A stretch of DNA of 57,126 nucleotides from Verrucomicrobiota bacterium (GTDB lineage Bacteria > Verrucomicrobiota > Verrucomicrobiia > Limisphaerales > UBA9464). The notes under the pieces were generated by a model. It did no database searches. It had not been told where the DNA came from and saw only the letters and a list, made by a program, of their open reading frames with translations. The stretch lies in the NCBI GenBank assembly GCA_947454705.1, contig CANGKZ010000034.1, forward strand, positions 1-57,126. The letters are read 5' to 3'. This document shows, one piece after another, positions 1 through 57,126 of the stretch. A program made the position numbers and the translations under genes. Each line of letters opens with the position of its first letter. Within the stretch, counting starts at the first letter, position 1.

Positions 1-37
1 ATTCCCCCGGCCAAGTCGTAGACCTTGGACTTTGGAC

Positions 38-547
38 CTACTTCCCCCCCATTCCACCCGGATTCTGCGGCGGAACGAGGGTGTTCAAGTCCACGGAACC
101 TTCCTTGCTCAATCGACGCGTCCGGCTTGTGGATCCGCCGCCGTAGAGGGTGCTGTTGATTTTGTAGGAGACCTGATGCGAGGAGTAGATGCGGAATGCC
201 GCGCGCATCAGGCGGAAGGTGCTGAGGTGGACGGTGACCTTCTGGGTGACGGTTCCCAGCCGGGGAACTTCGATGGTCTCGCCGTTGAGTCCCTGGCCGA
301 TGTACACACCATCGAGATAGATCTTGTGGGCCGCCCCGCGAAGGACGATGGGATCGGGCGTCGCGTTTTGCAGGCGGACGGTGAAGACAAACTCCACCTC
401 GCCCTCGGAACCGTGTGAGGAATCCACATTCACCAGCGTCACATCGAAATCCGTGTCATCCGGCACGGTGGCGCAGCTGCTGAACAGCAAAGCCACCACC
501 AGCCAAAGGGAGGACCACCGGAGCAGCGGAGCGAACGCGGGTTTCAT
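38..547 (-). CDS. LEA14-type lipoprotein, secreted
   Basis: This is a 169-residue protein with a lipoprotein signal: a basic start, a hydrophobic stretch and a lipobox-like LLFSSCA with the cysteine near residue 23. The rest is a single beta-rich domain resembling the water-stress/LEA14 (WHy) type, with segments such as VEFVFTVRLQNATPDPIVL and GTVTQKVTVHLS, so it is probably anchored to a membrane facing the periplasm. The frame stays open far upstream, but the ATG at 547 fits because the signal peptide begins there. No function beyond a general envelope or stress role can be inferred. It is transcribed away from the next gene. The family call is by resemblance only. Confidence 0.7.
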   Translation of the reverse strand: MKPAFAPLLRWSSLWLVVALLFSSCATVPDDTDFDVTLVNVDSSHGSEGEVEFVFTVRLQNATPDPIVLRGAAHKIYLDGVYIGQGLNGETIEVPRLGTVTQKVTVHLSTFRLMRAAFRIYSSHQVSYKINSTLYGGGSTSRTRRLSKEGSVDLNTLVPPQNPGGMGGK

Positions 548-658
548 TTTTGGTAACCCTGACCCTGGGGGAAACTCCCGGCAAGATTTCGATCCGCGAC
601 GGTGACGTGCCGGGAATGTGGATTGCGATGTTCGCGCCCCTTGGACAGGTTGGAGGTG

Positions 659-1477
659 ATGAATCCCTGGACTGAAACCCTCGCGGTGACGGCTCTGGCG
701 GTTTTCGGAGCGTTGCTGGGGTGGGGCTGCTCGCGGTTGCGCGCGCCCTGGTGGGGATTGGGTTACCTGGTTCCGATGTCGGTGGTGCTGGTTCGGGTCG
801 TGGTGGCGCGCCGACCCGAGTGGGCGCTGCATCCGCTGATCGCCTGGCAATGGACGGGACGCTGGGCGTTTGCCGGCGCTGCTGCGGCGGTGGCCATGCT
901 GTTCGCCACGCTCGTTCCAAAACTTCCGGTGAAACGCGACCGGTGGGCACTCGGAGGATTGGTGATCGTTCTGGTCTCGTACCTGGGGATCTGGCCAACG
1001 GTTTCCGCCGCCTGGAGCCGGGATCGCCTCATGTCCCTGGTGACCTCGATTCCGCCTGATGGGGTTTGCCGGCAAAGCACGGACTACACCTGCGGGCCGG
1101 CGGCCGCGGTGACCGTATTGCGTCGCCTGGGAGTGTCCGCGGAGGAAGGAGCGCTCGCGCTCGCTGCGGGGACGAGTCCCGCCGTTGGAACTCCACCGGA
1201 AGCTCTGGTTCGGGCGATCAAGGAGCAGTTTGGCTCGCAGGGAGTTCGTGCAGAGCTTCATGGATTCCGATCCGTGGACGATCTTTCATCGCACCTGCCC
1301 GCGCTGGTCGTGGTCCGATTCGGACTCCTTCTGGACCACTGGCTGTGCGTGATCGAGAACCATGGGGAATGGTTGACGGTGGCGGACCCGCTGTCGGGCC
1401 CGGTGAAAATGAGTCGTTCGGAGTTGGAGTCCCGCTGGCGTCATGAGGCGGTCACGCTGCGTCGTGAATCTCGATAA
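659..1477 (+). CDS. Membrane protein with C39-like cysteine peptidase domain
   Basis: The protein has 272 residues. The first 120 or so residues hold several hydrophobic helices (MNPWTETLAVTALAVFGA and two or three more). The C-terminal part is a C39-like papain-fold domain: QSTDYTCGPAA carries the oxyanion glutamine and candidate catalytic cysteine, LDHWLCVIE the histidine, and VADPLSGP the aspartate. The triad therefore looks intact. C39 domains usually cleave double-glycine leaders in bacteriocin exporters, but there is no ABC transporter here and no obvious small substrate gene nearby, so the substrate is unknown. I chose the ATG at 659 because a GGAGG lies just upstream and translation from 602 would only add a poor, cysteine-rich leader. 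Confidence 0.75.
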   Translation: MNPWTETLAVTALAVFGALLGWGCSRLRAPWWGLGYLVPMSVVLVRVVVARRPEWALHPLIAWQWTGRWAFAGAAAAVAMLFATLVPKLPVKRDRWALGGLVIVLVSYLGIWPTVSAAWSRDRLMSLVTSIPPDGVCRQSTDYTCGPAAAVTVLRRLGVSAEEGALALAAGTSPAVGTPPEALVRAIKEQFGSQGVRAELHGFRSVDDLSSHLPALVVVRFGLLLDHWLCVIENHGEWLTVADPLSGPVKMSRSELESRWRHEAVTLRRESR

Positions 1478-1557
1478 TCGGTCGAGGGCCCTCCCTTGTT
1501 CGGGTGACACCGCACTTTTTCTTTTCTGCCACGGCCAATGACGACAGGATCGCGGAC

Positions 1558-2727
1558 GTGTCCACGAAATCCCCCCGCTCCCAGGATTCGGCCCGCGCCG
1601 GCAAGTCCGCCTCCGACACCGCGACTCCCGCCGCCTCGCAGCGTGTGATGTCGATCGATGCGCTGCGCGGCATGGACATGTTCTTCATCGTGGGCATGGA
1701 GGAGGTGTTCGAAGCGGTCTCGGAAATGTTTCCGATGAAGCCGTCGATCAACGACCGCTTGCAGCACGCTCCCTGGGCCGGGTTTCATTTCTACGATCTC
1801 ATCTTTCCGCTGTTTGCCTTCATCATCGGGGTGTCCCTCGTCTTCTCGCTCTCCAAGGCGGTGGCCACCGAAGGAAAAACCCAGGCATCCATCAAGATTC
1901 TCAAGCGAACGGTCATTCTGATTCTTCTCGGCATTCTCACCTACCGGGGCATTGCCGACGGGGTGGACCGAATCCGACTCCTCGGCGTGCTGCAACGGCT
2001 GGCGCTGTGTTCCTGCGGCGCGGGGCTCGCCTTCGTGTGGTTGAACACCCGGGGGTTGATCGCGTTGACGGTGTCGCTCCTGGTGGGCTACTGGGCGATG
2101 CTGACCTTCATTCCGGTCCCGGGATTCGGGGCGGGGGATTTCACCGAGGGGCACAACCTGACCAACTGGTTCGACAAGATGTATCTGCCGTTCCGGAAAT
2201 GGGACGGGGATCATGATCCCGAGGGAGTCCTGAGCACGTTGCCGGCGATTGCGTCGTCGCTGCTCGGAGTCTTCGCCGGATTGCTGATCAAGAACCCGGC
2301 GATCGTCCCGGCGCGCAAGGTCCGCCTGCTGGCGGCCTGGGGCGTGGCTGGAATCGTCACCGCGCTCCTCTGGCACCTGCAGTTCCCGATCATCAAGAAG
2401 ATCTGGACCTCGTCGTTCGTTCTCCTCACTGCGGGAATCAGCTCCCTGCTGCTGGCGTTCTTCTATCAGGTCATTGATATCATGAACTTCCGCGCCTGGT
2501 GCCAGCCGTTTGTCTGGATTGGCACCAATGCGATCACCATCTACCTGATCGCCCACGTGGTCAGCCTCGACAACCTGGCCAAGCGGTTCGTCGGCGGACC
2601 CATCATGAAGTCGCTCGACGGCATGCACCACGGTCTCGGATCGCTTTTGGTCGCGTTGCTGGGAGTGACCTTCTCGTTTCTCATCTGCCGCTTCTTTTAT
2701 CAGCGGAAGATTTTCCTCCGCGTCTGA
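1558..2727 (+). CDS. DUF5009 / heparan-glucosaminide N-acetyltransferase-like membrane protein
   Basis: About 389 residues long, with roughly ten transmembrane segments. It opens the membrane domain with SIDALRGMDMFFIVGMEE, the N-terminal signature (LDALRG-type) of the COG4299/DUF5009 acyltransferase group related to lysosomal HGSNAT. Members are thought to pass an acetyl group across the membrane to a sugar. A poorly conserved polar N-terminus of about 30 residues precedes the first helix. The GTG at 1558 is preferred because an AGGA lies about eight bases upstream; an in-frame GTG at 1504 would add 18 residues. A second member of the same family is at 43234-44355. The exact substrate is not known. 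Confidence 0.8.
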   Translation: MSTKSPRSQDSARAGKSASDTATPAASQRVMSIDALRGMDMFFIVGMEEVFEAVSEMFPMKPSINDRLQHAPWAGFHFYDLIFPLFAFIIGVSLVFSLSKAVATEGKTQASIKILKRTVILILLGILTYRGIADGVDRIRLLGVLQRLALCSCGAGLAFVWLNTRGLIALTVSLLVGYWAMLTFIPVPGFGAGDFTEGHNLTNWFDKMYLPFRKWDGDHDPEGVLSTLPAIASSLLGVFAGLLIKNPAIVPARKVRLLAAWGVAGIVTALLWHLQFPIIKKIWTSSFVLLTAGISSLLLAFFYQVIDIMNFRAWCQPFVWIGTNAITIYLIAHVVSLDNLAKRFVGGPIMKSLDGMHHGLGSLLVALLGVTFSFLICRFFYQRKIFLRV

Positions 2728-2849
2728 ACGCGGGGGGCGGTTCCGCAGCCCTTCAAATGCGGGGAAGACCGTCTCGTTCTCTTGGCTGCATCAACTCTCG
2801 TAACGGAGTCGGGTTGAACTTCCGCCCTCGGAGTGAAAGGGTGGGCTTC

Positions 2850-4274
2850 ATGGTGCTCTCGCCTCGATTCACGGTTTCTCGAACGCTCCGCGTTTTCATG
2901 GCGTGGAGTCTTGTTTGCGCGTGCGTGGGATTCGCGCGTGCGATGGTGCCGTTTGAGATCGATGTGGTGGAGAAGGGGACCGGATGGCCGGTGCCCCAGG
3001 TCGAGTTGCGCACGGTGCATCACGTTCGGTTCATCTCGGACAACGCTGGCGTGGTGGCCTTTGATCTTCCCGAGTTGATGGGCGTGGAAACGTGGCTGTT
3101 TGTGTCGGCCCACGGATACGAGGTGCCCGCGGACGGCTTCGGCTATCGCGGCGTGCGGGTCACACCGAAGCCGGGGCAGAAGGTTCAAATCGAACTCACG
3201 CGAACCCAACCTGCGCGCCTGTTGGGGCGTCTCACCGGGGCCGGACTGTTTGCGGAAAGTCAGAAGCTCGGACGCGAAACCAACTGGGTCGAGAGCGGCG
3301 TGCTCGGCTGCGACAGTGTTCAGAACGCAGTCTGGAAGGGGCGGCTGTTCTGGGCCTGGGGGGATACGATGCTGGCGAAGTACCCGCTGGGGATTTTCGA
3401 CATGACCGGGGCCACCACTCCGATTCAGCCGCTCACCTCGTTTCAACCGCCGCTTCGTCTGAAGTTTGACCATTTCCGCAACGGAACCGGCGGGGTGCGC
3501 GGGATCGCGAAAATGCCCGGATCGGGACCGACCTGGATCAGCGGCGTGGCCAGTGTTCGCGATGCCCGCGGAACGGAACGTCTGGTGGCCACCTATCAAA
3601 AGATCCAGCCGCCACTGGAGGCCTACGAGATTGGGCTTTGCGCTTGGAACGAAGAGGCCGGGGAGTTCGACCGGGAACTGGTGCTGTGGAAAAAGTCCGA
3701 TGGCGTACCGCGTCCGGAACGGTTTCCCGACGGGCATCCGTTCCTCGCCACCAATGCCGCGGGGCAGGTGGCCCTGTTGTTCGGCAATCCATTCCCCACC
3801 TTGGCGTGTCCGCCCACCTTCGAGGCGTGGCGGGACACCAACCAATGGGAGGTGCTGCATCCGCCCGACCTGCTGACCAACGCGGTGGGCGGCGGTCCGA
3901 TCCGTCCCCACAGCGGCAGCATGGCGTGGAATTCATTTCGTCAGCGTTGGGTGACGGTCTTCATGCAGGCGTTTGGCAAGCCCTCGGGATTTGGTGAGTT
4001 GTGGTATGCCGAAGCGTCCGCGCCCACCGGCCCGTGGGGATCTGCAGTCCGCGTGGCCACGCACGACAACTACACCTGCTACAATCCGCGGCTGCATCCG
4101 GAGTTCACCTCGACCGGCTCCCCGCTGTTGCTGTTCGAGGCCACCTTCACCAAGGAGTTCGCGGATCGCGCCACTCCGGTTCCGCGGCATGATTACAATC
4201 AGGTCCTGTACCGACTCGATCTCACGGACCCCGCACTGGCCCCGGCGCAATCGGTCCCCAAGCCCGACCGTTAA
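2850..4274 (+). CDS. Secreted protein, CarboxypepD_reg-like domain plus DUF4185-like propeller
   Basis: The protein has 474 residues. After a Sec signal peptide (ending around FARA, residue 32) comes an N-terminal beta-sandwich of about 85 residues (VVEKGTGWPVPQVELRT ... GQKVQIELTRTQ) that resembles carboxypeptidase regulatory-like domains. The remainder looks like a beta-propeller, with RLFWAWGDTML near the start and repeated Trp/Gly-rich blades, resembling DUF4185 and distantly glycosidase-type propellers. I see no certain catalytic residues. The ATG at 2850 has a GAAAGGG about ten bases upstream and begins the signal peptide; earlier in-frame sequence belongs to noncoding DNA and the end of the preceding gene. 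It probably acts in the periplasm on polysaccharide or protein, but this is inference. Confidence 0.6.
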   Translation: MVLSPRFTVSRTLRVFMAWSLVCACVGFARAMVPFEIDVVEKGTGWPVPQVELRTVHHVRFISDNAGVVAFDLPELMGVETWLFVSAHGYEVPADGFGYRGVRVTPKPGQKVQIELTRTQPARLLGRLTGAGLFAESQKLGRETNWVESGVLGCDSVQNAVWKGRLFWAWGDTMLAKYPLGIFDMTGATTPIQPLTSFQPPLRLKFDHFRNGTGGVRGIAKMPGSGPTWISGVASVRDARGTERLVATYQKIQPPLEAYEIGLCAWNEEAGEFDRELVLWKKSDGVPRPERFPDGHPFLATNAAGQVALLFGNPFPTLACPPTFEAWRDTNQWEVLHPPDLLTNAVGGGPIRPHSGSMAWNSFRQRWVTVFMQAFGKPSGFGELWYAEASAPTGPWGSAVRVATHDNYTCYNPRLHPEFTSTGSPLLLFEATFTKEFADRATPVPRHDYNQVLYRLDLTDPALAPAQSVPKPDR

Positions 4275-4286
4275 CTCCTGGGCCTG

Positions 4287-4496
4287 TGGAGTGCGGTGGC
4301 AGAGCGGAGCGTCGACACCGCTTTTGAAACCGGCCGTCGTGTGGCCCCGACCGGTCCCATCGCACCGAGGTAAGAAAAGGGCTCCCGGCGTTGACCTGCC
4401 CGCTCCGCGTCTCCGCGCCTCCGCGGTTCCTTCATCCCGTTCCTCGGTGGGCGTTGAGCAAAGCGGCGTGGCGCTCCGCTTCCCGCCGCACTCCAA
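4287..4496. repeat. REP/BIME-like dispersed element, copy A
   Basis: This element of about 210 bp has imperfect inverted ends. The left end begins GGAGTGCGGTGGCAGAGCGG (4288 on) and runs into ACACCGCTTTTG. The right end is AAAGCGGCGTGG ... CCGCCGCACTCC (4460-4494). Each end can itself form a hairpin, GCGGTG/CACCGC on the left and GCGGCG/CGCCGC on the right. The middle contains CCGCGCCTCCGCGGTTCC. A second copy in opposite orientation is at 8113-8304. The stretch 4275-4618 holds no gene I can support; besides this element it contains a GACTTTGGACC fragment at about 4519. Confidence 0.75.
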
Positions 4497-4618
4497 AAGG
4501 GATCGGCGACTCGGTTCGACTTTGGACCTCGAGTTCCGCCTCCGGCCAAAAAATTCCCGAAACGATCTTCCTACGCCCACTTGCCGGTCCGGGGTGCATC
4601 CACCACCTTTCGTCCGAC

Positions 4619-6349
4619 ATGAGTTTGCTGCCCTTCGGGTCCCTGCCGGCCCATTCCGCACGACGCTTCGTTCCCACGGTCATCGATCTGGGGAATTGGG
4701 ATCAGATCCGTCCGCTCTTCGACCAGCTCACGCAACGGGCCGCGGAAGTGAAGACGCTCGCGGAGTTCGAGCACTGGATCCTCGACGGCGGCGAGCTGTC
4801 CGCGGCGTTGGATGAAGAGGGGGCGCTGCGCTACATCGCCATGACCTGCCACACCGACAGCCCCGAGGCGGAAAAGGCATACCTGCATTTCGTCGAGCAG
4901 ATCGAACCACAGCTCAAGCCCCGCCAGTTCGAGCTTTCCAAGTTGTACCTCCAGCACCCGTTGCGGGCCTCGCTGCCCAAGGCGCGCTATGAGGTGTTCG
5001 ATCGCGACACCCAGTTGCGCGTGGAATTGTACCGCGAGGAGAATGTCGCGCTGGAGACCGAGGATGCGAAGATCGGCAACGAGTACAACAAGCTGACCGG
5101 CGGACTCACCGTGGAATTCCGCGGCGAGGAAAAGACGCTGGTGGCCATGGGGCGGTTCCAGGAAGACCCCGACCGTGCCCTGCGCGAGGAAGCCTGGCGC
5201 AAGGTGGTGGAGCGCCGCCTGCGCGAGGAGAGCAAGTTTGACGACCTGATGGATCAACTGGTGGCGCTGCGCCACAAGATGGCCCTCAACGCGGGGTATG
5301 CGAACTACCGGGACTACGCGTTTCGGGCGCGTGGCCGTTTCGACTACACGCCGGCCGATTGCGAACGCTTCCACGACGCCATCGAAGCCGAGGTGATGCC
5401 GATCCTGAAGACGCTGCAGAACCGCCGTCGCACCGAGATGGGCCTGACCTCTCTGCGTCCGTGGGATCTCGCGGTCGATCCCCTGTCGCGTCCGGCGCTG
5501 AAGCCGTTCACGCAATCGGCCGATTTGGAGACCAAGACGCAGATCATTTTTGATCGCCTCGATTCCGGCCTGGCCGCGGGGTTCCGTCAAATGCGCGAGC
5601 TCCGGCTCCTCGACCTCGACAACCGCAAGGGCAAGGCTCCCGGCGGCTACCAGAGCACGCTGTCTGAGACCCGCCTGCCGTTCATTTTCATGAATGCGGT
5701 TGGACTGCAGCGCGATGTGGAAACGCTGCTCCACGAAGCCGGACATGCGTTTCACGCGCTGGCGACGCGCGATGAGGATTTGTACGCGTATCGCGGCGCT
5801 CCGATCGAGTTCTGCGAGGTGGCGTCGATGGCCATGGAGCTACTCGCGGCTCCGCATCTGGATGTCTACTACACTCCGGACGAATGCCGCCGGGCGCGTC
5901 GCGTGCACCTCGAGGGCATCGTGGGAGTCTTCCCCTGGATTGCCACCGTCGATGCCTTCCAGCACTGGATGTACACGCATCCCACCCACACGCGCGACGA
6001 GCGTCGTGCGGCCTGGAACCGTTTGATGGATCGATTTGCCGGAACGGTGGATTGGACCGGATTTGAATCCGTTCGCGCATCGCTCTGGCACAAGCAGCTG
6101 CACATTTTCCTCTATCCGTTCTACTACGTGGAATACGGCATCGCGCAGCTCGGAGCCCTGCAGGTCTGGGCCAATGCAGCGGTCGATCCCGCCAAGGCGC
6201 TCGCCGAATATCAGTCCGCGCTGGCACTGGGTGGGTCGCGTCCGCTTCCCGAGCTGTTTGCCCGCGCGGGCGGACGCTTTGATTTCAGCCGCGACTCGTT
6301 GAAGCCGCTCGCCGAGCGGGTTCGCCGCGAGTGGGAATCCCTCGCATGA
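4619..6349 (+). CDS. M3 family oligoendopeptidase (zinc metallopeptidase)
   Basis: The protein has 576 residues, the usual size for oligoendopeptidase F-like M3 enzymes. The zinc site LLHEAGHAFHAL (HExxH with the second histidine) is near residue 370, followed by the glutamate-bearing segment APIEFCEVASMAMELL, which supplies the third ligand. The C-terminal helical region contains FYYVEYGIAQLGALQVW, typical of M3 enzymes. There is no signal peptide, so it should degrade short peptides in the cytoplasm. The start ATG at 4619 begins the conserved protein; upstream is the repeat element. Its last codon overlaps the start of the first rhomboid gene (ATGA), which suggests translational coupling. 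Confidence 0.92.
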   Translation: MSLLPFGSLPAHSARRFVPTVIDLGNWDQIRPLFDQLTQRAAEVKTLAEFEHWILDGGELSAALDEEGALRYIAMTCHTDSPEAEKAYLHFVEQIEPQLKPRQFELSKLYLQHPLRASLPKARYEVFDRDTQLRVELYREENVALETEDAKIGNEYNKLTGGLTVEFRGEEKTLVAMGRFQEDPDRALREEAWRKVVERRLREESKFDDLMDQLVALRHKMALNAGYANYRDYAFRARGRFDYTPADCERFHDAIEAEVMPILKTLQNRRRTEMGLTSLRPWDLAVDPLSRPALKPFTQSADLETKTQIIFDRLDSGLAAGFRQMRELRLLDLDNRKGKAPGGYQSTLSETRLPFIFMNAVGLQRDVETLLHEAGHAFHALATRDEDLYAYRGAPIEFCEVASMAMELLAAPHLDVYYTPDECRRARRVHLEGIVGVFPWIATVDAFQHWMYTHPTHTRDERRAAWNRLMDRFAGTVDWTGFESVRASLWHKQLHIFLYPFYYVEYGIAQLGALQVWANAAVDPAKALAEYQSALALGGSRPLPELFARAGGRFDFSRDSLKPLAERVRREWESLA

Positions 6350-7029
6350 GTTCGGTCCCGCCGCCCCTGGCCACTCCGGTTCCGCCGGCGTCGATCCTGC
6401 CTCCCAGCCGCAAGGTGGCGGTGACGCGCGTGATCATTGGCCTGAACATTTTGGTGTTCCTCTGGCAGCTCTCGCTGCAGGGGCCCAAGTGGCTCGCGTT
6501 CGAGCAGCGCTACGCATTGAGCCTCGACGGAATGATGGCGGGGGCGTGGTGGCAGTTTTTGACCTATCAGTTTCTTCACGGAGGCTGGGTGCATCTGCTG
6601 TTCAACCTCTTCTTCCTCAACTCGCTGGGGCCGGTGCTCGAAGACACCCTGGGGGCGCGGCGTTATCTCGCGCTTTATCTGGTAAGCGGAGTGGTGGGGG
6701 GAGCCATTCACCTTGCCGGTGCCTGGCTGTGGCCCGGTGTGTTTGGGCATCCGGTGGTCGGGGCTTCGGCCGGCCTGTGCGGCTTGCTTGCGGCGATCTG
6801 CACCATCTACGCCGAGGAGCCGCTGGAGGTGAGGCTGTTCCTCATCATTCCCGTGATCATGCGCGCCAAGTTTCTCCTCCTCGCGGTTTCGTTGATCAGC
6901 ATGGCGGGAATCCTCCTGGGTTGGGGAAATGTGGCCCACCTGGCCCACTTCGGCGGTCTGCTGGGTGGGTTGCTGGTGCTGAACGTTCTCAATATCGAAA
7001 CCATTCCGGTGGAGCCGCCGGTCGAGTAG
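6346..7029 (+). CDS. Rhomboid family intramembrane serine protease (first of two)
   Basis: This 227-residue protein has six or so transmembrane helices after a proline-rich N-terminus of about 25 residues. Rhomboid signatures are present: HGGWVHLLFNLFFLNSLGP, the nucleophile motif GASAGLCG (Ser about 141) and the histidine helix HLAHFGGLLGGL (His about 201). The catalytic dyad is therefore intact, and it should cut membrane proteins within the bilayer. The start overlaps the stop of the M3 peptidase by the ATGA arrangement, so the two are probably co-translated. A second rhomboid follows after 77 bases. The substrate is unknown. Confidence 0.88.
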   Translation: MSSVPPPLATPVPPASILPPSRKVAVTRVIIGLNILVFLWQLSLQGPKWLAFEQRYALSLDGMMAGAWWQFLTYQFLHGGWVHLLFNLFFLNSLGPVLEDTLGARRYLALYLVSGVVGGAIHLAGAWLWPGVFGHPVVGASAGLCGLLAAICTIYAEEPLEVRLFLIIPVIMRAKFLLLAVSLISMAGILLGWGNVAHLAHFGGLLGGLLVLNVLNIETIPVEPPVE

Positions 7030-7106
7030 GTGAATCAGAAACGGTACAATCCCGCCGCTCAAACGGCCGTTGAATTTGGTCCGTTGTGCACTAGGGTGTC
7101 TTTCAG

Positions 7107-8027
7107 ATGATCTACGATCGGGATTACATGAGGGAGCCGGAACGGCGGCTTCCATCGGCCACCACGGGCCTCCTGATCGTGCTCGGCGTCTGCTTTCTCG
7201 CGCAGGCGATCACTTATTTCGTCGGATCCTTCCGGTTGATCGACCAGTTTGGACTGAGCCTTTCCGGCATCCGGCACGGCCACTGGTGGCAGTTGCTGAC
7301 CTTTCAGTTGCTGCACTCGTTTCCCTCCCCGTGGCATGTGCTGGGCAACGCGTTGGTAATCTACTTTTTCGGCCGCACCGTGGAATCGGTGTTGGGATCG
7401 GCCCGGTTTCTGACGGCGTTCGTTCTGGGTGGCGTGGTGGGTGGGCTGCTCCAGTTGTTGATCTTTTTGACGATCCCCGGGACCAGCACCCTTCCGGTGG
7501 TCGGTGCTTCGGCCGGCGCGTCGGCGTTGGTCGCGATTTTCTGTCGGTTGTTTCCCGACCGTGAGGCCACCTTCGTGATCTACTTTTTCCCGGTGACGCT
7601 TCGGGCCCGGTATTTCCTCTGGGCGGCCTTTGCGATTTCCGGATGGGGCGCGTTGTTCGCCTGGTCGGGAGTTGCCGAGGGTGCGCACCTGGGGGGATTG
7701 CTCTTCGGTGTGGCCTGGGTTTCGTGCATGCAGGAGGACGGTGTGTTGCGCACGGCGTTGGCCCGGGTGCAGGGGTTGTTTGCGCGGCGTCCCGTGCCGA
7801 TGAAGCCCAGCGAGACGGCCCGCCGCCGGAAGCTCGAGTTCGATGCCCTCGAGCGAAAGCCCACGGCCTCGTCGGCGAGTGCACCGGCGCCGGACGGGGA
7901 GTTCATTTCCAAGGAAGTGGATCCGATCCTCGACAAGATCGCGGCGCATGGAATCCACAGCCTGACCGATCGCGAGAAGCGCATCCTCGAAGCCGCGCGC
8001 GACCGCATGGGCAACCGCGGACGATAG
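7107..8027 (+). CDS. Rhomboid family protease with C-terminal cytoplasmic extension (second of two)
   Basis: The protein has 306 residues. Residues 1-210 form the rhomboid core: WQLLTFQLLHS, GNALVIYFFGRTVES, nucleophile motif GASAGAS (Ser about 135) and GAHLGGLLFGVAW (His about 194). Residues after about 220 are hydrophilic and end in a conserved-looking segment, KEVDPILDKIAAHGIHSLT followed by REKRILEAARDRM, which resembles the short C-terminal domain (DUF6576-like) found on rhomboids in this phylum and Bacteroidetes. It lies directly behind another rhomboid, and the similar GASAG surroundings suggest an old duplication. The active-site dyad is intact in both copies. Confidence 0.88.
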   Translation: MIYDRDYMREPERRLPSATTGLLIVLGVCFLAQAITYFVGSFRLIDQFGLSLSGIRHGHWWQLLTFQLLHSFPSPWHVLGNALVIYFFGRTVESVLGSARFLTAFVLGGVVGGLLQLLIFLTIPGTSTLPVVGASAGASALVAIFCRLFPDREATFVIYFFPVTLRARYFLWAAFAISGWGALFAWSGVAEGAHLGGLLFGVAWVSCMQEDGVLRTALARVQGLFARRPVPMKPSETARRRKLEFDALERKPTASSASAPAPDGEFISKEVDPILDKIAAHGIHSLTDREKRILEAARDRMGNRGR

Positions 8028-8112
8028 TTGCCGCCGCCGCCGCGGGAGAAGACGAGCTGCGAAAAGGGAGTCATGCGAGGTGGGGCACCTCGGCGAACCA
8101 AGTCGCCGGTCG

Positions 8113-8304
8113 CTTTGGAGTGCGGCGGGAAGCGCAGCGCCACGCCGCTTTGCTCAACGCCAACCGCAGAGCAGAGCGAAAGAGCCGCAGAGGCGCGGAG
8201 ATAGCGGCAATAGTGGCGCAGGAGTGATGGAGACCGGTCGGTTTAAAGGCACGTACGGTCTCAAAAGCGGTGTCGACGCTCCGCTCTGCCACCGCACTCC
8301 AAAG
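8113..8304. repeat. REP/BIME-like dispersed element, copy B (inverted relative to copy A)
   Basis: About 190 bp, flanked by CTTTGGAG on the left and CTCCAAAG on the right. The left hairpin unit starts GGAGTGCGGCGGGAAGCGCA (8117) and runs to CACGCCGCTTTGCTC. The right unit is AAAAGCGGTGTCGACGCTCC ... CACCGCACTCC (8263-8300). Read on the opposite strand it matches copy A end to end, including the inner GCAGAGGCGCGGAG block. The gene-free stretch 8028-8450 otherwise contains low-complexity CATCCAGTATCTAGCATCC-type sequence just before purB and no gene I can support. Confidence 0.75.
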
Positions 8305-8450
8305 GCTCCAGCATCGATCCAACGCGCAAATGGGGTCTCTCATCCAGTATCTAGCATCCAACATCTCTGCCCCATCTTCGTTCTCCCATCTCCGATCCCG
8401 GTCTTTCCTTTTCCCTTTGCCGGTCCGGCCGGACCGGTACCTTCGGCGCG

Positions 8451-9785
8451 ATGATTCAACGCTATTCGCGGCCCGAAATGCGGGCGATTTGGACGGACGA
8501 AAACCGGCTGAGCATCTGGCTCAAGATCGAACTCCTGGCCAGTGAAGCCCTGGTGAAATCCGGCGTGGTTCCCCGCGCTGATTTCACGCGCATGAAGGCC
8601 GGGGCCGATCGGTGCTTTGCCGACACCGCAGCGCTCACCGCCCGCGCCAAGGAACTCGAGAAGACGCTGAATCACGACGTCATCGGCTTCACCACCGCGG
8701 TGGCCGAACAAATCAACGACCCAGCCAGCCGCTGGCTTCATTTCGGTCTTACCAGCAGTGATATCGTGGACACCGCGTTTGCCGTGCAGATGGTGCAGTC
8801 GGCCGACTTGCTCATTGCCGACGTCACCGCGCTCCTGCCGGTGATCGCGCGCCGCGCCCGCGAGCACCAGTTCACGCCGTGCATCGGACGCAGCCACGGC
8901 ATCCACGGCGAGCCGACCACCTTTGGTCTGAAGCTCGCGCTGATGCATGAGGAATTTCGCCGCGCGCTTGAACGTCTGAAGCACGTTCGCAATGTGGTCG
9001 CGGTGGGAAAACTTTCCGGCGCCGTGGGCACTCACGCCCATTTGTCGCCGACGGTGGAGGCGCACGTGTGCAAGAAGCTCGGTCTGCGTCCGGCCCCGAT
9101 CGCCACCCAGGTGGTGCAGCGGGATCTGCACGCCGAGTTCATGAACACGCTGGCCTTGATCGGCGCCTCGTTTGAGCACTGGTCGGTTGAGTTCCGCCAC
9201 CTTCAGCGCACCGAGGTGCTCGAAGCCGAGGAACCGTTCACCCGCGGGCAGAAGGGCAGCAGCGCCATGCCGCACAAGCGCAACCCGATCACCTGGGAAC
9301 GCCTCACCGGTCTGGCCCGCGTGCTGCGCGGCAACGCGGTGGCGGCCATGGAAAACGTCGCCCTCTGGCACGAGCGCGACATCAGCCACAGCTCGGTGGA
9401 ACGCATCATCTTCCCCGATTCGTGCACGCTGCTCGATTACATGTTCGGCCTGCTGACCCGACTGATGGACGGTCTGCTGGTCTATCCGGAGAACATGAAG
9501 CGCAACCTCGGCCTGAGCCTGGGCATGTGGAACAGCCAGACCGTGCTGCTCGCGCTGATCCGCAAGGGCCTGACCCGCGAGGACGCCTACGCGCTGGTGC
9601 AGCGGAACGCGATGAAGACCTGGGAAGTGAAGCACGCGGGCCGTGACGATGCGGATTTCCTCGAGGTGTTGAAGACTGATCCCGAGGTGTCCAAGCACTT
9701 CAAGAAGGGGGAACTCGAGAGCCTTTGCTCCGTGGATTTCCACCTGCGCGAGGTGAAGAACCGCTTCAAGCAACTCGGAATCTGA
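8451..9785 (+). CDS. purB: Adenylosuccinate lyase
   Basis: This 444-residue protein of the fumarase/aspartase superfamily catalyses two steps of purine synthesis, releasing fumarate from SAICAR and from adenylosuccinate. Visible signatures are GLTSSDIVDTAFAVQM, GRSHGIHGEPTTFGLK (with the general acid/base histidine region) and the superfamily signature GQKGSSAMPHKRNPI around residue 270. The N-terminus MIQRYSRPEMRAIW is typical of the PurB group that includes the Bacillus and Thermotoga enzymes, which supports the ATG at 8451. It stands alone; the other purine genes are not in the window. Confidence 0.96.
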   Translation: MIQRYSRPEMRAIWTDENRLSIWLKIELLASEALVKSGVVPRADFTRMKAGADRCFADTAALTARAKELEKTLNHDVIGFTTAVAEQINDPASRWLHFGLTSSDIVDTAFAVQMVQSADLLIADVTALLPVIARRAREHQFTPCIGRSHGIHGEPTTFGLKLALMHEEFRRALERLKHVRNVVAVGKLSGAVGTHAHLSPTVEAHVCKKLGLRPAPIATQVVQRDLHAEFMNTLALIGASFEHWSVEFRHLQRTEVLEAEEPFTRGQKGSSAMPHKRNPITWERLTGLARVLRGNAVAAMENVALWHERDISHSSVERIIFPDSCTLLDYMFGLLTRLMDGLLVYPENMKRNLGLSLGMWNSQTVLLALIRKGLTREDAYALVQRNAMKTWEVKHAGRDDADFLEVLKTDPEVSKHFKKGELESLCSVDFHLREVKNRFKQLGI

Positions 9786-9950
9786 GCTCCGACGGGAGCT
9801 GTCCCGGGAGCGGCCACGCGGGGTCATTTTCAAGCCAACGCGTGGTCGGCTCCGGGCAAGATGCGGAATGCGGGGCGGGATCGATCGGGCAGGGTGTCGG
9901 CATTCACATTCCGACGGCCCGGGCTTTTGTCGTCCGGTCCGCGTTCTGCC

Positions 9951-11321
9951 ATGAATGCTCCTCGACTTCCGAACCGTGGCGCGCCTGGAATCGGTCCCAT
10001 GCGCCCCGGAACCCGTTGCCCGCGTCACGCGAACCCGCCCGGGGATGCGTCCAGCCGCGGGCCCGCGCGGGCGTGGATCGGATGCAAGGAGCTCTGTGGT
10101 GAGCCGTTTCGGCTCCTTTTCCCCATCGCGGTGCTCTCCGGCCTGATCGGCGTGGCCCTCTGGCCGCTTTTGCTCGGTGGATTCATGGAGGCGTATCCCG
10201 GGGTGTGGCACATCCGCATCATGATCGAAGGATTCTTCGGCGGGTTCATGTTCGGATTCCTCGGAACCTCCCTGCCCAAACTGCTCGAAGTGCGCCCCTG
10301 GGGCATGGCCGAAACGGGATCGATCGCGCTGCTTCAACTCGCCTCGACGGCGGCCCATGCCGTGGGAAGTACCGGAATTGGGGATGCCTGTTTTGCCGCG
10401 GCCTTCGCGATCATGATCACGGCGGTTTTGGTGCGGCTGCCGCAGCGGCGCGACCTGCCGCCGCCGGGCTTTGTGTTGGTGGGCCTGGGCTGGTTGACGG
10501 CCTTTGCAGGCATCGGCCTCGATCATTGGGCCGCGCGGTCGGAAGGGGATTCGGAGGCGACCTCCGCAGTCATCCTATTGTCCCGGCTCTGGCTCGGGCA
10601 CGGGTTTGTTTTACTTGGAATTCTTGGCGCCGGTGGATTTCTCCTGCCCCGATTTCTCGGGTTGGGAATTCGCGAACGATTCGAATCATCACCCACACCC
10701 TCCCGGGCTTGGATGATTTCCGCGGGCGTGGGTCTGCTTGCAGGGGTGTTGTTGCTCGGAAGTTATGCGGCGGAGGCGGCCGGGTATTCCAAATCGATGG
10801 CATCGCTCCGCGCCCTCGTGGTGGTCGCGTATTGCCTGAGGGTGATGCCACTGGAGCGCCTTCGCTGGAGCTCGCTCGGCGTGCAGCCGTATTTGCTGCT
10901 GGGACTGGGATCGATTCCGATCGGCATCGCGTTGTCCGGTTGGTTGTCCGGTTGGCGAATCGCCTGGTCGCATCTGGAACTGGTCGCCGGCTTCGGCTTG
11001 ATCACGCTGGGAGTCGGCACACGGGTCATCTTCGGACACAGCGGACGACGCGAGCGTCTGGATCGAGTGCACGTCCTGCTCGCCCTGGCCGGCGCGCTCA
11101 TGCTCATCGGTATGGCCTCGCGCATGTCGGGCGATCTGCTCCCGAGGCTCCAGAAATCCCACTACCTCTACGGCGCGCTGAACTGGATCGCCGGATTGAT
11201 CCTGTGGTCGTTCGTGGTGCTGCCGTCGGTGCTGCGTCCCGATTCGGATGCAGGAGAGACACCATCTGCCGGGGCCCCGGGATCTGGACGACCGATGCGT
11301 CCGAAATCCCAGTCCACTTAG
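9951..11321 (+). CDS. NnrS family membrane protein
   Basis: About 456 residues with roughly twelve transmembrane helices. The core includes EPFRLLFPIAVLSGLIGVAL, WPLLLGGFMEAYPGVWH and GGFMFGFLGTSLPKLLE, the conserved blocks of NnrS, a heme- and copper-containing membrane protein linked to nitric oxide stress tolerance. The ATG at 9951 is chosen because residues before it are low complexity and unlike the family; even so, the first 45 residues are proline/arginine-rich and an internal start is possible. No denitrification reductases are in the window. A cbb3 oxidase, whose heme-copper centre can be inhibited by NO, is encoded about 25 kb away. Confidence 0.82.
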   Translation: MNAPRLPNRGAPGIGPMRPGTRCPRHANPPGDASSRGPARAWIGCKELCGEPFRLLFPIAVLSGLIGVALWPLLLGGFMEAYPGVWHIRIMIEGFFGGFMFGFLGTSLPKLLEVRPWGMAETGSIALLQLASTAAHAVGSTGIGDACFAAAFAIMITAVLVRLPQRRDLPPPGFVLVGLGWLTAFAGIGLDHWAARSEGDSEATSAVILLSRLWLGHGFVLLGILGAGGFLLPRFLGLGIRERFESSPTPSRAWMISAGVGLLAGVLLLGSYAAEAAGYSKSMASLRALVVVAYCLRVMPLERLRWSSLGVQPYLLLGLGSIPIGIALSGWLSGWRIAWSHLELVAGFGLITLGVGTRVIFGHSGRRERLDRVHVLLALAGALMLIGMASRMSGDLLPRLQKSHYLYGALNWIAGLILWSFVVLPSVLRPDSDAGETPSAGAPGSGRPMRPKSQST

Positions 11322-11389
11322 TTAGCTGCGAGCCACTGCAGCCGGTTCCGGGGATTGCCCGGAACTTCGAACGCGGGCAGCATGGACGC

Positions 11390-12571
11390 ATGCCCCATTC
11401 CATCCCCCGATTCGGATCCGCGATTCTCGCCGCGGGCCTGCTTGCGTCTGCGGCCCTTTCGACCGCCACCACGCAGGCTGCGGATGAAACTGCAGTTCAA
11501 TCCCTCTTCAACGGACGCGACCTCTCGGGCTGGGTGAACATCAACTGCGCACCCGGAACGTTTTCGGTGACCAACGGAATGATCCACTGCACCGGCTTTC
11601 CCACGGGAATCCTGCGCACCGAACGGATGTATCAGAATTTTATCCTCGAGGTGGACTGGCGGCATTTGAAGCCCAAGGGGAACTCGGGAATCTACGTGTG
11701 GGCCGATCCCATTCCCGCCGTGGGACAGCCCTTTGTTCGCGCGGTGGAGGTGCAGGTGCTGGACGGGTTGGAGGGCGACTGGTTCACCTCCGATGGCGAT
11801 GTGTTTCCGATTCACGGGGCCACGATGGTTCCCGAAAACGGACGCAAGGGCGGGGATCGCGCCTTCCCGACGGAAAAGCGGATGAAGCCCTCGCCCGAGT
11901 GGAATCACTACCGGGTGGAGTGCGTGGATGGGGAAATCTCCCTCGCGGTGAATGGCAAGGTGGTCACCCGTGGGCATCGCTCCTCGCCTCGAAAAGGGTA
12001 CATCGGATTGGAGTCCGAGGGTTCGCCGACGGAGTTTCGCAACCTGCGCGTGCAGGAGCTTCCGTCCACCCCGACGCTGGAGCCGCGTCAGATTGCCGTG
12101 CCTCCCGAGGGCCTGCAGCCCGTGTACACCGGGGTGGATCTCACCGGGTGGACCGTTTCTGGTACCGCGGAGGCGTGGGCGGTTCGCGACTGGATCCTGG
12201 CCTGTCCGGGCAAGGGTGGGGCGTCGTCGCTGACCTCCACGGTTTCGTACGGCGATGCCGAGCACTGGATCGATTTCCGGTGGACGGGAAAAGCGGTGGG
12301 CGATTGGCGTCGATGCATCGCGCTGCGCGGACTCGATCTCGCCTCGATGCTCGATCCGGAAGCCGCGCCCGTGGCGTTGAAGCCCGGACAATGGAGCCGG
12401 CTTCGGGTGCAAATTCGCGGGAATCAAATTTCCGCTACGCTGAACGGCGTTTCGCTGGCGAAGGATCGTCCGGTGACGGGAATTCCCGCTGCGGGCGCGT
12501 GGGTGTTGAAGTCGCCGGCGGATGGACTGTCGATCGACTTCGCCAACCTGCTGGTCAAGCGGCTCGATTGA
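11390..12571 (+). CDS. Secreted DUF1080 (3-keto-disaccharide hydrolase-like) protein, two domains
   Basis: The protein has 393 residues with a Sec signal peptide (cleavage around ATTQA/ADE). The first domain (about 35-225) is DUF1080: SLFNGRDLSGWVNINC, NFILEVDWRHLKPKGNSGIY, and the closing RKGYIGLESEGSPTEFRNLR are hallmarks of this concanavalin-like fold. The second domain (about 240-393) repeats the theme (PVYTGVDLTGWTV ... IDFANLLVKRL), so it is a tandem of two related laminin-G-like sheets. DUF1080 proteins are very abundant in Verrucomicrobia and Planctomycetes, and some hydrolyse 3-keto-glycosides. Its 3' end overlaps the convergent deacetylase-like gene by 17 bases. Confidence 0.82.
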   Translation: MPHSIPRFGSAILAAGLLASAALSTATTQAADETAVQSLFNGRDLSGWVNINCAPGTFSVTNGMIHCTGFPTGILRTERMYQNFILEVDWRHLKPKGNSGIYVWADPIPAVGQPFVRAVEVQVLDGLEGDWFTSDGDVFPIHGATMVPENGRKGGDRAFPTEKRMKPSPEWNHYRVECVDGEISLAVNGKVVTRGHRSSPRKGYIGLESEGSPTEFRNLRVQELPSTPTLEPRQIAVPPEGLQPVYTGVDLTGWTVSGTAEAWAVRDWILACPGKGGASSLTSTVSYGDAEHWIDFRWTGKAVGDWRRCIALRGLDLASMLDPEAAPVALKPGQWSRLRVQIRGNQISATLNGVSLAKDRPVTGIPAAGAWVLKSPADGLSIDFANLLVKRLD

Positions 12572-13427
12572 TTCCGGACCAACCGATCAGGTACATGAGC
12601 ACCAGGTCGGGCAAGTCGAGCGAGTAGCCGCCTTCGAGGATGCTGAAGGCCGGGATGCCGGTTTCCCGGACGATGTTTCCCAGCCATTCGAAGTCCTCCC
12701 GCTCCAGCGTTCCGTGGGCCAGCGGATCGCCCTTGTAGCCGTCGAATCCCGCGGAAACTGCGAGCACTTGGGGCTTGGTGGCGAGCAGTCGGTCGAGCCC
12801 TTTGCGAAACGCTGCGCGCCAGGTGTCGCGACTCGCCCCCGGGGCTACCGGATGGTTGAAGCAATTGGATCCGACATCGGCGAGTCCCGTGCCGGGGTAG
12901 GCCGGCGACTGGTGGATCGATGCAAAGGCGATGCCGTCCTGTCCCGCAAGCAGGGCCTCGGTGCCGTTGCCGTGGTGGACGTCGAAATCGAACACCGCCA
13001 CGCGCAAGCCGCGCGACCGCGCTTCCAAAGCAGCGAGGGCGATCGATCCGAGATAGCAGAAGCCCATCGGGTGATCCCGGACCGCGTGGTGTCCGGGCGG
13101 ACGCAGCAGGCTGAATGCGGGCTCTCCGGCAAGGGCGAGATCCAGCGCGCGAATCGCCCCGCCCACGCCGCGACGCGCGTGATTTGCAATGTCGGGATAG
13201 TGCGGCGTGTCGGCGTCGAAATCCGCCGGCGTCTCCAGCAGTGCCAGATGTTCCGCGGAATGTCCGCGAAGGAGCTGTTCGCGCGTCACCTCCGACGGTT
13301 CCGCCCAATTCAACGGCAGCGTCCGCTGCGACTTCAGCAGCTCGACGGTACGAACCACGCGGAACGGTTTTTCCGGATGACCGGGCGTGCGGTACTCGGT
13401 GCAGCGGGGATCGGTGATGATGGTCAT
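12555..13427 (-). CDS. Histone deacetylase-like amidohydrolase
   Basis: This 290-residue protein belongs to the arginase/deacetylase superfamily. Key motifs are intact: FSLLRPPGHHAV (general-base histidine pair), VAVFDFDVHHGNGTEALL (zinc Asp and His), AVSAGFDGYKGDPL (second zinc Asp) and ILEGGYSLDL (transition-state tyrosine). The length matches bacterial class II HDAC-like enzymes such as acetoin-utilisation and acetylpolyamine amidohydrolase relatives. The substrate could be an acetylated lysine, polyamine or another acylated small molecule. It lies 33 bases downstream of the UPF0261 gene on the same strand, so the two may share a transcript. Confidence 0.9.
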   Translation of the reverse strand: MTIITDPRCTEYRTPGHPEKPFRVVRTVELLKSQRTLPLNWAEPSEVTREQLLRGHSAEHLALLETPADFDADTPHYPDIANHARRGVGGAIRALDLALAGEPAFSLLRPPGHHAVRDHPMGFCYLGSIALAALEARSRGLRVAVFDFDVHHGNGTEALLAGQDGIAFASIHQSPAYPGTGLADVGSNCFNHPVAPGASRDTWRAAFRKGLDRLLATKPQVLAVSAGFDGYKGDPLAHGTLEREDFEWLGNIVRETGIPAFSILEGGYSLDLPDLVLMYLIGWSGINRAA

Positions 13428-13460
13428 GGAACGGGGAATTGGAGGAAGGTGCCGGGCCGA

Positions 13461-14690
13461 TCAGGCGGCGGACGTCTTCGGGCGCGCGGCGATGTTCTTC
13501 AACAACTCCTTCACGCAAAGTTCGGCAAACGCGGGATCGTTGATTGCCCCGTCGTACTCGATCACCGGAATGCCGGGACGGAGGTTGCGCTTCCATTCTC
13601 CGAACAGCGCAGCGTCGGCCTCGGGCCAGTGGAAGGGTTGTCCTGGGGCGCTGATCACGCTGATGCCCTTCATCGGCAGCAGCACCGACACCGGCCCGGT
13701 GGAGGCGTTGCACTTCCGGGCGAGGATGCGGCCGAGTTCGGCGCATTCCTCAGGATTGGTACGCATCAACGTCACCTGCGCGTTGTGGTGGTAGAAGCGC
13801 CGGTCCTTGAACCGTTCGGGAACGCTGGCGGGTTCGCCGAAGTTGACCATGTCGAGGCAGCCCGGGGTGAGGATGGCGGGAATGCCGAGTCGGGCCGCGG
13901 CGTCGCAGCGCGTGGGTCCGGCGTTGAGCACGCCGCCCACGAGTTCATCGGCCCATTCGGTGGTGGTGATGTCGAGCACGCCGCTGGCGATGCCGGCTTC
14001 GACCAGCGATTCCAGCGTGCGGCCGCCGTTACCGGTGGCGGCGAAGATCATCACCTCGTAGCCCGCCTGTTCGAGCAGCGTGCGGGCGTGGGTGACGCAC
14101 GGGGTGGTGTTGCCGAATTGCGAGGCCACGATCACCGGTTTGTCGTCCGCACCACCCGGCACCTGTGCCTCCACCATGCCGCAAATGGCCCCGGCGGCCT
14201 GGGCGAGGAGCTTGCGGGAAAGCCGGTTCAACCCCGCCACGTCCACCACGCTGGGCATCATCACGATGTCACGCACGCCCACGTAGGGGGCGGTGTTGCC
14301 GCTGGCGAGGGTGGAGACCATGAGCTTCGGGAACCCGACCGGCAGGGCGCGCATCGCGGCGGTGCAAATCGCGGTGCCGCCGCCACCGCCGAGGGAGATG
14401 ATGGCATCGATGCGGCCGGCCTCCTGAAGCTGTCGTACCACAATCGGTGCACCGCGGGTCATGGCTCCCACGGCCTCGCCGCGATCGCGTCGGGCGACGA
14501 TCCCGGCCAGATCCGCCCCGGCGGCGGCGGCGATTTCGGTGCGCGGGACATCCGGCAGGATGCGCGGAGCCTCGAGGGCACCGACATCGATGAGCAGCGT
14601 CTTGTGCCCGCGGGCGCGGATGAGCCCGGCGACGTAGCCGTGTTCGTCGCCCTTGGTGTCGAATGTTCCGAGTACTGCGATCGTGGCCAT
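13461..14690 (-). CDS. UPF0261 / Tm-1-like ATP-binding protein
   Basis: 409 residues. The opening ATIAVLGTFDTKGDEHGYVA and the glycine-rich DAIISLGGGGGTAICTAAM are diagnostic of UPF0261. The N-terminal half is related to the ATP-binding domain of the tomato Tm-1 virus-resistance protein, and the C-terminal half to TIM-barrel-like proteins (VEAGIASGVLDITTTEW). Bacterial members are frequent near sugar or aromatic catabolic genes, but no specific reaction is established. It is cytoplasmic and probably the first gene of a two-gene unit with the deacetylase-like enzyme. Upstream, the 190-bp region before the divergent PSD1 gene contains a short GCGGGC tandem repeat around 14760. Confidence 0.85.
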   Translation of the reverse strand: MATIAVLGTFDTKGDEHGYVAGLIRARGHKTLLIDVGALEAPRILPDVPRTEIAAAAGADLAGIVARRDRGEAVGAMTRGAPIVVRQLQEAGRIDAIISLGGGGGTAICTAAMRALPVGFPKLMVSTLASGNTAPYVGVRDIVMMPSVVDVAGLNRLSRKLLAQAAGAICGMVEAQVPGGADDKPVIVASQFGNTTPCVTHARTLLEQAGYEVMIFAATGNGGRTLESLVEAGIASGVLDITTTEWADELVGGVLNAGPTRCDAAARLGIPAILTPGCLDMVNFGEPASVPERFKDRRFYHHNAQVTLMRTNPEECAELGRILARKCNASTGPVSVLLPMKGISVISAPGQPFHWPEADAALFGEWKRNLRPGIPVIEYDGAINDPAFAELCVKELLKNIAARPKTSAA

Positions 14691-14882
14691 GGTTGGAGGC
14701 GGTCAAGCTAGGGTGCTTCCCCGGCGGGGAACAATCCCGGACTTTGACAGGAGGTGGAAGCGGGCGCGGGCGCGGGCGTGGTTTCCAGGGGCGCCAAAAA
14801 AGGGTTCGCCCCGGGGCTTGGCGGACGGGGGGAGGCGGGGGCATTCTTCGCGTTGGTCCCAGTTCATTCGACGACGTTTGCC

Positions 14883-17800
14883 ATGCAGACTCCCTTTCGA
14901 TCCCAGCCACGTGCCGTCCGCGCCCTTGGCCTGATGGCGCTCGCGGCCTCCGCCATCCACGCCGTCGCTGCGGACCGCGTGGAGTACAACCGCGACGTCC
15001 GGCCGATCTTTTCCGAGAACTGCTTTCTCTGCCACGGACCGGACAAAAACACCCGCAAGGCCGGGCTCCGGCTCGATCTTCCGGAGGAGGCGGTTCGCGC
15101 GGGCAAGTCGGGCAAGATTGCCATCGTTCCGGGAAAACCGGCGGAGAGCGAACTGGTGCGGCGGTTGGTGACATCGGATGCCGACGACCTGATGCCTCCC
15201 CCGGAAACCCACAAGCAGGTGACCGCCGAGCAGCGCGAAACGCTCCGTCGATGGATTGCCGAGGGCGCGGTGTACCAGCCGCACTGGGCCTACATCGCCC
15301 CCACGCGGCCGGCGGTTCCACAGGGGGGTACCAAAAAAGGGACGTCTGCGACCAAGGCGGGGAATCCGATTGATGCCTTCATCGATGCGCGGCTCGCGTT
15401 GCAGCGGTTGAAGCGCTCGCCCGAGGCGGATCGTGCGACGCTGTTGCGGCGGTTGAGCCTCGATTTGACCGGGCTTCCCCCGACTCCGGCGGAGGTGGAC
15501 GCGTTTGTGCGGGATCGTTCTGCTGATGCGTATGAGCGTCAGGTGGACCGCCTCCTGCGTTCGCCCCATTACGGTGAGCGGATGGCGGTGCCGTGGCTCG
15601 ACGTGGTGCGGTTTGCCGACACGGTGGGGTACCATGGGGACCAGAACGTGAACGTGTTTCCGTATCGCGATTACGTGATCGACGCGTTCAACCGCAACAA
15701 GCCGTTCGATCAATTCACGCGCGAGCAACTGGCCGGAGATCTTCTTCCGGGGGCTGGCGACGAGGCGCGGGTGGCGACGGCCTTCAACCGGCTGAACATG
15801 GTCACGCGCGAAGGCGGGGCGCAGCCAAAGGAGTATCTTTCCAAGTACGCCGCAGATCGTGTGCGAACGGTGTCGATGACCTGGCTCGGCTCCACGATGG
15901 GGTGCTCCGAGTGTCATGATCACAAGTACGACCCGTTCACGTCGCGCGACTTCTACTCGATGGAGGCGTTCTTCGCCGACGTGAAGCAGTGGGGCGTGTA
16001 CAACGATTACGACTACACGCCCAATCCGGATCTCAAGGGCTGGAGCAATGATCATCCGTTCCCGCCGGAGATCGAGGTGGACAGTCCGTACCTGCGACGC
16101 CAGGCCTCGCAGTGGTCGCAATCGATGCGCGCCGTCGAAGCGCGCGTGGCCAAGGACGCGACGCGCGGCGCCCTGCGCGAGGCCTTTGTGAATTGGCGCG
16201 ACGAAGTGCGCGCCAGCCTGGTGCGTCAGCCGGAGGGATGGTTCTCCCCGAAGCCCAGCCGGGAGACGAACTCGGTACCCATTTTGATTTCCGATTCCGC
16301 CGTGGTGAGTCCCAGCGGAACGGGCGAAGCACGAAACGGCGAGTCGGTGATCCGCATTCCGGTTTCAGAATTGGGCCAGGGTACTCTCGCTGCGCTGCGC
16401 CTCGAGTTGCTGCCCGATGGGGCCAACGCCATCACGCTGAGCGGTGGAAGCACCACGATTCGTCCGTCGTTCCAATGGGTCGATGCCCAGGGCAAGGCGA
16501 CTTCGGCTCGAATCCGTTTTGCCGAGGCCAACCTGAGCGAACCGCGTTACGCGAATGGTCACGAAATGCTGGGAATTCAGGACGGGTGGAAGACCAGCTC
16601 CAAGCGGTCGAAGGAACCCCACGTGGGAGTGTGGTTGCTGCAATCGCCGCAACGTGTGACGACATCGCTGGCCCTCCGGGTCACGCTTCGGACGGATCAG
16701 ATTCGGAACTTCCGCGTGTCGGTGACCCCGCTTGCCGCGGCGTATCCTCTCGCATCGGGGCAACGCGCCGACACGGCGGAGGCCCTGAGCCCGGGAAAGT
16801 CCGGAGATCTCGCCAAGGCGGCCGATGCGCTCGCGCTGCCCTTCCTGTTGGGGAGCGATGCGCCAGCGATCGTCGAGGCCCGGAAGGAATGGCAGACTGC
16901 GCACGGGCGATGGCTCGAATGCCGGGGCGGTCGGAGCCCGGTGGTGGTGACGGCTGCCTGGAAGCCGGTGCCGGTTCGCGTGCTTCCGCGCGGCAACTGG
17001 CAGGACGAAAGCGGTGAGATCGTGTCGGCCAATCCTCCCCGGTTCCTCCCGCGCGGCGAGCTGCCAAATTCCGATTCGCTCAACCGACTCGACCTCGCCA
17101 ACTGGCTGGTCTCTCCCGCGAATCCGCTCACTTCGCGCGTGTTTGTAAATAGGTTGTGGAAGCAGTTTTTCGGAACCGGACTCTCCGCGCAGGTCGATGA
17201 CCTCGGGGCCCAGGGCGAATGGCCCACGCATCCCGAGCTGCTCGATTGGATGGCGGTCGAGTTCCGCGAGAAGGGATGGGACGTCCGCCACATGGTCCGG
17301 CTCATCGTGACCTCCGGGACCTATCGGCAGAGTGCGAATCTTCGCCTGGAATTGAAGGATCGCGATCCGAACAACCGGTGGCTGGCGTCGCAGAACCCGC
17401 GTCGGCTCGAGGCGGAGTTCGTTCGCGACAACGCCCTCGCCATCGCCGGGATGCTGAACCTGGAGATCGGCGGGCCGAGCGCCTTCCCGTATCAGCCGGC
17501 GAATTACTACGCGAACATCCAGTTCCCGGATCGCGACTACCGCTCCAGCGCCTCCGCGGAGCAATACCGTCGGGGACTCTACAGCCACTGGCAGCGAACC
17601 TTTTTGCATCCGATGCTGGCCAACTTCGACGCCCCCTCGCGCGAGGAATGCACCGCCACGCGGACGGTGTCCAACACGCCGCAGCAGGCGTTGACGCTCC
17701 TGAACGATCCCACGTTTGTGGAAGCCGCCCGGGTGTTTGCCCGCCGGTTGTTGAGCGGTTCCGACACGACCGATGCGGCGCGGATTCGCACCGCGTTCCG

Positions 17801-18020
17801 CCTCGCGATTTCGCGCGAGCCGCGCGCGACTGAACTTGCCTCGCTCACGTCGTTCCTCCAACTCCAGCGCGTCGAGGCCGCGAAGCAGCCGACAGATGCG
17901 GCCCGGTTGGTGTCGGTCGGCCAGTGGCCGGCGGCGAAGCAGTCGCCCATCGAGCTCGCCGCGTGGACGCAGGTGGCCCGCGTGATCCTGAACCTGCACG
18001 AGACGGTGACCCGTTTCTGA
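14883..18020 (+). CDS. PSD1 / DUF1549 / DUF1553 secreted cytochrome-c-like protein
   Basis: 1045 residues, with a signal peptide ending around residue 30. A PSCyt1 (planctomycete cytochrome C) domain follows, with a heme-binding CFLCH at residues 47-51. DUF1549 comes next (LLRRLSLDLTGLPPTPAEV; DVVRFADTVGYHGDQN), then a second motif CSECHDHKYDP near residue 340, and DUF1553 at the C-terminus (SRVFVNRLWKQFFGTGLS; NTPQQALTLLNDPTFVEAA). The middle section of about 300 residues is beta-rich and poorly conserved. These proteins occur almost only in Planctomycetes, Verrucomicrobia and relatives, nearly always next to a DUF1501 gene as here. Their role is not established; a link to polysaccharide oxidation has been proposed. 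Confidence 0.92.
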   Translation: MQTPFRSQPRAVRALGLMALAASAIHAVAADRVEYNRDVRPIFSENCFLCHGPDKNTRKAGLRLDLPEEAVRAGKSGKIAIVPGKPAESELVRRLVTSDADDLMPPPETHKQVTAEQRETLRRWIAEGAVYQPHWAYIAPTRPAVPQGGTKKGTSATKAGNPIDAFIDARLALQRLKRSPEADRATLLRRLSLDLTGLPPTPAEVDAFVRDRSADAYERQVDRLLRSPHYGERMAVPWLDVVRFADTVGYHGDQNVNVFPYRDYVIDAFNRNKPFDQFTREQLAGDLLPGAGDEARVATAFNRLNMVTREGGAQPKEYLSKYAADRVRTVSMTWLGSTMGCSECHDHKYDPFTSRDFYSMEAFFADVKQWGVYNDYDYTPNPDLKGWSNDHPFPPEIEVDSPYLRRQASQWSQSMRAVEARVAKDATRGALREAFVNWRDEVRASLVRQPEGWFSPKPSRETNSVPILISDSAVVSPSGTGEARNGESVIRIPVSELGQGTLAALRLELLPDGANAITLSGGSTTIRPSFQWVDAQGKATSARIRFAEANLSEPRYANGHEMLGIQDGWKTSSKRSKEPHVGVWLLQSPQRVTTSLALRVTLRTDQIRNFRVSVTPLAAAYPLASGQRADTAEALSPGKSGDLAKAADALALPFLLGSDAPAIVEARKEWQTAHGRWLECRGGRSPVVVTAAWKPVPVRVLPRGNWQDESGEIVSANPPRFLPRGELPNSDSLNRLDLANWLVSPANPLTSRVFVNRLWKQFFGTGLSAQVDDLGAQGEWPTHPELLDWMAVEFREKGWDVRHMVRLIVTSGTYRQSANLRLELKDRDPNNRWLASQNPRRLEAEFVRDNALAIAGMLNLEIGGPSAFPYQPANYYANIQFPDRDYRSSASAEQYRRGLYSHWQRTFLHPMLANFDAPSREECTATRTVSNTPQQALTLLNDPTFVEAARVFARRLLSGSDTTDAARIRTAFRLAISREPRATELASLTSFLQLQRVEAAKQPTDAARLVSVGQWPAAKQSPIELAAWTQVARVILNLHETVTRF

Positions 18021-18074
18021 TCCAGCCCCAAATTTGATTCCCGACCGCCCGAAGCCCCGAACGTTTCGAACGCC

Positions 18075-19535
18075 ATGAATTCCCGGCCCAATCCTCTAAC
18101 CGATCCCGATGCGTTTGCCCTGTCGGTGAACCGTCGGACGTTCCTGCAACGCTCCGCCTACGGCCTGGGCGGGGCGGCGCTGGCTTCGCTCCTGGAGCGG
18201 TCCCTCGGGGTTTCCGCCGCGCAGGTCGGCACGCCGCCCTCGTGGCGGGGGGTGTTGCGCGAGCCGCATTTTCCCGTGCGGGCAAAGCGGGTGATTCATC
18301 TGTGCATGGCCGGTGGGCCGTCGCATTTGGAAACCTTCGATTGGAAACCGAAGTTGAAGGCGCTCCACGACCAGCCGTTTCCGGAGTCGTTCACGCGCGG
18401 ACAGCAGCTCGCCCAGCTTCAAAACAAGGTGCTCAAGGCGCGCGGGGCGTTTTGCAAATTCACCGCCTGCGGAAAATCCGGCTTGGAGATTTCGGACCTG
18501 TTCCCGCGGATCCAGTCGATTGCCGACGAGCTCTGCGTGGTGCGGTCGATGCAGACCGAGCAGATCAATCATGATCCGGCCCACGCGTTCATGAACAGCG
18601 GGTCGATTGTGAAGGGGCGTCCGAGCATGGGTTCGTGGCTCATGTACGGACTCGGGGCGGAGACGGAGAATCTGCCGGGATTCGTGGTGCTGACCTCGGC
18701 CGGGAAATACGGCCTCCAGCCGGTGTCGGCGCGGCAATGGTCGGCGGGGTTCCTCCCCAGCAAGTTTCAAGGGATTCAGCTGCAGTCCCGCGGCGACGCC
18801 GTGCATTACGTCGGGAATCCGGAGGGCGTCTGCCAGAGCACGCAGCGTCAGGTGGTGGACGAGATCAACCGCCTCAACGGAATGCTGGCGACCGATCATG
18901 TCGATCCTGAGATTCATACGCGCATCGCGCAGTACGAACTCGCGTTTCGCATGCAGAGCTCGGTTCCCGAGCTAAGCGACTTCAGCAAGGAGCCCAAGAA
19001 GGTGCTGGAGGATTACGGCGTGAAGGAGCCGGGCGACGGGAGCTTTGCCTCGAATTGCCTGCTGGCGCGCAGACTCGCGGAGCGCGGAGTGCGAATGATC
19101 CAGTTGTACCATCGCGCCTGGGATCACCATGGTGACATCGAGAGGGCGATGCCGGCTGCCGCCTCGGACGTGGATCGTCCCACGGCAGCACTGATCCGGG
19201 ATTTGCGCGAGCGTGGCATGCTCGACGACACGTTGATCCTCTGGGGCGGTGAATTCGGCCGGACCCCGATGGGGCAGGGAACCGGGCGGGATCACCACAT
19301 CCTGGCATTCTCCGTGTTCATGGCCGGCGGCGGCGTGAAGCCGGGAATCAGCTATGGCGCCACCGACGAGCTGGGGTATCGGTCGGTGGACAATGTGGTC
19401 AGCGTGCACGATCTCCACGCGACGATGCTGGCGTTGATGGGCATCGACCACAAACGACTGAACTTCAAATTCCAGGGACTCGATGCGCGACTTACCGGAA
19501 TTGCGGGCAATGTGGTGAAGCCGTTGATGGGGTGA
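18075..19535 (+). CDS. DUF1501 Tat-exported protein
   Basis: A 486-residue protein. The N-terminus carries a twin-arginine signal (NRRTFLQRSAYGLGGAALAS), so it is probably exported folded, perhaps with a metal. The mature part has an alkaline-phosphatase-like fold typical of DUF1501: RVIHLCMAGGPSHLETFDWK, VKGRPSMGSWLMYGLG, DTLILWGGEFGRTPMGQG with RDHHILAFSVFMAGGG. These match the metal-binding region of sulfatase/phosphatase-like enzymes, but the reaction is unknown. It begins 54 bases after the PSD1 gene and is almost certainly co-transcribed with it, the standard arrangement for the pair. Confidence 0.93.
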   Translation: MNSRPNPLTDPDAFALSVNRRTFLQRSAYGLGGAALASLLERSLGVSAAQVGTPPSWRGVLREPHFPVRAKRVIHLCMAGGPSHLETFDWKPKLKALHDQPFPESFTRGQQLAQLQNKVLKARGAFCKFTACGKSGLEISDLFPRIQSIADELCVVRSMQTEQINHDPAHAFMNSGSIVKGRPSMGSWLMYGLGAETENLPGFVVLTSAGKYGLQPVSARQWSAGFLPSKFQGIQLQSRGDAVHYVGNPEGVCQSTQRQVVDEINRLNGMLATDHVDPEIHTRIAQYELAFRMQSSVPELSDFSKEPKKVLEDYGVKEPGDGSFASNCLLARRLAERGVRMIQLYHRAWDHHGDIERAMPAAASDVDRPTAALIRDLRERGMLDDTLILWGGEFGRTPMGQGTGRDHHILAFSVFMAGGGVKPGISYGATDELGYRSVDNVVSVHDLHATMLALMGIDHKRLNFKFQGLDARLTGIAGNVVKPLMG

Positions 19536-19610
19536 GATCGCAGATCGGAGATGAAAGATCGATGGGCGTATTGCGGATGCTGAATAGGCGTCGATGGGCC
19601 GCGGCGCTTC

Positions 19611-19647
19611 CGAAAATAAAAAACGACCGGCGTTGGCGCGGTCGTTT
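19611..19647 (-). terminator. Intrinsic terminator of the copper monooxygenase gene
   Basis: A hairpin AAACGACC ... GGTCGTTT (19621-19628 with 19640-19647) has an inner GCG/CGC pair. On the minus strand it is followed by TTTTTTATTTT. It lies 40 bases beyond the stop of the minus-strand gene and between two convergent genes; it may also slow transcription arriving from the DUF1501 side. Confidence 0.8.
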
Positions 19648-19688
19648 CTGTGTGTGAACCGGTGGGAGGCAGAATCGCTTTGCTCTGC

Positions 19689-21638
19689 TCACTCGGCTGC
19701 GTAGTTCAGGTAGCCGATCATCATTTCCTCGAAGGTCTGTTCTCCAAAGGCCACGGCCTCGGTCGGATTCGGGTTCCAGGGATTCCACTGCGAATTGTCG
19801 AAGCCGCCGGTGACCCGGATCTTTGTTCCGGCGGGAACACGTTTCGGCGTCGCGAGACGGAAGAGCGTCTGCCAGGCGAACTCGTATCCGGGAACGTTGA
19901 GGATCGTCTCCTTCGAACCATCGGGATACACCGCCTCAAATCGCATGCGACGCCCGCGCAGATGCATGTGCGGGCTCATTTCGTAAACCAGGGAGTTTTT
20001 CGCGATGGTGGTTTCCGCGACCACTTCGTGATCCGGTGCGCCGGGAGGAATGAGGAACTTGGTGTCCGCGGCCGCCGAGGTGACGAGCTCCTTGGCGGGC
20101 GTGGATTTCGCGAAGTACAGACCGAGCTGGGTCTGGTCCGTCGTGGCGGTTCCGCTGGTGGTGTAGTGCATCTGGAACACCAGCAACGATCCGGCCTTGA
20201 GCAGCTTTCCAGTGCCGGCGGGGAATTCCGTATCGAACATTCCCGGAACGTAGCCGGCAAAATACCCGCCCAGACCGCCCTGGAGCTTGGTCAGATCGCT
20301 GAAGCTACCTGCGAAGACCAGCGCATGGTGAACCACCTGACGATTCCCCGGGCGAACGGCGGCGGCGCGGAGCCAGACATTGGTTTTGAGCGGATTGCTG
20401 AGAATCAAATAGCGGTAATCCACCACGCCCGTGGCCGGAATGGACTGGTTCGGAATCGGGATGACCAAGTCCGGTTTGCCCAGCGGCCACTCGACTGCGG
20501 GAGTCGGCGGGTTGGTGAACAATGGATCCGCCTCGGTGCCGCGCGGCGTTCCGGCTTCGACCCAGGCGACCAGCTTGGCCGCTTCGTCGGTGCTGAGGGA
20601 TTGATCGTTGGAGAACGGTCCGGTGATCGGATCGGCATGCCACGGCGGCATGCGGCCGGTGAGCACGTCGTTGCGGATGCTTGCCGCGTAATTGGTGACC
20701 ACCTCGTGGCTGGTCATCGACCACGACCCGATGTCCCCATTCCGATGGCAGGTCACGCACTTGGACTGGAGAATCGGCGCGATGTCGCGTGCGTAGGAGG
20801 GTGTGGTGATCGTCGGGAGATTGAGCGCATCACCGCGCGGTGCGGCGGATTGAATCAACACCGGCCTGTCGGCAAGGAACTGGCTGAGGGATTGATCCAG
20901 ATACGCCTGCTCCACGGGGGCGCCAGGGAAGTCGCAGGTGTCGCCGACGGCGCCGCGGTAAATGATGTCCCAGGTGGCGGTGCTGATCGCGACCGCTTCC
21001 AGCGAGGCGCTGGCCCGGTAGGCGCGTGATACGACCTGTGCGCGATCGTGAAGCACCGGAGCGCTGATGCCGCCGGCAGCCACAGCCTTGGCGAGATCGG
21101 CGCGGGAATCGCGCGGATTGATGAGCCAGAATTGGACTCCCGATCCGGCGTATTTGGCCTGCAGCGGTTTCAAGGCCGCCCACCCGGTGGCGAGATGAGC
21201 GTTGTCGGTGAAGATCAGCACCACGGCCTTCGATCCACCTTCACGAAACACCTCGTGCTTCACGCCGGCGTGATCCACGAGAGCGAAATTGTCCACGGGA
21301 GGCGGTACATCTGCAGCGAGCCGGTCCACCCGGTAAAAATGGTGCGAACGGCCGTTGGCTCCGGCGTCGATCCAGGAGAGATCCTGTCCCTCGGGGCTGA
21401 CTTCGAGGACGGTCTGCCAGTTCGCATTGGGGCCGACCTGATCCGAGGATTGCACGGCGTACCGGGTGCCCGGCGCCGAGCCGCGCAGAAGGAGTCGGGG
21501 AAGTCCGCAGTTCGGATCCAACGACGGAGCGAGCGATTCCGCACCCAGAACGGGCGTCGCGACGGACGCGAACATCAATCCCGCGGTGGCGGCGGCGACG
21601 GCGGCGTGGGCCCGGAGAAATTGGGAGGAATCCTTCAT
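19689..21638 (-). CDS. Redoxin-cytochrome c-DBH/PHM-type copper monooxygenase fusion, secreted
   Basis: The protein has 649 residues and a signal peptide (to about 33). Residues 45-107 resemble a small beta domain ending HHFYRVDRL. Residues 115-260 are a thioredoxin/redoxin fold in which the usual cysteine position reads LIFTDNAHLATGW, so the redox cysteine is missing. CVTCH at 294-298 is a single heme c site. Residues 385-649 match copper type II ascorbate-dependent monooxygenases: VVHHALVF (His 437/438), FQMHYTTSG (His 491), SPHMHLRG (His 557/559) and EEMMIGYLNY (Met 639 or 640), so both copper sites look complete. It probably hydroxylates a substrate in the periplasm, with electrons delivered through the heme. 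I prefer ATG 21638 over a TTG at 21647. Confidence 0.82.
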   Translation of the reverse strand: MKDSSQFLRAHAAVAAATAGLMFASVATPVLGAESLAPSLDPNCGLPRLLLRGSAPGTRYAVQSSDQVGPNANWQTVLEVSPEGQDLSWIDAGANGRSHHFYRVDRLAADVPPPVDNFALVDHAGVKHEVFREGGSKAVVLIFTDNAHLATGWAALKPLQAKYAGSGVQFWLINPRDSRADLAKAVAAGGISAPVLHDRAQVVSRAYRASASLEAVAISTATWDIIYRGAVGDTCDFPGAPVEQAYLDQSLSQFLADRPVLIQSAAPRGDALNLPTITTPSYARDIAPILQSKCVTCHRNGDIGSWSMTSHEVVTNYAASIRNDVLTGRMPPWHADPITGPFSNDQSLSTDEAAKLVAWVEAGTPRGTEADPLFTNPPTPAVEWPLGKPDLVIPIPNQSIPATGVVDYRYLILSNPLKTNVWLRAAAVRPGNRQVVHHALVFAGSFSDLTKLQGGLGGYFAGYVPGMFDTEFPAGTGKLLKAGSLLVFQMHYTTSGTATTDQTQLGLYFAKSTPAKELVTSAAADTKFLIPPGAPDHEVVAETTIAKNSLVYEMSPHMHLRGRRMRFEAVYPDGSKETILNVPGYEFAWQTLFRLATPKRVPAGTKIRVTGGFDNSQWNPWNPNPTEAVAFGEQTFEEMMIGYLNYAAE

Positions 21639-21784
21639 GAAGCTCAAGATAGATACACCGATCGGAGGAGTTTGTGAAACACCGCATTTGAATTGGCAAG
21701 CGGACGCTCGTGACGATTCGGGTGAGTAGGACTGAACGTGGTGTTGAGGTTGCGCCTCCGAACCGGGCGGGCCACGATTTCGCC

Positions 21785-21994
21785 ATGCGACACTTTTTCA
21801 CCGGGCCGGTCATCAAGACCGAATTGCTGGTGGCCTGGCTGGAAAAGCACGGCATCCCGGCGGCCCAGCACTTTGTGGATCCGAGTCTGCCCGACGATGG
21901 AGACCTCGATCGCGAGGCCGTAGTGGAGGTTCCGGAGGCCGACTATGACCGGGCGTACCAATTGTTCTTTGCCGAACGGGAGGATGAACTGTGA
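21785..21994 (+). CDS. DUF2007-like small protein
   Basis: A 69-residue protein, MRHFFTGPVIKTELLVAWLE and onward, with the pattern VIKTELLVAWLEKHGIPA followed by acidic residues and VVEVPEADYDRAYQLF. This is the layout of DUF2007 (putative signal-transducing protein, a small ferredoxin-like alpha/beta fold) in which a short loop precedes the second strand. The ATG at 21785 begins the domain; longer upstream starts add nothing conserved. It overlaps the next gene (SlyX) by four bases (GTGA), so the two are translationally coupled. Its role is unknown. Confidence 0.7.
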   Translation: MRHFFTGPVIKTELLVAWLEKHGIPAAQHFVDPSLPDDGDLDREAVVEVPEADYDRAYQLFFAEREDEL

Positions 21995-22248
21995 GTGATT
22001 TGAATTCCAAAAAAGGAACCCCGGGCAATGCCGGCGGCGATTCCGCGACCGCGCGGATTTCTGAACTCGAATCCCTGTTCGCGCATTTGGAGCGCCAGCA
22101 CGAGCAGTTGAATGCAGTGGTGATCGAGCAGGGCAAGGTGATCACCCGGCTCCAGAAGAAACTCGATGATTTGAACGAATCGATGATGGGCCAGGAGATC
22201 GATCGCATCCACGCCACCCAGCAGAAACCGCCCCACTATCTGCCGTAG
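21991..22248 (+). CDS. slyX: SlyX-like coiled-coil protein
   Basis: 85 residues. After a polar start it is a single heptad-patterned helix (ISELESLFAHLERQHEQLNA, then VIEQGKVITRLQKKLDDLNE) ending in the conserved KPPHYLP tail, which is diagnostic of SlyX. SlyX proteins are small coiled-coil proteins of unknown function. The GTG start at 21991 overlaps the stop of the DUF2007 gene. It ends 21 bases from the end of the convergent secreted repeat protein. Confidence 0.8.
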   Translation: MSDLNSKKGTPGNAGGDSATARISELESLFAHLERQHEQLNAVVIEQGKVITRLQKKLDDLNESMMGQEIDRIHATQQKPPHYLP

Positions 22249-22269
22249 TTGGGCTGTTCCGAAATTGGG

Positions 22270-24552
22270 TCAGTGGCCGCCAAATGTGGCCGGCAGGAGC
22301 TTGGGTAGGACTCGGTAGAATCGCACCGCGTCGCCGGTTTTCGGCAAGGGGACCGAGGTGTCCTTGGAGAATCCCGAACCGGAGGCTTCCGAGGCCGGGC
22401 TCCAAGCTCCGGTCAGTTCCGAAACGGTCTCAACGGCATGGAGCCTTCCGGATTCCCCCTGAAACGTGAGGCGGAAGGCGCCTGACTCCCGATGGATTGT
22501 CACGTTCCTCGGAGCGGAAACCACGGAGAAGGATTGGGTGACGCTTTGCGCGGAAAGGTAGTTCGCATTGCCCGCCTGTTCCGCGGCGATGGTGACCGTG
22601 CCGGGCGACCGGAATTCAAGCCGGCCGTCGGTGGTAAGGGCCGCCGGTCCGGTCGCCACACGGAATATTACCGGCAATCCGGAGCTCGAGGTCGCGGAAA
22701 GGCTCATGGGGTCCTCTCCGAGAACGACGTCGCGAAGCTGTTTGAAATCGATGGCCTGCTGCGCTGGGGTGACCTGCAGGGTGAAGTTCGCAGCGGCACC
22801 GTAGTAGGTCTCATCCTCCGCTACGGTTGCGTGGAGAACCACTGTTCCTGTGCCGGTGGGATGGAGCACGTACCCGCTTCCCGCGGCGGGTGAATTGGTG
22901 GGAACGAGGGCAATGGAGGCAGGCCCGGAGGCTTTCGTGACGGTGACGGCCCGGGCGTGTCCTGTGTCGAATTGGAGGAAGGCATCCTGATCGAACGGAA
23001 CGGTGGAGGCTCCAGTTTTCCGGATGGTTTGAGGAATCTTTAAGCTCTGGGTGATCGGGTCGGAGACTACCGATCCTCCCGAATTGGACACGGTGACCTG
23101 GAAGTATCCGATCGAGTTTCCGTTCGGAGGAATTGGAGTGCTCAAAGTGGATACTCCCTGAACAGAATCGGTAGTGAACCCATATCCGAACCAGTATCGG
23201 CTGAACGAGAAGGGTACAGGGCACCACCTCCATGAAAACACAAGACCTTCGCCCGCCGCTTCAACTACGAAACGCGCCGGTTCGGAGAAATCGCGGGGCG
23301 CGATGGCGTAAGGACCTTTGGTGATACGAGGAGGCGGGAGGCCGAGTTTGAGTCCCTGGAACCGATCAAGCGCGGGAGCGGAAAGATCCTCCCCTCCCAG
23401 CGGTCCTACGACGATGTTGGTGAGTGCGGCCCGAGTCGCGGTGGCGAACGTCGCGCCCGAGGTGTTATCCCACGCACGAAGGGTGAGGACGATTGAATCC
23501 CCAGGAGCAGAACCCGAAAGGGAAACCGTCGAGAAATCGAAGAGTCCCTCGGCGGTCAACGGGCCGGACCGGATGACCGTCTCTTTCCACAACAGTTCCA
23601 CCTGACCGTGGTCGGCTGGTAGGCGTGCGCCGGTGGAATCGAGGATGGGGCGGGGAGTTCCCTTGATCTGATTGGACGCTTGGAAGGTTCCGTCTTGCGG
23701 AGGGACGCGATCCTTGAGGGCGAACGATTGAAATTGGGTCAGTGCGTATTTCTTCTGTCCGGGCGGTGTTGTGTCCCGATTTGTGAGCGCATCAAAATTG
23801 ATCTGCGCCCGGCTTGTGGCCTCACGATAGGAATTGCCGGTGGCTGAATCCCAGGCCCGTACGGTGATGCGAACGACCTCGCCGGCGAGGTGTTCCGGCG
23901 CCAGCAGGTCGCCGAAATCGAAGGCTCCGTCCGCGGTGAGCGGCGAAGACAGGACGAGGAATCCATCGACCAGGATGTCCACACGACCAGTCCGTGAGGA
24001 CAATGGCTTTCCGGTGCTGTCGAGAATCGGACGTCGGCTTCCCTGGATGAGATTGCTGGCCGGGAAGGAAGCTAGGTACTGACTCAAATAAATCGGTCCT
24101 TTCTCGAGTCGCATGCCCGGGAATTCATCCAGAGCTGCTGGCGGGGTCAGCCCGCTGGCAAGGACCTGATGAAACCGGATGGTTCCAAAATCGATGCCCT
24201 CGTTGGAGGCGGTCTCGTACGTCTGCCCCCATCGACTGTCCCAGGCCCGGAGGGTGAGGTCCGTGCTGCTGCAGCACGCTGCTGAATCAACCACCGAGCC
24301 AAGGAAGAAGAGTCCATCGGACACCAGCGGGCCACGCGCGAGCAGCACGGTGCCATCCAGGATTTCCACCATCCCATACTTGGCGCTGAGGGGATTCCCA
24401 GCGTGGTCCAGAATGAGGCGTGCCTGTCCGTTGATCACGTTCTTGGCGGAGAACGACTGGGCGAAGGCGGGGCGTGAACTAAAACCGAGAATCAACCACA
24501 CCAGTAAGAGCCGGGCGCTGGTTGCAGCGATGAGATGCGGGAATCGTTTCAT
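22270..24552 (-). CDS. Secreted protein with three internal repeats
   Basis: 760 residues with a signal peptide (cleavage near AFA/QSF, residue 31). Three related units of about 120 residues follow at roughly 34-150, 162-280 and 288-405, each with the pattern N.I.G..RPILDSTG.PLS, then G.V.IL ... GPLTADG.FDF, then LTLRAWDS..G..Y.EA. Later come immunoglobulin-like stretches (TLQVTPAQQAIDFKQLRDVV; GNANYLSAQSVTQSFSV) and a C-terminal segment GRLHAVETVSELTGAWSPA ... RFYRVLPK. That last segment resembles the small domain ending FYRV in the copper monooxygenase next door. It is probably an exported surface or matrix protein; no enzymatic motif is seen. ATG 24552 begins the signal peptide. Confidence 0.7.
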   Translation of the reverse strand: MKRFPHLIAATSARLLLVWLILGFSSRPAFAQSFSAKNVINGQARLILDHAGNPLSAKYGMVEILDGTVLLARGPLVSDGLFFLGSVVDSAACCSSTDLTLRAWDSRWGQTYETASNEGIDFGTIRFHQVLASGLTPPAALDEFPGMRLEKGPIYLSQYLASFPASNLIQGSRRPILDSTGKPLSSRTGRVDILVDGFLVLSSPLTADGAFDFGDLLAPEHLAGEVVRITVRAWDSATGNSYREATSRAQINFDALTNRDTTPPGQKKYALTQFQSFALKDRVPPQDGTFQASNQIKGTPRPILDSTGARLPADHGQVELLWKETVIRSGPLTAEGLFDFSTVSLSGSAPGDSIVLTLRAWDNTSGATFATATRAALTNIVVGPLGGEDLSAPALDRFQGLKLGLPPPRITKGPYAIAPRDFSEPARFVVEAAGEGLVFSWRWCPVPFSFSRYWFGYGFTTDSVQGVSTLSTPIPPNGNSIGYFQVTVSNSGGSVVSDPITQSLKIPQTIRKTGASTVPFDQDAFLQFDTGHARAVTVTKASGPASIALVPTNSPAAGSGYVLHPTGTGTVVLHATVAEDETYYGAAANFTLQVTPAQQAIDFKQLRDVVLGEDPMSLSATSSSGLPVIFRVATGPAALTTDGRLEFRSPGTVTIAAEQAGNANYLSAQSVTQSFSVVSAPRNVTIHRESGAFRLTFQGESGRLHAVETVSELTGAWSPASEASGSGFSKDTSVPLPKTGDAVRFYRVLPKLLPATFGGH

Positions 24553-24781
24553 GGCTGGGCGGGTTGAACTCCGAAACAACGGTTGGGAAGTGAACGACCC
24601 CACGGGCACGCGGATGTGGCGATAAACCGAAGGACGGCACTCTCCTTAAAACTGAGGAACGAGAAGACAAAAGCATAAGACAGGCCGTTTCTCAAGGCTG
24701 CTGAACGTCGGACCGTGCAGCGCGGAGACTGTCGCTTCGATTCCTGCTTTCCTGCCTTCCAAATTCATTCTCTCGGTGTCC

Positions 24782-24810
24782 TTGGACTTTGGACTTTGGA
24801 CTTTGGACTT
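24782..24810. repeat. Tandem heptamer TTGGACT, four copies
   Basis: Four perfect TTGGACT units run from 24782 to 24809, just upstream of the enolase-family gene and inside the 284-bp divergent gap 24553-24836. Degenerate single units of the same phrase (GGACTTTGGACC) occur at the window start (about 24-38) and near 4519. I see no clear promoter or operator in this gap. Confidence 0.85.
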
Positions 24811-24836
24811 CCCCCGTTTGTCCCCATCGTTCCCGC

Positions 24837-26243
24837 GTGTCCCGTCCTTCCGATGTTCGAGTCACCGGTGCCGCGCTGTACTTCCTGCCGGTGGAAACCC
24901 GCGTGCCGCTCAAATTTGGTACCGAAACCCTGACCCGCGTGACCTGCGCCCGGGTCGCACTTCGGGTGGTGGACCGCTCCGGACGCAGCGCGGTCGGCTG
25001 GGGGGAGACGCCCCTGAGTGTCCAGTGGGTCTGGCCTTCGCCGACGCCCTATGCCGTGCGACACGAGGCGCTCCGCCTGTTTACCCAGATGCTGGCGCAA
25101 AGCTGGAGTTCCGGATCGGACTGGGGGCACGCGCTGGAGGTGGGACACGGGTTCGTCGAATCCCTCCTGCCGCGCCTGCTGGAGGATTTCAACGCCAGCC
25201 AGCTGGGCGGTTCGGAATCCATGCCCTGGCTTGCCGCGCTGGTTTGCAATTCCGCGTTTGATCTGGCGCTTCACGATGCCTTTGGCCGGCTCCTCGATCG
25301 CCCGGTGTACTCCACCTACACGGAGGAATTTCTCACTCGCGACCTTGGTTCGATGCTCGAGCCTGCCGATTCGAAGGTCTCGTTTTCCGGGCGCTTTCCG
25401 GCCGAGTTTCTCGTGGCCCGGCCTCCCACTCGTCTGCTCGCCTGGCATCTGGTGGGAGGGCTCGATCCGCTCGACGACTCCGAGCTCAACGGAACCGAGC
25501 CGAGGGACGGCCATCCGGTGGTGCTGGCCGATTGGATCCGGCGCGACGGATTGACCTGCCTGAAAGTGAAACTCCGCGGAAACGATGCCGCGTGGGATTA
25601 TGCGCGCATGATTCGCGTGGGGGCGATTGCGCTTCCGCTCGGGGTGACCCAGTTCTCCGCCGACTTCAACTGCACCGTCACCGACCCGGCCTATGTGTGC
25701 GAGATCCTCGACCGCATTCGCAGTTCGTATCCGGACCTGTTCGCGGCCCTGCGCTACGTGGAGCAGCCGTTCCCCTATGAGTTGGAGGAGTTGAATCTCG
25801 ACGTGCATTCCGTCAGCGGTCGGAAGCCGTTGTTCCTCGATGAAAGCGCGCACGATTGGCGGAAGATCCGGCTGGGTCGGGAACTGGGCTGGACCGGTGT
25901 GGCCTTGAAGACCTGCAAGACGCAGACCGGCGCGCTGCTCTCGGCCTGTTGGGCTCGGGCGCATGGAATGGAACTCATGGTGCAGGATCTCACCAATCCG
26001 ATGCTGGCCATGATTCCCCACGCACTGCTCGCGGCGCATGTGGGCACGATCGCCGGGGTCGAGACCAACGCCATGCAGTTCTACCCGGAGGCCAGTGCTC
26101 CCGAGGCCGCGGTTCATCCGGGGCTGTACCAACGTCGGAACGGCGAGATCGATCTGGGAACGCTTGGCGGGCCTGGGTTTGGATACCGGCTGGATTCCAT
26201 CCGGCGTCCGCTGCCGGAGCCGGTGGTTCAGTTCGGAAGTTGA
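24837..26243 (+). CDS. Enolase-superfamily protein (mandelate racemase/muconate lactonizing type)
   Basis: About 468 residues, longer than the usual 360-400. The C-terminal barrel carries the superfamily pattern: a KVK on the second strand (Lys about 243/245), ADFN (metal Asp about 276), YVEQPFP (Glu about 309), FLDES (Asp about 335) and ALKTCKTQ (Lys about 358). This is the dipeptide epimerase/MLE-like arrangement, so it likely abstracts a proton alpha to a carboxylate using magnesium. The substrate is not predictable. Residues 170-215 form an insertion not typical of the family. The GTG at 24837 is chosen because upstream in-frame sequence lies in the TTGGACT tandem repeat. Its 3' end overlaps nadD by 16 bases. 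Confidence 0.75.
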   Translation: MSRPSDVRVTGAALYFLPVETRVPLKFGTETLTRVTCARVALRVVDRSGRSAVGWGETPLSVQWVWPSPTPYAVRHEALRLFTQMLAQSWSSGSDWGHALEVGHGFVESLLPRLLEDFNASQLGGSESMPWLAALVCNSAFDLALHDAFGRLLDRPVYSTYTEEFLTRDLGSMLEPADSKVSFSGRFPAEFLVARPPTRLLAWHLVGGLDPLDDSELNGTEPRDGHPVVLADWIRRDGLTCLKVKLRGNDAAWDYARMIRVGAIALPLGVTQFSADFNCTVTDPAYVCEILDRIRSSYPDLFAALRYVEQPFPYELEELNLDVHSVSGRKPLFLDESAHDWRKIRLGRELGWTGVALKTCKTQTGALLSACWARAHGMELMVQDLTNPMLAMIPHALLAAHVGTIAGVETNAMQFYPEASAPEAAVHPGLYQRRNGEIDLGTLGGPGFGYRLDSIRRPLPEPVVQFGS

Positions 26244-26818
26244 ACCGGCCGGTACGGCGCTTCGATTCGCAGCGCCTCGGCCACCGCATCGGGGACCAGA
26301 TGGTTCACCACCAGCCCACGGCTGGAGCGGGATCGGATTTCCGAGGATGACACGGCCAGGGGCCATCCTTTCAACGGGATCAATCGGAACGGTGCGGGAA
26401 GCGTCGGGGCCTCCACGCCGGGACGCGGGATCACCACAAACTGGACCAGCTCCGCCAGCGCGTGCGCTTCACGCCACAAGGGCAGGGTGGCCACGTGGTC
26501 GGCACCAATGAGCCAATGCAGCTCGGCTTGCGGGTGAAGCCGTTGGAATTCCCGAACGGTGTCGATGGTGTAACTGACCCCGCCGCGCTGGAGTTCCAAA
26601 CTAGATACATCGCATCGGGTGTCCCCGGCGAGCGCGAGACGGAGGAGCCGGGCGCGGAGTTCGGGCGATGCGGGCTGCGTGCCGGGTTTGAACGGGGATT
26701 GAGCGGCGGGAATGAAGATCAACCGGTCGAGCCGCAGCTCCTCCAGTGCCGCCTGGGCGACGAGCAGATGACCGCGGTGAACCGGGTCGAACGATCCGCC
26801 ATAAAGTCCGAGTCGCAT
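26228..26818 (-). CDS. nadD: Nicotinate-nucleotide adenylyltransferase
   Basis: This 196-residue nucleotidyltransferase makes deamido-NAD from nicotinate mononucleotide and ATP in NAD synthesis. The N-terminal RLGLYGGSFDPVHRGHLLVA holds the (H/T)xGH-type ATP site. LHWLIGADHVATLPLW is the NadD substrate motif, and AVSSSEIRSR is the conserved ISSTxIR-like C-terminal motif. Size and start fit the family. It lies just downstream of the CstA gene on the same strand (15-bp gap) and is convergent with the enolase-family gene. Confidence 0.94.
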   Translation of the reverse strand: MRLGLYGGSFDPVHRGHLLVAQAALEELRLDRLIFIPAAQSPFKPGTQPASPELRARLLRLALAGDTRCDVSSLELQRGGVSYTIDTVREFQRLHPQAELHWLIGADHVATLPLWREAHALAELVQFVVIPRPGVEAPTLPAPFRLIPLKGWPLAVSSSEIRSRSSRGLVVNHLVPDAVAEALRIEAPYRPVQLPN

Positions 26819-26833
26819 GATGAAAAATCGGAT

Positions 26834-29221
26834 TCAGCAGCAGCGCTGGATTCCGTCGAAACGTTGATCGGCCGCGGCCACGTAGGCCTCCTGCCGTTGG
26901 CGACGATCCACCGAGTCACGCACTTCCGGAACATCGATCAGCACGCGATTCATTCTGCCCGATTCCGGAGCAGCGCAAACGCACGCGGCGGCGCTCCGGG
27001 CGCGATCCACGTCTGCCTCGCCGGACCACTCGCGCAGCAGGGCCACCGCAATGGCCGCCGTGCCCAGCGCGTGGGAACCGCGCGGTTCGCGCAACGCGTG
27101 ATCGGGCAGCCACACCGGATCAGTCTCGGTCAAGGTGGGAGGTCGTGATCCACGGAGGAGTCGGAACCATTCCCAGGCGGTGACTCCCACCAGGGCCGCT
27201 GCGAAGGTGAGGAAGATTCCGGTCACGACGAGGTCGAAGGCGGCGTTGAAATACAATCCGGTGGCAGCGCGGAGTTGCTTGCGGATCGGAGCCAGCGCGG
27301 GATCGGAATCGGAGGAGCTCGCAGCGATCTTCTGCTGCGCGTCGGCGATTCGTTTCTCCTGAGTGTTCATCTGCGCCTGGAATCCGATGCGCGGATCGGC
27401 ATGAAACATTTTCTGCCATCCGGCGGTGAAGGTCACCGTGAGCAGCCACACCAGCGGAACGAGGGGGGTGAGGGGAAGCCATCGGGGCCGTTTCGGCAAC
27501 CCGGCGCGAAGGCCCTGCTTGATCAGGAGCGTGGTGGCGAGGCAGAGCGCGATGGCGGCAAGCAGCTGGTTCGCGATACCAAAAATGGGCCACAACGCCT
27601 TCGTGCCGCCGTCGGGATTTCGCACGCCGCTGATCAGCACCGCGCCCCATCCGGCCACGATGAGCACGCTGGAGAGGACGTTTGCGGTGTGGGATCGGGT
27701 ATCGCCCAGCGGCTTCCAGAGGTGCCCGAGGAAATCCTGCAACAGGTAGCGTCCCACCCGCGTGCCGGCATCCAGGGTGGTGAGGATGAACAGCGCCTCA
27801 AACATGATCGCGAAGTGGTACCAAAGGTCCACCCAGCGTCCCTGGGTGATCTTGGAGAACAGCGCGGCCATTCCCACCGCCAGCGTCGCGGCACCGCCGG
27901 TGCGTCCGTAGAGGGATTTTTCCCCGACATCCGCGGCGAGCTGGGTCATGGCTGCGGGATCGACTGAGAACCCGGTCGCCTTCACGCGGGCCACGGTGTC
28001 GGCCGCGATGGCTGCGGCGTCGGGCCCGGCGCCCTTGATGTTGATGGCGAGATAGATTCCCGGCTCGAGCGTGCACGCGGCGATCAGGGCCATGATGGCC
28101 ACCAGCGATTCCAGGCACATTGCGCCGTAGCCGATTCCACGAGCGTGACGTTCGCGCGGGATGATTTTCGGAGTGATGCCGCTGCCGACCAACGCGTGGA
28201 ATCCGCTGATCGCACCGCAGGCGATGGTGATGAAGCAGAACGGGAACAACTTCCCCGGAACGACCGGACCGGAGCCGTCAATGAACGAGGTGACCGCCGG
28301 CATCTTGAGTACCGGCAGGGCCCAGAGCACGCCGACGGCGAGGGCGAGGATCGTGCCCAGCTTCATGAACGTGCTGAGGTAATCGCGCGGCGCGAGCAGC
28401 AGCCAGACCGGCAGGACCGAGGCGGCGATGCCATACAGGATGATGGCCCAGGCGAGGGGTTCGGCCTTGAAGGTGAACATCGCGGCAAGCGAGGGATTGC
28501 TGTGAATGAACTGTCCGCCCCAGACCGCGGCGAGCAGCAGCACCACGCCGCCGATGGAAGCCTCGAGCGTGCGTCCGACCCGGGCCCAGCGCAGGTACCC
28601 GCCCATCAGGAGTGCGATGGGAATGGTTGCGCCGACGGTGAACACGCCCCACGGGCTTTCGGCCAGCGCGGTGACCACGATCACGGCGAGCACCGCGAGG
28701 AGGATGATCATGATGGCCAGGATCGCGACCAGAGCGAGGCTTCCGGCGAGGGGATTGATTTCATCCCGCACCATTTGGCCGAGGGATCTTCCGTTGCGTC
28801 GCATGGAGGCGGCGAGGATCACGAAGTCCTGCACTGCACCTCCGAGCACCACACCGATCAGGATCCACAACGCGCCGGGCAGGTAGCCGAACTGGGCGGC
28901 AAGCACCGGACCGACCAGCGGGCCGGGGCCGGAGATGGCGGCGAAGTGATGACCAAAAACGATCCACGGGTGGGTGCGGACGAAATCGCGTCCGTCCTCC
29001 GACACCTCGCACGGCGTGGCCCGTCGATCGTCAAGCATCAGCACCCGGGCGGCGATCCAGGCGGAATAGAACCGGTATCCGATGGCGTAGGTGCAGACCG
29101 CCGCGATGAGCAGGTAGGCGGACGAGACCGGCTCGCCGCGTCGGACGGCGAGGACTCCGTACGCCAGGGCGCCGAGGAGGCCGACGGTCAGCCAGACCAC
29201 CGTTCGCAGGATTGGCTTCAT
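26834..29221 (-). CDS. cstA: CstA-family peptide/pyruvate transporter (carbon starvation protein)
   Basis: 795 residues with about sixteen transmembrane helices. Signatures include VFGHHFAAISGPGPLVGPVL, ILIGVVLGGAVQDFVIL, GFHALVGSGITPKIIP and ALWPIFGIANQLLAAIALCL, as in CstA/YjiY transporters, which import pyruvate or peptides during carbon limitation. E. coli CstA is about 700 residues; the excess here is a hydrophilic loop (residues about 585-620) and a C-terminal tail of roughly 85 residues that ends GIQRCC. The separate small gene ybdD that normally follows cstA ends in a similar RCC, so the tail may be a degenerate fused counterpart. The ATG at 29221 starts the first helix region. Confidence 0.9.
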   Translation of the reverse strand: MKPILRTVVWLTVGLLGALAYGVLAVRRGEPVSSAYLLIAAVCTYAIGYRFYSAWIAARVLMLDDRRATPCEVSEDGRDFVRTHPWIVFGHHFAAISGPGPLVGPVLAAQFGYLPGALWILIGVVLGGAVQDFVILAASMRRNGRSLGQMVRDEINPLAGSLALVAILAIMIILLAVLAVIVVTALAESPWGVFTVGATIPIALLMGGYLRWARVGRTLEASIGGVVLLLAAVWGGQFIHSNPSLAAMFTFKAEPLAWAIILYGIAASVLPVWLLLAPRDYLSTFMKLGTILALAVGVLWALPVLKMPAVTSFIDGSGPVVPGKLFPFCFITIACGAISGFHALVGSGITPKIIPRERHARGIGYGAMCLESLVAIMALIAACTLEPGIYLAINIKGAGPDAAAIAADTVARVKATGFSVDPAAMTQLAADVGEKSLYGRTGGAATLAVGMAALFSKITQGRWVDLWYHFAIMFEALFILTTLDAGTRVGRYLLQDFLGHLWKPLGDTRSHTANVLSSVLIVAGWGAVLISGVRNPDGGTKALWPIFGIANQLLAAIALCLATTLLIKQGLRAGLPKRPRWLPLTPLVPLVWLLTVTFTAGWQKMFHADPRIGFQAQMNTQEKRIADAQQKIAASSSDSDPALAPIRKQLRAATGLYFNAAFDLVVTGIFLTFAAALVGVTAWEWFRLLRGSRPPTLTETDPVWLPDHALREPRGSHALGTAAIAVALLREWSGEADVDRARSAAACVCAAPESGRMNRVLIDVPEVRDSVDRRQRQEAYVAAADQRFDGIQRCC

Positions 29222-29333
29222 GAACTGCGACGATACGGGAAGCCACCCCGCGCAGGGAAGGCCGCGGTTCCTTTGGGAGGCCCACAGGACTTCTCGCAAT
29301 TTTTTCCCGGCCACCTAGTTTCCGCCGCGTTGG

Positions 29334-30821
29334 ATGCGCCTGCTTGACCGCTATCTTCTGAAGGAACTGCTGTTGCCGCTCGGGGTTTGCCTCGGGGGCT
29401 TCCTCATTTTCTGGATCTCCTTCGACCTGCTGGGCGAATTGGAAAAACTGCAAAGTGACCACGCCCCGTGGCTCGGGGTGGTCCAATTGTACTGGATCCG
29501 TCTCCCCGAACTGCTCCTCACCATCCTGCCGGTGGGAGAACTCCTCGCCCTGCTTTACGCCCTCACCCAGCACTCGCGAAGTCACGAGCTCACGGCGATG
29601 CGCGCGGCCGGAATCAGCCTGTGGCGGATTTGCATGCCGTATTTCGCCGTGGGTTTGCTCATGTCGGGCGGCCTCTACGTGCTCAACGAAGTGGTGGTCC
29701 CCGATGCCCGCGAGCGCGAAAACCGGCTTCGGGCCGATTGGCGGGATCCCTCGGGCGCGGATTCCCAACGCAATTGGGTTCACAACCTCCACCTTCGAAA
29801 TCCCCTTACCGGCACGGCCTGGCGTATCGGCAGCTTCAATGTTCTTTCCGGGGAACTCCGCCAGGTGCGCGTGCAAATGGACCTGCCCACCAACGCGTGG
29901 GAGGAATTGGTCGTGCCCACAGGCCGGTGGACCTCGGTGATGTGGCAGTTCACCAACGCGCTGGAGTATTTGCATCGATCGGAACACGACGACAACCCGG
30001 CGAGCCGGACGAAGCTCTCGATGACCGTCGCCGAATTTGGCGGAACGTTGGACAGCGTGATCGCTTGGCCGGGCCAGTGGGTAGTGCGGCAGGTCGGCAC
30101 CAATGCCTTTACCAATCGGGTCAAACTGGAACACACCGACGCGGCATCGGGCCGTCGCTGGACGCTGGGTGAGGTGAATCCCAAGACCGGCGACTTCGCG
30201 GATCTGCGTGGCCGCGCGAACCTCCAGCCCGGGGCGCGGCGAACGCTCATTGCCGACACCGCGGTCTGGACCAATGGCATCTGGCGTTTCAAAACCGGTA
30301 CATCGCCCGTTCATGACCAGGTTCACGAGATCCTGTTCCGCTCCCGGGCCGATGATTATCCGTTCGACAAAAAATGGGATGAACTGGACGCCCCGGAACT
30401 GGCGGAGACACCTGATGTATTGCGCAGCGAAGTCCGGGTTGGATCGCAGATGGGCAAGCAGGTGCAGCTGCAGAAGATAGAGCTCTCGGCGCGGGAGATT
30501 GCGATCTACAAAAACCTCCACCCGAATATCTCAGCCATGGAACGGGCGCGTCTCGACACCCAGCTCGAAGTGCGCCTCGCGGCGCCCTGGACCTGCGCCG
30601 TCGTGGTGCTGATCGCCATCCCGTTTGGTGCGCCGTCCGGACGACGCAACCTGTTCTTCGGAGTCGCCGGCAGCCTGGCCATCGGCTTCAGCTACTTTGT
30701 GCTTCAACGTCTCGGGTTCGCCCTGGGCCAGAGCGGTCAGGTGACTCCCTGGATGGCGGCGTGGCTGCCCAACCTCGTGTTTGCGGCGACAGGACTTTTC
30801 CTCACCTCACGCGTTCGATGA
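29334..30821 (+). CDS. LptF/LptG family permease
   Basis: The protein has 495 residues. N-terminal helices open with MRLLDRYLLKELLLPLGVCL, the typical LptF/G start, and the motif SHELTAMRAAGISLWRI is conserved in these permeases. Three further helices lie at the C-terminus (TCAVVVLIAIPFGAPSGRR onward). Between them is a large periplasmic beta-jellyroll of about 310 residues, longer than in E. coli LptF or LptG (about 360 residues in total), apparently by insertions. It should form part of the LptB2FG machine that extracts lipopolysaccharide, consistent with a Gram-negative envelope. Its stop overlaps the start of the histidine kinase (ATGA). Confidence 0.85.
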   Translation: MRLLDRYLLKELLLPLGVCLGGFLIFWISFDLLGELEKLQSDHAPWLGVVQLYWIRLPELLLTILPVGELLALLYALTQHSRSHELTAMRAAGISLWRICMPYFAVGLLMSGGLYVLNEVVVPDARERENRLRADWRDPSGADSQRNWVHNLHLRNPLTGTAWRIGSFNVLSGELRQVRVQMDLPTNAWEELVVPTGRWTSVMWQFTNALEYLHRSEHDDNPASRTKLSMTVAEFGGTLDSVIAWPGQWVVRQVGTNAFTNRVKLEHTDAASGRRWTLGEVNPKTGDFADLRGRANLQPGARRTLIADTAVWTNGIWRFKTGTSPVHDQVHEILFRSRADDYPFDKKWDELDAPELAETPDVLRSEVRVGSQMGKQVQLQKIELSAREIAIYKNLHPNISAMERARLDTQLEVRLAAPWTCAVVVLIAIPFGAPSGRRNLFFGVAGSLAIGFSYFVLQRLGFALGQSGQVTPWMAAWLPNLVFAATGLFLTSRVR

Positions 30822-32575
30822 ACCCTTCCAGCGCGAATTCCGCCGATCCGGTTGAGCTCCGCCAGCGCGTGGAGCGATTGGAAATCCTCAACGCCGTGGC
30901 CCGGGAGGTTCACTCCAGTCTCGAACTCAAGGAAGTGCTCCAAGTCGTGCTCGCCAGCGCGGTGCGTTGGATGCGTGCGCAGAGCGGATCGGTCTGCATG
31001 GTGAATCCCACCACCGGTTTCCTCGAAGTGGAGGCCGTGCTCGGGCTGCCGTCGGAGGCTGCGGCGATGCGGCTCAAGGTGGGGGAGGGCATCACCGGAT
31101 GGGTCGCGCGCGCGGGCCAGCCAGCGTGTGTGGGAGACGTGCTGACGGACCGGCGTTACGTCGCGGTTCACCCCGGTGTCCGCTCGGAATTGGCCGTGCC
31201 GCTCCGGGTGATGGGACAGGTCCGTGGCGTGATCAATGTCGACGCCAACACGGAGAATGCGTTTTCCCCGGCCGATGTCGAACTGCTCTCGGAACTCGCC
31301 GCCATCGCCGCCCCGGCCATTGCCAACACCTGGTTTTACGAGCAGTCGCGGTTGAAGGCGCGCCTGTTTGAATCGTTGGTGCATGTCGGCCAGATCATCA
31401 ACAACACGATCAGCGTCGACGACGCGCTCCAGGGCATCACGCGCGAAGCCCGGTCGCTGCTGAAGGCGAAGATGTGTTCGTTGACCATGCTGGATGAAAC
31501 CCGCGAGTGGCTGGAGTTGCGGGCCCATTCCGGAGCCGGTGCCACCTACGTTTCCAAGCCCCGCCTGAGCGTGGCGGACAGTTTTTTGGGCATCGTGATC
31601 CGGCGTCAAAAGCCGATGCAGTTGGAGAACGTGCAGAGCTCCGCCCGGTATCAAAATGCATCGCTGGCGCGTCGTGAAGGCTTGGCGTCACTGCTCAGCG
31701 TGCCGCTGATGTACGGCGGACGCCCCACCGGCACGCTGAATCTTTACACCGGCGAGCCGCACACTTTTTCCGACGAGGAGGTGCGCGTGCTCTCCGCCTA
31801 CGCAGAGTTGTCGGCGCTGGCGTTGGAAAAGGCGCGTTTGTACGACCGCATCGTCTCGGTTGAGGAGGAGCTCCGCGAGAGCGAACGCCTCTCCGCACTT
31901 GGGCTTCTCGCGGCCGAAATCGCGCACGAGATCCGAAATCCGCTGACGGTGATGAAGATGCTCCATCACTCCCTCGCGTTGGATTTTCCCGTGGGGGATC
32001 CGCGTCGAACGGACGTCCGGATCATGGGCGAGAAGATGGATCACCTGAACCGCATCGTGGACCAGGTGCTCGACTTCGCGCGCAGCACCGAACCGCAGGT
32101 GGTGGATGTGGATGTGAATCAGTTGCTCGACGATCTCGGCCTGCTCACACGGCACAAGCTTCGGGCTCACGACATCCAGCTGTTCCGGCGCCTTCAAAGC
32201 GACCTGCCGCGCGTTGCGGGGGATCCGACGCAGCTCGAGCAGGCGTTCCTGAACCTGACGTTGAATGCGGTGGAAGCGATGCCGCGCGGCGGAAAACTGT
32301 CGGTGCGTTCCCGGGCCTTGCGGGCGAAGGGGTCCACGCAGGCGAGTCGGCCAACCCATGTGGCGATCCGATTTCGCGACACCGGCGTGGGTATGACCGA
32401 GGAGCGTCGGAGCCGTGCGTTCAGCTCCATGTTGAGCACGACCAAGGCCAAGGGAACCGGCCTGGGATTGGCGATTGTCGCGCGAGTGGTGGAGCAGCAC
32501 CACGGATTCGTTCGCGTGTGGTCCACGTTGGGCGAAGGCACGACCTTCCTGGTGGTGCTCCCGGTGGAGCGCTAG
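30818..32575 (+). CDS. Sensor histidine kinase with two GAF domains
   Basis: 585 residues, no transmembrane segment, so a cytoplasmic sensor. Two GAF domains (about 15-180 and 195-350) are followed by a coiled segment, then HisKA with the phospho-accepting AAEIAHEIRNPLTVMKM (His about 370) and HATPase with LEQAFLNLTLNAVEAM (N box), FRDTGVGM (G1) and GTGLGLAIVARV (G2). All kinase motifs are intact. The ligand of the GAF domains cannot be told from sequence. No response regulator is adjacent. The start ATG overlaps the stop of the LptF/G gene, so the two are translationally coupled. Confidence 0.9.
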   Translation: MNPSSANSADPVELRQRVERLEILNAVAREVHSSLELKEVLQVVLASAVRWMRAQSGSVCMVNPTTGFLEVEAVLGLPSEAAAMRLKVGEGITGWVARAGQPACVGDVLTDRRYVAVHPGVRSELAVPLRVMGQVRGVINVDANTENAFSPADVELLSELAAIAAPAIANTWFYEQSRLKARLFESLVHVGQIINNTISVDDALQGITREARSLLKAKMCSLTMLDETREWLELRAHSGAGATYVSKPRLSVADSFLGIVIRRQKPMQLENVQSSARYQNASLARREGLASLLSVPLMYGGRPTGTLNLYTGEPHTFSDEEVRVLSAYAELSALALEKARLYDRIVSVEEELRESERLSALGLLAAEIAHEIRNPLTVMKMLHHSLALDFPVGDPRRTDVRIMGEKMDHLNRIVDQVLDFARSTEPQVVDVDVNQLLDDLGLLTRHKLRAHDIQLFRRLQSDLPRVAGDPTQLEQAFLNLTLNAVEAMPRGGKLSVRSRALRAKGSTQASRPTHVAIRFRDTGVGMTEERRSRAFSSMLSTTKAKGTGLGLAIVARVVEQHHGFVRVWSTLGEGTTFLVVLPVER

Positions 32576-32605
32576 GCGGGCGGAAAGAGCGAGGCCGAGC
32601 TCCGA

Positions 32606-33577
32606 TCAATCCTGGTATCCCGTCGGATTCTTCTGATGCCACGCCCATGCGGTGGCGACGATCTGTTCCAACTGCGGAAATTTGGGCTTCCATCCGAGCT
32701 CCTGGATAGCCTTGTCAGCCGCGGCCACGAGGCGCGCCGGATCGCCGGGACGACGCGGCTTCTCCACGACCGGGATCTTGCAGCCGGTCACTTTTTCGCA
32801 GGTGGCGATGACTTCCTTCACTGAGAACCCGGATCCGTTGCCCAGATTGAAGAATCCGCTCTTGCCCGGCTGGAGTGCCAGAATGTGGGCCTGCGCGAGG
32901 TCGGCAATGTGGATGTAATCGCGGATGCACGTGCCGTCCGGAGTCGGATAGTCGGTGCCGTAGAGTTCCACGTGGGTCTTCCGTCCCTGCGCGACAAACA
33001 GCACGTTGGGAATGATGTGGGACTCGATGCGGTGGTGTTCCCCGAACTGGGCGCTCGCGCCGGCGGCGTTGAAATAGCGGAACGCCACGAAGTCGAGATT
33101 GTGAAGCTGCCGATACCACAGAAGCACCTTCTCGAACATCAGCTTCGATTCGCCGTAGGGATTGATCGGACGCTGCGGAAGCGTTTCATCCATCGGCACG
33201 CGATCGGGCGGTCCGTAGGTCGCGCAGGTGGAGCTGAAGACGAATTTCTTCACCCCGGCGGCCACCGCAGCATCGGCGAGATTGATCGCGTTGCTGACGT
33301 TGTTGCGAAAGTACTTCGACGGATCGGTCATCGATTCACCGACCAATGCGAATGCAGCAAAGTGAATCACCGCCTCGGCCCCGGAACTCTTCACTGCGGC
33401 GAAAACGGCGTCGCGATCCGCAAGATCCGCGTGGACGAAAGTCGCCCGGGAATCGACGGCCGAGCGGTGTCCTTCGGTCAGGTTGTCGAGGACAGTGACC
33501 TTATGGCCTGCGTTGCAGAGTTCCTCGACGCAGACCGATCCAATATAGCCCGCGCCTCCGGTGACAAAGACATTCAT
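32606..33577 (-). CDS. galE: UDP-glucose 4-epimerase
   Basis: A 323-residue extended short-chain dehydrogenase. NVFVTGGAGYIGSVCVEEL is the NAD-binding glycine motif, FSSTCATYG supplies the catalytic serine/threonine region, and NPYGESKLMFEKVL the YxxxK pair. FRYFNAAGA and GTCIRDYIHIADLAQAHILAL are the usual GalE sugar-binding blocks. It interconverts UDP-glucose and UDP-galactose for polysaccharide and lipopolysaccharide synthesis. It sits downstream of the cbb3 cluster on the same strand after an 88-bp gap and could be read through from it; a functional link is not implied. It is convergent with the histidine kinase gene. Confidence 0.95.
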   Translation of the reverse strand: MNVFVTGGAGYIGSVCVEELCNAGHKVTVLDNLTEGHRSAVDSRATFVHADLADRDAVFAAVKSSGAEAVIHFAAFALVGESMTDPSKYFRNNVSNAINLADAAVAAGVKKFVFSSTCATYGPPDRVPMDETLPQRPINPYGESKLMFEKVLLWYRQLHNLDFVAFRYFNAAGASAQFGEHHRIESHIIPNVLFVAQGRKTHVELYGTDYPTPDGTCIRDYIHIADLAQAHILALQPGKSGFFNLGNGSGFSVKEVIATCEKVTGCKIPVVEKPRRPGDPARLVAAADKAIQELGWKPKFPQLEQIVATAWAWHQKNPTGYQD

Positions 33578-33665
33578 GCGTGGCGCAAACTAGGGAGGTG
33601 CGGTGCCGAATGGAAATCAGAAGTTGCGGGAAACGTGCCCAAAAATGGAACCCGACGCGGACCGC

Positions 33666-34346
33666 CTAATGGCAGTGGGCGCAGGTCCCCGATGCGAGAT
33701 CCGGGCTGATGTACGGGATGCCGAGGGACATGCCGCGGAGGATCAGCAGCACGCCCACCACGGCGGCGGAAATCGGGACCAGCTGCTGAAGACGCAGGCG
33801 CATGGCCACGGGAATGGCGGTCCCGCTCAGTGAAATGCCGAGCATCACCGGCAGCGTTCCGAGGCCGAACAGGGCCATGTACGAGATCCCCGAGAGCCAA
33901 CCTCCCGTGGCCATCGCACCCGCGGCGGCAGCGTACACCATGCCGCAGGGCAGCAGTCCGTTGAGGAGCCCCAGGGTCCAGAGCGATGAAATCGAACGAC
34001 GGCGGAGGACCGTGCCGAGGGCATTCTTGAGCTGTCGGACTGCGGCCGCCGTCAATCCAGCGCCGCTGGCCCGGTGGCTCAACACGAGGCCCGCGATGAT
34101 CGCGATCCCGGCAGCCATCGACACCCAACGCTGCACGCCTGCGAGCGCGAGCGACCGCCCGAGCCAGCCGATCACCACGCCCAGCGCGGTGTAGGTGGTG
34201 ATGCGTCCGAAATTGTAGGCAAGGCGTCCGGCGACAAATCCCACCGTACCGGATCCCGTGGCGGGAAGCGCCAAGGTTAACGGGCCACACATGCCTGCGC
34301 AGTGCAGGCTGCCCGCCAATCCCAGCATGAACGCGGTCCAGAGCAT
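33666..34346 (-). CDS. SafE/COG2836-type membrane transporter of cbb3 clusters
   Basis: About 226 residues with six transmembrane helices. MLWTAFMLGLAGSLHCAGMC shows the HCxxMC-type metal-binding start and LLNGLLPCGMVYAAAAGAM the paired LPCG motif typical of COG2836 (annotated sulfite exporter TauE/SafE). Members at the end of ccoNOP-ccoGHIS clusters are thought to help copper supply for oxidase assembly rather than sulfite export. The extreme C-terminus reads GTCAHCH, a possible extra metal- or heme-binding site. The ATG at 34346 is five bases beyond the ccoH stop, so it is tightly linked with ccoH. Confidence 0.82.
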   Translation of the reverse strand: MLWTAFMLGLAGSLHCAGMCGPLTLALPATGSGTVGFVAGRLAYNFGRITTYTALGVVIGWLGRSLALAGVQRWVSMAAGIAIIAGLVLSHRASGAGLTAAAVRQLKNALGTVLRRRSISSLWTLGLLNGLLPCGMVYAAAAGAMATGGWLSGISYMALFGLGTLPVMLGISLSGTAIPVAMRLRLQQLVPISAAVVGVLLILRGMSLGIPYISPDLASGTCAHCH

Positions 34347-34350
34347 CGAA

Positions 34351-34842
34351 TCAACGCGCCGATGAGGGAACAATCACGGTGGTGTCGCGGAAGAATTCCT
34401 CGCCCTGGAATTTCCAGGCCACGCGGACCTTCCAGAGTCCGGGTTCCAAGTCCTTCGCTGCGAGCGTCTGCTGCCCGGAAGGGTCCGGGAGCAGGTTGAG
34501 CTGGCGATCGAGCTTCGAATTGCTGGGGCGATACAGCTGGATGGTTCCTGTCACATGCTGCGCGGCGTGTTCCTTGGGGAGCGTGATGCGGATCGCATTC
34601 GCCTCGTAGGCGATGGTGACCTGGTCCCCGAGGGGACGCGTCCGGTTGACCGAATTGATACGCTGTTGGAACCGCATCTCCTGTTCGTAGTAGTCCGGGC
34701 CCACCAGCTCCAGGTTCTGGCGGAGCGACCAGGTCACGAATCCGCCGATGATAGAAACCAGGGTGATGAAAAACGCGATCAGCGCGTAGGGCCAGGGATT
34801 GAACGAAGGTTTGGGAAGTGCAGCGGTGGCGGTGGCGTTCAT
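34351..34842 (-). CDS. ccoH: FixH/CcoH cbb3 oxidase assembly protein
   Basis: 163 residues. A single N-terminal transmembrane helix (PWPYALIAFFITLVSIIGGF) is followed by a periplasmic beta domain beginning LVGPDYYEQEMRFQQRINSV, a pattern characteristic of FixH, and ending EEFFRDTTVIVPS. CcoH stabilises cbb3 oxidase during assembly. It lies 8 bases after ccoG and is followed within 5 bases by the SafE-like gene. The start ATG at 34842 gives the normal short cytoplasmic N-terminus. Confidence 0.9.
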   Translation of the reverse strand: MNATATAALPKPSFNPWPYALIAFFITLVSIIGGFVTWSLRQNLELVGPDYYEQEMRFQQRINSVNRTRPLGDQVTIAYEANAIRITLPKEHAAQHVTGTIQLYRPSNSKLDRQLNLLPDPSGQQTLAAKDLEPGLWKVRVAWKFQGEEFFRDTTVIVPSSAR

Positions 34843-34850
34843 AGGGGCAA

Positions 34851-36314
34851 TTAGCGTCTGGGTCCGACAAAGGCGGTTTTCACGGTCTCCATCCGCTTTC
34901 CGTCGGCAAAGACGCCGATGGAAATCTTGGTCGTGGATCCGGAGAGCGTGGCGGGGTCGAGTTCGACGATGACCGAGGTCTCGGCAAGCTTGTCCTTGGG
35001 GACCAAGAATTGTTTGGCACCCATGACCACGATGCGGCCCTCGCGTCCATCGAGCTTGAAGTCGATGGGCAGATTGCGGTGGGTTTTGTTCAGGATTTTG
35101 ACCGTGTAGAGATTGCTGATCCGTCCCTCGGACGCCTGTTGGAACAGGGTGCCCGGGGCGCGCAGGAAAATGCTCTGCACGTCGGGGCGGGTGAGCACCA
35201 GGAAGACGAACAAGGAGATCAGGCCCGTCAGCACGGCCGAATAAAGCTTCATGCGCGCGGTGAAGCGCAGCGGTTGACCGTGTTCGATGCCGTTGAGCGA
35301 AGCGTAGCGAATCAGCCCTCGCGGCAATCCGACCTTGGTCATCACGGAGTCGCAGGCGTCGATGCACGCGGTGCAGTTCACACATTCCATCTGCACGCCA
35401 TTGCGGATGTCGATGCCGGTGGGGCAGACCGCGACGCACTGGTGGCAGTCCACGCAGTCGCCATGGCCCGAGGAGCGGCGGAGCTCCAATCGTTGATCCC
35501 GTTTCCAGGGAGCACGGCCCTCGCCGCGCTTGTGGTCATAGGCCACCACCATGGTGTTCTCATCGAGCAGGGTGGATTGGAACCGGCCGTAGGGGCAGAT
35601 GAAGGTGCAGGCTTGTTCGCGGAACCTCGCGAAAATGGCGTAGAACACCAGCGTGAACAGCAGCATGAAACCGAGTCCGAACAGGTGCTGACGGGGGTCC
35701 GCCACAATGATGTGAATCAGAGCGTCGCTGCTGATGATGTAGCTGAGCAGGGTGTTTCCAATGAGGAAGGAAAGCCCGAAAAAGACCGCCTGCTTGAAGG
35801 CCTTGATGCGGATCTTTCGAAACGTCCAAGGGGCGGCATCGAGGGCTTTCTGCGTCGCAGCGTCGCCTTCGATGGCATACTCGAGTTTTCGAAACACCAG
35901 TTCCATGAGGACCGTCTGCGGACAAGTCCATCCACACCAAAGACGCCCGAAGGCGGTGGTGAAAATCATGATGCCCGCAAAGAAGGTGAGCATCGCGACG
36001 GCAAAGATGATGCCGTCCTCGGGCCAGAAGAGGTGCCCCAGAATTGAGAATCTGCGCTCAACGACGTTGAGCATCAGCAGCGGGTTGTTCTGGATGCGGA
36101 CGAACGGTCCGGCAAACATGACCCCGAGCAGCACCCAGCTCATCCAGGTGCGCCACCGGTACCACTGGCCGGACGGCTGCTTGGCGAAGATCCAGCGGCG
36201 ACGACCGTCCTTGTGGGCGGTGGCCAGATGTTCGCGGAAATCCTCCCAATTCACCGGCCGGGAAGCGGTGTGCTGCCCGGCCGGTGTTTCGGTTTCTGGA
36301 AGCGGATCGCTCAT
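34851..36314 (-). CDS. ccoG: Cytochrome c oxidase accessory protein CcoG (polyferredoxin)
   Basis: 487 residues with four to six helices and clustered cysteines. RLWCGWTCPQTVLMELVFRK is the CcoG-specific motif. CTFICPYGRFQS is followed by two [4Fe-4S] ferredoxin motifs, CVDCHQCVAVCPTGIDI and CVNCTACIDACDS. A C-terminal periplasmic immunoglobulin-like domain follows. CcoG is a membrane cupric reductase that supplies Cu(I) for cbb3 oxidase assembly. It overlaps the ccoP stop by four bases (ATGA) and is followed by ccoH, the usual order GHIS being modified here because ccoI and ccoS lie upstream of the structural genes. Confidence 0.95.
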   Translation of the reverse strand: MSDPLPETETPAGQHTASRPVNWEDFREHLATAHKDGRRRWIFAKQPSGQWYRWRTWMSWVLLGVMFAGPFVRIQNNPLLMLNVVERRFSILGHLFWPEDGIIFAVAMLTFFAGIMIFTTAFGRLWCGWTCPQTVLMELVFRKLEYAIEGDAATQKALDAAPWTFRKIRIKAFKQAVFFGLSFLIGNTLLSYIISSDALIHIIVADPRQHLFGLGFMLLFTLVFYAIFARFREQACTFICPYGRFQSTLLDENTMVVAYDHKRGEGRAPWKRDQRLELRRSSGHGDCVDCHQCVAVCPTGIDIRNGVQMECVNCTACIDACDSVMTKVGLPRGLIRYASLNGIEHGQPLRFTARMKLYSAVLTGLISLFVFLVLTRPDVQSIFLRAPGTLFQQASEGRISNLYTVKILNKTHRNLPIDFKLDGREGRIVVMGAKQFLVPKDKLAETSVIVELDPATLSGSTTKISIGVFADGKRMETVKTAFVGPRR

Positions 36315-36901
36315 TCGAAGACTTCCGTGGAAACAGGCGCCTTGTCCTCACGAATCTTCGGATTGGGCGGATGCGTGCCGCGGAGCGTGAAGATGTAGCT
36401 CGCCACGGAGTGGATGTCGGACGGCGTCAGCACGCCCTTCCAGGTGAGCATGCCTTTCTCGGGAACGCCGGTGATGATGGTCTTCAGGTTGTCGCTGAAC
36501 TTGTCGCCGTGGATCCAGTAGTCGTCGCACAGGTTGGGGCCCACGAGGCCGCCACCGTCGGCGCGATGACACGGAGCGCAGTAGGTCGCGAAGACCTGTC
36601 CGCCCTTGGCGAGGATGACCGGATCCTTGGAGGGCTCGAGCGAACCGAGCGAGGATTCGAACTTGGCCTGCGCCTCATCCTTGATGGCGTTGCCGATGGC
36701 CATTTCCTTGGAATAGGCGGCGATCTGGAGATCCCCGCGCTTCAGGACGTGGTAGTACACCATGTACACGATCGCAAACAGGGTGCAGAGGTTGAACAGC
36801 CAGACCCACCAGCGGGGCAGATTGTTGTCCAGCTCCTGGATTCCATCGTATTCGTGATCCAGCAGCAGCGGGTCCTTCTTGGGGTCCTTGGGATTATTCA
36901 T
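36311..36901 (-). CDS. ccoP: cbb3-type oxidase subunit III (CcoP), one heme c
   Basis: The protein has 196 residues with one transmembrane helix (NLPRWWVWLFNLCTLFAIVY). The segment LLLDHEYDGIQELDNNLPRW is a clear CcoP hallmark. A single heme c site CAPCH is at 108-112; proteobacterial CcoP has two and is near 300 residues, so this is the short mono-heme form. It should relay electrons from soluble cytochromes to CcoO. The ATG at 36901 has AGGAGA eight bases upstream and overlaps the end of the preceding small gene; a start at 36940 is possible but unsupported. Confidence 0.93.
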   Translation of the reverse strand: MNNPKDPKKDPLLLDHEYDGIQELDNNLPRWWVWLFNLCTLFAIVYMVYYHVLKRGDLQIAAYSKEMAIGNAIKDEAQAKFESSLGSLEPSKDPVILAKGGQVFATYCAPCHRADGGGLVGPNLCDDYWIHGDKFSDNLKTIITGVPEKGMLTWKGVLTPSDIHSVASYIFTLRGTHPPNPKIREDKAPVSTEVFE

Positions 36902-37094
36902 GGCGGGAATCTCCTGCGGCGGTTTCGGCGTTGCGGTCATCGGCGAGCGGCAAGGCGCCCATGGAATCCATCAGCGACTTTCTCTGGGCAAAGGTCCAGA
37001 TCATCGCGCCGGTGAACACGGTGAAGAAGAGGCAGACCGAGATGACGCCGTAGAGGCCGACGCCACCCATGTCGCTCAGTACGTTTTTGATCAT
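36894..37094 (-). CDS. ccoQ: CcoQ-like small cbb3 oxidase subunit
   Basis: A 66-residue single-helix membrane protein (GVISVCLFFTVFTGAMIWTF) with a hydrophilic cytoplasmic tail. Position (between ccoNO and ccoP), size and the helix followed by AQRKS support CcoQ, which stabilises the complex. The sequence itself is poorly conserved, so the assignment rests mainly on the cluster. Its stop overlaps the ccoP start by eight bases (ATGAATAA). Confidence 0.85.
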   Translation of the reverse strand: MIKNVLSDMGGVGLYGVISVCLFFTVFTGAMIWTFAQRKSLMDSMGALPLADDRNAETAAGDSRHE

Positions 37095-37101
37095 GGCTGG
37101 T

Positions 37102-39285
37102 TTAGTGGGTGGTGGTGAGGGTTGCGGCGACGGCGGGCGAGAGCGCGGGTTCCGCGCTCGCGGTCTTCGGTGCCGACTTGATGTCGGTGCCGAGGCGTTG
37201 GAGGTAGGCGATCAGGCCCACGATTTCCGAGTCAGCCGGCGCATTGGTCACCGCGCCGATCTTCAGGTTCGCGACGATTTTCTTGGCCTGCAGCGCCAGG
37301 TCCTTCTGGGCCTGTCCGTTTTCGTAACCCGCGGGGTAGGGCACACCGATCTTGCGCAGCGCCGAGATGCGGGCCGGCAGGGCATTGGTGGCCAGCGACT
37401 GGCTCAGCAGCCAGGGATAGGGAGGCATGATCGATCCCGGCGAGGTGGAGCGGGGATTCTCCATGTGGTTGTAATGCCAGGCATCGGGATACTTGCCGCC
37501 GACGCGATGGAGGTCCGGTCCGGTACGCTTCGAGCCCCAGAGGAACGGATGATCGAACACGAACTCACCGGCCTTGGAGTATTCGCCGTAGCGCTCGGTT
37601 TCGGAGCGGAACGGACGGATCATCTGCGAATGGCAGCCCACGCAGCCTTCGCGGATGTAAATGTCGCGACCGAGCACTTCCAGCGGGCTGTAGGGCTTCA
37701 CGCTCGACAGGGTGGGAACATTGCTCTGGATCAGGAACATTGGGATGATTTCCACCAGACCGCCGACGGCGATCGCAACCACCGCCAGGATGGTGAGCAG
37801 CACCGGCTTCGATTCGAGCCAGCGGTGACCCTTTTCCGCAGGGCCGCTGTGGCTGGTCTCGGAGAGCGAGGCCGCCTGCGCTTCGGTGTCGGGTTCGAAC
37901 ACGCCGCTCTTCGCGGTCTTGTAGAGGTTGTACGCACCAATTGCGGTACCGATGATGTAGAGGCTGCCGCCGATCGCGCGGAGGCGGTACATCGGGACAA
38001 TCTGCAGCACGGTTTCGAGGAAGTTCGGATATTGGAGGAATCCGTCCTTGGTGAATTCCTTCCACATCAGGCCCTGCGTCACGCCGGCCCAGTACATCGG
38101 CACCGCGTAGAACATGATGCCCAGCAGGCCGAGCCAGAAGTGCCAGTTGGCCAGCTTCACCGAGTACAGCGAGGTGCGGTACAGGCGGGGGAAGAGGTAG
38201 TAAAGCATCGAGAAGGTCAGGAAGCCGTTCCAACCCAGAGCGCCAGTGTGAACGTGGGCGATCGTCCAGTCGGTGTAGTGGGAGAGCGAATTCACCGACT
38301 TGATCGAGAGCATCGGGCCTTCGAGCGTGGCCATGCCGTACGCGGTGACCGCGACGACCATGAACTTCAGCATCGGATCCTGGCGGACCTTGTCCCACGC
38401 GCCGCGCAGGGTGAGGAGGCCGTTCAACATGCCGCCCCAGGAGGGAGCCACGAGCATGACCGAGAACACCATGCCGAGGGACTGCGCCCAGTCAGGCAGC
38501 GCGGTGTAGAGCAAATGGTGCGGGCCCGCCCAGATGTAGAGGAAAATCAGCGCCCAGAAGTGGATGATCGAGAGCCGGTAGCTGAACACCGGGCGATTCG
38601 CGGCCTTGGGCAGGAAGTAATACATCAGGCCCAGGTACGGCGTGGTGAGGAAGAACGCCACGGCGTTGTGGCCGTACCACCATTGGACCAGCGCGTCCTG
38701 CACGCCGGCATAGACCGAGTAGCTCTTGAACAGCCCGGCCGGCATTTCCATCGAGTTCACGATGTGCAGCACCGCGACCGTGAGGGCCGTGGCGATGTAG
38801 AACCAGAGGGCCACGTAGAGGTGTTTCTCGCGCCGGCGGATGATCGTGCCGAGCAGGTTCACCGTGAAGGCCACCCAGATCAGCGCGATGGCGATGTCGA
38901 TCGGCCACTCGAGTTCCGCGTATTCCTTGCTGGTGGTGAGACCGAGCGGGAGGGTGATGGCGGCAGCGACGATGATCGCGTTCCATCCCCAGAAGTTGAT
39001 CCAACTCAGGGCATCGCTGAACATGCGCGCCTTGCACAAGCGCTGCAGCGAATAGTACACGCCCATGAACATGCCGTTGCCGACGAAGGCGAAGATTACG
39101 GCGTTGGTATGGAGGGGCCGGAGCCGTCCAAAGGTCACGAACTGGAGGCTCAGGTTCGCCTCCGGCCAGAACAATTGAATGGCGGCTAGGAGACCGGCGC
39201 TCATGCCCACCAGGCCCCAGATGACCGTTGCGATCGCGAACGCTCGCACGATCCGATTGTCGTATTTGAAGGACTCTATCTTCAT
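37102..39285 (-). CDS. ccoNO: Fused cbb3 oxidase subunits I and II (CcoNO)
   Basis: 727 residues in one frame. Residues 1-470 are CcoN: low-spin heme ligand in RPLHTNAVIFAF (His 59), CuB ligands in WWYGHNAVAF (His 206) and WAGPHHLLY (His 256/257), and heme ligands in WTIAHVHTGALGWNGF (His 344/346). After a linker (about 470-505) comes the CcoO part with one anchor helix and the heme c motif REGCVGCHSQMIRPF, ending in a low-complexity alanine/threonine tail. This is the oxygen-reducing, proton-pumping core. The CcoN-CcoO fusion is known in Bacteroidetes and some other phyla. Four bases overlap ccoS upstream. Confidence 0.96.
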   Translation of the reverse strand: MKIESFKYDNRIVRAFAIATVIWGLVGMSAGLLAAIQLFWPEANLSLQFVTFGRLRPLHTNAVIFAFVGNGMFMGVYYSLQRLCKARMFSDALSWINFWGWNAIIVAAAITLPLGLTTSKEYAELEWPIDIAIALIWVAFTVNLLGTIIRRREKHLYVALWFYIATALTVAVLHIVNSMEMPAGLFKSYSVYAGVQDALVQWWYGHNAVAFFLTTPYLGLMYYFLPKAANRPVFSYRLSIIHFWALIFLYIWAGPHHLLYTALPDWAQSLGMVFSVMLVAPSWGGMLNGLLTLRGAWDKVRQDPMLKFMVVAVTAYGMATLEGPMLSIKSVNSLSHYTDWTIAHVHTGALGWNGFLTFSMLYYLFPRLYRTSLYSVKLANWHFWLGLLGIMFYAVPMYWAGVTQGLMWKEFTKDGFLQYPNFLETVLQIVPMYRLRAIGGSLYIIGTAIGAYNLYKTAKSGVFEPDTEAQAASLSETSHSGPAEKGHRWLESKPVLLTILAVVAIAVGGLVEIIPMFLIQSNVPTLSSVKPYSPLEVLGRDIYIREGCVGCHSQMIRPFRSETERYGEYSKAGEFVFDHPFLWGSKRTGPDLHRVGGKYPDAWHYNHMENPRSTSPGSIMPPYPWLLSQSLATNALPARISALRKIGVPYPAGYENGQAQKDLALQAKKIVANLKIGAVTNAPADSEIVGLIAYLQRLGTDIKSAPKTASAEPALSPAVAATLTTTH

Positions 39286-39476
39286 TTCAGGTTTTCGGTT
39301 TCGGGTTCAGAAAGATTGCTCAGGGGCGCACGCACTGCGTCGTCTTCGCCGAGGATCCGCATCGCCGGAGTGTCCGTGTCCTCGAACTGTCCGTTTCGAA
39401 CGGACCAGATGAACGCGAGGAGAAATGCGCCGGCGAAGGCAAGACTCACGGGGATGAGTATGAGGATGACGTTCAT
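39282..39476 (-). CDS. ccoS: CcoS cbb3 oxidase assembly protein
   Basis: This 64-residue protein has one N-terminal helix, NVILILIPVSLAFAGAFLLA, followed by FIWSVRNGQFEDTDTPAMRI, which is the diagnostic CcoS pattern (W..xxGQFDD...P..R). CcoS is required for insertion of heme and copper into CcoN. It overlaps ccoI upstream and ccoNO downstream by four bases each (ATGA), so translation is coupled along the whole cluster. The gene order I-S-NO-Q-P-G-H differs from the proteobacterial NOQP-GHIS. Confidence 0.94.
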   Translation of the reverse strand: MNVILILIPVSLAFAGAFLLAFIWSVRNGQFEDTDTPAMRILGEDDAVRAPLSNLSEPETENLK

Positions 39477-42064
39477 GACTGCTTCTCTTCCTTTGTCGTG
39501 GTCTTAGCAGGGATTGGGTTGTTCGACTCGGCAACGGAAGGGGAAAGCGGGGCTCCGAGGCATCGGCGTCCAGCCCAGTGGGTTGCACCACAGGCCACGG
39601 CCACCACGGTGGCGGAGCTCAGCGGCATCAGGATGGCGCAGTCGATCGGCGAAAGATTTCCGCTCGCGGCAATCGCGAGTCCGATCAGGTTGTAGGCGGT
39701 CGATACCCCAAAACTGATACGCACCACGCGCACCGCGGCTGCGGAGAAATCAATCAGGTTGCGCACCTGCGGGAGTCGCGACGCCTCCAGAATCACATCG
39801 CTCGCCGGGGAGAATGCCCCCACTTCCTCCACCACGGCGACACCGACCGAGCCTTCGCGCAGCGCGCCGGCATCGTTCAAACCATCGCCGACCATCATCA
39901 CGCGGCGTCCTCCGTCCTGAAGCGAGCGGACGTGCGAAAGCTTGTCCGCAGGGCTTTGATGAAAGCGCATTGATTCCAGCCCGTGAAACAAGGGCGAGAA
40001 CCGATCCCGTTCCCGTTCGGAATCTCCGCTCAGAAGCTCGACGCGAAGGTCCTGCTGGAGCGACCGAATCAACGTGTCCACCTCGGGACGCAGCGGACTC
40101 GAAAGGGCGAAACCGCCCCGGAACTTGCCATTGAACGCCACCCAGACGGATTGCGAATCATCGGTCGTTTCGGGCACCGCGATGCCGGTTTGAGCCAGCC
40201 AGGCACGCGATCCGAGACGAACCTCGGTTTCGTTCCAGAATCCGCTGACGCCACGGCCCAGGGTTTCCTGAAACTTCATTCCCGCCTCGGTTGAACGTCC
40301 GCTGGAAACGGAGGAATCACTCAACGGCCGGACCAATTCCACCAGGCGCTGGGCCAGGGGATGCGTGGAATGTCGCGCCACTTCAAACAGCGCGCGGCGC
40401 TCCAAGGCACTGAGCGGTTCTCCGAGGAAACGCATCGATCCCGAGCGCGGCACCGTCAGCGTGCCGGTCTTGTCGAACACCACCGTGTCCACGCGGGCCA
40501 GCGATTCAATCACCCCGGAGTTGCGCAGGAAAATGCCCTGGCGGCCGAGCAGACGCTGCCCGGTTCCGAGCGTGATCGGCGCCGCCAGCGCGAGCGCGCA
40601 GGGGCAGGCGACGATGAGCACCGAAGTGAACGACTTCACCGCCTTGTCCGGGCTGCGCACTGCCCAGAACAGGCAGGATGCGAGCGCGATCCCAAGAATG
40701 ATCCACGTGAACCGGCGGCTGTAGCGGTGCGTGAGCGTGTCGAAGGCATCCCCCTTGGGCTTGCGAAAGGCATCCTGATCCCAGAGCGAGGTGAGATGGC
40801 TCTGCGAAACCGGCTTGATGATCTCCAGATCGACCGATCCGCCCACCTGGCGGCCTCCGGCGTACACCGATTCGCCGGCGGTTTTTTGCGCCGGAATGGA
40901 TTCCCCGGTGACGAAGCTGTAATCGATCACCGCGCCCTCGGACAGCACCCGTGAATCCGCCGGAACCAGTTCCCCGTTGCGAACGCGGATGCGGTCGCCG
41001 ACCGCGAGACGATCCAGCGCGACCCGGTTCTCCGAGGCGTTTTGCGAATCGATGCGAAGCACCGACAGCGGAAAAAACGAGCGGTAATCGCGGTCAAACG
41101 AAAGGCGCTCGAAGGTCTTTTGTTGAAAGATTCGACCGCAAAGCAGGAAAAACAGGAGTCCTGCCAGGGAATCGAAATATCCTTCACCGCGCCCGCTGAC
41201 CACCTCCCAGACGCTCTGGAGCCAGATCGCGGCGATACCGGCGGCGATCGGAATATCGATGCTCATCCGGCGCTGACGGAAGGCGAACAACGAGGCCCGC
41301 CAGTAATCGAGCGCACTGTACGCCACCACGGGCACCGACAATCCCAGGCTCAACCAGCCGAACAGCACCTTGAAGCCCGGTCCGCTGAACGAATCGAGCC
41401 CGAAATAAGCGGGCAGACTGAACAGCATCGTGTTCCCGAACACAAACCCGGCGACCGCAACCTGGAGCCAGAGTCGGCGCGAAACTGGGTCCGATTTCCG
41501 TTCGAGATCCGCGAGGTTGAGATCGGGCGCGTAGCCGAGCGAATCGAGCAGGGCGGCGACTTTCGACAGCGGGATCTGGACCGGATTGAACGAGACCGTG
41601 ACCTCCTTGCGGGTGAATGCGACCGAGGATCGTCCGATACCAGGATTGAGGCGGAAGAGGTTCTCCAGCAGCCACACGCAGGCCACGCAATGAATCGCGG
41701 GCAGGCGGAAGGTGACACGAGTCACCGAGGCATCCTGAAAATGAACAAAACGCCCAAAAACCTCGGCAGAATCGAGGAATGCGTAGCGATCCACCACCGC
41801 ATTCGCTCCCACCGTGACCGGCTTTCCGGAGCGCTCGGCGAGGTTGTAAAAGCCGTCGAGACCGTTCTCCGACAGCAGCTCGTACACCGTCTTGCAGCCG
41901 GCGCAGCAGAAGGATTTTCCGTCGGTCCGCGAGGCGGTTCCGAGCTCGGCTGCGGCGGCCGCAGTGCACGGGCTTCCGCAGTGGAAACACACGGTCGCCC
42001 GCTCCGAAGAGCGTGCCGTCGAATCCCGATCGATGAGTGAGTCAAAACCAGCCGTTGCCTGCAT
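39473..42064 (-). CDS. ccoI: CcoI copper-translocating P-type ATPase
   Basis: About 863 residues. The N-terminus has a cysteine cluster (CFHCGSPC; CCAGCKTVYELL) and a degenerate HMA domain (PAIHCVACVWLLENLF). The membrane CPC motif is in VACPCALALAAPITLG, the phosphorylation site in VVFDKTGTLTVPRSG and the hinge in VMMVGDGLNDAGAL. This is the FixI/CcoI (CopA2) group that exports Cu(I) for cbb3 assembly. It is the first gene of the cluster, transcribed from the 42065-42183 region. I prefer the ATG at 42064, preceded by AGGTGG seven bases upstream; an ATG at 42091 would add nine residues. Confidence 0.95.
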   Translation of the reverse strand: MQATAGFDSLIDRDSTARSSERATVCFHCGSPCTAAAAAELGTASRTDGKSFCCAGCKTVYELLSENGLDGFYNLAERSGKPVTVGANAVVDRYAFLDSAEVFGRFVHFQDASVTRVTFRLPAIHCVACVWLLENLFRLNPGIGRSSVAFTRKEVTVSFNPVQIPLSKVAALLDSLGYAPDLNLADLERKSDPVSRRLWLQVAVAGFVFGNTMLFSLPAYFGLDSFSGPGFKVLFGWLSLGLSVPVVAYSALDYWRASLFAFRQRRMSIDIPIAAGIAAIWLQSVWEVVSGRGEGYFDSLAGLLFFLLCGRIFQQKTFERLSFDRDYRSFFPLSVLRIDSQNASENRVALDRLAVGDRIRVRNGELVPADSRVLSEGAVIDYSFVTGESIPAQKTAGESVYAGGRQVGGSVDLEIIKPVSQSHLTSLWDQDAFRKPKGDAFDTLTHRYSRRFTWIILGIALASCLFWAVRSPDKAVKSFTSVLIVACPCALALAAPITLGTGQRLLGRQGIFLRNSGVIESLARVDTVVFDKTGTLTVPRSGSMRFLGEPLSALERRALFEVARHSTHPLAQRLVELVRPLSDSSVSSGRSTEAGMKFQETLGRGVSGFWNETEVRLGSRAWLAQTGIAVPETTDDSQSVWVAFNGKFRGGFALSSPLRPEVDTLIRSLQQDLRVELLSGDSERERDRFSPLFHGLESMRFHQSPADKLSHVRSLQDGGRRVMMVGDGLNDAGALREGSVGVAVVEEVGAFSPASDVILEASRLPQVRNLIDFSAAAVRVVRISFGVSTAYNLIGLAIAASGNLSPIDCAILMPLSSATVVAVACGATHWAGRRCLGAPLSPSVAESNNPIPAKTTTKEEKQS

Positions 42065-42183
42065 GTGATGCCACCTATTGGCGGTGGACATCCTCTTCAG
42101 ACACCGGCTGGACTGCTTCCCGTCCTTTGGTCTTTGCCGGTCGCCTTTTGCGCCGGCTCAACTAATGACCCAAAGTGGTACAA

Positions 42184-42205
42184 CTGTTCCGGGATGCCGG
42201 AACAG
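42184..42205 (-). terminator. Hairpin between the aldo/keto reductase gene and the cbb3 cluster
   Basis: A perfect nine-base stem, CTGTTCCGG / CCGGAACAG with loop GATG, lies 12 bases past the stop of the aldo/keto reductase. Only a weak T-rich stretch follows on the minus strand (TTGTACCACTTT), so its strength as a terminator is uncertain. It separates the two minus-strand units. Confidence 0.5.
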
Positions 42206-42216
42206 CGGGGATCCCG

Positions 42217-43149
42217 TCAGTTGTTCTTCGGCAATCCCTCGAGATGGCCGAGGTTTTTTACGGGGGCAAAAATCGACTGCACCTCGGCCAGGAGCTCCAA
42301 ATCCATCGGCTCTGCGGCCCACTTGGCCCAGTTGCGGATGTTCTCCGGATTGGCGCTGCCGGCGACCGTCGTGGTGATGTCCGGATTGGCCACGCTGAAC
42401 TGGAGGGCCAGCTTGGCGATGTCCACCCCGCGGCTGGAGCAGAGTTCCGCAGCGGCGCGGGCGGCGGCCTTCACGGATTCGGGCTCCTTGAGCCAGGCGG
42501 GAAGGGGGGCGCGGGTCAGCAGGCGGGCGCTGAACGGACCGGCGTTCATCGCACCAATGCCCCTGGACTTCAGGTAGGGAACCGTCTCGTCCGCAAACCG
42601 CGTGTTCTGCAGCGTGTACTGGTTGTAGCTCAGCACGCAGTCCACCGGGGTCTGGTCGGCGATGAACTTGAAGATCTTCTGCGGATATCCGCTGAACCCG
42701 ATGTACTTCACCTTGCCGGCGGCCTGCGCCTTGCGGAGCGCGGGCAGGGTTTCATCGACGATCTGCTGCATCTCCACGAACTCAATGTCGTGGCAGAGCA
42801 CGACGTCGAGATGCCCGGTGCCGAGGCGATGCAGGGAGACGTCGATCGACTCCGCCACCCGTTTCGCCGAGAAATCGAAGTGCTGCAGGTCGTAGCGCCC
42901 AAGTTTGGTGCAGATCTTGTAGCTGTCGCGCGGCACGCCCTTCAACGCCACGCCGAGGAGCACCTCGCTCATGCCGCGTCCGTAGAACGGGGAGGTGTCG
43001 ATGAAATTGAGCCCGCAATCGAGCGCCACCCGCACGCTCTGAAGCGCCTCATCCAGGGTGACCGAACGGAATTCCTGACCGAGGGAACTCGCACCAAAAC
43101 TGAGAATCGGGAGCAACATTCCCGTCTGCCCCAACACACGTGTTTGCAT
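42217..43149 (-). CDS. Aldo/keto reductase
   Basis: A 310-residue NAD(P)H-dependent TIM-barrel oxidoreductase. MQTRVLGQTGMLLPILSFGA is the typical start. FIDTSPFYGRGMSEVLLGVA carries the catalytic aspartate and tyrosine, KICTKLGRY the lysine, and DVVLCHDIEF the position of the catalytic histidine. Later YIGFSGYPQKIF and the C-terminal NADP-binding region (PDITTTVAGSANPENIRN) are also present. It resembles L-galactose dehydrogenase/YghZ-like members, but the substrate is open. The ATG at 43149 begins the conserved domain. It follows the DUF5009 gene by 84 bases and may belong to the same unit. Confidence 0.9.
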   Translation of the reverse strand: MQTRVLGQTGMLLPILSFGASSLGQEFRSVTLDEALQSVRVALDCGLNFIDTSPFYGRGMSEVLLGVALKGVPRDSYKICTKLGRYDLQHFDFSAKRVAESIDVSLHRLGTGHLDVVLCHDIEFVEMQQIVDETLPALRKAQAAGKVKYIGFSGYPQKIFKFIADQTPVDCVLSYNQYTLQNTRFADETVPYLKSRGIGAMNAGPFSARLLTRAPLPAWLKEPESVKAAARAAAELCSSRGVDIAKLALQFSVANPDITTTVAGSANPENIRNWAKWAAEPMDLELLAEVQSIFAPVKNLGHLEGLPKNN

Positions 43150-43233
43150 CGGGGCAACCAAACCGCCTGCGGCCCGGGAAGGGGAGAAAAAAGTGGCGCG
43201 TCCGTCGTGCAAAAATCCCGGCGAGAACCCGGT

Positions 43234-44355
43234 CTAGAGTTTGAAAAAGATCCTGCGTCGATGGAGCCAGGCGAGCACTCCCCACGCGGCGAGCGCGAAG
43301 GCCAGGTGCTGGAACACCGGAAACCACTCCGCTCCGAGCATGGGCTTGAGCGGCGCAAACCACGCCGTGGTGGCACTACGGAACCATCCGCCGAAGCAGT
43401 TGCCCATCACGTAGGCCGCCGTGGAGTTCATGCCCACGATCTGCAACGGCACGCTCCAAGCACGCCAGTTGCGGATCTCGATCGCTCCATAGAACGCCGC
43501 GAGAATCAGCGTGGTCCATCCGCCGGCATACACCGCAAAGCTGGGAGTCCAGATGCGCTTGATCAGCGGAAACACCGGGCTCATCGCGAGTCCCGCGATC
43601 ACTGCTCCGAGCCCCGCAATCCCGAGCTGACGCAGCACGGTGCGGCGTTGTTCCTCGGTGTTGGCGGCGCGGATCAGCGTCCCGGCCATCACGCCGAAAA
43701 TCAGCGTGGCCGTGGAGGGAATCGCATTCAGCCCCACATAGTATCCCGAGTAATTACGCCCGATCAGCCACTGGTCCACCGCGCTGCCGAGATTGTCGTG
43801 GCTCATCGCCCAGGGGCCTCCGGGGCCGTTGAACGGGTTGAACATCCACGTAAGTTGATACGCGGTGAGAATGACCCCGGCCGCGATGGCCTGGGTGCGA
43901 ATCGGCCGTCCCACTGCGAAGAAGGCGAAGACATACGCGATCGCGATTTGCTGCAACACGCGGATGAACCCGATCTGAATCCGGTCCGCGCCGAAATGAT
44001 CGAGCGCAATGCCAAGGGCCGTCAGTCCCAGGGCACGCAGGACCACGTGGCCGAAGCGGCTCATCCAGGAATCCCCACGTTCGGCGCGACGCCCAAAGGC
44101 AAACGGCATCGACACCCCGACCATGAACATGAACGAGGGCTGGATCAGGTCCCAGAACACGCATCCCTTCCACTCCACGTGCTCATTCTGCACCGCCAGC
44201 CAGTGCCAGCCCGGAAATGAGCGCAATGACTGAAAAATCCCGCCGCAGAGCAGGAGGAACATGATCGCGCCGCGGTAGGCATCCAGCGACTGGAGGCGCG
44301 CGGGTGTACCAAGTTCAGCCCTGCTCTGGGGCGTTGTAGGGTTCGGCGGGTTCAT
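43234..44355 (-). CDS. DUF5009 acyltransferase-like membrane protein (second copy)
   Basis: 373 residues, about ten transmembrane helices. It begins with RLQSLDAYRGAIMFLLLCGG, the LDAYRG signature of the COG4299/DUF5009 group, and shares layout with the protein at 1558-2727 (IQPSFMFMVGVSMPFAFGRR; GFIRVLQQIAIAYVFAFF). It probably acetylates a carbohydrate on the outer side of the inner membrane. The start codon overlaps the stop of the upstream Tat protein by four bases (ATGA), so the two are made together, which suggests they act on the same compound. Confidence 0.82.
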   Translation of the reverse strand: MNPPNPTTPQSRAELGTPARLQSLDAYRGAIMFLLLCGGIFQSLRSFPGWHWLAVQNEHVEWKGCVFWDLIQPSFMFMVGVSMPFAFGRRAERGDSWMSRFGHVVLRALGLTALGIALDHFGADRIQIGFIRVLQQIAIAYVFAFFAVGRPIRTQAIAAGVILTAYQLTWMFNPFNGPGGPWAMSHDNLGSAVDQWLIGRNYSGYYVGLNAIPSTATLIFGVMAGTLIRAANTEEQRRTVLRQLGIAGLGAVIAGLAMSPVFPLIKRIWTPSFAVYAGGWTTLILAAFYGAIEIRNWRAWSVPLQIVGMNSTAAYVMGNCFGGWFRSATTAWFAPLKPMLGAEWFPVFQHLAFALAAWGVLAWLHRRRIFFKL

Positions 44356-45764
44356 GACCAGGTGAGGGAGGAGATGCCCTTGGGTAGCGCGGCACAGACG
44401 GTCAGGGTGTCCCCGCTGCGATGGAAGGTGCCTTCGACCAAATCGCCGGGCCGCGAGACTTCGCGCAATTCCGCCGGACGGGTGCCGGCGGACATCGGCC
44501 CCCAGCGAAGCGCTCCCACCCCCGGCGCTTGAAACCGCCAGGTGAATTCCGGGCACGCAAACGGCGCGTTGAAATGGATCTGCTTCCCGCCCCGGGTGAT
44601 TCGCGTGAGTTCGCGTGCGGCCCAGTAGTTGGCGATCGCGCTTTGTTTCATCCACACCAGGTTTTCGAAGCGTTGATGCAGCCGCTTCACGACCTTTTGC
44701 AGGATCTGGAATCCAAGCTCCTGACCGTTCCAGTAAATGCCGGTCCAGTGGCCGAGCATGAGGGCGGGTTCTCCGCGCTGGATGATTTCCACCATGCGGC
44801 CGGATTGCAGGTCCTCGGTGATGAATCGATCCGCGCCCTCCGGCTTGGAGCAATCCCATCCGCCGGTCCAGTCGCCGGTGCATCCAATGATGCTCACCAC
44901 GCAGCGCGGATCCGGGCCGTCGAGCCCCGAGGCGTACTCAACCCGGGGGGCGACGCTCTGCGGTCCGGAGTCATACAGATGCCGGAAATAATGCGGCACC
45001 GGCGTGCCGAAGACGTCGCGCACGGCGCTCAACGTGGCCTGCGCGAGCTGGGGCAGGGCCTTGTTCCCAAAGCTTCCCGGAGTCGTGATCCCGTCGCAGT
45101 GCAGGCCCACGTTCTTCAGGATCGTCAGTGCATAACGCATGTAATCGGCGATCTCCTCCGCACTCCGCCCGGTGGTCCATTCCCAGTTCTCCATCCAGCG
45201 CGTCGAAATCTCCGGATACGGATGGCCGGTCTTCAAATCGAGGATCCGGGTGTGGGTGGCCATCTCGGGATGAATGTCCCAGTTCGGCATCATCACCTCC
45301 TGCACGCATCGAATCGACGACGCGAGCTCCGCTCCGGACCAGCCGGGGAGCAGCCGGTCGATCCGCCCCACACACGCAGGCTGGGGAACGATGCTGTACT
45401 TGCCCTTCACCCCGTTCTCCGCGGCCCAGGTGCCGAAGCGTCGAACGAAGGAATCCGGAATCTCCGAGGGCCACTCGCGCCAGTTCTTTTTGTACGAGGG
45501 ATTGGCCCCTGCAAAAGCTTCGTCGAATTGCGGCATCGCGAACTTGTTCAGGTTCACGAGGCAGGTGGAGTCGTCGATGATGACGCTCACCGGAACGCGA
45601 TCCCGCGGATTCAGGACCGAAATCGAGGCATCCCGCTCGGGGCGTTTTCCCGGGATCTGACCGCTCACCCACTCCGCGGAAAGAGCCGCAGCTGCGGAGC
45701 CTGCGGCCAGGGAGAGGAATTGGCGCCGATCAAGGTCGAGTGACGCGCGGGGCCGGGAAATCAT
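44352..45764 (-). CDS. Tat-exported polysaccharide-deacetylase-like protein
   Basis: About 470 residues. The N-terminus has a twin-arginine signal (LDRRQFLSLAAGSAAAALSA). The mature part begins RVPVSVIIDDSTCLVNLNKF, a strand followed by a paired aspartate resembling the first motif of NodB-type polysaccharide deacetylases, and IHPEMATHTRILDLKTGHPY could supply histidine ligands. I cannot confirm a full metal site, so the fold assignment is tentative. The C-terminal 80 residues are a beta-rich module. It is the first gene of a coupled pair with the DUF5009 acyltransferase-like protein, giving a possible acyl-group exchange theme in the periplasm. Confidence 0.55.
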   Translation of the reverse strand: MISRPRASLDLDRRQFLSLAAGSAAAALSAEWVSGQIPGKRPERDASISVLNPRDRVPVSVIIDDSTCLVNLNKFAMPQFDEAFAGANPSYKKNWREWPSEIPDSFVRRFGTWAAENGVKGKYSIVPQPACVGRIDRLLPGWSGAELASSIRCVQEVMMPNWDIHPEMATHTRILDLKTGHPYPEISTRWMENWEWTTGRSAEEIADYMRYALTILKNVGLHCDGITTPGSFGNKALPQLAQATLSAVRDVFGTPVPHYFRHLYDSGPQSVAPRVEYASGLDGPDPRCVVSIIGCTGDWTGGWDCSKPEGADRFITEDLQSGRMVEIIQRGEPALMLGHWTGIYWNGQELGFQILQKVVKRLHQRFENLVWMKQSAIANYWAARELTRITRGGKQIHFNAPFACPEFTWRFQAPGVGALRWGPMSAGTRPAELREVSRPGDLVEGTFHRSGDTLTVCAALPKGISSLTWS

Positions 45765-45834
45765 GCCCCCAAGCAAACGCCCGGAGGCCCGTACTTGGGA
45801 GGAGAAAATGCGGCGGCGAGGCGAACCAATGCCG

Positions 45835-47394
45835 CTACTTCGCGAATTCCACGCAGCGCATCTCGCGAATCACCGTGATGCGGATCTGCCCGGGATAAAG
45901 CAGTTCCTCCTCGATGCGGCGCGCGATTTGTCGGGCCATCAGCAGCGAGGCGCTGTCGTCCACGGTCTCCGGGCGGACCACCACGCGGAGTTCGCGTCCG
46001 GCCTGGACCGCAAACGCCTTTTCCACCCCGGGGAAGCTCGCAGCAATCTGCTCCAGATTCTCCAACCGCTTGAGGTAGGTGGTCATGCTCTCGCTGCGCG
46101 AACCTGGACGCGAGGCGCTGATCGCATCGGCCGCCGCCACCAGCACGCCGAGAATGTTCTCATGCGGCACTTCCTGGTGATGACTGGCGACGCCGTTGAT
46201 GATGTTCGGAGCCTCACCGTGGCGCTTGAGGAAATCGGCACCCACGATCGCATGGGGTCCCTCGATTTCGTGGGTCATGGCCTTGCCCACGTCGTGAAGC
46301 AATCCGGCCCGTTTCGCCGCGGCAATGTCGTCCCCGAGCTCCGCCGCCATCAGCCCCGCGACATGTGCGACCTCGATGGAATGCTCGAGGACATTCTGGG
46401 AGAAGCTGCGACGGAAATGCAGTTTTCCGAGCATTCGTGCGACTTCGGAATGCACCGGCGCAAGACCGGTGCGGAACACCGCGTCGTCACCCTTGCGCTG
46501 GATGAACGTCTCCATTTCGGCGGAGACCGCAGCCACCACTTCCTCGATGCGCGTGGGGTGGATACGACCGTCGAGAATCAACCGCTCCATGGCCTGTCGG
46601 GCCACTTCGCGTCGAACTGGGTCGAATCCGGAGAGCACCACCGCGTTCGGCGTGTCATCGACCAACACGGTGACTCCCGTGGCGTTTTCGAAGGCGCGGA
46701 TGTTGCGTCCTTCGCGGCCGATGATCCGGCCCTTCATGTCGTCGCCGGTCAACGCCACGGTCGCCGTGGTTGTTTCGAAGGTGTACGTCGCCGAGTAGCG
46801 CTGGATCGCCGTGGCCAGGATCCTTCGAGCCTGCTCCTCGGCGTGAAGACGCGCCTCGTCGAGAATGTGACGCGACAAATCTGCGGCATCGCGGGTGGAC
46901 TCTCGCTCGACTTCCTTAAGCAGAAGGGTTCGCGCGGCGGTGCTGTCGAGCTGGGAAGTGGTTTCGAGCCGGGTCTTCCACTCGTCGGCCAGGCGCTTGG
47001 TGACTTGCGAGGCGCGTTCGAGATCCGCCCGGGCAAGATCGAGCTGTTCGCCCCGCTGACGCAGATCCTGTTCCTGAGCTCCGAGACGGTCGAGCTGACG
47101 GCTGACCAGCGCCTCGCGCTCGGCGATTCGCTTTTCGCCGCTCGTCACGGCCTCGCGTTTCTCGGCGAGGGCCCGCTCCAGCTCGGAACGTTCCTTGGTG
47201 ATCAGCTCCTGGGCGGCGACTTTGGCGCTGAGCTGCGCGGCTTCGGTATCGCGACGAAACGTGTCGCTCAGTTCCCGTTCGCGATTGGTCAACTCGGCAC
47301 GGAGGGCCCGCTCACGAAGGTGGGATATGGCGAACGAGATGCCGTATCCGGCACCCAGACTCACCAAGGCAGCGACAAGGGTTTCAGTCTGCAT
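45835..47394 (-). CDS. rny: Ribonuclease Y
   Basis: 519 residues, the standard size. An N-terminal membrane helix (LVAALVSLGAGYGISFAIS) and a long coiled coil (about 25-200) are followed by a KH domain, MKGRIIGREGRNIRAFENAT, and an HD domain with HSIEVAHVAGLMAAEL and AGLLHDVGKAMTHE. The C-terminus closes with IRITVIREMRCVEFAK, typical of RNase Y. It is a membrane-bound endoribonuclease that starts mRNA decay. It lies 6 bases downstream of the 5-formyl-THF cyclo-ligase gene in a run of three tightly spaced minus-strand genes. Confidence 0.96.
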   Translation of the reverse strand: MQTETLVAALVSLGAGYGISFAISHLRERALRAELTNRERELSDTFRRDTEAAQLSAKVAAQELITKERSELERALAEKREAVTSGEKRIAEREALVSRQLDRLGAQEQDLRQRGEQLDLARADLERASQVTKRLADEWKTRLETTSQLDSTAARTLLLKEVERESTRDAADLSRHILDEARLHAEEQARRILATAIQRYSATYTFETTTATVALTGDDMKGRIIGREGRNIRAFENATGVTVLVDDTPNAVVLSGFDPVRREVARQAMERLILDGRIHPTRIEEVVAAVSAEMETFIQRKGDDAVFRTGLAPVHSEVARMLGKLHFRRSFSQNVLEHSIEVAHVAGLMAAELGDDIAAAKRAGLLHDVGKAMTHEIEGPHAIVGADFLKRHGEAPNIINGVASHHQEVPHENILGVLVAAADAISASRPGSRSESMTTYLKRLENLEQIAASFPGVEKAFAVQAGRELRVVVRPETVDDSASLLMARQIARRIEEELLYPGQIRITVIREMRCVEFAK

Positions 47395-47400
47395 CAGGCA

Positions 47401-47988
47401 TCAAACCGGAGTGCGGCAATCGAATTCGCAAGCCGGGGTCAGGACGTAATCCATCGCGACATCGTGGGACTCCGTCGGAATCAAGGGAACCATCTGACAG
47501 TCGAATCCGATTCCGCAGGTCACCGCCGATGAAGCTCGCAGGAGGAGGCGGTCGAAATATCCTTTTCCCCGACCCAACCTCATCCCCGATGAAGTGAACG
47601 CTACACCCGGAACGAGAATGAAGTCCAGATCCGGGAATGGTACGTCACCGCAGGATTTGCCCGGCTCGCGCACGCCGTAGGCTCCGGGAATCAACTCGGC
47701 CACCGGACGGTTCCACTCGCGCACACCGTATTCCTGGGTCGCTGAATTGAAATAGGGGAGGGCACAGCGTTTGCCCAAAGCCTGCGCCCGCTCAATCAGC
47801 GGCGTCAGGTCCACCTCGTCGGCGAGCGACGCCGTGAGCAGCACGGTGCGCGCCTGAAGGAACACCGGCCAGGCACTGATCCTATCCACCAGCCGCGTCG
47901 ACGCCTCCGCTCGCTCCTGAACCAACAGGGCAGCGACCGCCGAACGCACTTCCCGACGCAACCGTGCCTTGTGCTCCACCGGAGTCAT
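47401..47988 (-). CDS. 5-formyltetrahydrofolate cyclo-ligase family protein
   Basis: A 195-residue protein converting 5-formyl-THF to 5,10-methenyl-THF with ATP. The signature RLGRGKGYFDRLL is intact, as are ILVPGVAFTSSGMRLG and the nucleotide-site C-terminus. In Proteobacteria the homologous gene (ygfA) directly follows the 6S RNA gene ssrS; here it is separated from a candidate structured RNA by rarA only. Its start at 47988 is 4 bases from the rarA stop, so they should be co-transcribed. Confidence 0.93.
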   Translation of the reverse strand: MTPVEHKARLRREVRSAVAALLVQERAEASTRLVDRISAWPVFLQARTVLLTASLADEVDLTPLIERAQALGKRCALPYFNSATQEYGVREWNRPVAELIPGAYGVREPGKSCGDVPFPDLDFILVPGVAFTSSGMRLGRGKGYFDRLLLRASSAVTCGIGFDCQMVPLIPTESHDVAMDYVLTPACEFDCRTPV

Positions 47989-47992
47989 GCGG

Positions 47993-49441
47993 TCAGGTTG
48001 CGGACGGAGCCGGAGGTGTACCGGAATTGGAACGCAGTGCGTTGGCCTGCGCTTCCTGCGACTGTTGGGCGCGCCATCGTTCCACGCGTTCGCGGATCTT
48101 TTTCTCCACGCCGAGATCCCCCGGTTCGTAGTAGCGGCGCGGCTCGGGCAGGTACTGCTGCGGCACGAAATGGCCTTCGAAGTCGTGCGGATATTTGTAC
48201 CCGATGCCGTTGCCGAGCTTCTCCGCGCCGGCGTAGTGGCCGTCCCGCAAGGCCGCGGGGACGGGCAGGGTTCGACCCGATTTCACGTCCTCCAGGGCGG
48301 CATCGATCGCCTTGATCACCGAGTTGCTCTTGGGGGCGGTTGCCAGATAGATGGCGGCCTCGGCGATCGGAATCCGCGCCTCCGGCCATCCGATGAATTC
48401 CGCGGCCTCGGCAGCAGCGCGCGCGAGGACCAGGGCCATCGGATCCGCGAGGCCGACGTCCTCGGCGGCCTGGATCACGATGCGTCGCGCAATGAACCGC
48501 GGGTCTTCACCCGCGTGGATCATCTTGGCCAGCCAGTACAAGGTCGCGTCGGGATCGGATCCGCGCATCGACTTGATGAACGCACTGATCGTGTCGTAGT
48601 GCGCATCACCGTCGCCGTCGTACACCACGGCCTTTTTCTGGATGCATTCCTGCGCGACGTTGAGATCGATGCGGATGAATCCATCCGCCCCGGGCGGAGT
48701 GGTGAGTGCGGCGATTTCCAGCGAGTTCAGCGCCTTGCGTGCATCGCCATCCGAGACCCGCGACAAATGCTCCAGCGCGTCGTCATCGGCCCGCAGACTC
48801 AAATGCCCCAGGCCGCGTTCCGCATCGGTGATCGCGCGGCGCAGCAGCGACAGGATTTCCCCTTCGCCGATCGGCCGCAGCTCGAACACCTGCGAGCGCG
48901 ACACCAGCGGGGAATTGACGAAGAAAAACGGATTGTGAGTGGTGGCCCCGATCAACCGCACCACGCCGCTCTCCACCTCGGGAAGGAGCACGTCCTGCTG
49001 GGCCTTGTTGAATCGGTGGATTTCATCGACGAACAACAACGTGGGTTGGCCCGTGTTCACCAGTCGGTTCGACGCCGCGGAAAGCACCCGTCGCATGTCG
49101 GCGACGTTGGACTCCACGCCGTTCAACCGTTCGAACCGGGAACGCGTGCGCGCCGCAATGATGTGGGCGAGTGAGGTTTTGCCGGTGCCCGGTGGACCAA
49201 AAAAGATCAACGACTGAATCCGGTCGGCCTCGATGGCGCGTCGGAGAAGGAGCCCCGGGGCGAGCAGATGTGACTGTCCGACGTACTCATCGAGCGTTCG
49301 CGGGCGCATGCGTGCCGCGAGCGGGGCACTGGTGACTGGGGAAGCGGGAGGAGGCTCCTCCATGGGCCCGGCGTTCGCCCGGGATCCTGCGGAAGGATCG
49401 GGCGCGGAACGCGAAAACAAATCGGACTCAGGGGCAGCCAC
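47993..49441 (-). CDS. rarA: Replication-associated recombination protein RarA/MgsA (AAA+ ATPase)
   Basis: About 482 residues. After a short SDLF-containing N-terminus and a low-complexity linker, PLAARMRPRTLDEYVGQSHL opens the AAA+ core. Walker A is FFGPPGTGKTSLAHI, Walker B TLLFVDEIHRFNKAQQD and sensor 1 LIGATTHNPFF. The C-terminal tetramerisation region (GYKYPHDFEGHFVPQQYLP) is a RarA hallmark. It acts at stalled replication forks. The GTG at 49441 is preferred because extending the frame upstream would run through an intrinsic terminator; an ATG at 49363 is an alternative start, and neither has a convincing ribosome binding site. Confidence 0.93.
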   Translation of the reverse strand: MAAPESDLFSRSAPDPSAGSRANAGPMEEPPPASPVTSAPLAARMRPRTLDEYVGQSHLLAPGLLLRRAIEADRIQSLIFFGPPGTGKTSLAHIIAARTRSRFERLNGVESNVADMRRVLSAASNRLVNTGQPTLLFVDEIHRFNKAQQDVLLPEVESGVVRLIGATTHNPFFFVNSPLVSRSQVFELRPIGEGEILSLLRRAITDAERGLGHLSLRADDDALEHLSRVSDGDARKALNSLEIAALTTPPGADGFIRIDLNVAQECIQKKAVVYDGDGDAHYDTISAFIKSMRGSDPDATLYWLAKMIHAGEDPRFIARRIVIQAAEDVGLADPMALVLARAAAEAAEFIGWPEARIPIAEAAIYLATAPKSNSVIKAIDAALEDVKSGRTLPVPAALRDGHYAGAEKLGNGIGYKYPHDFEGHFVPQQYLPEPRRYYEPGDLGVEKKIRERVERWRAQQSQEAQANALRSNSGTPPAPSAT

Positions 49442-49448
49442 GGAGTTG

Positions 49449-49479
49449 AAAAAAAGAGGACCCGGCCGAAACCGGGTCC
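49449..49479 (-). terminator. Intrinsic terminator of the RNA upstream of rarA
   Basis: On the minus strand GGACCCGG-TTTCGG-CCGGGTCC forms a perfect eight-base stem (49458-49479) followed by TCTTTTTTT. It ends 8 bases before the proposed rarA start. It could end a separate small RNA or act as an attenuator for rarA. Confidence 0.88.
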
Positions 49480-49592
49480 AGAAGGAAATCCCCACCATGG
49501 CCGTGCAAGACAGGTCCATCTACCGGATGAACCAGGTGGGGGCAACGGACCACGTTCGCCTTCCTGTTAAGGCCTGGCGGCGGTGAATTGGT
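49449..49592 (-). ncRNA. Structured small RNA upstream of rarA (candidate 6S RNA)
   Basis: About 140 bases on the minus strand between a possible -10 box TATAAG (49599-49604) and the terminator at 49449-49479. The sequence folds as a long rod: apical stem GGTTCATC-CGGTA-GATGGACC (eight pairs), then GTGGTC(C)GT(T)GC with GCACGGCCAT, an asymmetric internal loop, then AGGAAGG with CCTTCT. It has no coding potential I trust. A rod with a central bubble next to rarA and a 5-formyl-THF cyclo-ligase gene fits 6S RNA, whose genes sit beside these loci in other phyla. The size is shorter than the 184 bases of E. coli 6S, so the identity is a hypothesis. A tRNA was considered and rejected. Confidence 0.45.
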
Positions 49593-49763
49593 AACCGTCT
49601 TATAGCTCCCATGTTTTGTTACAAGGTCGAAGGACGTTGTCTCGAAACACGAACCGGGCAGGGAAAAGGGAAAGAGCGTTGCGGACAATCCGCAGGGCAA
49701 CCATCGGTCAACCCGGCGAAAACTCAAGCGATGAGTTGAAGGGAAATTGGGGGGGCAAAGCGC

Positions 49764-49795
49764 AGTTGAAGAGTTGAAAAGTTGAAGCGTTGAAG
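49764..49795. repeat. Tandem octamer (A/C)GTTGAA(G/A), four copies
   Basis: Units AGTTGAAG, AGTTGAAA, AGTTGAAG and CGTTGAAG are head to tail; a further GAGTTGAAGG lies at about 49733. They sit in the 509-bp gap 49442-49950 between rarA and the CotH gene. Apart from the small RNA on the right half of the rarA side, I see nothing else identifiable in 49605-49950. Confidence 0.8.
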
Positions 49796-49950
49796 GGGAT
49801 TTCACGCACGCCGGCGCAGCAACGCCGTTCTTCCTTTCTGGGGTAGGGAGGAGTTGCTGCTTCTCCCTCGTTGCAAAACGACCAGCGCGAGCGAGGTCGT
49901 TGTCGGATTGGAAGCCTGCCGTCGGAACCGTCAAACCTTCCGACCGCAAG

Positions 49951-51846
49951 TCAGCGCGGACCGGGGCCGCCAGGCCCGCCGCGTCGGCCACCGGCCCAGT
50001 CGCGTTCCATGCCGCGCTTCAACGCCACCTCGTCCAACTCTCCCGAGTGCGCCGCGTCCCAGGCCCCAAACCAGCGGGCGAACGCGGCCATGAATTCATC
50101 GTGCGAGATGGCGCGGTCCCGATTCGCATCCATCGCTCCGGACCAAATGGGCGCAAGCCCCGCCGCCTGCGCAGAATCCACTGCGGGGGTTCCCGGCGGG
50201 AGTTTGTTGAATGCCGACCCCAGGCCCTTGCTGAGCTGCGATTGACGAATCTCGCCTTCCTGATCGTTGTCCCAAGCCTTGAACCACCGCTCAGCCAGTG
50301 CGGTGAGTTCGGCGGACGACACCTTTCCATCATGATCGGCATCGGCGAGAACCAGAATCGGCTTGGCGAGGAACGCGTTGTTGGGGCGCCCGCCGAACGC
50401 GCCATCATTGGACATTTCGAGCCCGGCGGACTTGCCGCTCAATTGGTCGGCCACTGCGGCGTGACGCGCCACAACAAAGGCACGCGCCGGCTTCGAGGCT
50501 CCGAATCCTGGTCCGCCTCCGCGACGTCCGCCCCCCGGCCCACCGCCGGACACCGATTCACCCGCGACCACCTTGTCAAACCGCTCCAGCGCGCTGGTGC
50601 CCTCCTCCGCAACGGCGGGTCGAATGACGGCGGCGACCTCCGAGATCTGGCGTCCGATGCGCTCCGGTTGACCAATGCCCGCCTGGATTTTTTCCAGATT
50701 CGCCCGGTAGCGCTGCTTGAAATCCTCCACGGCAAAGATGCGCTCCAACAGCCGGTTCGAACCGGACCACGGACGCTGCAGGCTCAGCTGCTCGCGGGTT
50801 TGCTGCGATCCGCGCATGCCGAAGCTTCCGAACGAATGATCCAGATCCCACGGAATGAAGGCGAAGCGGTTCGATTTGGGATCCAGGTGAACGTAGTAGT
50901 TCTGCCCCATGTCCAGGAGGCTGTCGAAATTCGAAAGCCACACCGTCGCCGCCATGAAGCGCGCGAATTCCTCCACGTCGAGATATTCGCCGAGCCGTTT
51001 CGCGAACTCCGCGTCGGTGGCGTTTGAAACAAAACGGGCGAACTCCATCACGCGCGCCTTCTGCGCATCCGAAGCCTTGGTTTTCGGATCGTATGGACCG
51101 GCGTACTTCGACCAATTCGTGCCCAGATCGGTGAACGGACGCGACGTCACCGGCTTCAGAACCAGGCCGTCCTTCGTGCCAAAGTGGTCCTTCGCGAAAT
51201 GCGAATCCACATTTTGCGGCGTCGTGTACAGGCCCACGTAGGTGTTGGTGTGAAGACCCGGCACCGACACGTACACCTTCGCATACGCCGTGCGCGGGGC
51301 GGGGACTCCGGCATCCCGGAAGAACCGGTACGCCAGCGTGTCATTCATCATCCCTACGTCAGTCACGTTGTTCTGGAAATCGAGCGTGGTGGCTCCGCCG
51401 ACCTTTCGGCCCTTCACGAACTTGTTCAGATCCACCTTCAGCGGACGCTTCATCCCGCCTTGGGATTCCATGTAGGTGCCGTTGCCCTTGTACCGGACTC
51501 CGACGTCGGGGAATTTGACTCCGCCGATTTCCAGGTCGGCATGGACGTACTTGAACTCCCATCCCATCGCCGACGCCAACCCGTTTCGCTTGCCCGGCGC
51601 GCCCTGCAGGAAGGAATCCCGGCCATCGTCCCCACCTTGACCCGGCGGACGAAACCCGCCGCCCCCTTCCGACTGCGCGGGCTCCATCGCCGCCCACTGC
51701 TCGGGGGTGAACCGCAAATGAACCGTCCACACATTCGTGGCCACGTAAAACTCAGCCGGCGAGTCCGGCAACGTCGCCGCAATGGTTGAATTTGTTGCCC
51801 ACAACGCAACGACGCCAGCGCTCAGGACAGCAAGGAAACGGTTCAT
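49951..51846 (-). CDS. Secreted CotH-kinase protein with C-terminal EF-hands
   Basis: 631 residues with a signal peptide. Residues about 30-380 form a CotH protein-kinase-like domain: RYKGNGTYMESQGGMKRPLK (substrate/ATP loop), VYVSVPGLHTNTYVGLYTT and the catalytic-type FIPWDLDHSFGSFG. A glycine/arginine-rich linker (about 435-455) leads to EF-hand pairs: DADHDGKVSSAEL, DNDQEGEIRQSQL and DANRDRAISHDEF, calcium-binding dockerin-like loops with the first the most canonical. The tail is again glycine/proline/arginine-rich. CotH kinases phosphorylate proteins outside the cytoplasm in spores; here calcium may control folding or binding. ATG 51846 begins the signal peptide; an ATG at 51861 is also in frame. 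Confidence 0.87.
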   Translation of the reverse strand: MNRFLAVLSAGVVALWATNSTIAATLPDSPAEFYVATNVWTVHLRFTPEQWAAMEPAQSEGGGGFRPPGQGGDDGRDSFLQGAPGKRNGLASAMGWEFKYVHADLEIGGVKFPDVGVRYKGNGTYMESQGGMKRPLKVDLNKFVKGRKVGGATTLDFQNNVTDVGMMNDTLAYRFFRDAGVPAPRTAYAKVYVSVPGLHTNTYVGLYTTPQNVDSHFAKDHFGTKDGLVLKPVTSRPFTDLGTNWSKYAGPYDPKTKASDAQKARVMEFARFVSNATDAEFAKRLGEYLDVEEFARFMAATVWLSNFDSLLDMGQNYYVHLDPKSNRFAFIPWDLDHSFGSFGMRGSQQTREQLSLQRPWSGSNRLLERIFAVEDFKQRYRANLEKIQAGIGQPERIGRQISEVAAVIRPAVAEEGTSALERFDKVVAGESVSGGGPGGGRRGGGPGFGASKPARAFVVARHAAVADQLSGKSAGLEMSNDGAFGGRPNNAFLAKPILVLADADHDGKVSSAELTALAERWFKAWDNDQEGEIRQSQLSKGLGSAFNKLPPGTPAVDSAQAAGLAPIWSGAMDANRDRAISHDEFMAAFARWFGAWDAAHSGELDEVALKRGMERDWAGGRRGGPGGPGPR

Positions 51847-51971
51847 CCCCCCATTGACCATGCCGTTACGGGGAGGTTACAGCAGGAAATGGGGCAGGTC
51901 CGAAAACCGTCGGAGGTGGATTTCGGAGATTCCGGGATTGCATGGAATCCACAGCTGACGGAAACAACGTC

Positions 51972-52994
51972 ATGCACTTCCCCGGCGCGTCCTTTTTCAA
52001 GCGTTTGCTCCGTTCCACCCACTCCACCGCACTGGTTGCGCCGGTGACGATCGCCCTGGGAATCGCTGCACAGGCCGCGGACCTTCGGGTGGGCATGATC
52101 GGCCTGGATACTTCGCACGCCACGGCCTTTACCGAAATCCTCAACAACCCGTCCGCCAAGGATCACGTCGCGGGGGCCCGGGTTGTGGCCGCGTTCAAGG
52201 GAGGCAGCCCGGACATCGAATCCAGCTGGTCGCGCGTCGAGGAATACACCCGCGTGCTCCGGGAGAAGCACGGCGTGAAGATCGTCGATACGATCGAGGA
52301 GCTGTGCAAACAGGTGGACGTGGTGTTTCTGGAGAGCGTCGATGGACGCCCGCATCTGGCGCAGGCGCGTCCGGTCATCGCCGCACACAAGCCGCTGTTC
52401 ATCGACAAGCCGGTGGCCGGTTCCCTTGCCGATGCGATGGAGATTTTCCGCCTCGCCAAGGCCGCGGGCGTCCCGGTGTTCACGTCTTCCTCCCTTCGTT
52501 ACGGATCCAACACGCTGGCGGTTCGCGCTGGGGTGATCGGGACCGTCACCAACGCCTGGTGCAGCTCGCCGGCCCATCTCGAACCGCACCACCCCGACCT
52601 TTTTTGGTACGGAGTTCACGGCTGTGAATCCCTCTACACGGTCATGGGAATCGGATGCGAACGCGTTCGTCGCGGCAAGATCGCCACCGGCGGCATCGAA
52701 GTCACCGGCTACTGGCCCAACGGCCGTGTGGGTGTGTTCCGGGAAGGGGAAGGGTATTCCGGCCAGGCCCAGGGAACCAAGGGCTCGCGGGCTGTGGGGG
52801 CTTACGAAGGCTATGCGCCGCTCGTGGCTGCGGCGGTTCGATTCTTTCAGACCGGAATTTCCCCAGTCAGTGCGGAGGAGACCCTTGAGTTGTTCGCCTT
52901 CATGCAGGCAGCCGATGAAAGCAAGCGCAGGAATGGCGCTGAAGTGTCTGTTCAGGAAGTTCTGAAGATGGCCTCCGAGCCAAAGAAACCTTGA
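51972..52994 (+). CDS. Exported Gfo/Idh/MocA-like oxidoreductase
   Basis: 340 residues. A signal-like N-terminus (LVAPVTIALGIAAQAADL) precedes a Rossmann-like domain whose first turn reads RVGMIGLDTSHATAF, so the usual GxGxxG is replaced by GLDTSH. The conserved EKP motif of the family is present as FIDKPVAG (about residue 140). The C-terminal half resembles the substrate-binding sheet (PHHPDLFWYGVHGCESLY with the family's histidine-type motif). Secreted Gfo/Idh-like proteins are common in Planctomycetes and Verrucomicrobia and are linked to sugar processing; with the altered nucleotide motif, cofactor binding is uncertain. GGAAA lies nine bases before the ATG at 51972. Confidence 0.75.
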   Translation: MHFPGASFFKRLLRSTHSTALVAPVTIALGIAAQAADLRVGMIGLDTSHATAFTEILNNPSAKDHVAGARVVAAFKGGSPDIESSWSRVEEYTRVLREKHGVKIVDTIEELCKQVDVVFLESVDGRPHLAQARPVIAAHKPLFIDKPVAGSLADAMEIFRLAKAAGVPVFTSSSLRYGSNTLAVRAGVIGTVTNAWCSSPAHLEPHHPDLFWYGVHGCESLYTVMGIGCERVRRGKIATGGIEVTGYWPNGRVGVFREGEGYSGQAQGTKGSRAVGAYEGYAPLVAAAVRFFQTGISPVSAEETLELFAFMQAADESKRRNGAEVSVQEVLKMASEPKKP

Positions 52995-52998
52995 GTGG

Positions 52999-53016
52999 GC
53001 CGGGGCTGAGCCCGGC
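52999..53016 (+). terminator. Weak hairpin after the Gfo/Idh-like gene
   Basis: GCCGGG-GCTGAG-CCCGGC forms a six-base GC stem four bases past the stop codon. No T-tract follows, so termination here is uncertain. Confidence 0.3.
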
Positions 53017-53133
53017 ACGTCCCATCCTTGCATTCAACTCCATCACCCCAGCAGGGGAGTTGAGTTGGAACTGCGGAATGCGGGGAACGCGATTCCGTCC
53101 CTGTGTGTTGGGTCCTGAGAAGGACGCGCCCGA

Positions 53134-53394
53134 TTATTCGCCGCTCGGGGCGGAAGGATTCCAGTCGCCGATCAGAGGCATCAGGACGAAGTAAACGATC
53201 AACCCGACAATCGCCATCGCGGCCACCTGGTACAGGTTCAGTTTCCGATCCACAAGATGGTCGGGCAACTTCTCAAGCCAGCGACGAACGCCGCCGGGAC
53301 GGCCTCGGCGTTTCGAGGAATTTTTCCCTCCGAAAAAACGAAAACCTTTCTTGCGCTTGGGAGCCGCCGCCTTGGGCTGTTGTAGTTCGCTCAT
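53134..53394 (-). CDS. Small single-helix membrane protein
   Basis: 86 residues. A very basic N-terminal half (KAAAPKRKKGFRFFGG; SSKRRGRPGGVRRWLEKLP) is followed by one transmembrane helix, LYQVAAMAIVGLIVYFVLMP, and a short acidic tail. The topology should be N-in with a charged cytoplasmic part. I do not recognise a family. The balance of charge and helix and the clear separation from neighbours argue that it is a real gene, but it is short. It is transcribed divergently from the peroxiredoxin gene. Confidence 0.5.
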   Translation of the reverse strand: MSELQQPKAAAPKRKKGFRFFGGKNSSKRRGRPGGVRRWLEKLPDHLVDRKLNLYQVAAMAIVGLIVYFVLMPLIGDWNPSAPSGE

Positions 53395-53562
53395 CGGACG
53401 ATTTAATGCGTTACGGGACGGCGACAATGGCGGAGGACTTCGCCGGACTCAAGCCCGCGTTGCAATGCGGCTGGGTTAATTTCCTCCGGCGCAGGCGGAA
53501 GGGGGGCTTCTTTTGCCGATCTTGGTTTTGACGGCGCCCAGGGATCGCCCCATAAATGATCC

Positions 53563-54078
53563 ATGATCTCACGCCTTACCAGATTTGTGCTTCCAGCGCT
53601 GCTGTGCGTCGGAGCATTGATCGCCGAAGTTCCAAAGTCGGGCCAAGCCGCGCCGTTCGTCGCCGGACTGAATCAAGACGGCGAAAAATGGAGTCTGACC
53701 GACGAGCACGGCAAGAGCGCGGTGCTCCTTTACTTCTATCCCAAGGACGACACCCCGGGCTGCACCAAGGAGGCCTGCGGTCTTCGCGATCGCATGGGCG
53801 ACCTGCAAAAGGACGGCGTCAAAGTGGTGGGTGTCAGTTTTGATACCGCCGAAAGCCACCGGAAATTCCGCGCGAAGTACAACCTGAACTTCCCCCTGCT
53901 GGTGGATACCGAAGGCAAGATTGCCGACGCCTTTGGGGTTCGCATGCCGGACAAACCCATGGCCCGTCGCGTGAGCTTTCTGATCAACAAGTCGGGAAAG
54001 ATTGTCCACGTGACCGACACGCGGGATGCGCAGGTGCACCTCGACGAGATGAAGGAAGCAATCGGCAAGCTGCATTGA
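53563..54078 (+). CDS. bcp: Peroxiredoxin, Bcp/PrxQ type, exported
   Basis: 171 residues. Unusually for Bcp, a short signal peptide (FVLPALLCVGALIAEV) precedes the domain, so it should act in the periplasm. The catalytic motif is KDDTPGCTKEACGLRDRM, with the peroxidatic cysteine in TPGC and the resolving cysteine in EAC five residues later, which is the atypical two-cysteine PrxQ arrangement. KVVGVSFDTAESHRKFRAKY and the closing RRVSFLINKSGKI are typical. It reduces hydrogen peroxide and organic peroxides. It is followed by a strong terminator. Confidence 0.92.
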   Translation: MISRLTRFVLPALLCVGALIAEVPKSGQAAPFVAGLNQDGEKWSLTDEHGKSAVLLYFYPKDDTPGCTKEACGLRDRMGDLQKDGVKVVGVSFDTAESHRKFRAKYNLNFPLLVDTEGKIADAFGVRMPDKPMARRVSFLINKSGKIVHVTDTRDAQVHLDEMKEAIGKLH

Positions 54079-54121
54079 TTCGCAGTAGATCCGATCCTGA
54101 ATTGTTTTCCCCGGTTCCGAT

Positions 54122-54159
54122 GCCGGTGTCGCGTCTCCCGCGTCACCGGCCTCTTTTTT
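54122..54159 (+). terminator. Intrinsic terminator after the peroxiredoxin gene
   Basis: GCCGGTG ... CACCGGC (54122-54128 with 54144-54150), with an inner CGCG/CGCG stem, is followed by CTCTTTTTT. This is a strong rho-independent terminator about 45 bases past the stop. Confidence 0.85.
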
Positions 54160-54239
54160 GGAACAGTGCAACGCCATGGGAATTCCGGTCAGGCCGGTTC
54201 CTTGACTCCCCAAGGCCTCTCCCTATCCTCCGACCATTG

Positions 54240-56370
<2,131 letters not shown>

Positions 56371-56385
56371 AGCCCATCTCTCAAC

Positions 56386-56430
56386 GAAAAACGCCCCACG
56401 GGAATGACTCCTCGTGGGGCGTTTTCTTTT
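56386..56430. terminator. Bidirectional terminator between thiC and the zinc ribbon gene
   Basis: AAAAACGCCCCACG and CGTGGGGCGTTTT form a stem of about thirteen bases around a twelve-base loop, with T-runs on both strands. It serves thiC on the plus strand and the convergent zinc ribbon gene on the minus strand. Confidence 0.88.
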
Positions 56431-56445
56431 GGCTAGAAACCGGCG

Positions 56446-56793
56446 TCAGGCCTTCTTGACGAAACACGCCTTCAACCCAATGGAAATGCCCTCCATTTTG
56501 CAGGAAATCTCGTGATCCCCGTCCACGAGCTTGATCGGTTTCGATTTGGTGCCGCCTTTAAGCACCTGGGATGAACCTTTGAGGGGCAGATCCTTGATCA
56601 GCATCACCACGTCCCCGTCTGCCAGCACGTTCCCGTGGGCATCCTTGACCACGCGGGGCCCCTCGGGAGCCTCCGTCTCTGCGGCCCGATCCCACTCGTG
56701 TCCACAGGTCACGCATTCCCAACGAGTTGGGTGTTTCAAGACGTCGGTCATTTCACACATCGGACACGCTGGAGTGGATTCGGATTCGCTCAT
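56446..56793 (-). CDS. YjdM/PhnA-like zinc ribbon protein
   Basis: 115 residues. ACPMCEMTDVLKHPTRWECV followed by TCGHEW gives a CxxC...CxxC zinc ribbon (residues about 10-30), and the C-terminal PhnA domain reads VVKDAHGNVLADGDVVMLIK then LPLKGSSQVLKGGTKSKPI, both diagnostic of the YjdM (formerly PhnA) family. Despite the old name it is not a phosphonoacetate hydrolase; its role is unknown. I start it at ATG 56793, where the zinc ribbon protein begins; a start at 56838 would add a non-conserved leader. It is convergent with thiC. Confidence 0.9.
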   Translation of the reverse strand: MSESESTPACPMCEMTDVLKHPTRWECVTCGHEWDRAAETEAPEGPRVVKDAHGNVLADGDVVMLIKDLPLKGSSQVLKGGTKSKPIKLVDGDHEISCKMEGISIGLKACFVKKA

Positions 56794-56990
56794 GAAGGAG
56801 GCATTCTCCCAATCCAATGGCCCTCGATTCAATCGCAAATCGGCAGCTCATTCGCAAACGGGGCATTCAGAAGAGGAAGGGAGCTCCAAAACACCCTCGC
56901 TAGGGATCGGGCGGTACAACTTTTTTTGATCAAAAACCCCAACAAAACCGACCGTTACGTGGAATCCTAAAAGTTTATTCCAAAAAGGTA

Positions 56991-57018
56991 TTGTCAAAGC
57001 GCTCCCGGCGGGTAAATT
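56991..57018 (+). promoter_or_regulatory. Predicted sigma-70-type promoter
   Basis: TTGTCA (56991-56996), a 16-base spacer and TAAATT (57013-57018) form a good -35/-10 pair directed rightwards off the window. The stretch 56794-57126 has no gene; after the promoter comes a leader with hairpin AACGCT-GTTGCTG-AGCGTT (57034-57052) and the phrase GAAAGGGTGACGCAAGGC at about 57060. Confidence 0.5.
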
Positions 57019-57126
57019 GATCTCGTTCTTAATGAACGCTGTTGCTGAGCGTTACTTGTGAAAGGGTGACGCAAGGCAAATCGTCGTCTCTAGTATCGGT
57101 AAATTGAGAAATCAATGAGCTGAGAA

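Follow-up and report, generated by a model that had tools for sequence, protein, structure and literature searches.

A full-length 6S RNA gene upstream of rarA in a Verrucomicrobiota genome, with a conserved leader element resembling the boxA of rRNA operons

The window, by which we mean the whole stretch of 57,126 nucleotides that was analysed, comes from a Verrucomicrobiota bacterium. On its minus strand, an RNA gene and its terminator lie between a gene of the CotH-kinase family and three further protein genes. The features of this neighbourhood are as follows.

49951 to 51861, minus strand: gene next upstream of the 6S RNA, encoding a protein of the CotH-kinase family with EF hands at its C terminus
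49485 to 49667, minus strand: 6S RNA, mature form as bounded by Rfam (RF00013, 183 nt)
49449 to 49479, minus strand: intrinsic terminator, a 9-bp stem then TCTTTTTTT, -17.3 kcal/mol
47993 to 49441, minus strand: rarA (MgsA), with a GTG start at 49441 or an ATG start at 49363 (Pfam MgsA_C, 231.9 bits, and AAA)
47401 to 47988, minus strand: 5-formyltetrahydrofolate cyclo-ligase, 5-FCL (TIGR02727, 149.5 bits, cut-off 84.9)
45835 to 47394, minus strand: rny, ribonuclease Y (TIGR03319, 617.6 bits, cut-off 454.35)

A preliminary description of this DNA had proposed an unannotated structured RNA at 49449-49604, with a strong terminator just before rarA, and a 5-formyl-THF cyclo-ligase gene after it. 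Both genes were confirmed by Pfam and NCBIfam, and the terminator was found with its stem at 49479-49458. A structured RNA is indeed present on the minus strand, but its extent and parts needed correction: the proposed span left out the 63 nt at the 5' end (the 5' third of the RNA) and added the terminator. The longest reading frame of rarA opens at an ATG at 49519, inside the RNA, and runs through the terminator (49441-49519); an automatic gene caller choosing this start could hide the RNA gene. In two relatives, the rarA matches (genome G009, contig C40, and genome G027, contig C3) each read through one TGA. Elsewhere in the window, a TPP riboswitch (RF00059) was found at 54238-54346 on the plus strand, with 61.4 bits for a gathering score of 54.3.

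The RNA matched the Rfam 6S model (RF00013) with 54.7 bits, above the gathering score of 46.4 (E = 3.6e-8 for the whole window), and the match spans the complete model, from position 1 to position 187 of 187. Its length of 183 nt equals that of the annotated ssrS of E. coli, and the 'divergent or short 6S' of the preliminary description therefore proved to be of full length. When the Rfam models were run, as had been recommended, no better family was found: the next best reached 17.1 bits, its cut-off being 60. A single 6S match was obtained in the whole 5.4-Mb genome (E 0.001). The earlier suggestion of a possible 6S RNA is thus upheld by an end-to-end match above the gathering score and by covariation in relatives, and a new kind of RNA need not be invoked. 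We conclude, with a probability of about 0.94, that this is the single, full-length 6S RNA (ssrS) gene of a Verrucomicrobiota genome of the Limisphaerales/Pedosphaerales type. The named records nearest in rarA come from Pedosphaera, Limisphaerales, Verrucomicrobiales and 'Verrucomicrobia subdivision 3' assemblies, which suggests that the organism belongs there. The part of this reading that is directly shown consists of the covariance-model fit, the covarying rod described below, and the 6S-rarA-(5-FCL) cluster common to many relatives. The RNA is an ordinary new member of its family, encoded by a previously unannotated gene.

The distribution of the RNA was analysed in the window's own genome and 38 relatives. 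With the Rfam model, 29 of the 39 genomes had a match (E 0.001); a second covariance model, R2, built from these 29 members, detected 6S in 36 of the 39 at the same threshold, a gain of seven. Nine stretches upstream of rarA were inspected, seven of them from genomes without an Rfam match and two from genomes with one. Among the seven Rfam-negative stretches, six contained BLASTN homologues of 75 to 83% identity (G002, G004, G005, G012, G018 and G021). For the seventh genome, G003, no BLASTN homologue was found in the inspected stretch, and R2 places the RNA 2.5 kb from rarA. The seven genomes gained with R2 are these same seven, G003 included, which indicates that these gaps were due to the model and not to the genomes. 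The Rfam model thus under-detects 6S in this order (29 against 36 of 39). Across the phylum, the Rfam model found 6S in 144 of 288 genomes (E 0.001), compared to 54 with R2, the window's own genome being included in both counts; R2 is therefore good only near its home order.

In 23 of the 36 R2-positive genomes, the window's own included, 6S and rarA share a strand, with 6S at most 1.5 kb upstream. In 11 others rarA lies on another contig, in one it is 2.5 kb away, and in one the two genes are on opposite strands, about 7.8 kb from each other. The adjacency is therefore not universal. When named loci were chosen only for the presence of rarA, 48 of 80 had 6S upstream on the same strand (E 0.01); several of those without it end before rarA or belong to more distant groups. 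The preliminary description had stated that 6S genes adjoin these same two genes in other bacteria, which is correct: in E. coli, ssrS is followed by fau, its 5-FTHF cyclo-ligase gene, and an excerpt of PMC8414754 places 6S beside rarA in lactic acid bacteria. The order in the window, 6S-rarA-5-FCL, combines both neighbours.

This arrangement also bears on the proposal that the structure is a rarA attenuator, that is, a cis-regulator and not a free RNA. Its terminator does end a few nucleotides short of the GTG at which rarA may start, but the full-length 6S match makes an attenuator unnecessary. Moreover, the RNA is conserved even where rarA lies 0.6 to 2.5 kb off or on another contig, and the terminator hairpin of the window is, by eye, not common to all relatives. 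We consider an attenuator very improbable, and retain a 6S RNA gene.

The secondary structure was examined on an alignment of 20 family members (A2), of which 15 were Rfam matches and five had been found only through the rarA neighbourhood and BLASTN; locus L076, the 5' end of which is missing, was excluded. The elements discussed below are located as follows, with nucleotides (nt) counted along the RNA.

49489 to 49664, minus strand: closing arm, nt 4-20 (49664-49648) with nt 163-179 (49505-49489), 95.7% of cells paired among 20 members
49507 to 49643, minus strand: 5'-arm family extension GAGACA:UGUCUU, nt 25-30 with nt 156-161, with compensatory changes in helix 2
49513 to 49533, minus strand: 3' central-bulge hairpin, 8 bp, nt 135-142:148-155, -9.2 kcal/mol
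49621 to 49637, minus strand: predicted template of the product RNA (pRNA)

A rod of 45 pairs was set by hand, on the basis of the window's sequence and of the consensus of its family. On A2, 96.3% of its cells are paired, compared to 38 to 50% when the rod is slid along the alignment. Nine pairs are changed on both sides, against 4.5 in shuffled alignments (none of 500 shuffles reached nine), and 22 cells are compensatory, against 6.0. The covariation that the preliminary description had asked for is present. On 29 members of the order, 86.0% of the cells are paired, with 17 double-changed pairs (11.8 in shuffles) and 104 compensatory cells (44.6 in shuffles). We conclude that a two-arm rod around a central bulge is kept through compensatory changes. 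The inner helices supply the evidence for covariation, as the closing arm hardly varies and thus gives little information on pairing. Of the 45 rod pairs, 44 are standard in the RNA of the window, the broken one being A61 x C127 in the upper arm; of the 50 pairs in the Rfam structure, 40 are standard in it. The positions of the 5'-arm extension are unpaired in the Rfam consensus. When mapped onto the order alignment (A1), the Rfam structure has 70.9% of its cells paired, below the value of the 45-pair rod, an advantage that the rod owes in part to its being drawn from these sequences, and neither the double-changed pairs of the Rfam structure (149 of 500 shuffles) nor its further pair types (342 of 500) exceed the shuffles; we put this shortfall down to mis-registration of the apical half by MAFFT. 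Single-sequence folding was unremarkable, with z values of -1.83 for the 6S RNA and -1.84 for the stretch first described. Energy alone would thus not reveal this RNA, whereas the Rfam match and covariation do.

The 'perfect eight-pair apical stem' of the preliminary description exists, at 49533-49513, but it is not apical. It is a hairpin on the 3' side of the central bulge that competes with the 5' central stem: the hairpin (135-142:148-155) and the rod stem 33-39:148-154 are mutually exclusive, since nt 148-154 are common to both. The hairpin has 83.8% of its cells paired on the order alignment, with 27 compensatory cells (14.2 in shuffles), and 89.6% in the family, with four (1.3 in shuffles). 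For the 5' central stem, taken as Rfam's pairs, the corresponding values are 83.4% and 18 (7.6 in shuffles). Double-changed pairs did not exceed shuffles for the 5' central stem (330 of 500) or for the hairpin on A1 (430 of 500), and did not clearly do so for the hairpin on A2 (40 of 500). RNAalifold favoured the 3' hairpin over the 5' central stem on the order alignment, and it is this preference that prompted us to consider a switch. Both exclusive pairings appear to be kept, as would be expected of a 6S RNA that refolds upon pRNA synthesis.

The pRNA template plausibly occupies the 5' strand of the central bulge. It was placed through the Rfam alignment, and its placement leans also on the start of the E. 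coli pRNA. The predicted pRNA, 5'-ACAAGGUCGAAGGACGU, begins with ACAAGG and so has GG at positions 5/6. An excerpt of PMC8414754 mentions, as a feature common beyond lactic acid bacteria too, a GG at position 5/6 or 4/5 of the pRNA. An excerpt of PMC12005410, citing Panchapakesan and Unrau 2012, describes a central-region hairpin formed by E. coli 6S on pRNA synthesis; for B. subtilis 6S-1, the same excerpt reports a central bulge collapse helix instead. By analogy with the known family, the rod would mimic an open promoter and hold the housekeeping RNA polymerase holoenzyme. Upon the return of NTPs, the polymerase would use the 5' strand of the bulge as the template for a short pRNA, leaving the 3' strand free to snap into the 8-bp hairpin, as reported for E. 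coli, and would then be released. Like the E. coli release hairpin of the excerpt of PMC12005410, the hairpin predicted here on the 3' strand of the central bulge is incompatible with the 5' stem.

Compared with known 6S/SsrS RNAs (RF00013), the RNA is alike in its full-length match, its length, its rod with a central bulge and its closing stem (UCCCUGCC...GGYGGGGA), as well as in having 5-FCL in its neighbourhood, like the ssrS-fau pair of E. coli. It differs by an extra paired segment in the window's family (GAGACA:UGUCUC), by the presence of rarA between 6S and 5-FCL, and by a leader element upstream. With lactic acid bacteria it shares rarA as a neighbour, but in the excerpt of PMC8414754 rarA stands upstream of 6S, whereas in the window 6S stands upstream of rarA.

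The region upstream of the mature RNA contains four elements.

49722 to 49727, minus strand: -35-like TTGAGT, within an order-wide CTTGAG motif
49700 to 49705, minus strand: -10-like GATGGT, weak, with a 16-nt spacer, placed by eye from relatives
49680 to 49694, minus strand: leader hairpin TGCGGA-TTG-TCCGCA, 6 bp, p 0.03, -8 kcal/mol with its tail
49671 to 49677, minus strand: GCTCTTT, core of a conserved boxA-like leader element

The '-10 box' of the preliminary description (presumably TATAAG, from 49604 downwards) had to be abandoned: it corresponds to nt 64-69 of the 6S RNA, inside the upper arm, and it is not conserved, members of A2 reading CGCCAAG, ATCAAAG or GTAAAAG at this place. The pair TTGAGT/GATGGT is more likely to be the promoter. 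By consensus this promoter is weak; no site passed the consensus scan. Among 58 upstream regions, all chosen for bearing the motif G-N-TCTTT, CTTGAG was present in 36 (1.7 in shuffles) and the looser CTTG[AT] in 53 (9.0 in shuffles). These 58 regions are the set of 59 loci used for hairpins without L072; the 59 comprise 33 G-set loci, all of the 34 except L027, which lacks the motif, and 26 named loci, the 27 that bear it less L138. A strong hairpin directly before the motif was found at 26 of the 59 loci, compared to 8.2 in shuffles, and at 15 of them it was significant singly (p < 0.05); the arms of the hairpin differ in sequence from species to species.

The motif G-N-TCTTT was defined on the G-set and then tested on further named loci. 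It occurred within 60 nt upstream of 6S at 28 of 33 G-set loci (1.7 in shuffles; of 34 loci, L072 was dropped for having less than 60 nt upstream) and at 27 of 40 further named loci (1.2 in shuffles). The latter are what remained of 48 after removal of four with a 6S identical to one of the G-set and four whose upstream sequence is shorter than 60 nt; L094 and L102, both among the 40, come from a single metagenome-assembled genome. Between -200 and -140, the motif was found at none of 33 G-set and none of 39 named loci. Upstream of RNase P RNA it occurred once in the 30 loci listed out of 34 genomes with an RNase P match, and upstream of tmRNA in none of the best 30 matches. For the rest of the phylum, the best 90 of the 143 matches other than the window's own were used, 52 from other classes and 38 from other orders of the same class: in this sample the motif lay within 70 nt of 6S in 31 of the 52 (1.8 in shuffles), but in only one of the 38. 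In one family of another order of the class (f20, for example L053-L055), a TTGAC promoter-like site was present directly before 6S, within 60 nt, at all 22 loci sampled; the layout of the gene in this family differs from that in the window's order. The motif stands 2 to 39 nt from the mature 6S end in the order (59 nt in one case), 2 to 7 nt from it in 19 of 20 members of the window's family, and up to about 62 nt from it in other classes. A position-fixed upstream profile gave weak signals, the motif being at variable distance.

A conserved leader element is very likely real. In the window, GCTCTTT, which fits GYTCTTT, sits downstream of the promoter-like hexamers, and we infer that it is transcribed as a leader. 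Transcription would start some 25 to 30 nt upstream of the mature 6S RNA, and the primary transcript would carry the short hairpin and the GCUCUUU leader, later trimmed off, and would end at the hairpin terminator ahead of rarA.

The element resembles the boxA of the rRNA operons of these bacteria. All eight complete 16S-23S spacers inspected in relatives contain GTTCTTTGA[AC]A, and ten 16S leaders carry forms of G[CT]TC[TAC]TTGA, these sites having been picked with that pattern. The boxA consensus quoted in an excerpt of PMC5725501, GYTCTTTAANA, is gamma-proteobacterial. In the window's family, the fifth base of the 16S-leader copy differs from that of GTTCTTTGA (GTTCATTGAAA or GTTCCTTGA; loci L165, L168, L169, L170 and L172), and the spacer copy of the first four of these loci retains GTTCTTTGA; at L173, which is of another family, the 16S-leader copy is GCTCATTGAAA. 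Among the best 90 of the 143 phylum matches, forms such as GTTCTTTAACAG, GTTCTTTGACAG and GTTCTTTGAGAG stand in front of 6S in other classes. A boxA-rich relative has a 6S leader of the type GTTCTTTGAAA, and the copy in the window reads GCUCUUUCCC.

A matrix was built from 18 rRNA sites, chosen with our own pattern, and applied to the 6S leaders. Scores of at least 8 bits were reached by 12 of 14 leaders from the order's other families (at least 10 bits: 8 of 14) and, within the best 90 of 143 phylum matches, by 25 of 52 from other classes (19 of 52) and 3 of 38 from other orders of the class (2 of 38). In the window's own family, 6 of 19 leaders reached 8 bits and 4 of 19 reached 10, one of the 20 members, L072, being left aside. 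The controls gave 3 of 30 and 0 of 30 for RNase P RNA, and 1 of 30 at both thresholds for the best 30 tmRNA matches. The leader in the window scored -2.3 bits: GCTCTTT is kept and the GAAA half is lost. As this falls short of a full rRNA boxA match, the window's copy was not annotated as a boxA. On these proportions the element can probably be read as a boxA in the order and in the other classes, but only doubtfully so in the window's own copy.

What such an element might do was considered in two ways. According to the first, 6S genes of the order would carry a Nus-factor site of the rRNA-operon type, in which a boxB-like hairpin and a GNUCUUU boxA on the nascent transcript bind NusB/S10. The site may guard the transcript against Rho, or guide its folding or trimming, and would link the supply of 6S to the machinery that transcribes rRNA. 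Such a site would complement the 6S explanation and not replace it. It is favoured by the enrichment of the motif upstream of 6S, in other classes as well, with its near absence before the control RNAs, by the uniform spacer sequences and their likeness to the excerpted consensus of PMC5725501, by the matrix scores outside the window's family, and by the presence of NusB (PF01029 over cut-off) in all 39 genomes, the window's own (G000) included. However, the scores are low in the window's family, and -2.3 bits in the window itself; the second base of the motif is A in 12 of the 33 G-set motifs, outside GYTCTTT; the other orders of the same class are without the element (apart from the single case above, among the best 90 of 143); the hairpin, although commoner than in shuffles, is missing from more than half of the loci; and the controls are not empty at 8 bits. 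In addition, the matrix sites were selected with a pattern of our own, and the G-set served to define the motif in the first place. In E. coli, the 300 bases upstream of ssrS contain no GNTCTTT. A GTTCCTT variant was either present in both or absent from both the rRNA and 6S leaders in nine genomes, being present in both in two of them; counted by hand after the fact, this pairing has a chance of 1 in 36 and is suggestive only. On balance we give the Nus-factor site about an even chance.

According to the second, the element would be a processing site or another protein site, for instance one at which a ribonuclease trims pre-6S, and not a boxA. Its closeness to the mature end, above all in the window's family, is what a trimming site might show, but its sequence agrees with the rRNA boxA in other families and classes and its distance to the mature end varies widely in the latter. 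We regard a processing site as rather unlikely, and as less likely than a boxA-type site. The element is like a boxA (NusB/S10 site) in that its GNTCTTT core follows a promoter-like element, in part with a hairpin just before the core, and in that near-identical forms occur in the 6S leaders of other families and classes; it differs in preceding 6S RNA and not rRNA, and in the degeneracy of its 3' half within the window's family.

In the open-access literature searched (subscription papers are mostly outside it), no earlier report of a boxA-like leader on 6S RNA genes was found, nor a paper joining '6S RNA', 'boxA' and 'antitermination'; among the papers listed, none combined 6S RNA with boxA. 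In an excerpt of PMC11077062, NusB appears only as an author name, and one of PMC2848244, which contains both '6S RNA' and 'antitermination', has one unrelated mention. A published search for Nus targets left non-coding RNAs unconsidered, by its own statement in an excerpt of PMC5725501.

What could interest specialists is less the 6S RNA itself than the leader conserved upstream of it, which looks like the boxA of rRNA operons. Taken together, in Limisphaerales and in many lineages of other Verrucomicrobiota classes, the 6S gene may be laid out as a miniature rRNA operon, with a promoter, in part a leader hairpin, a boxA and a stable RNA, a view to which we give slightly less than even odds. 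If the element is a boxA, a non-ribosomal stable RNA would join the targets of the Nus complex, and rRNA transcription would be linked directly, in a manner open to testing, to the 6S RNA that restrains it. If the miniature operon is real, rRNA and the RNA that silences the housekeeping polymerase would be products of one and the same modified elongation complex, and the brake would be coupled to the ribosome-making machinery through NusB/S10.
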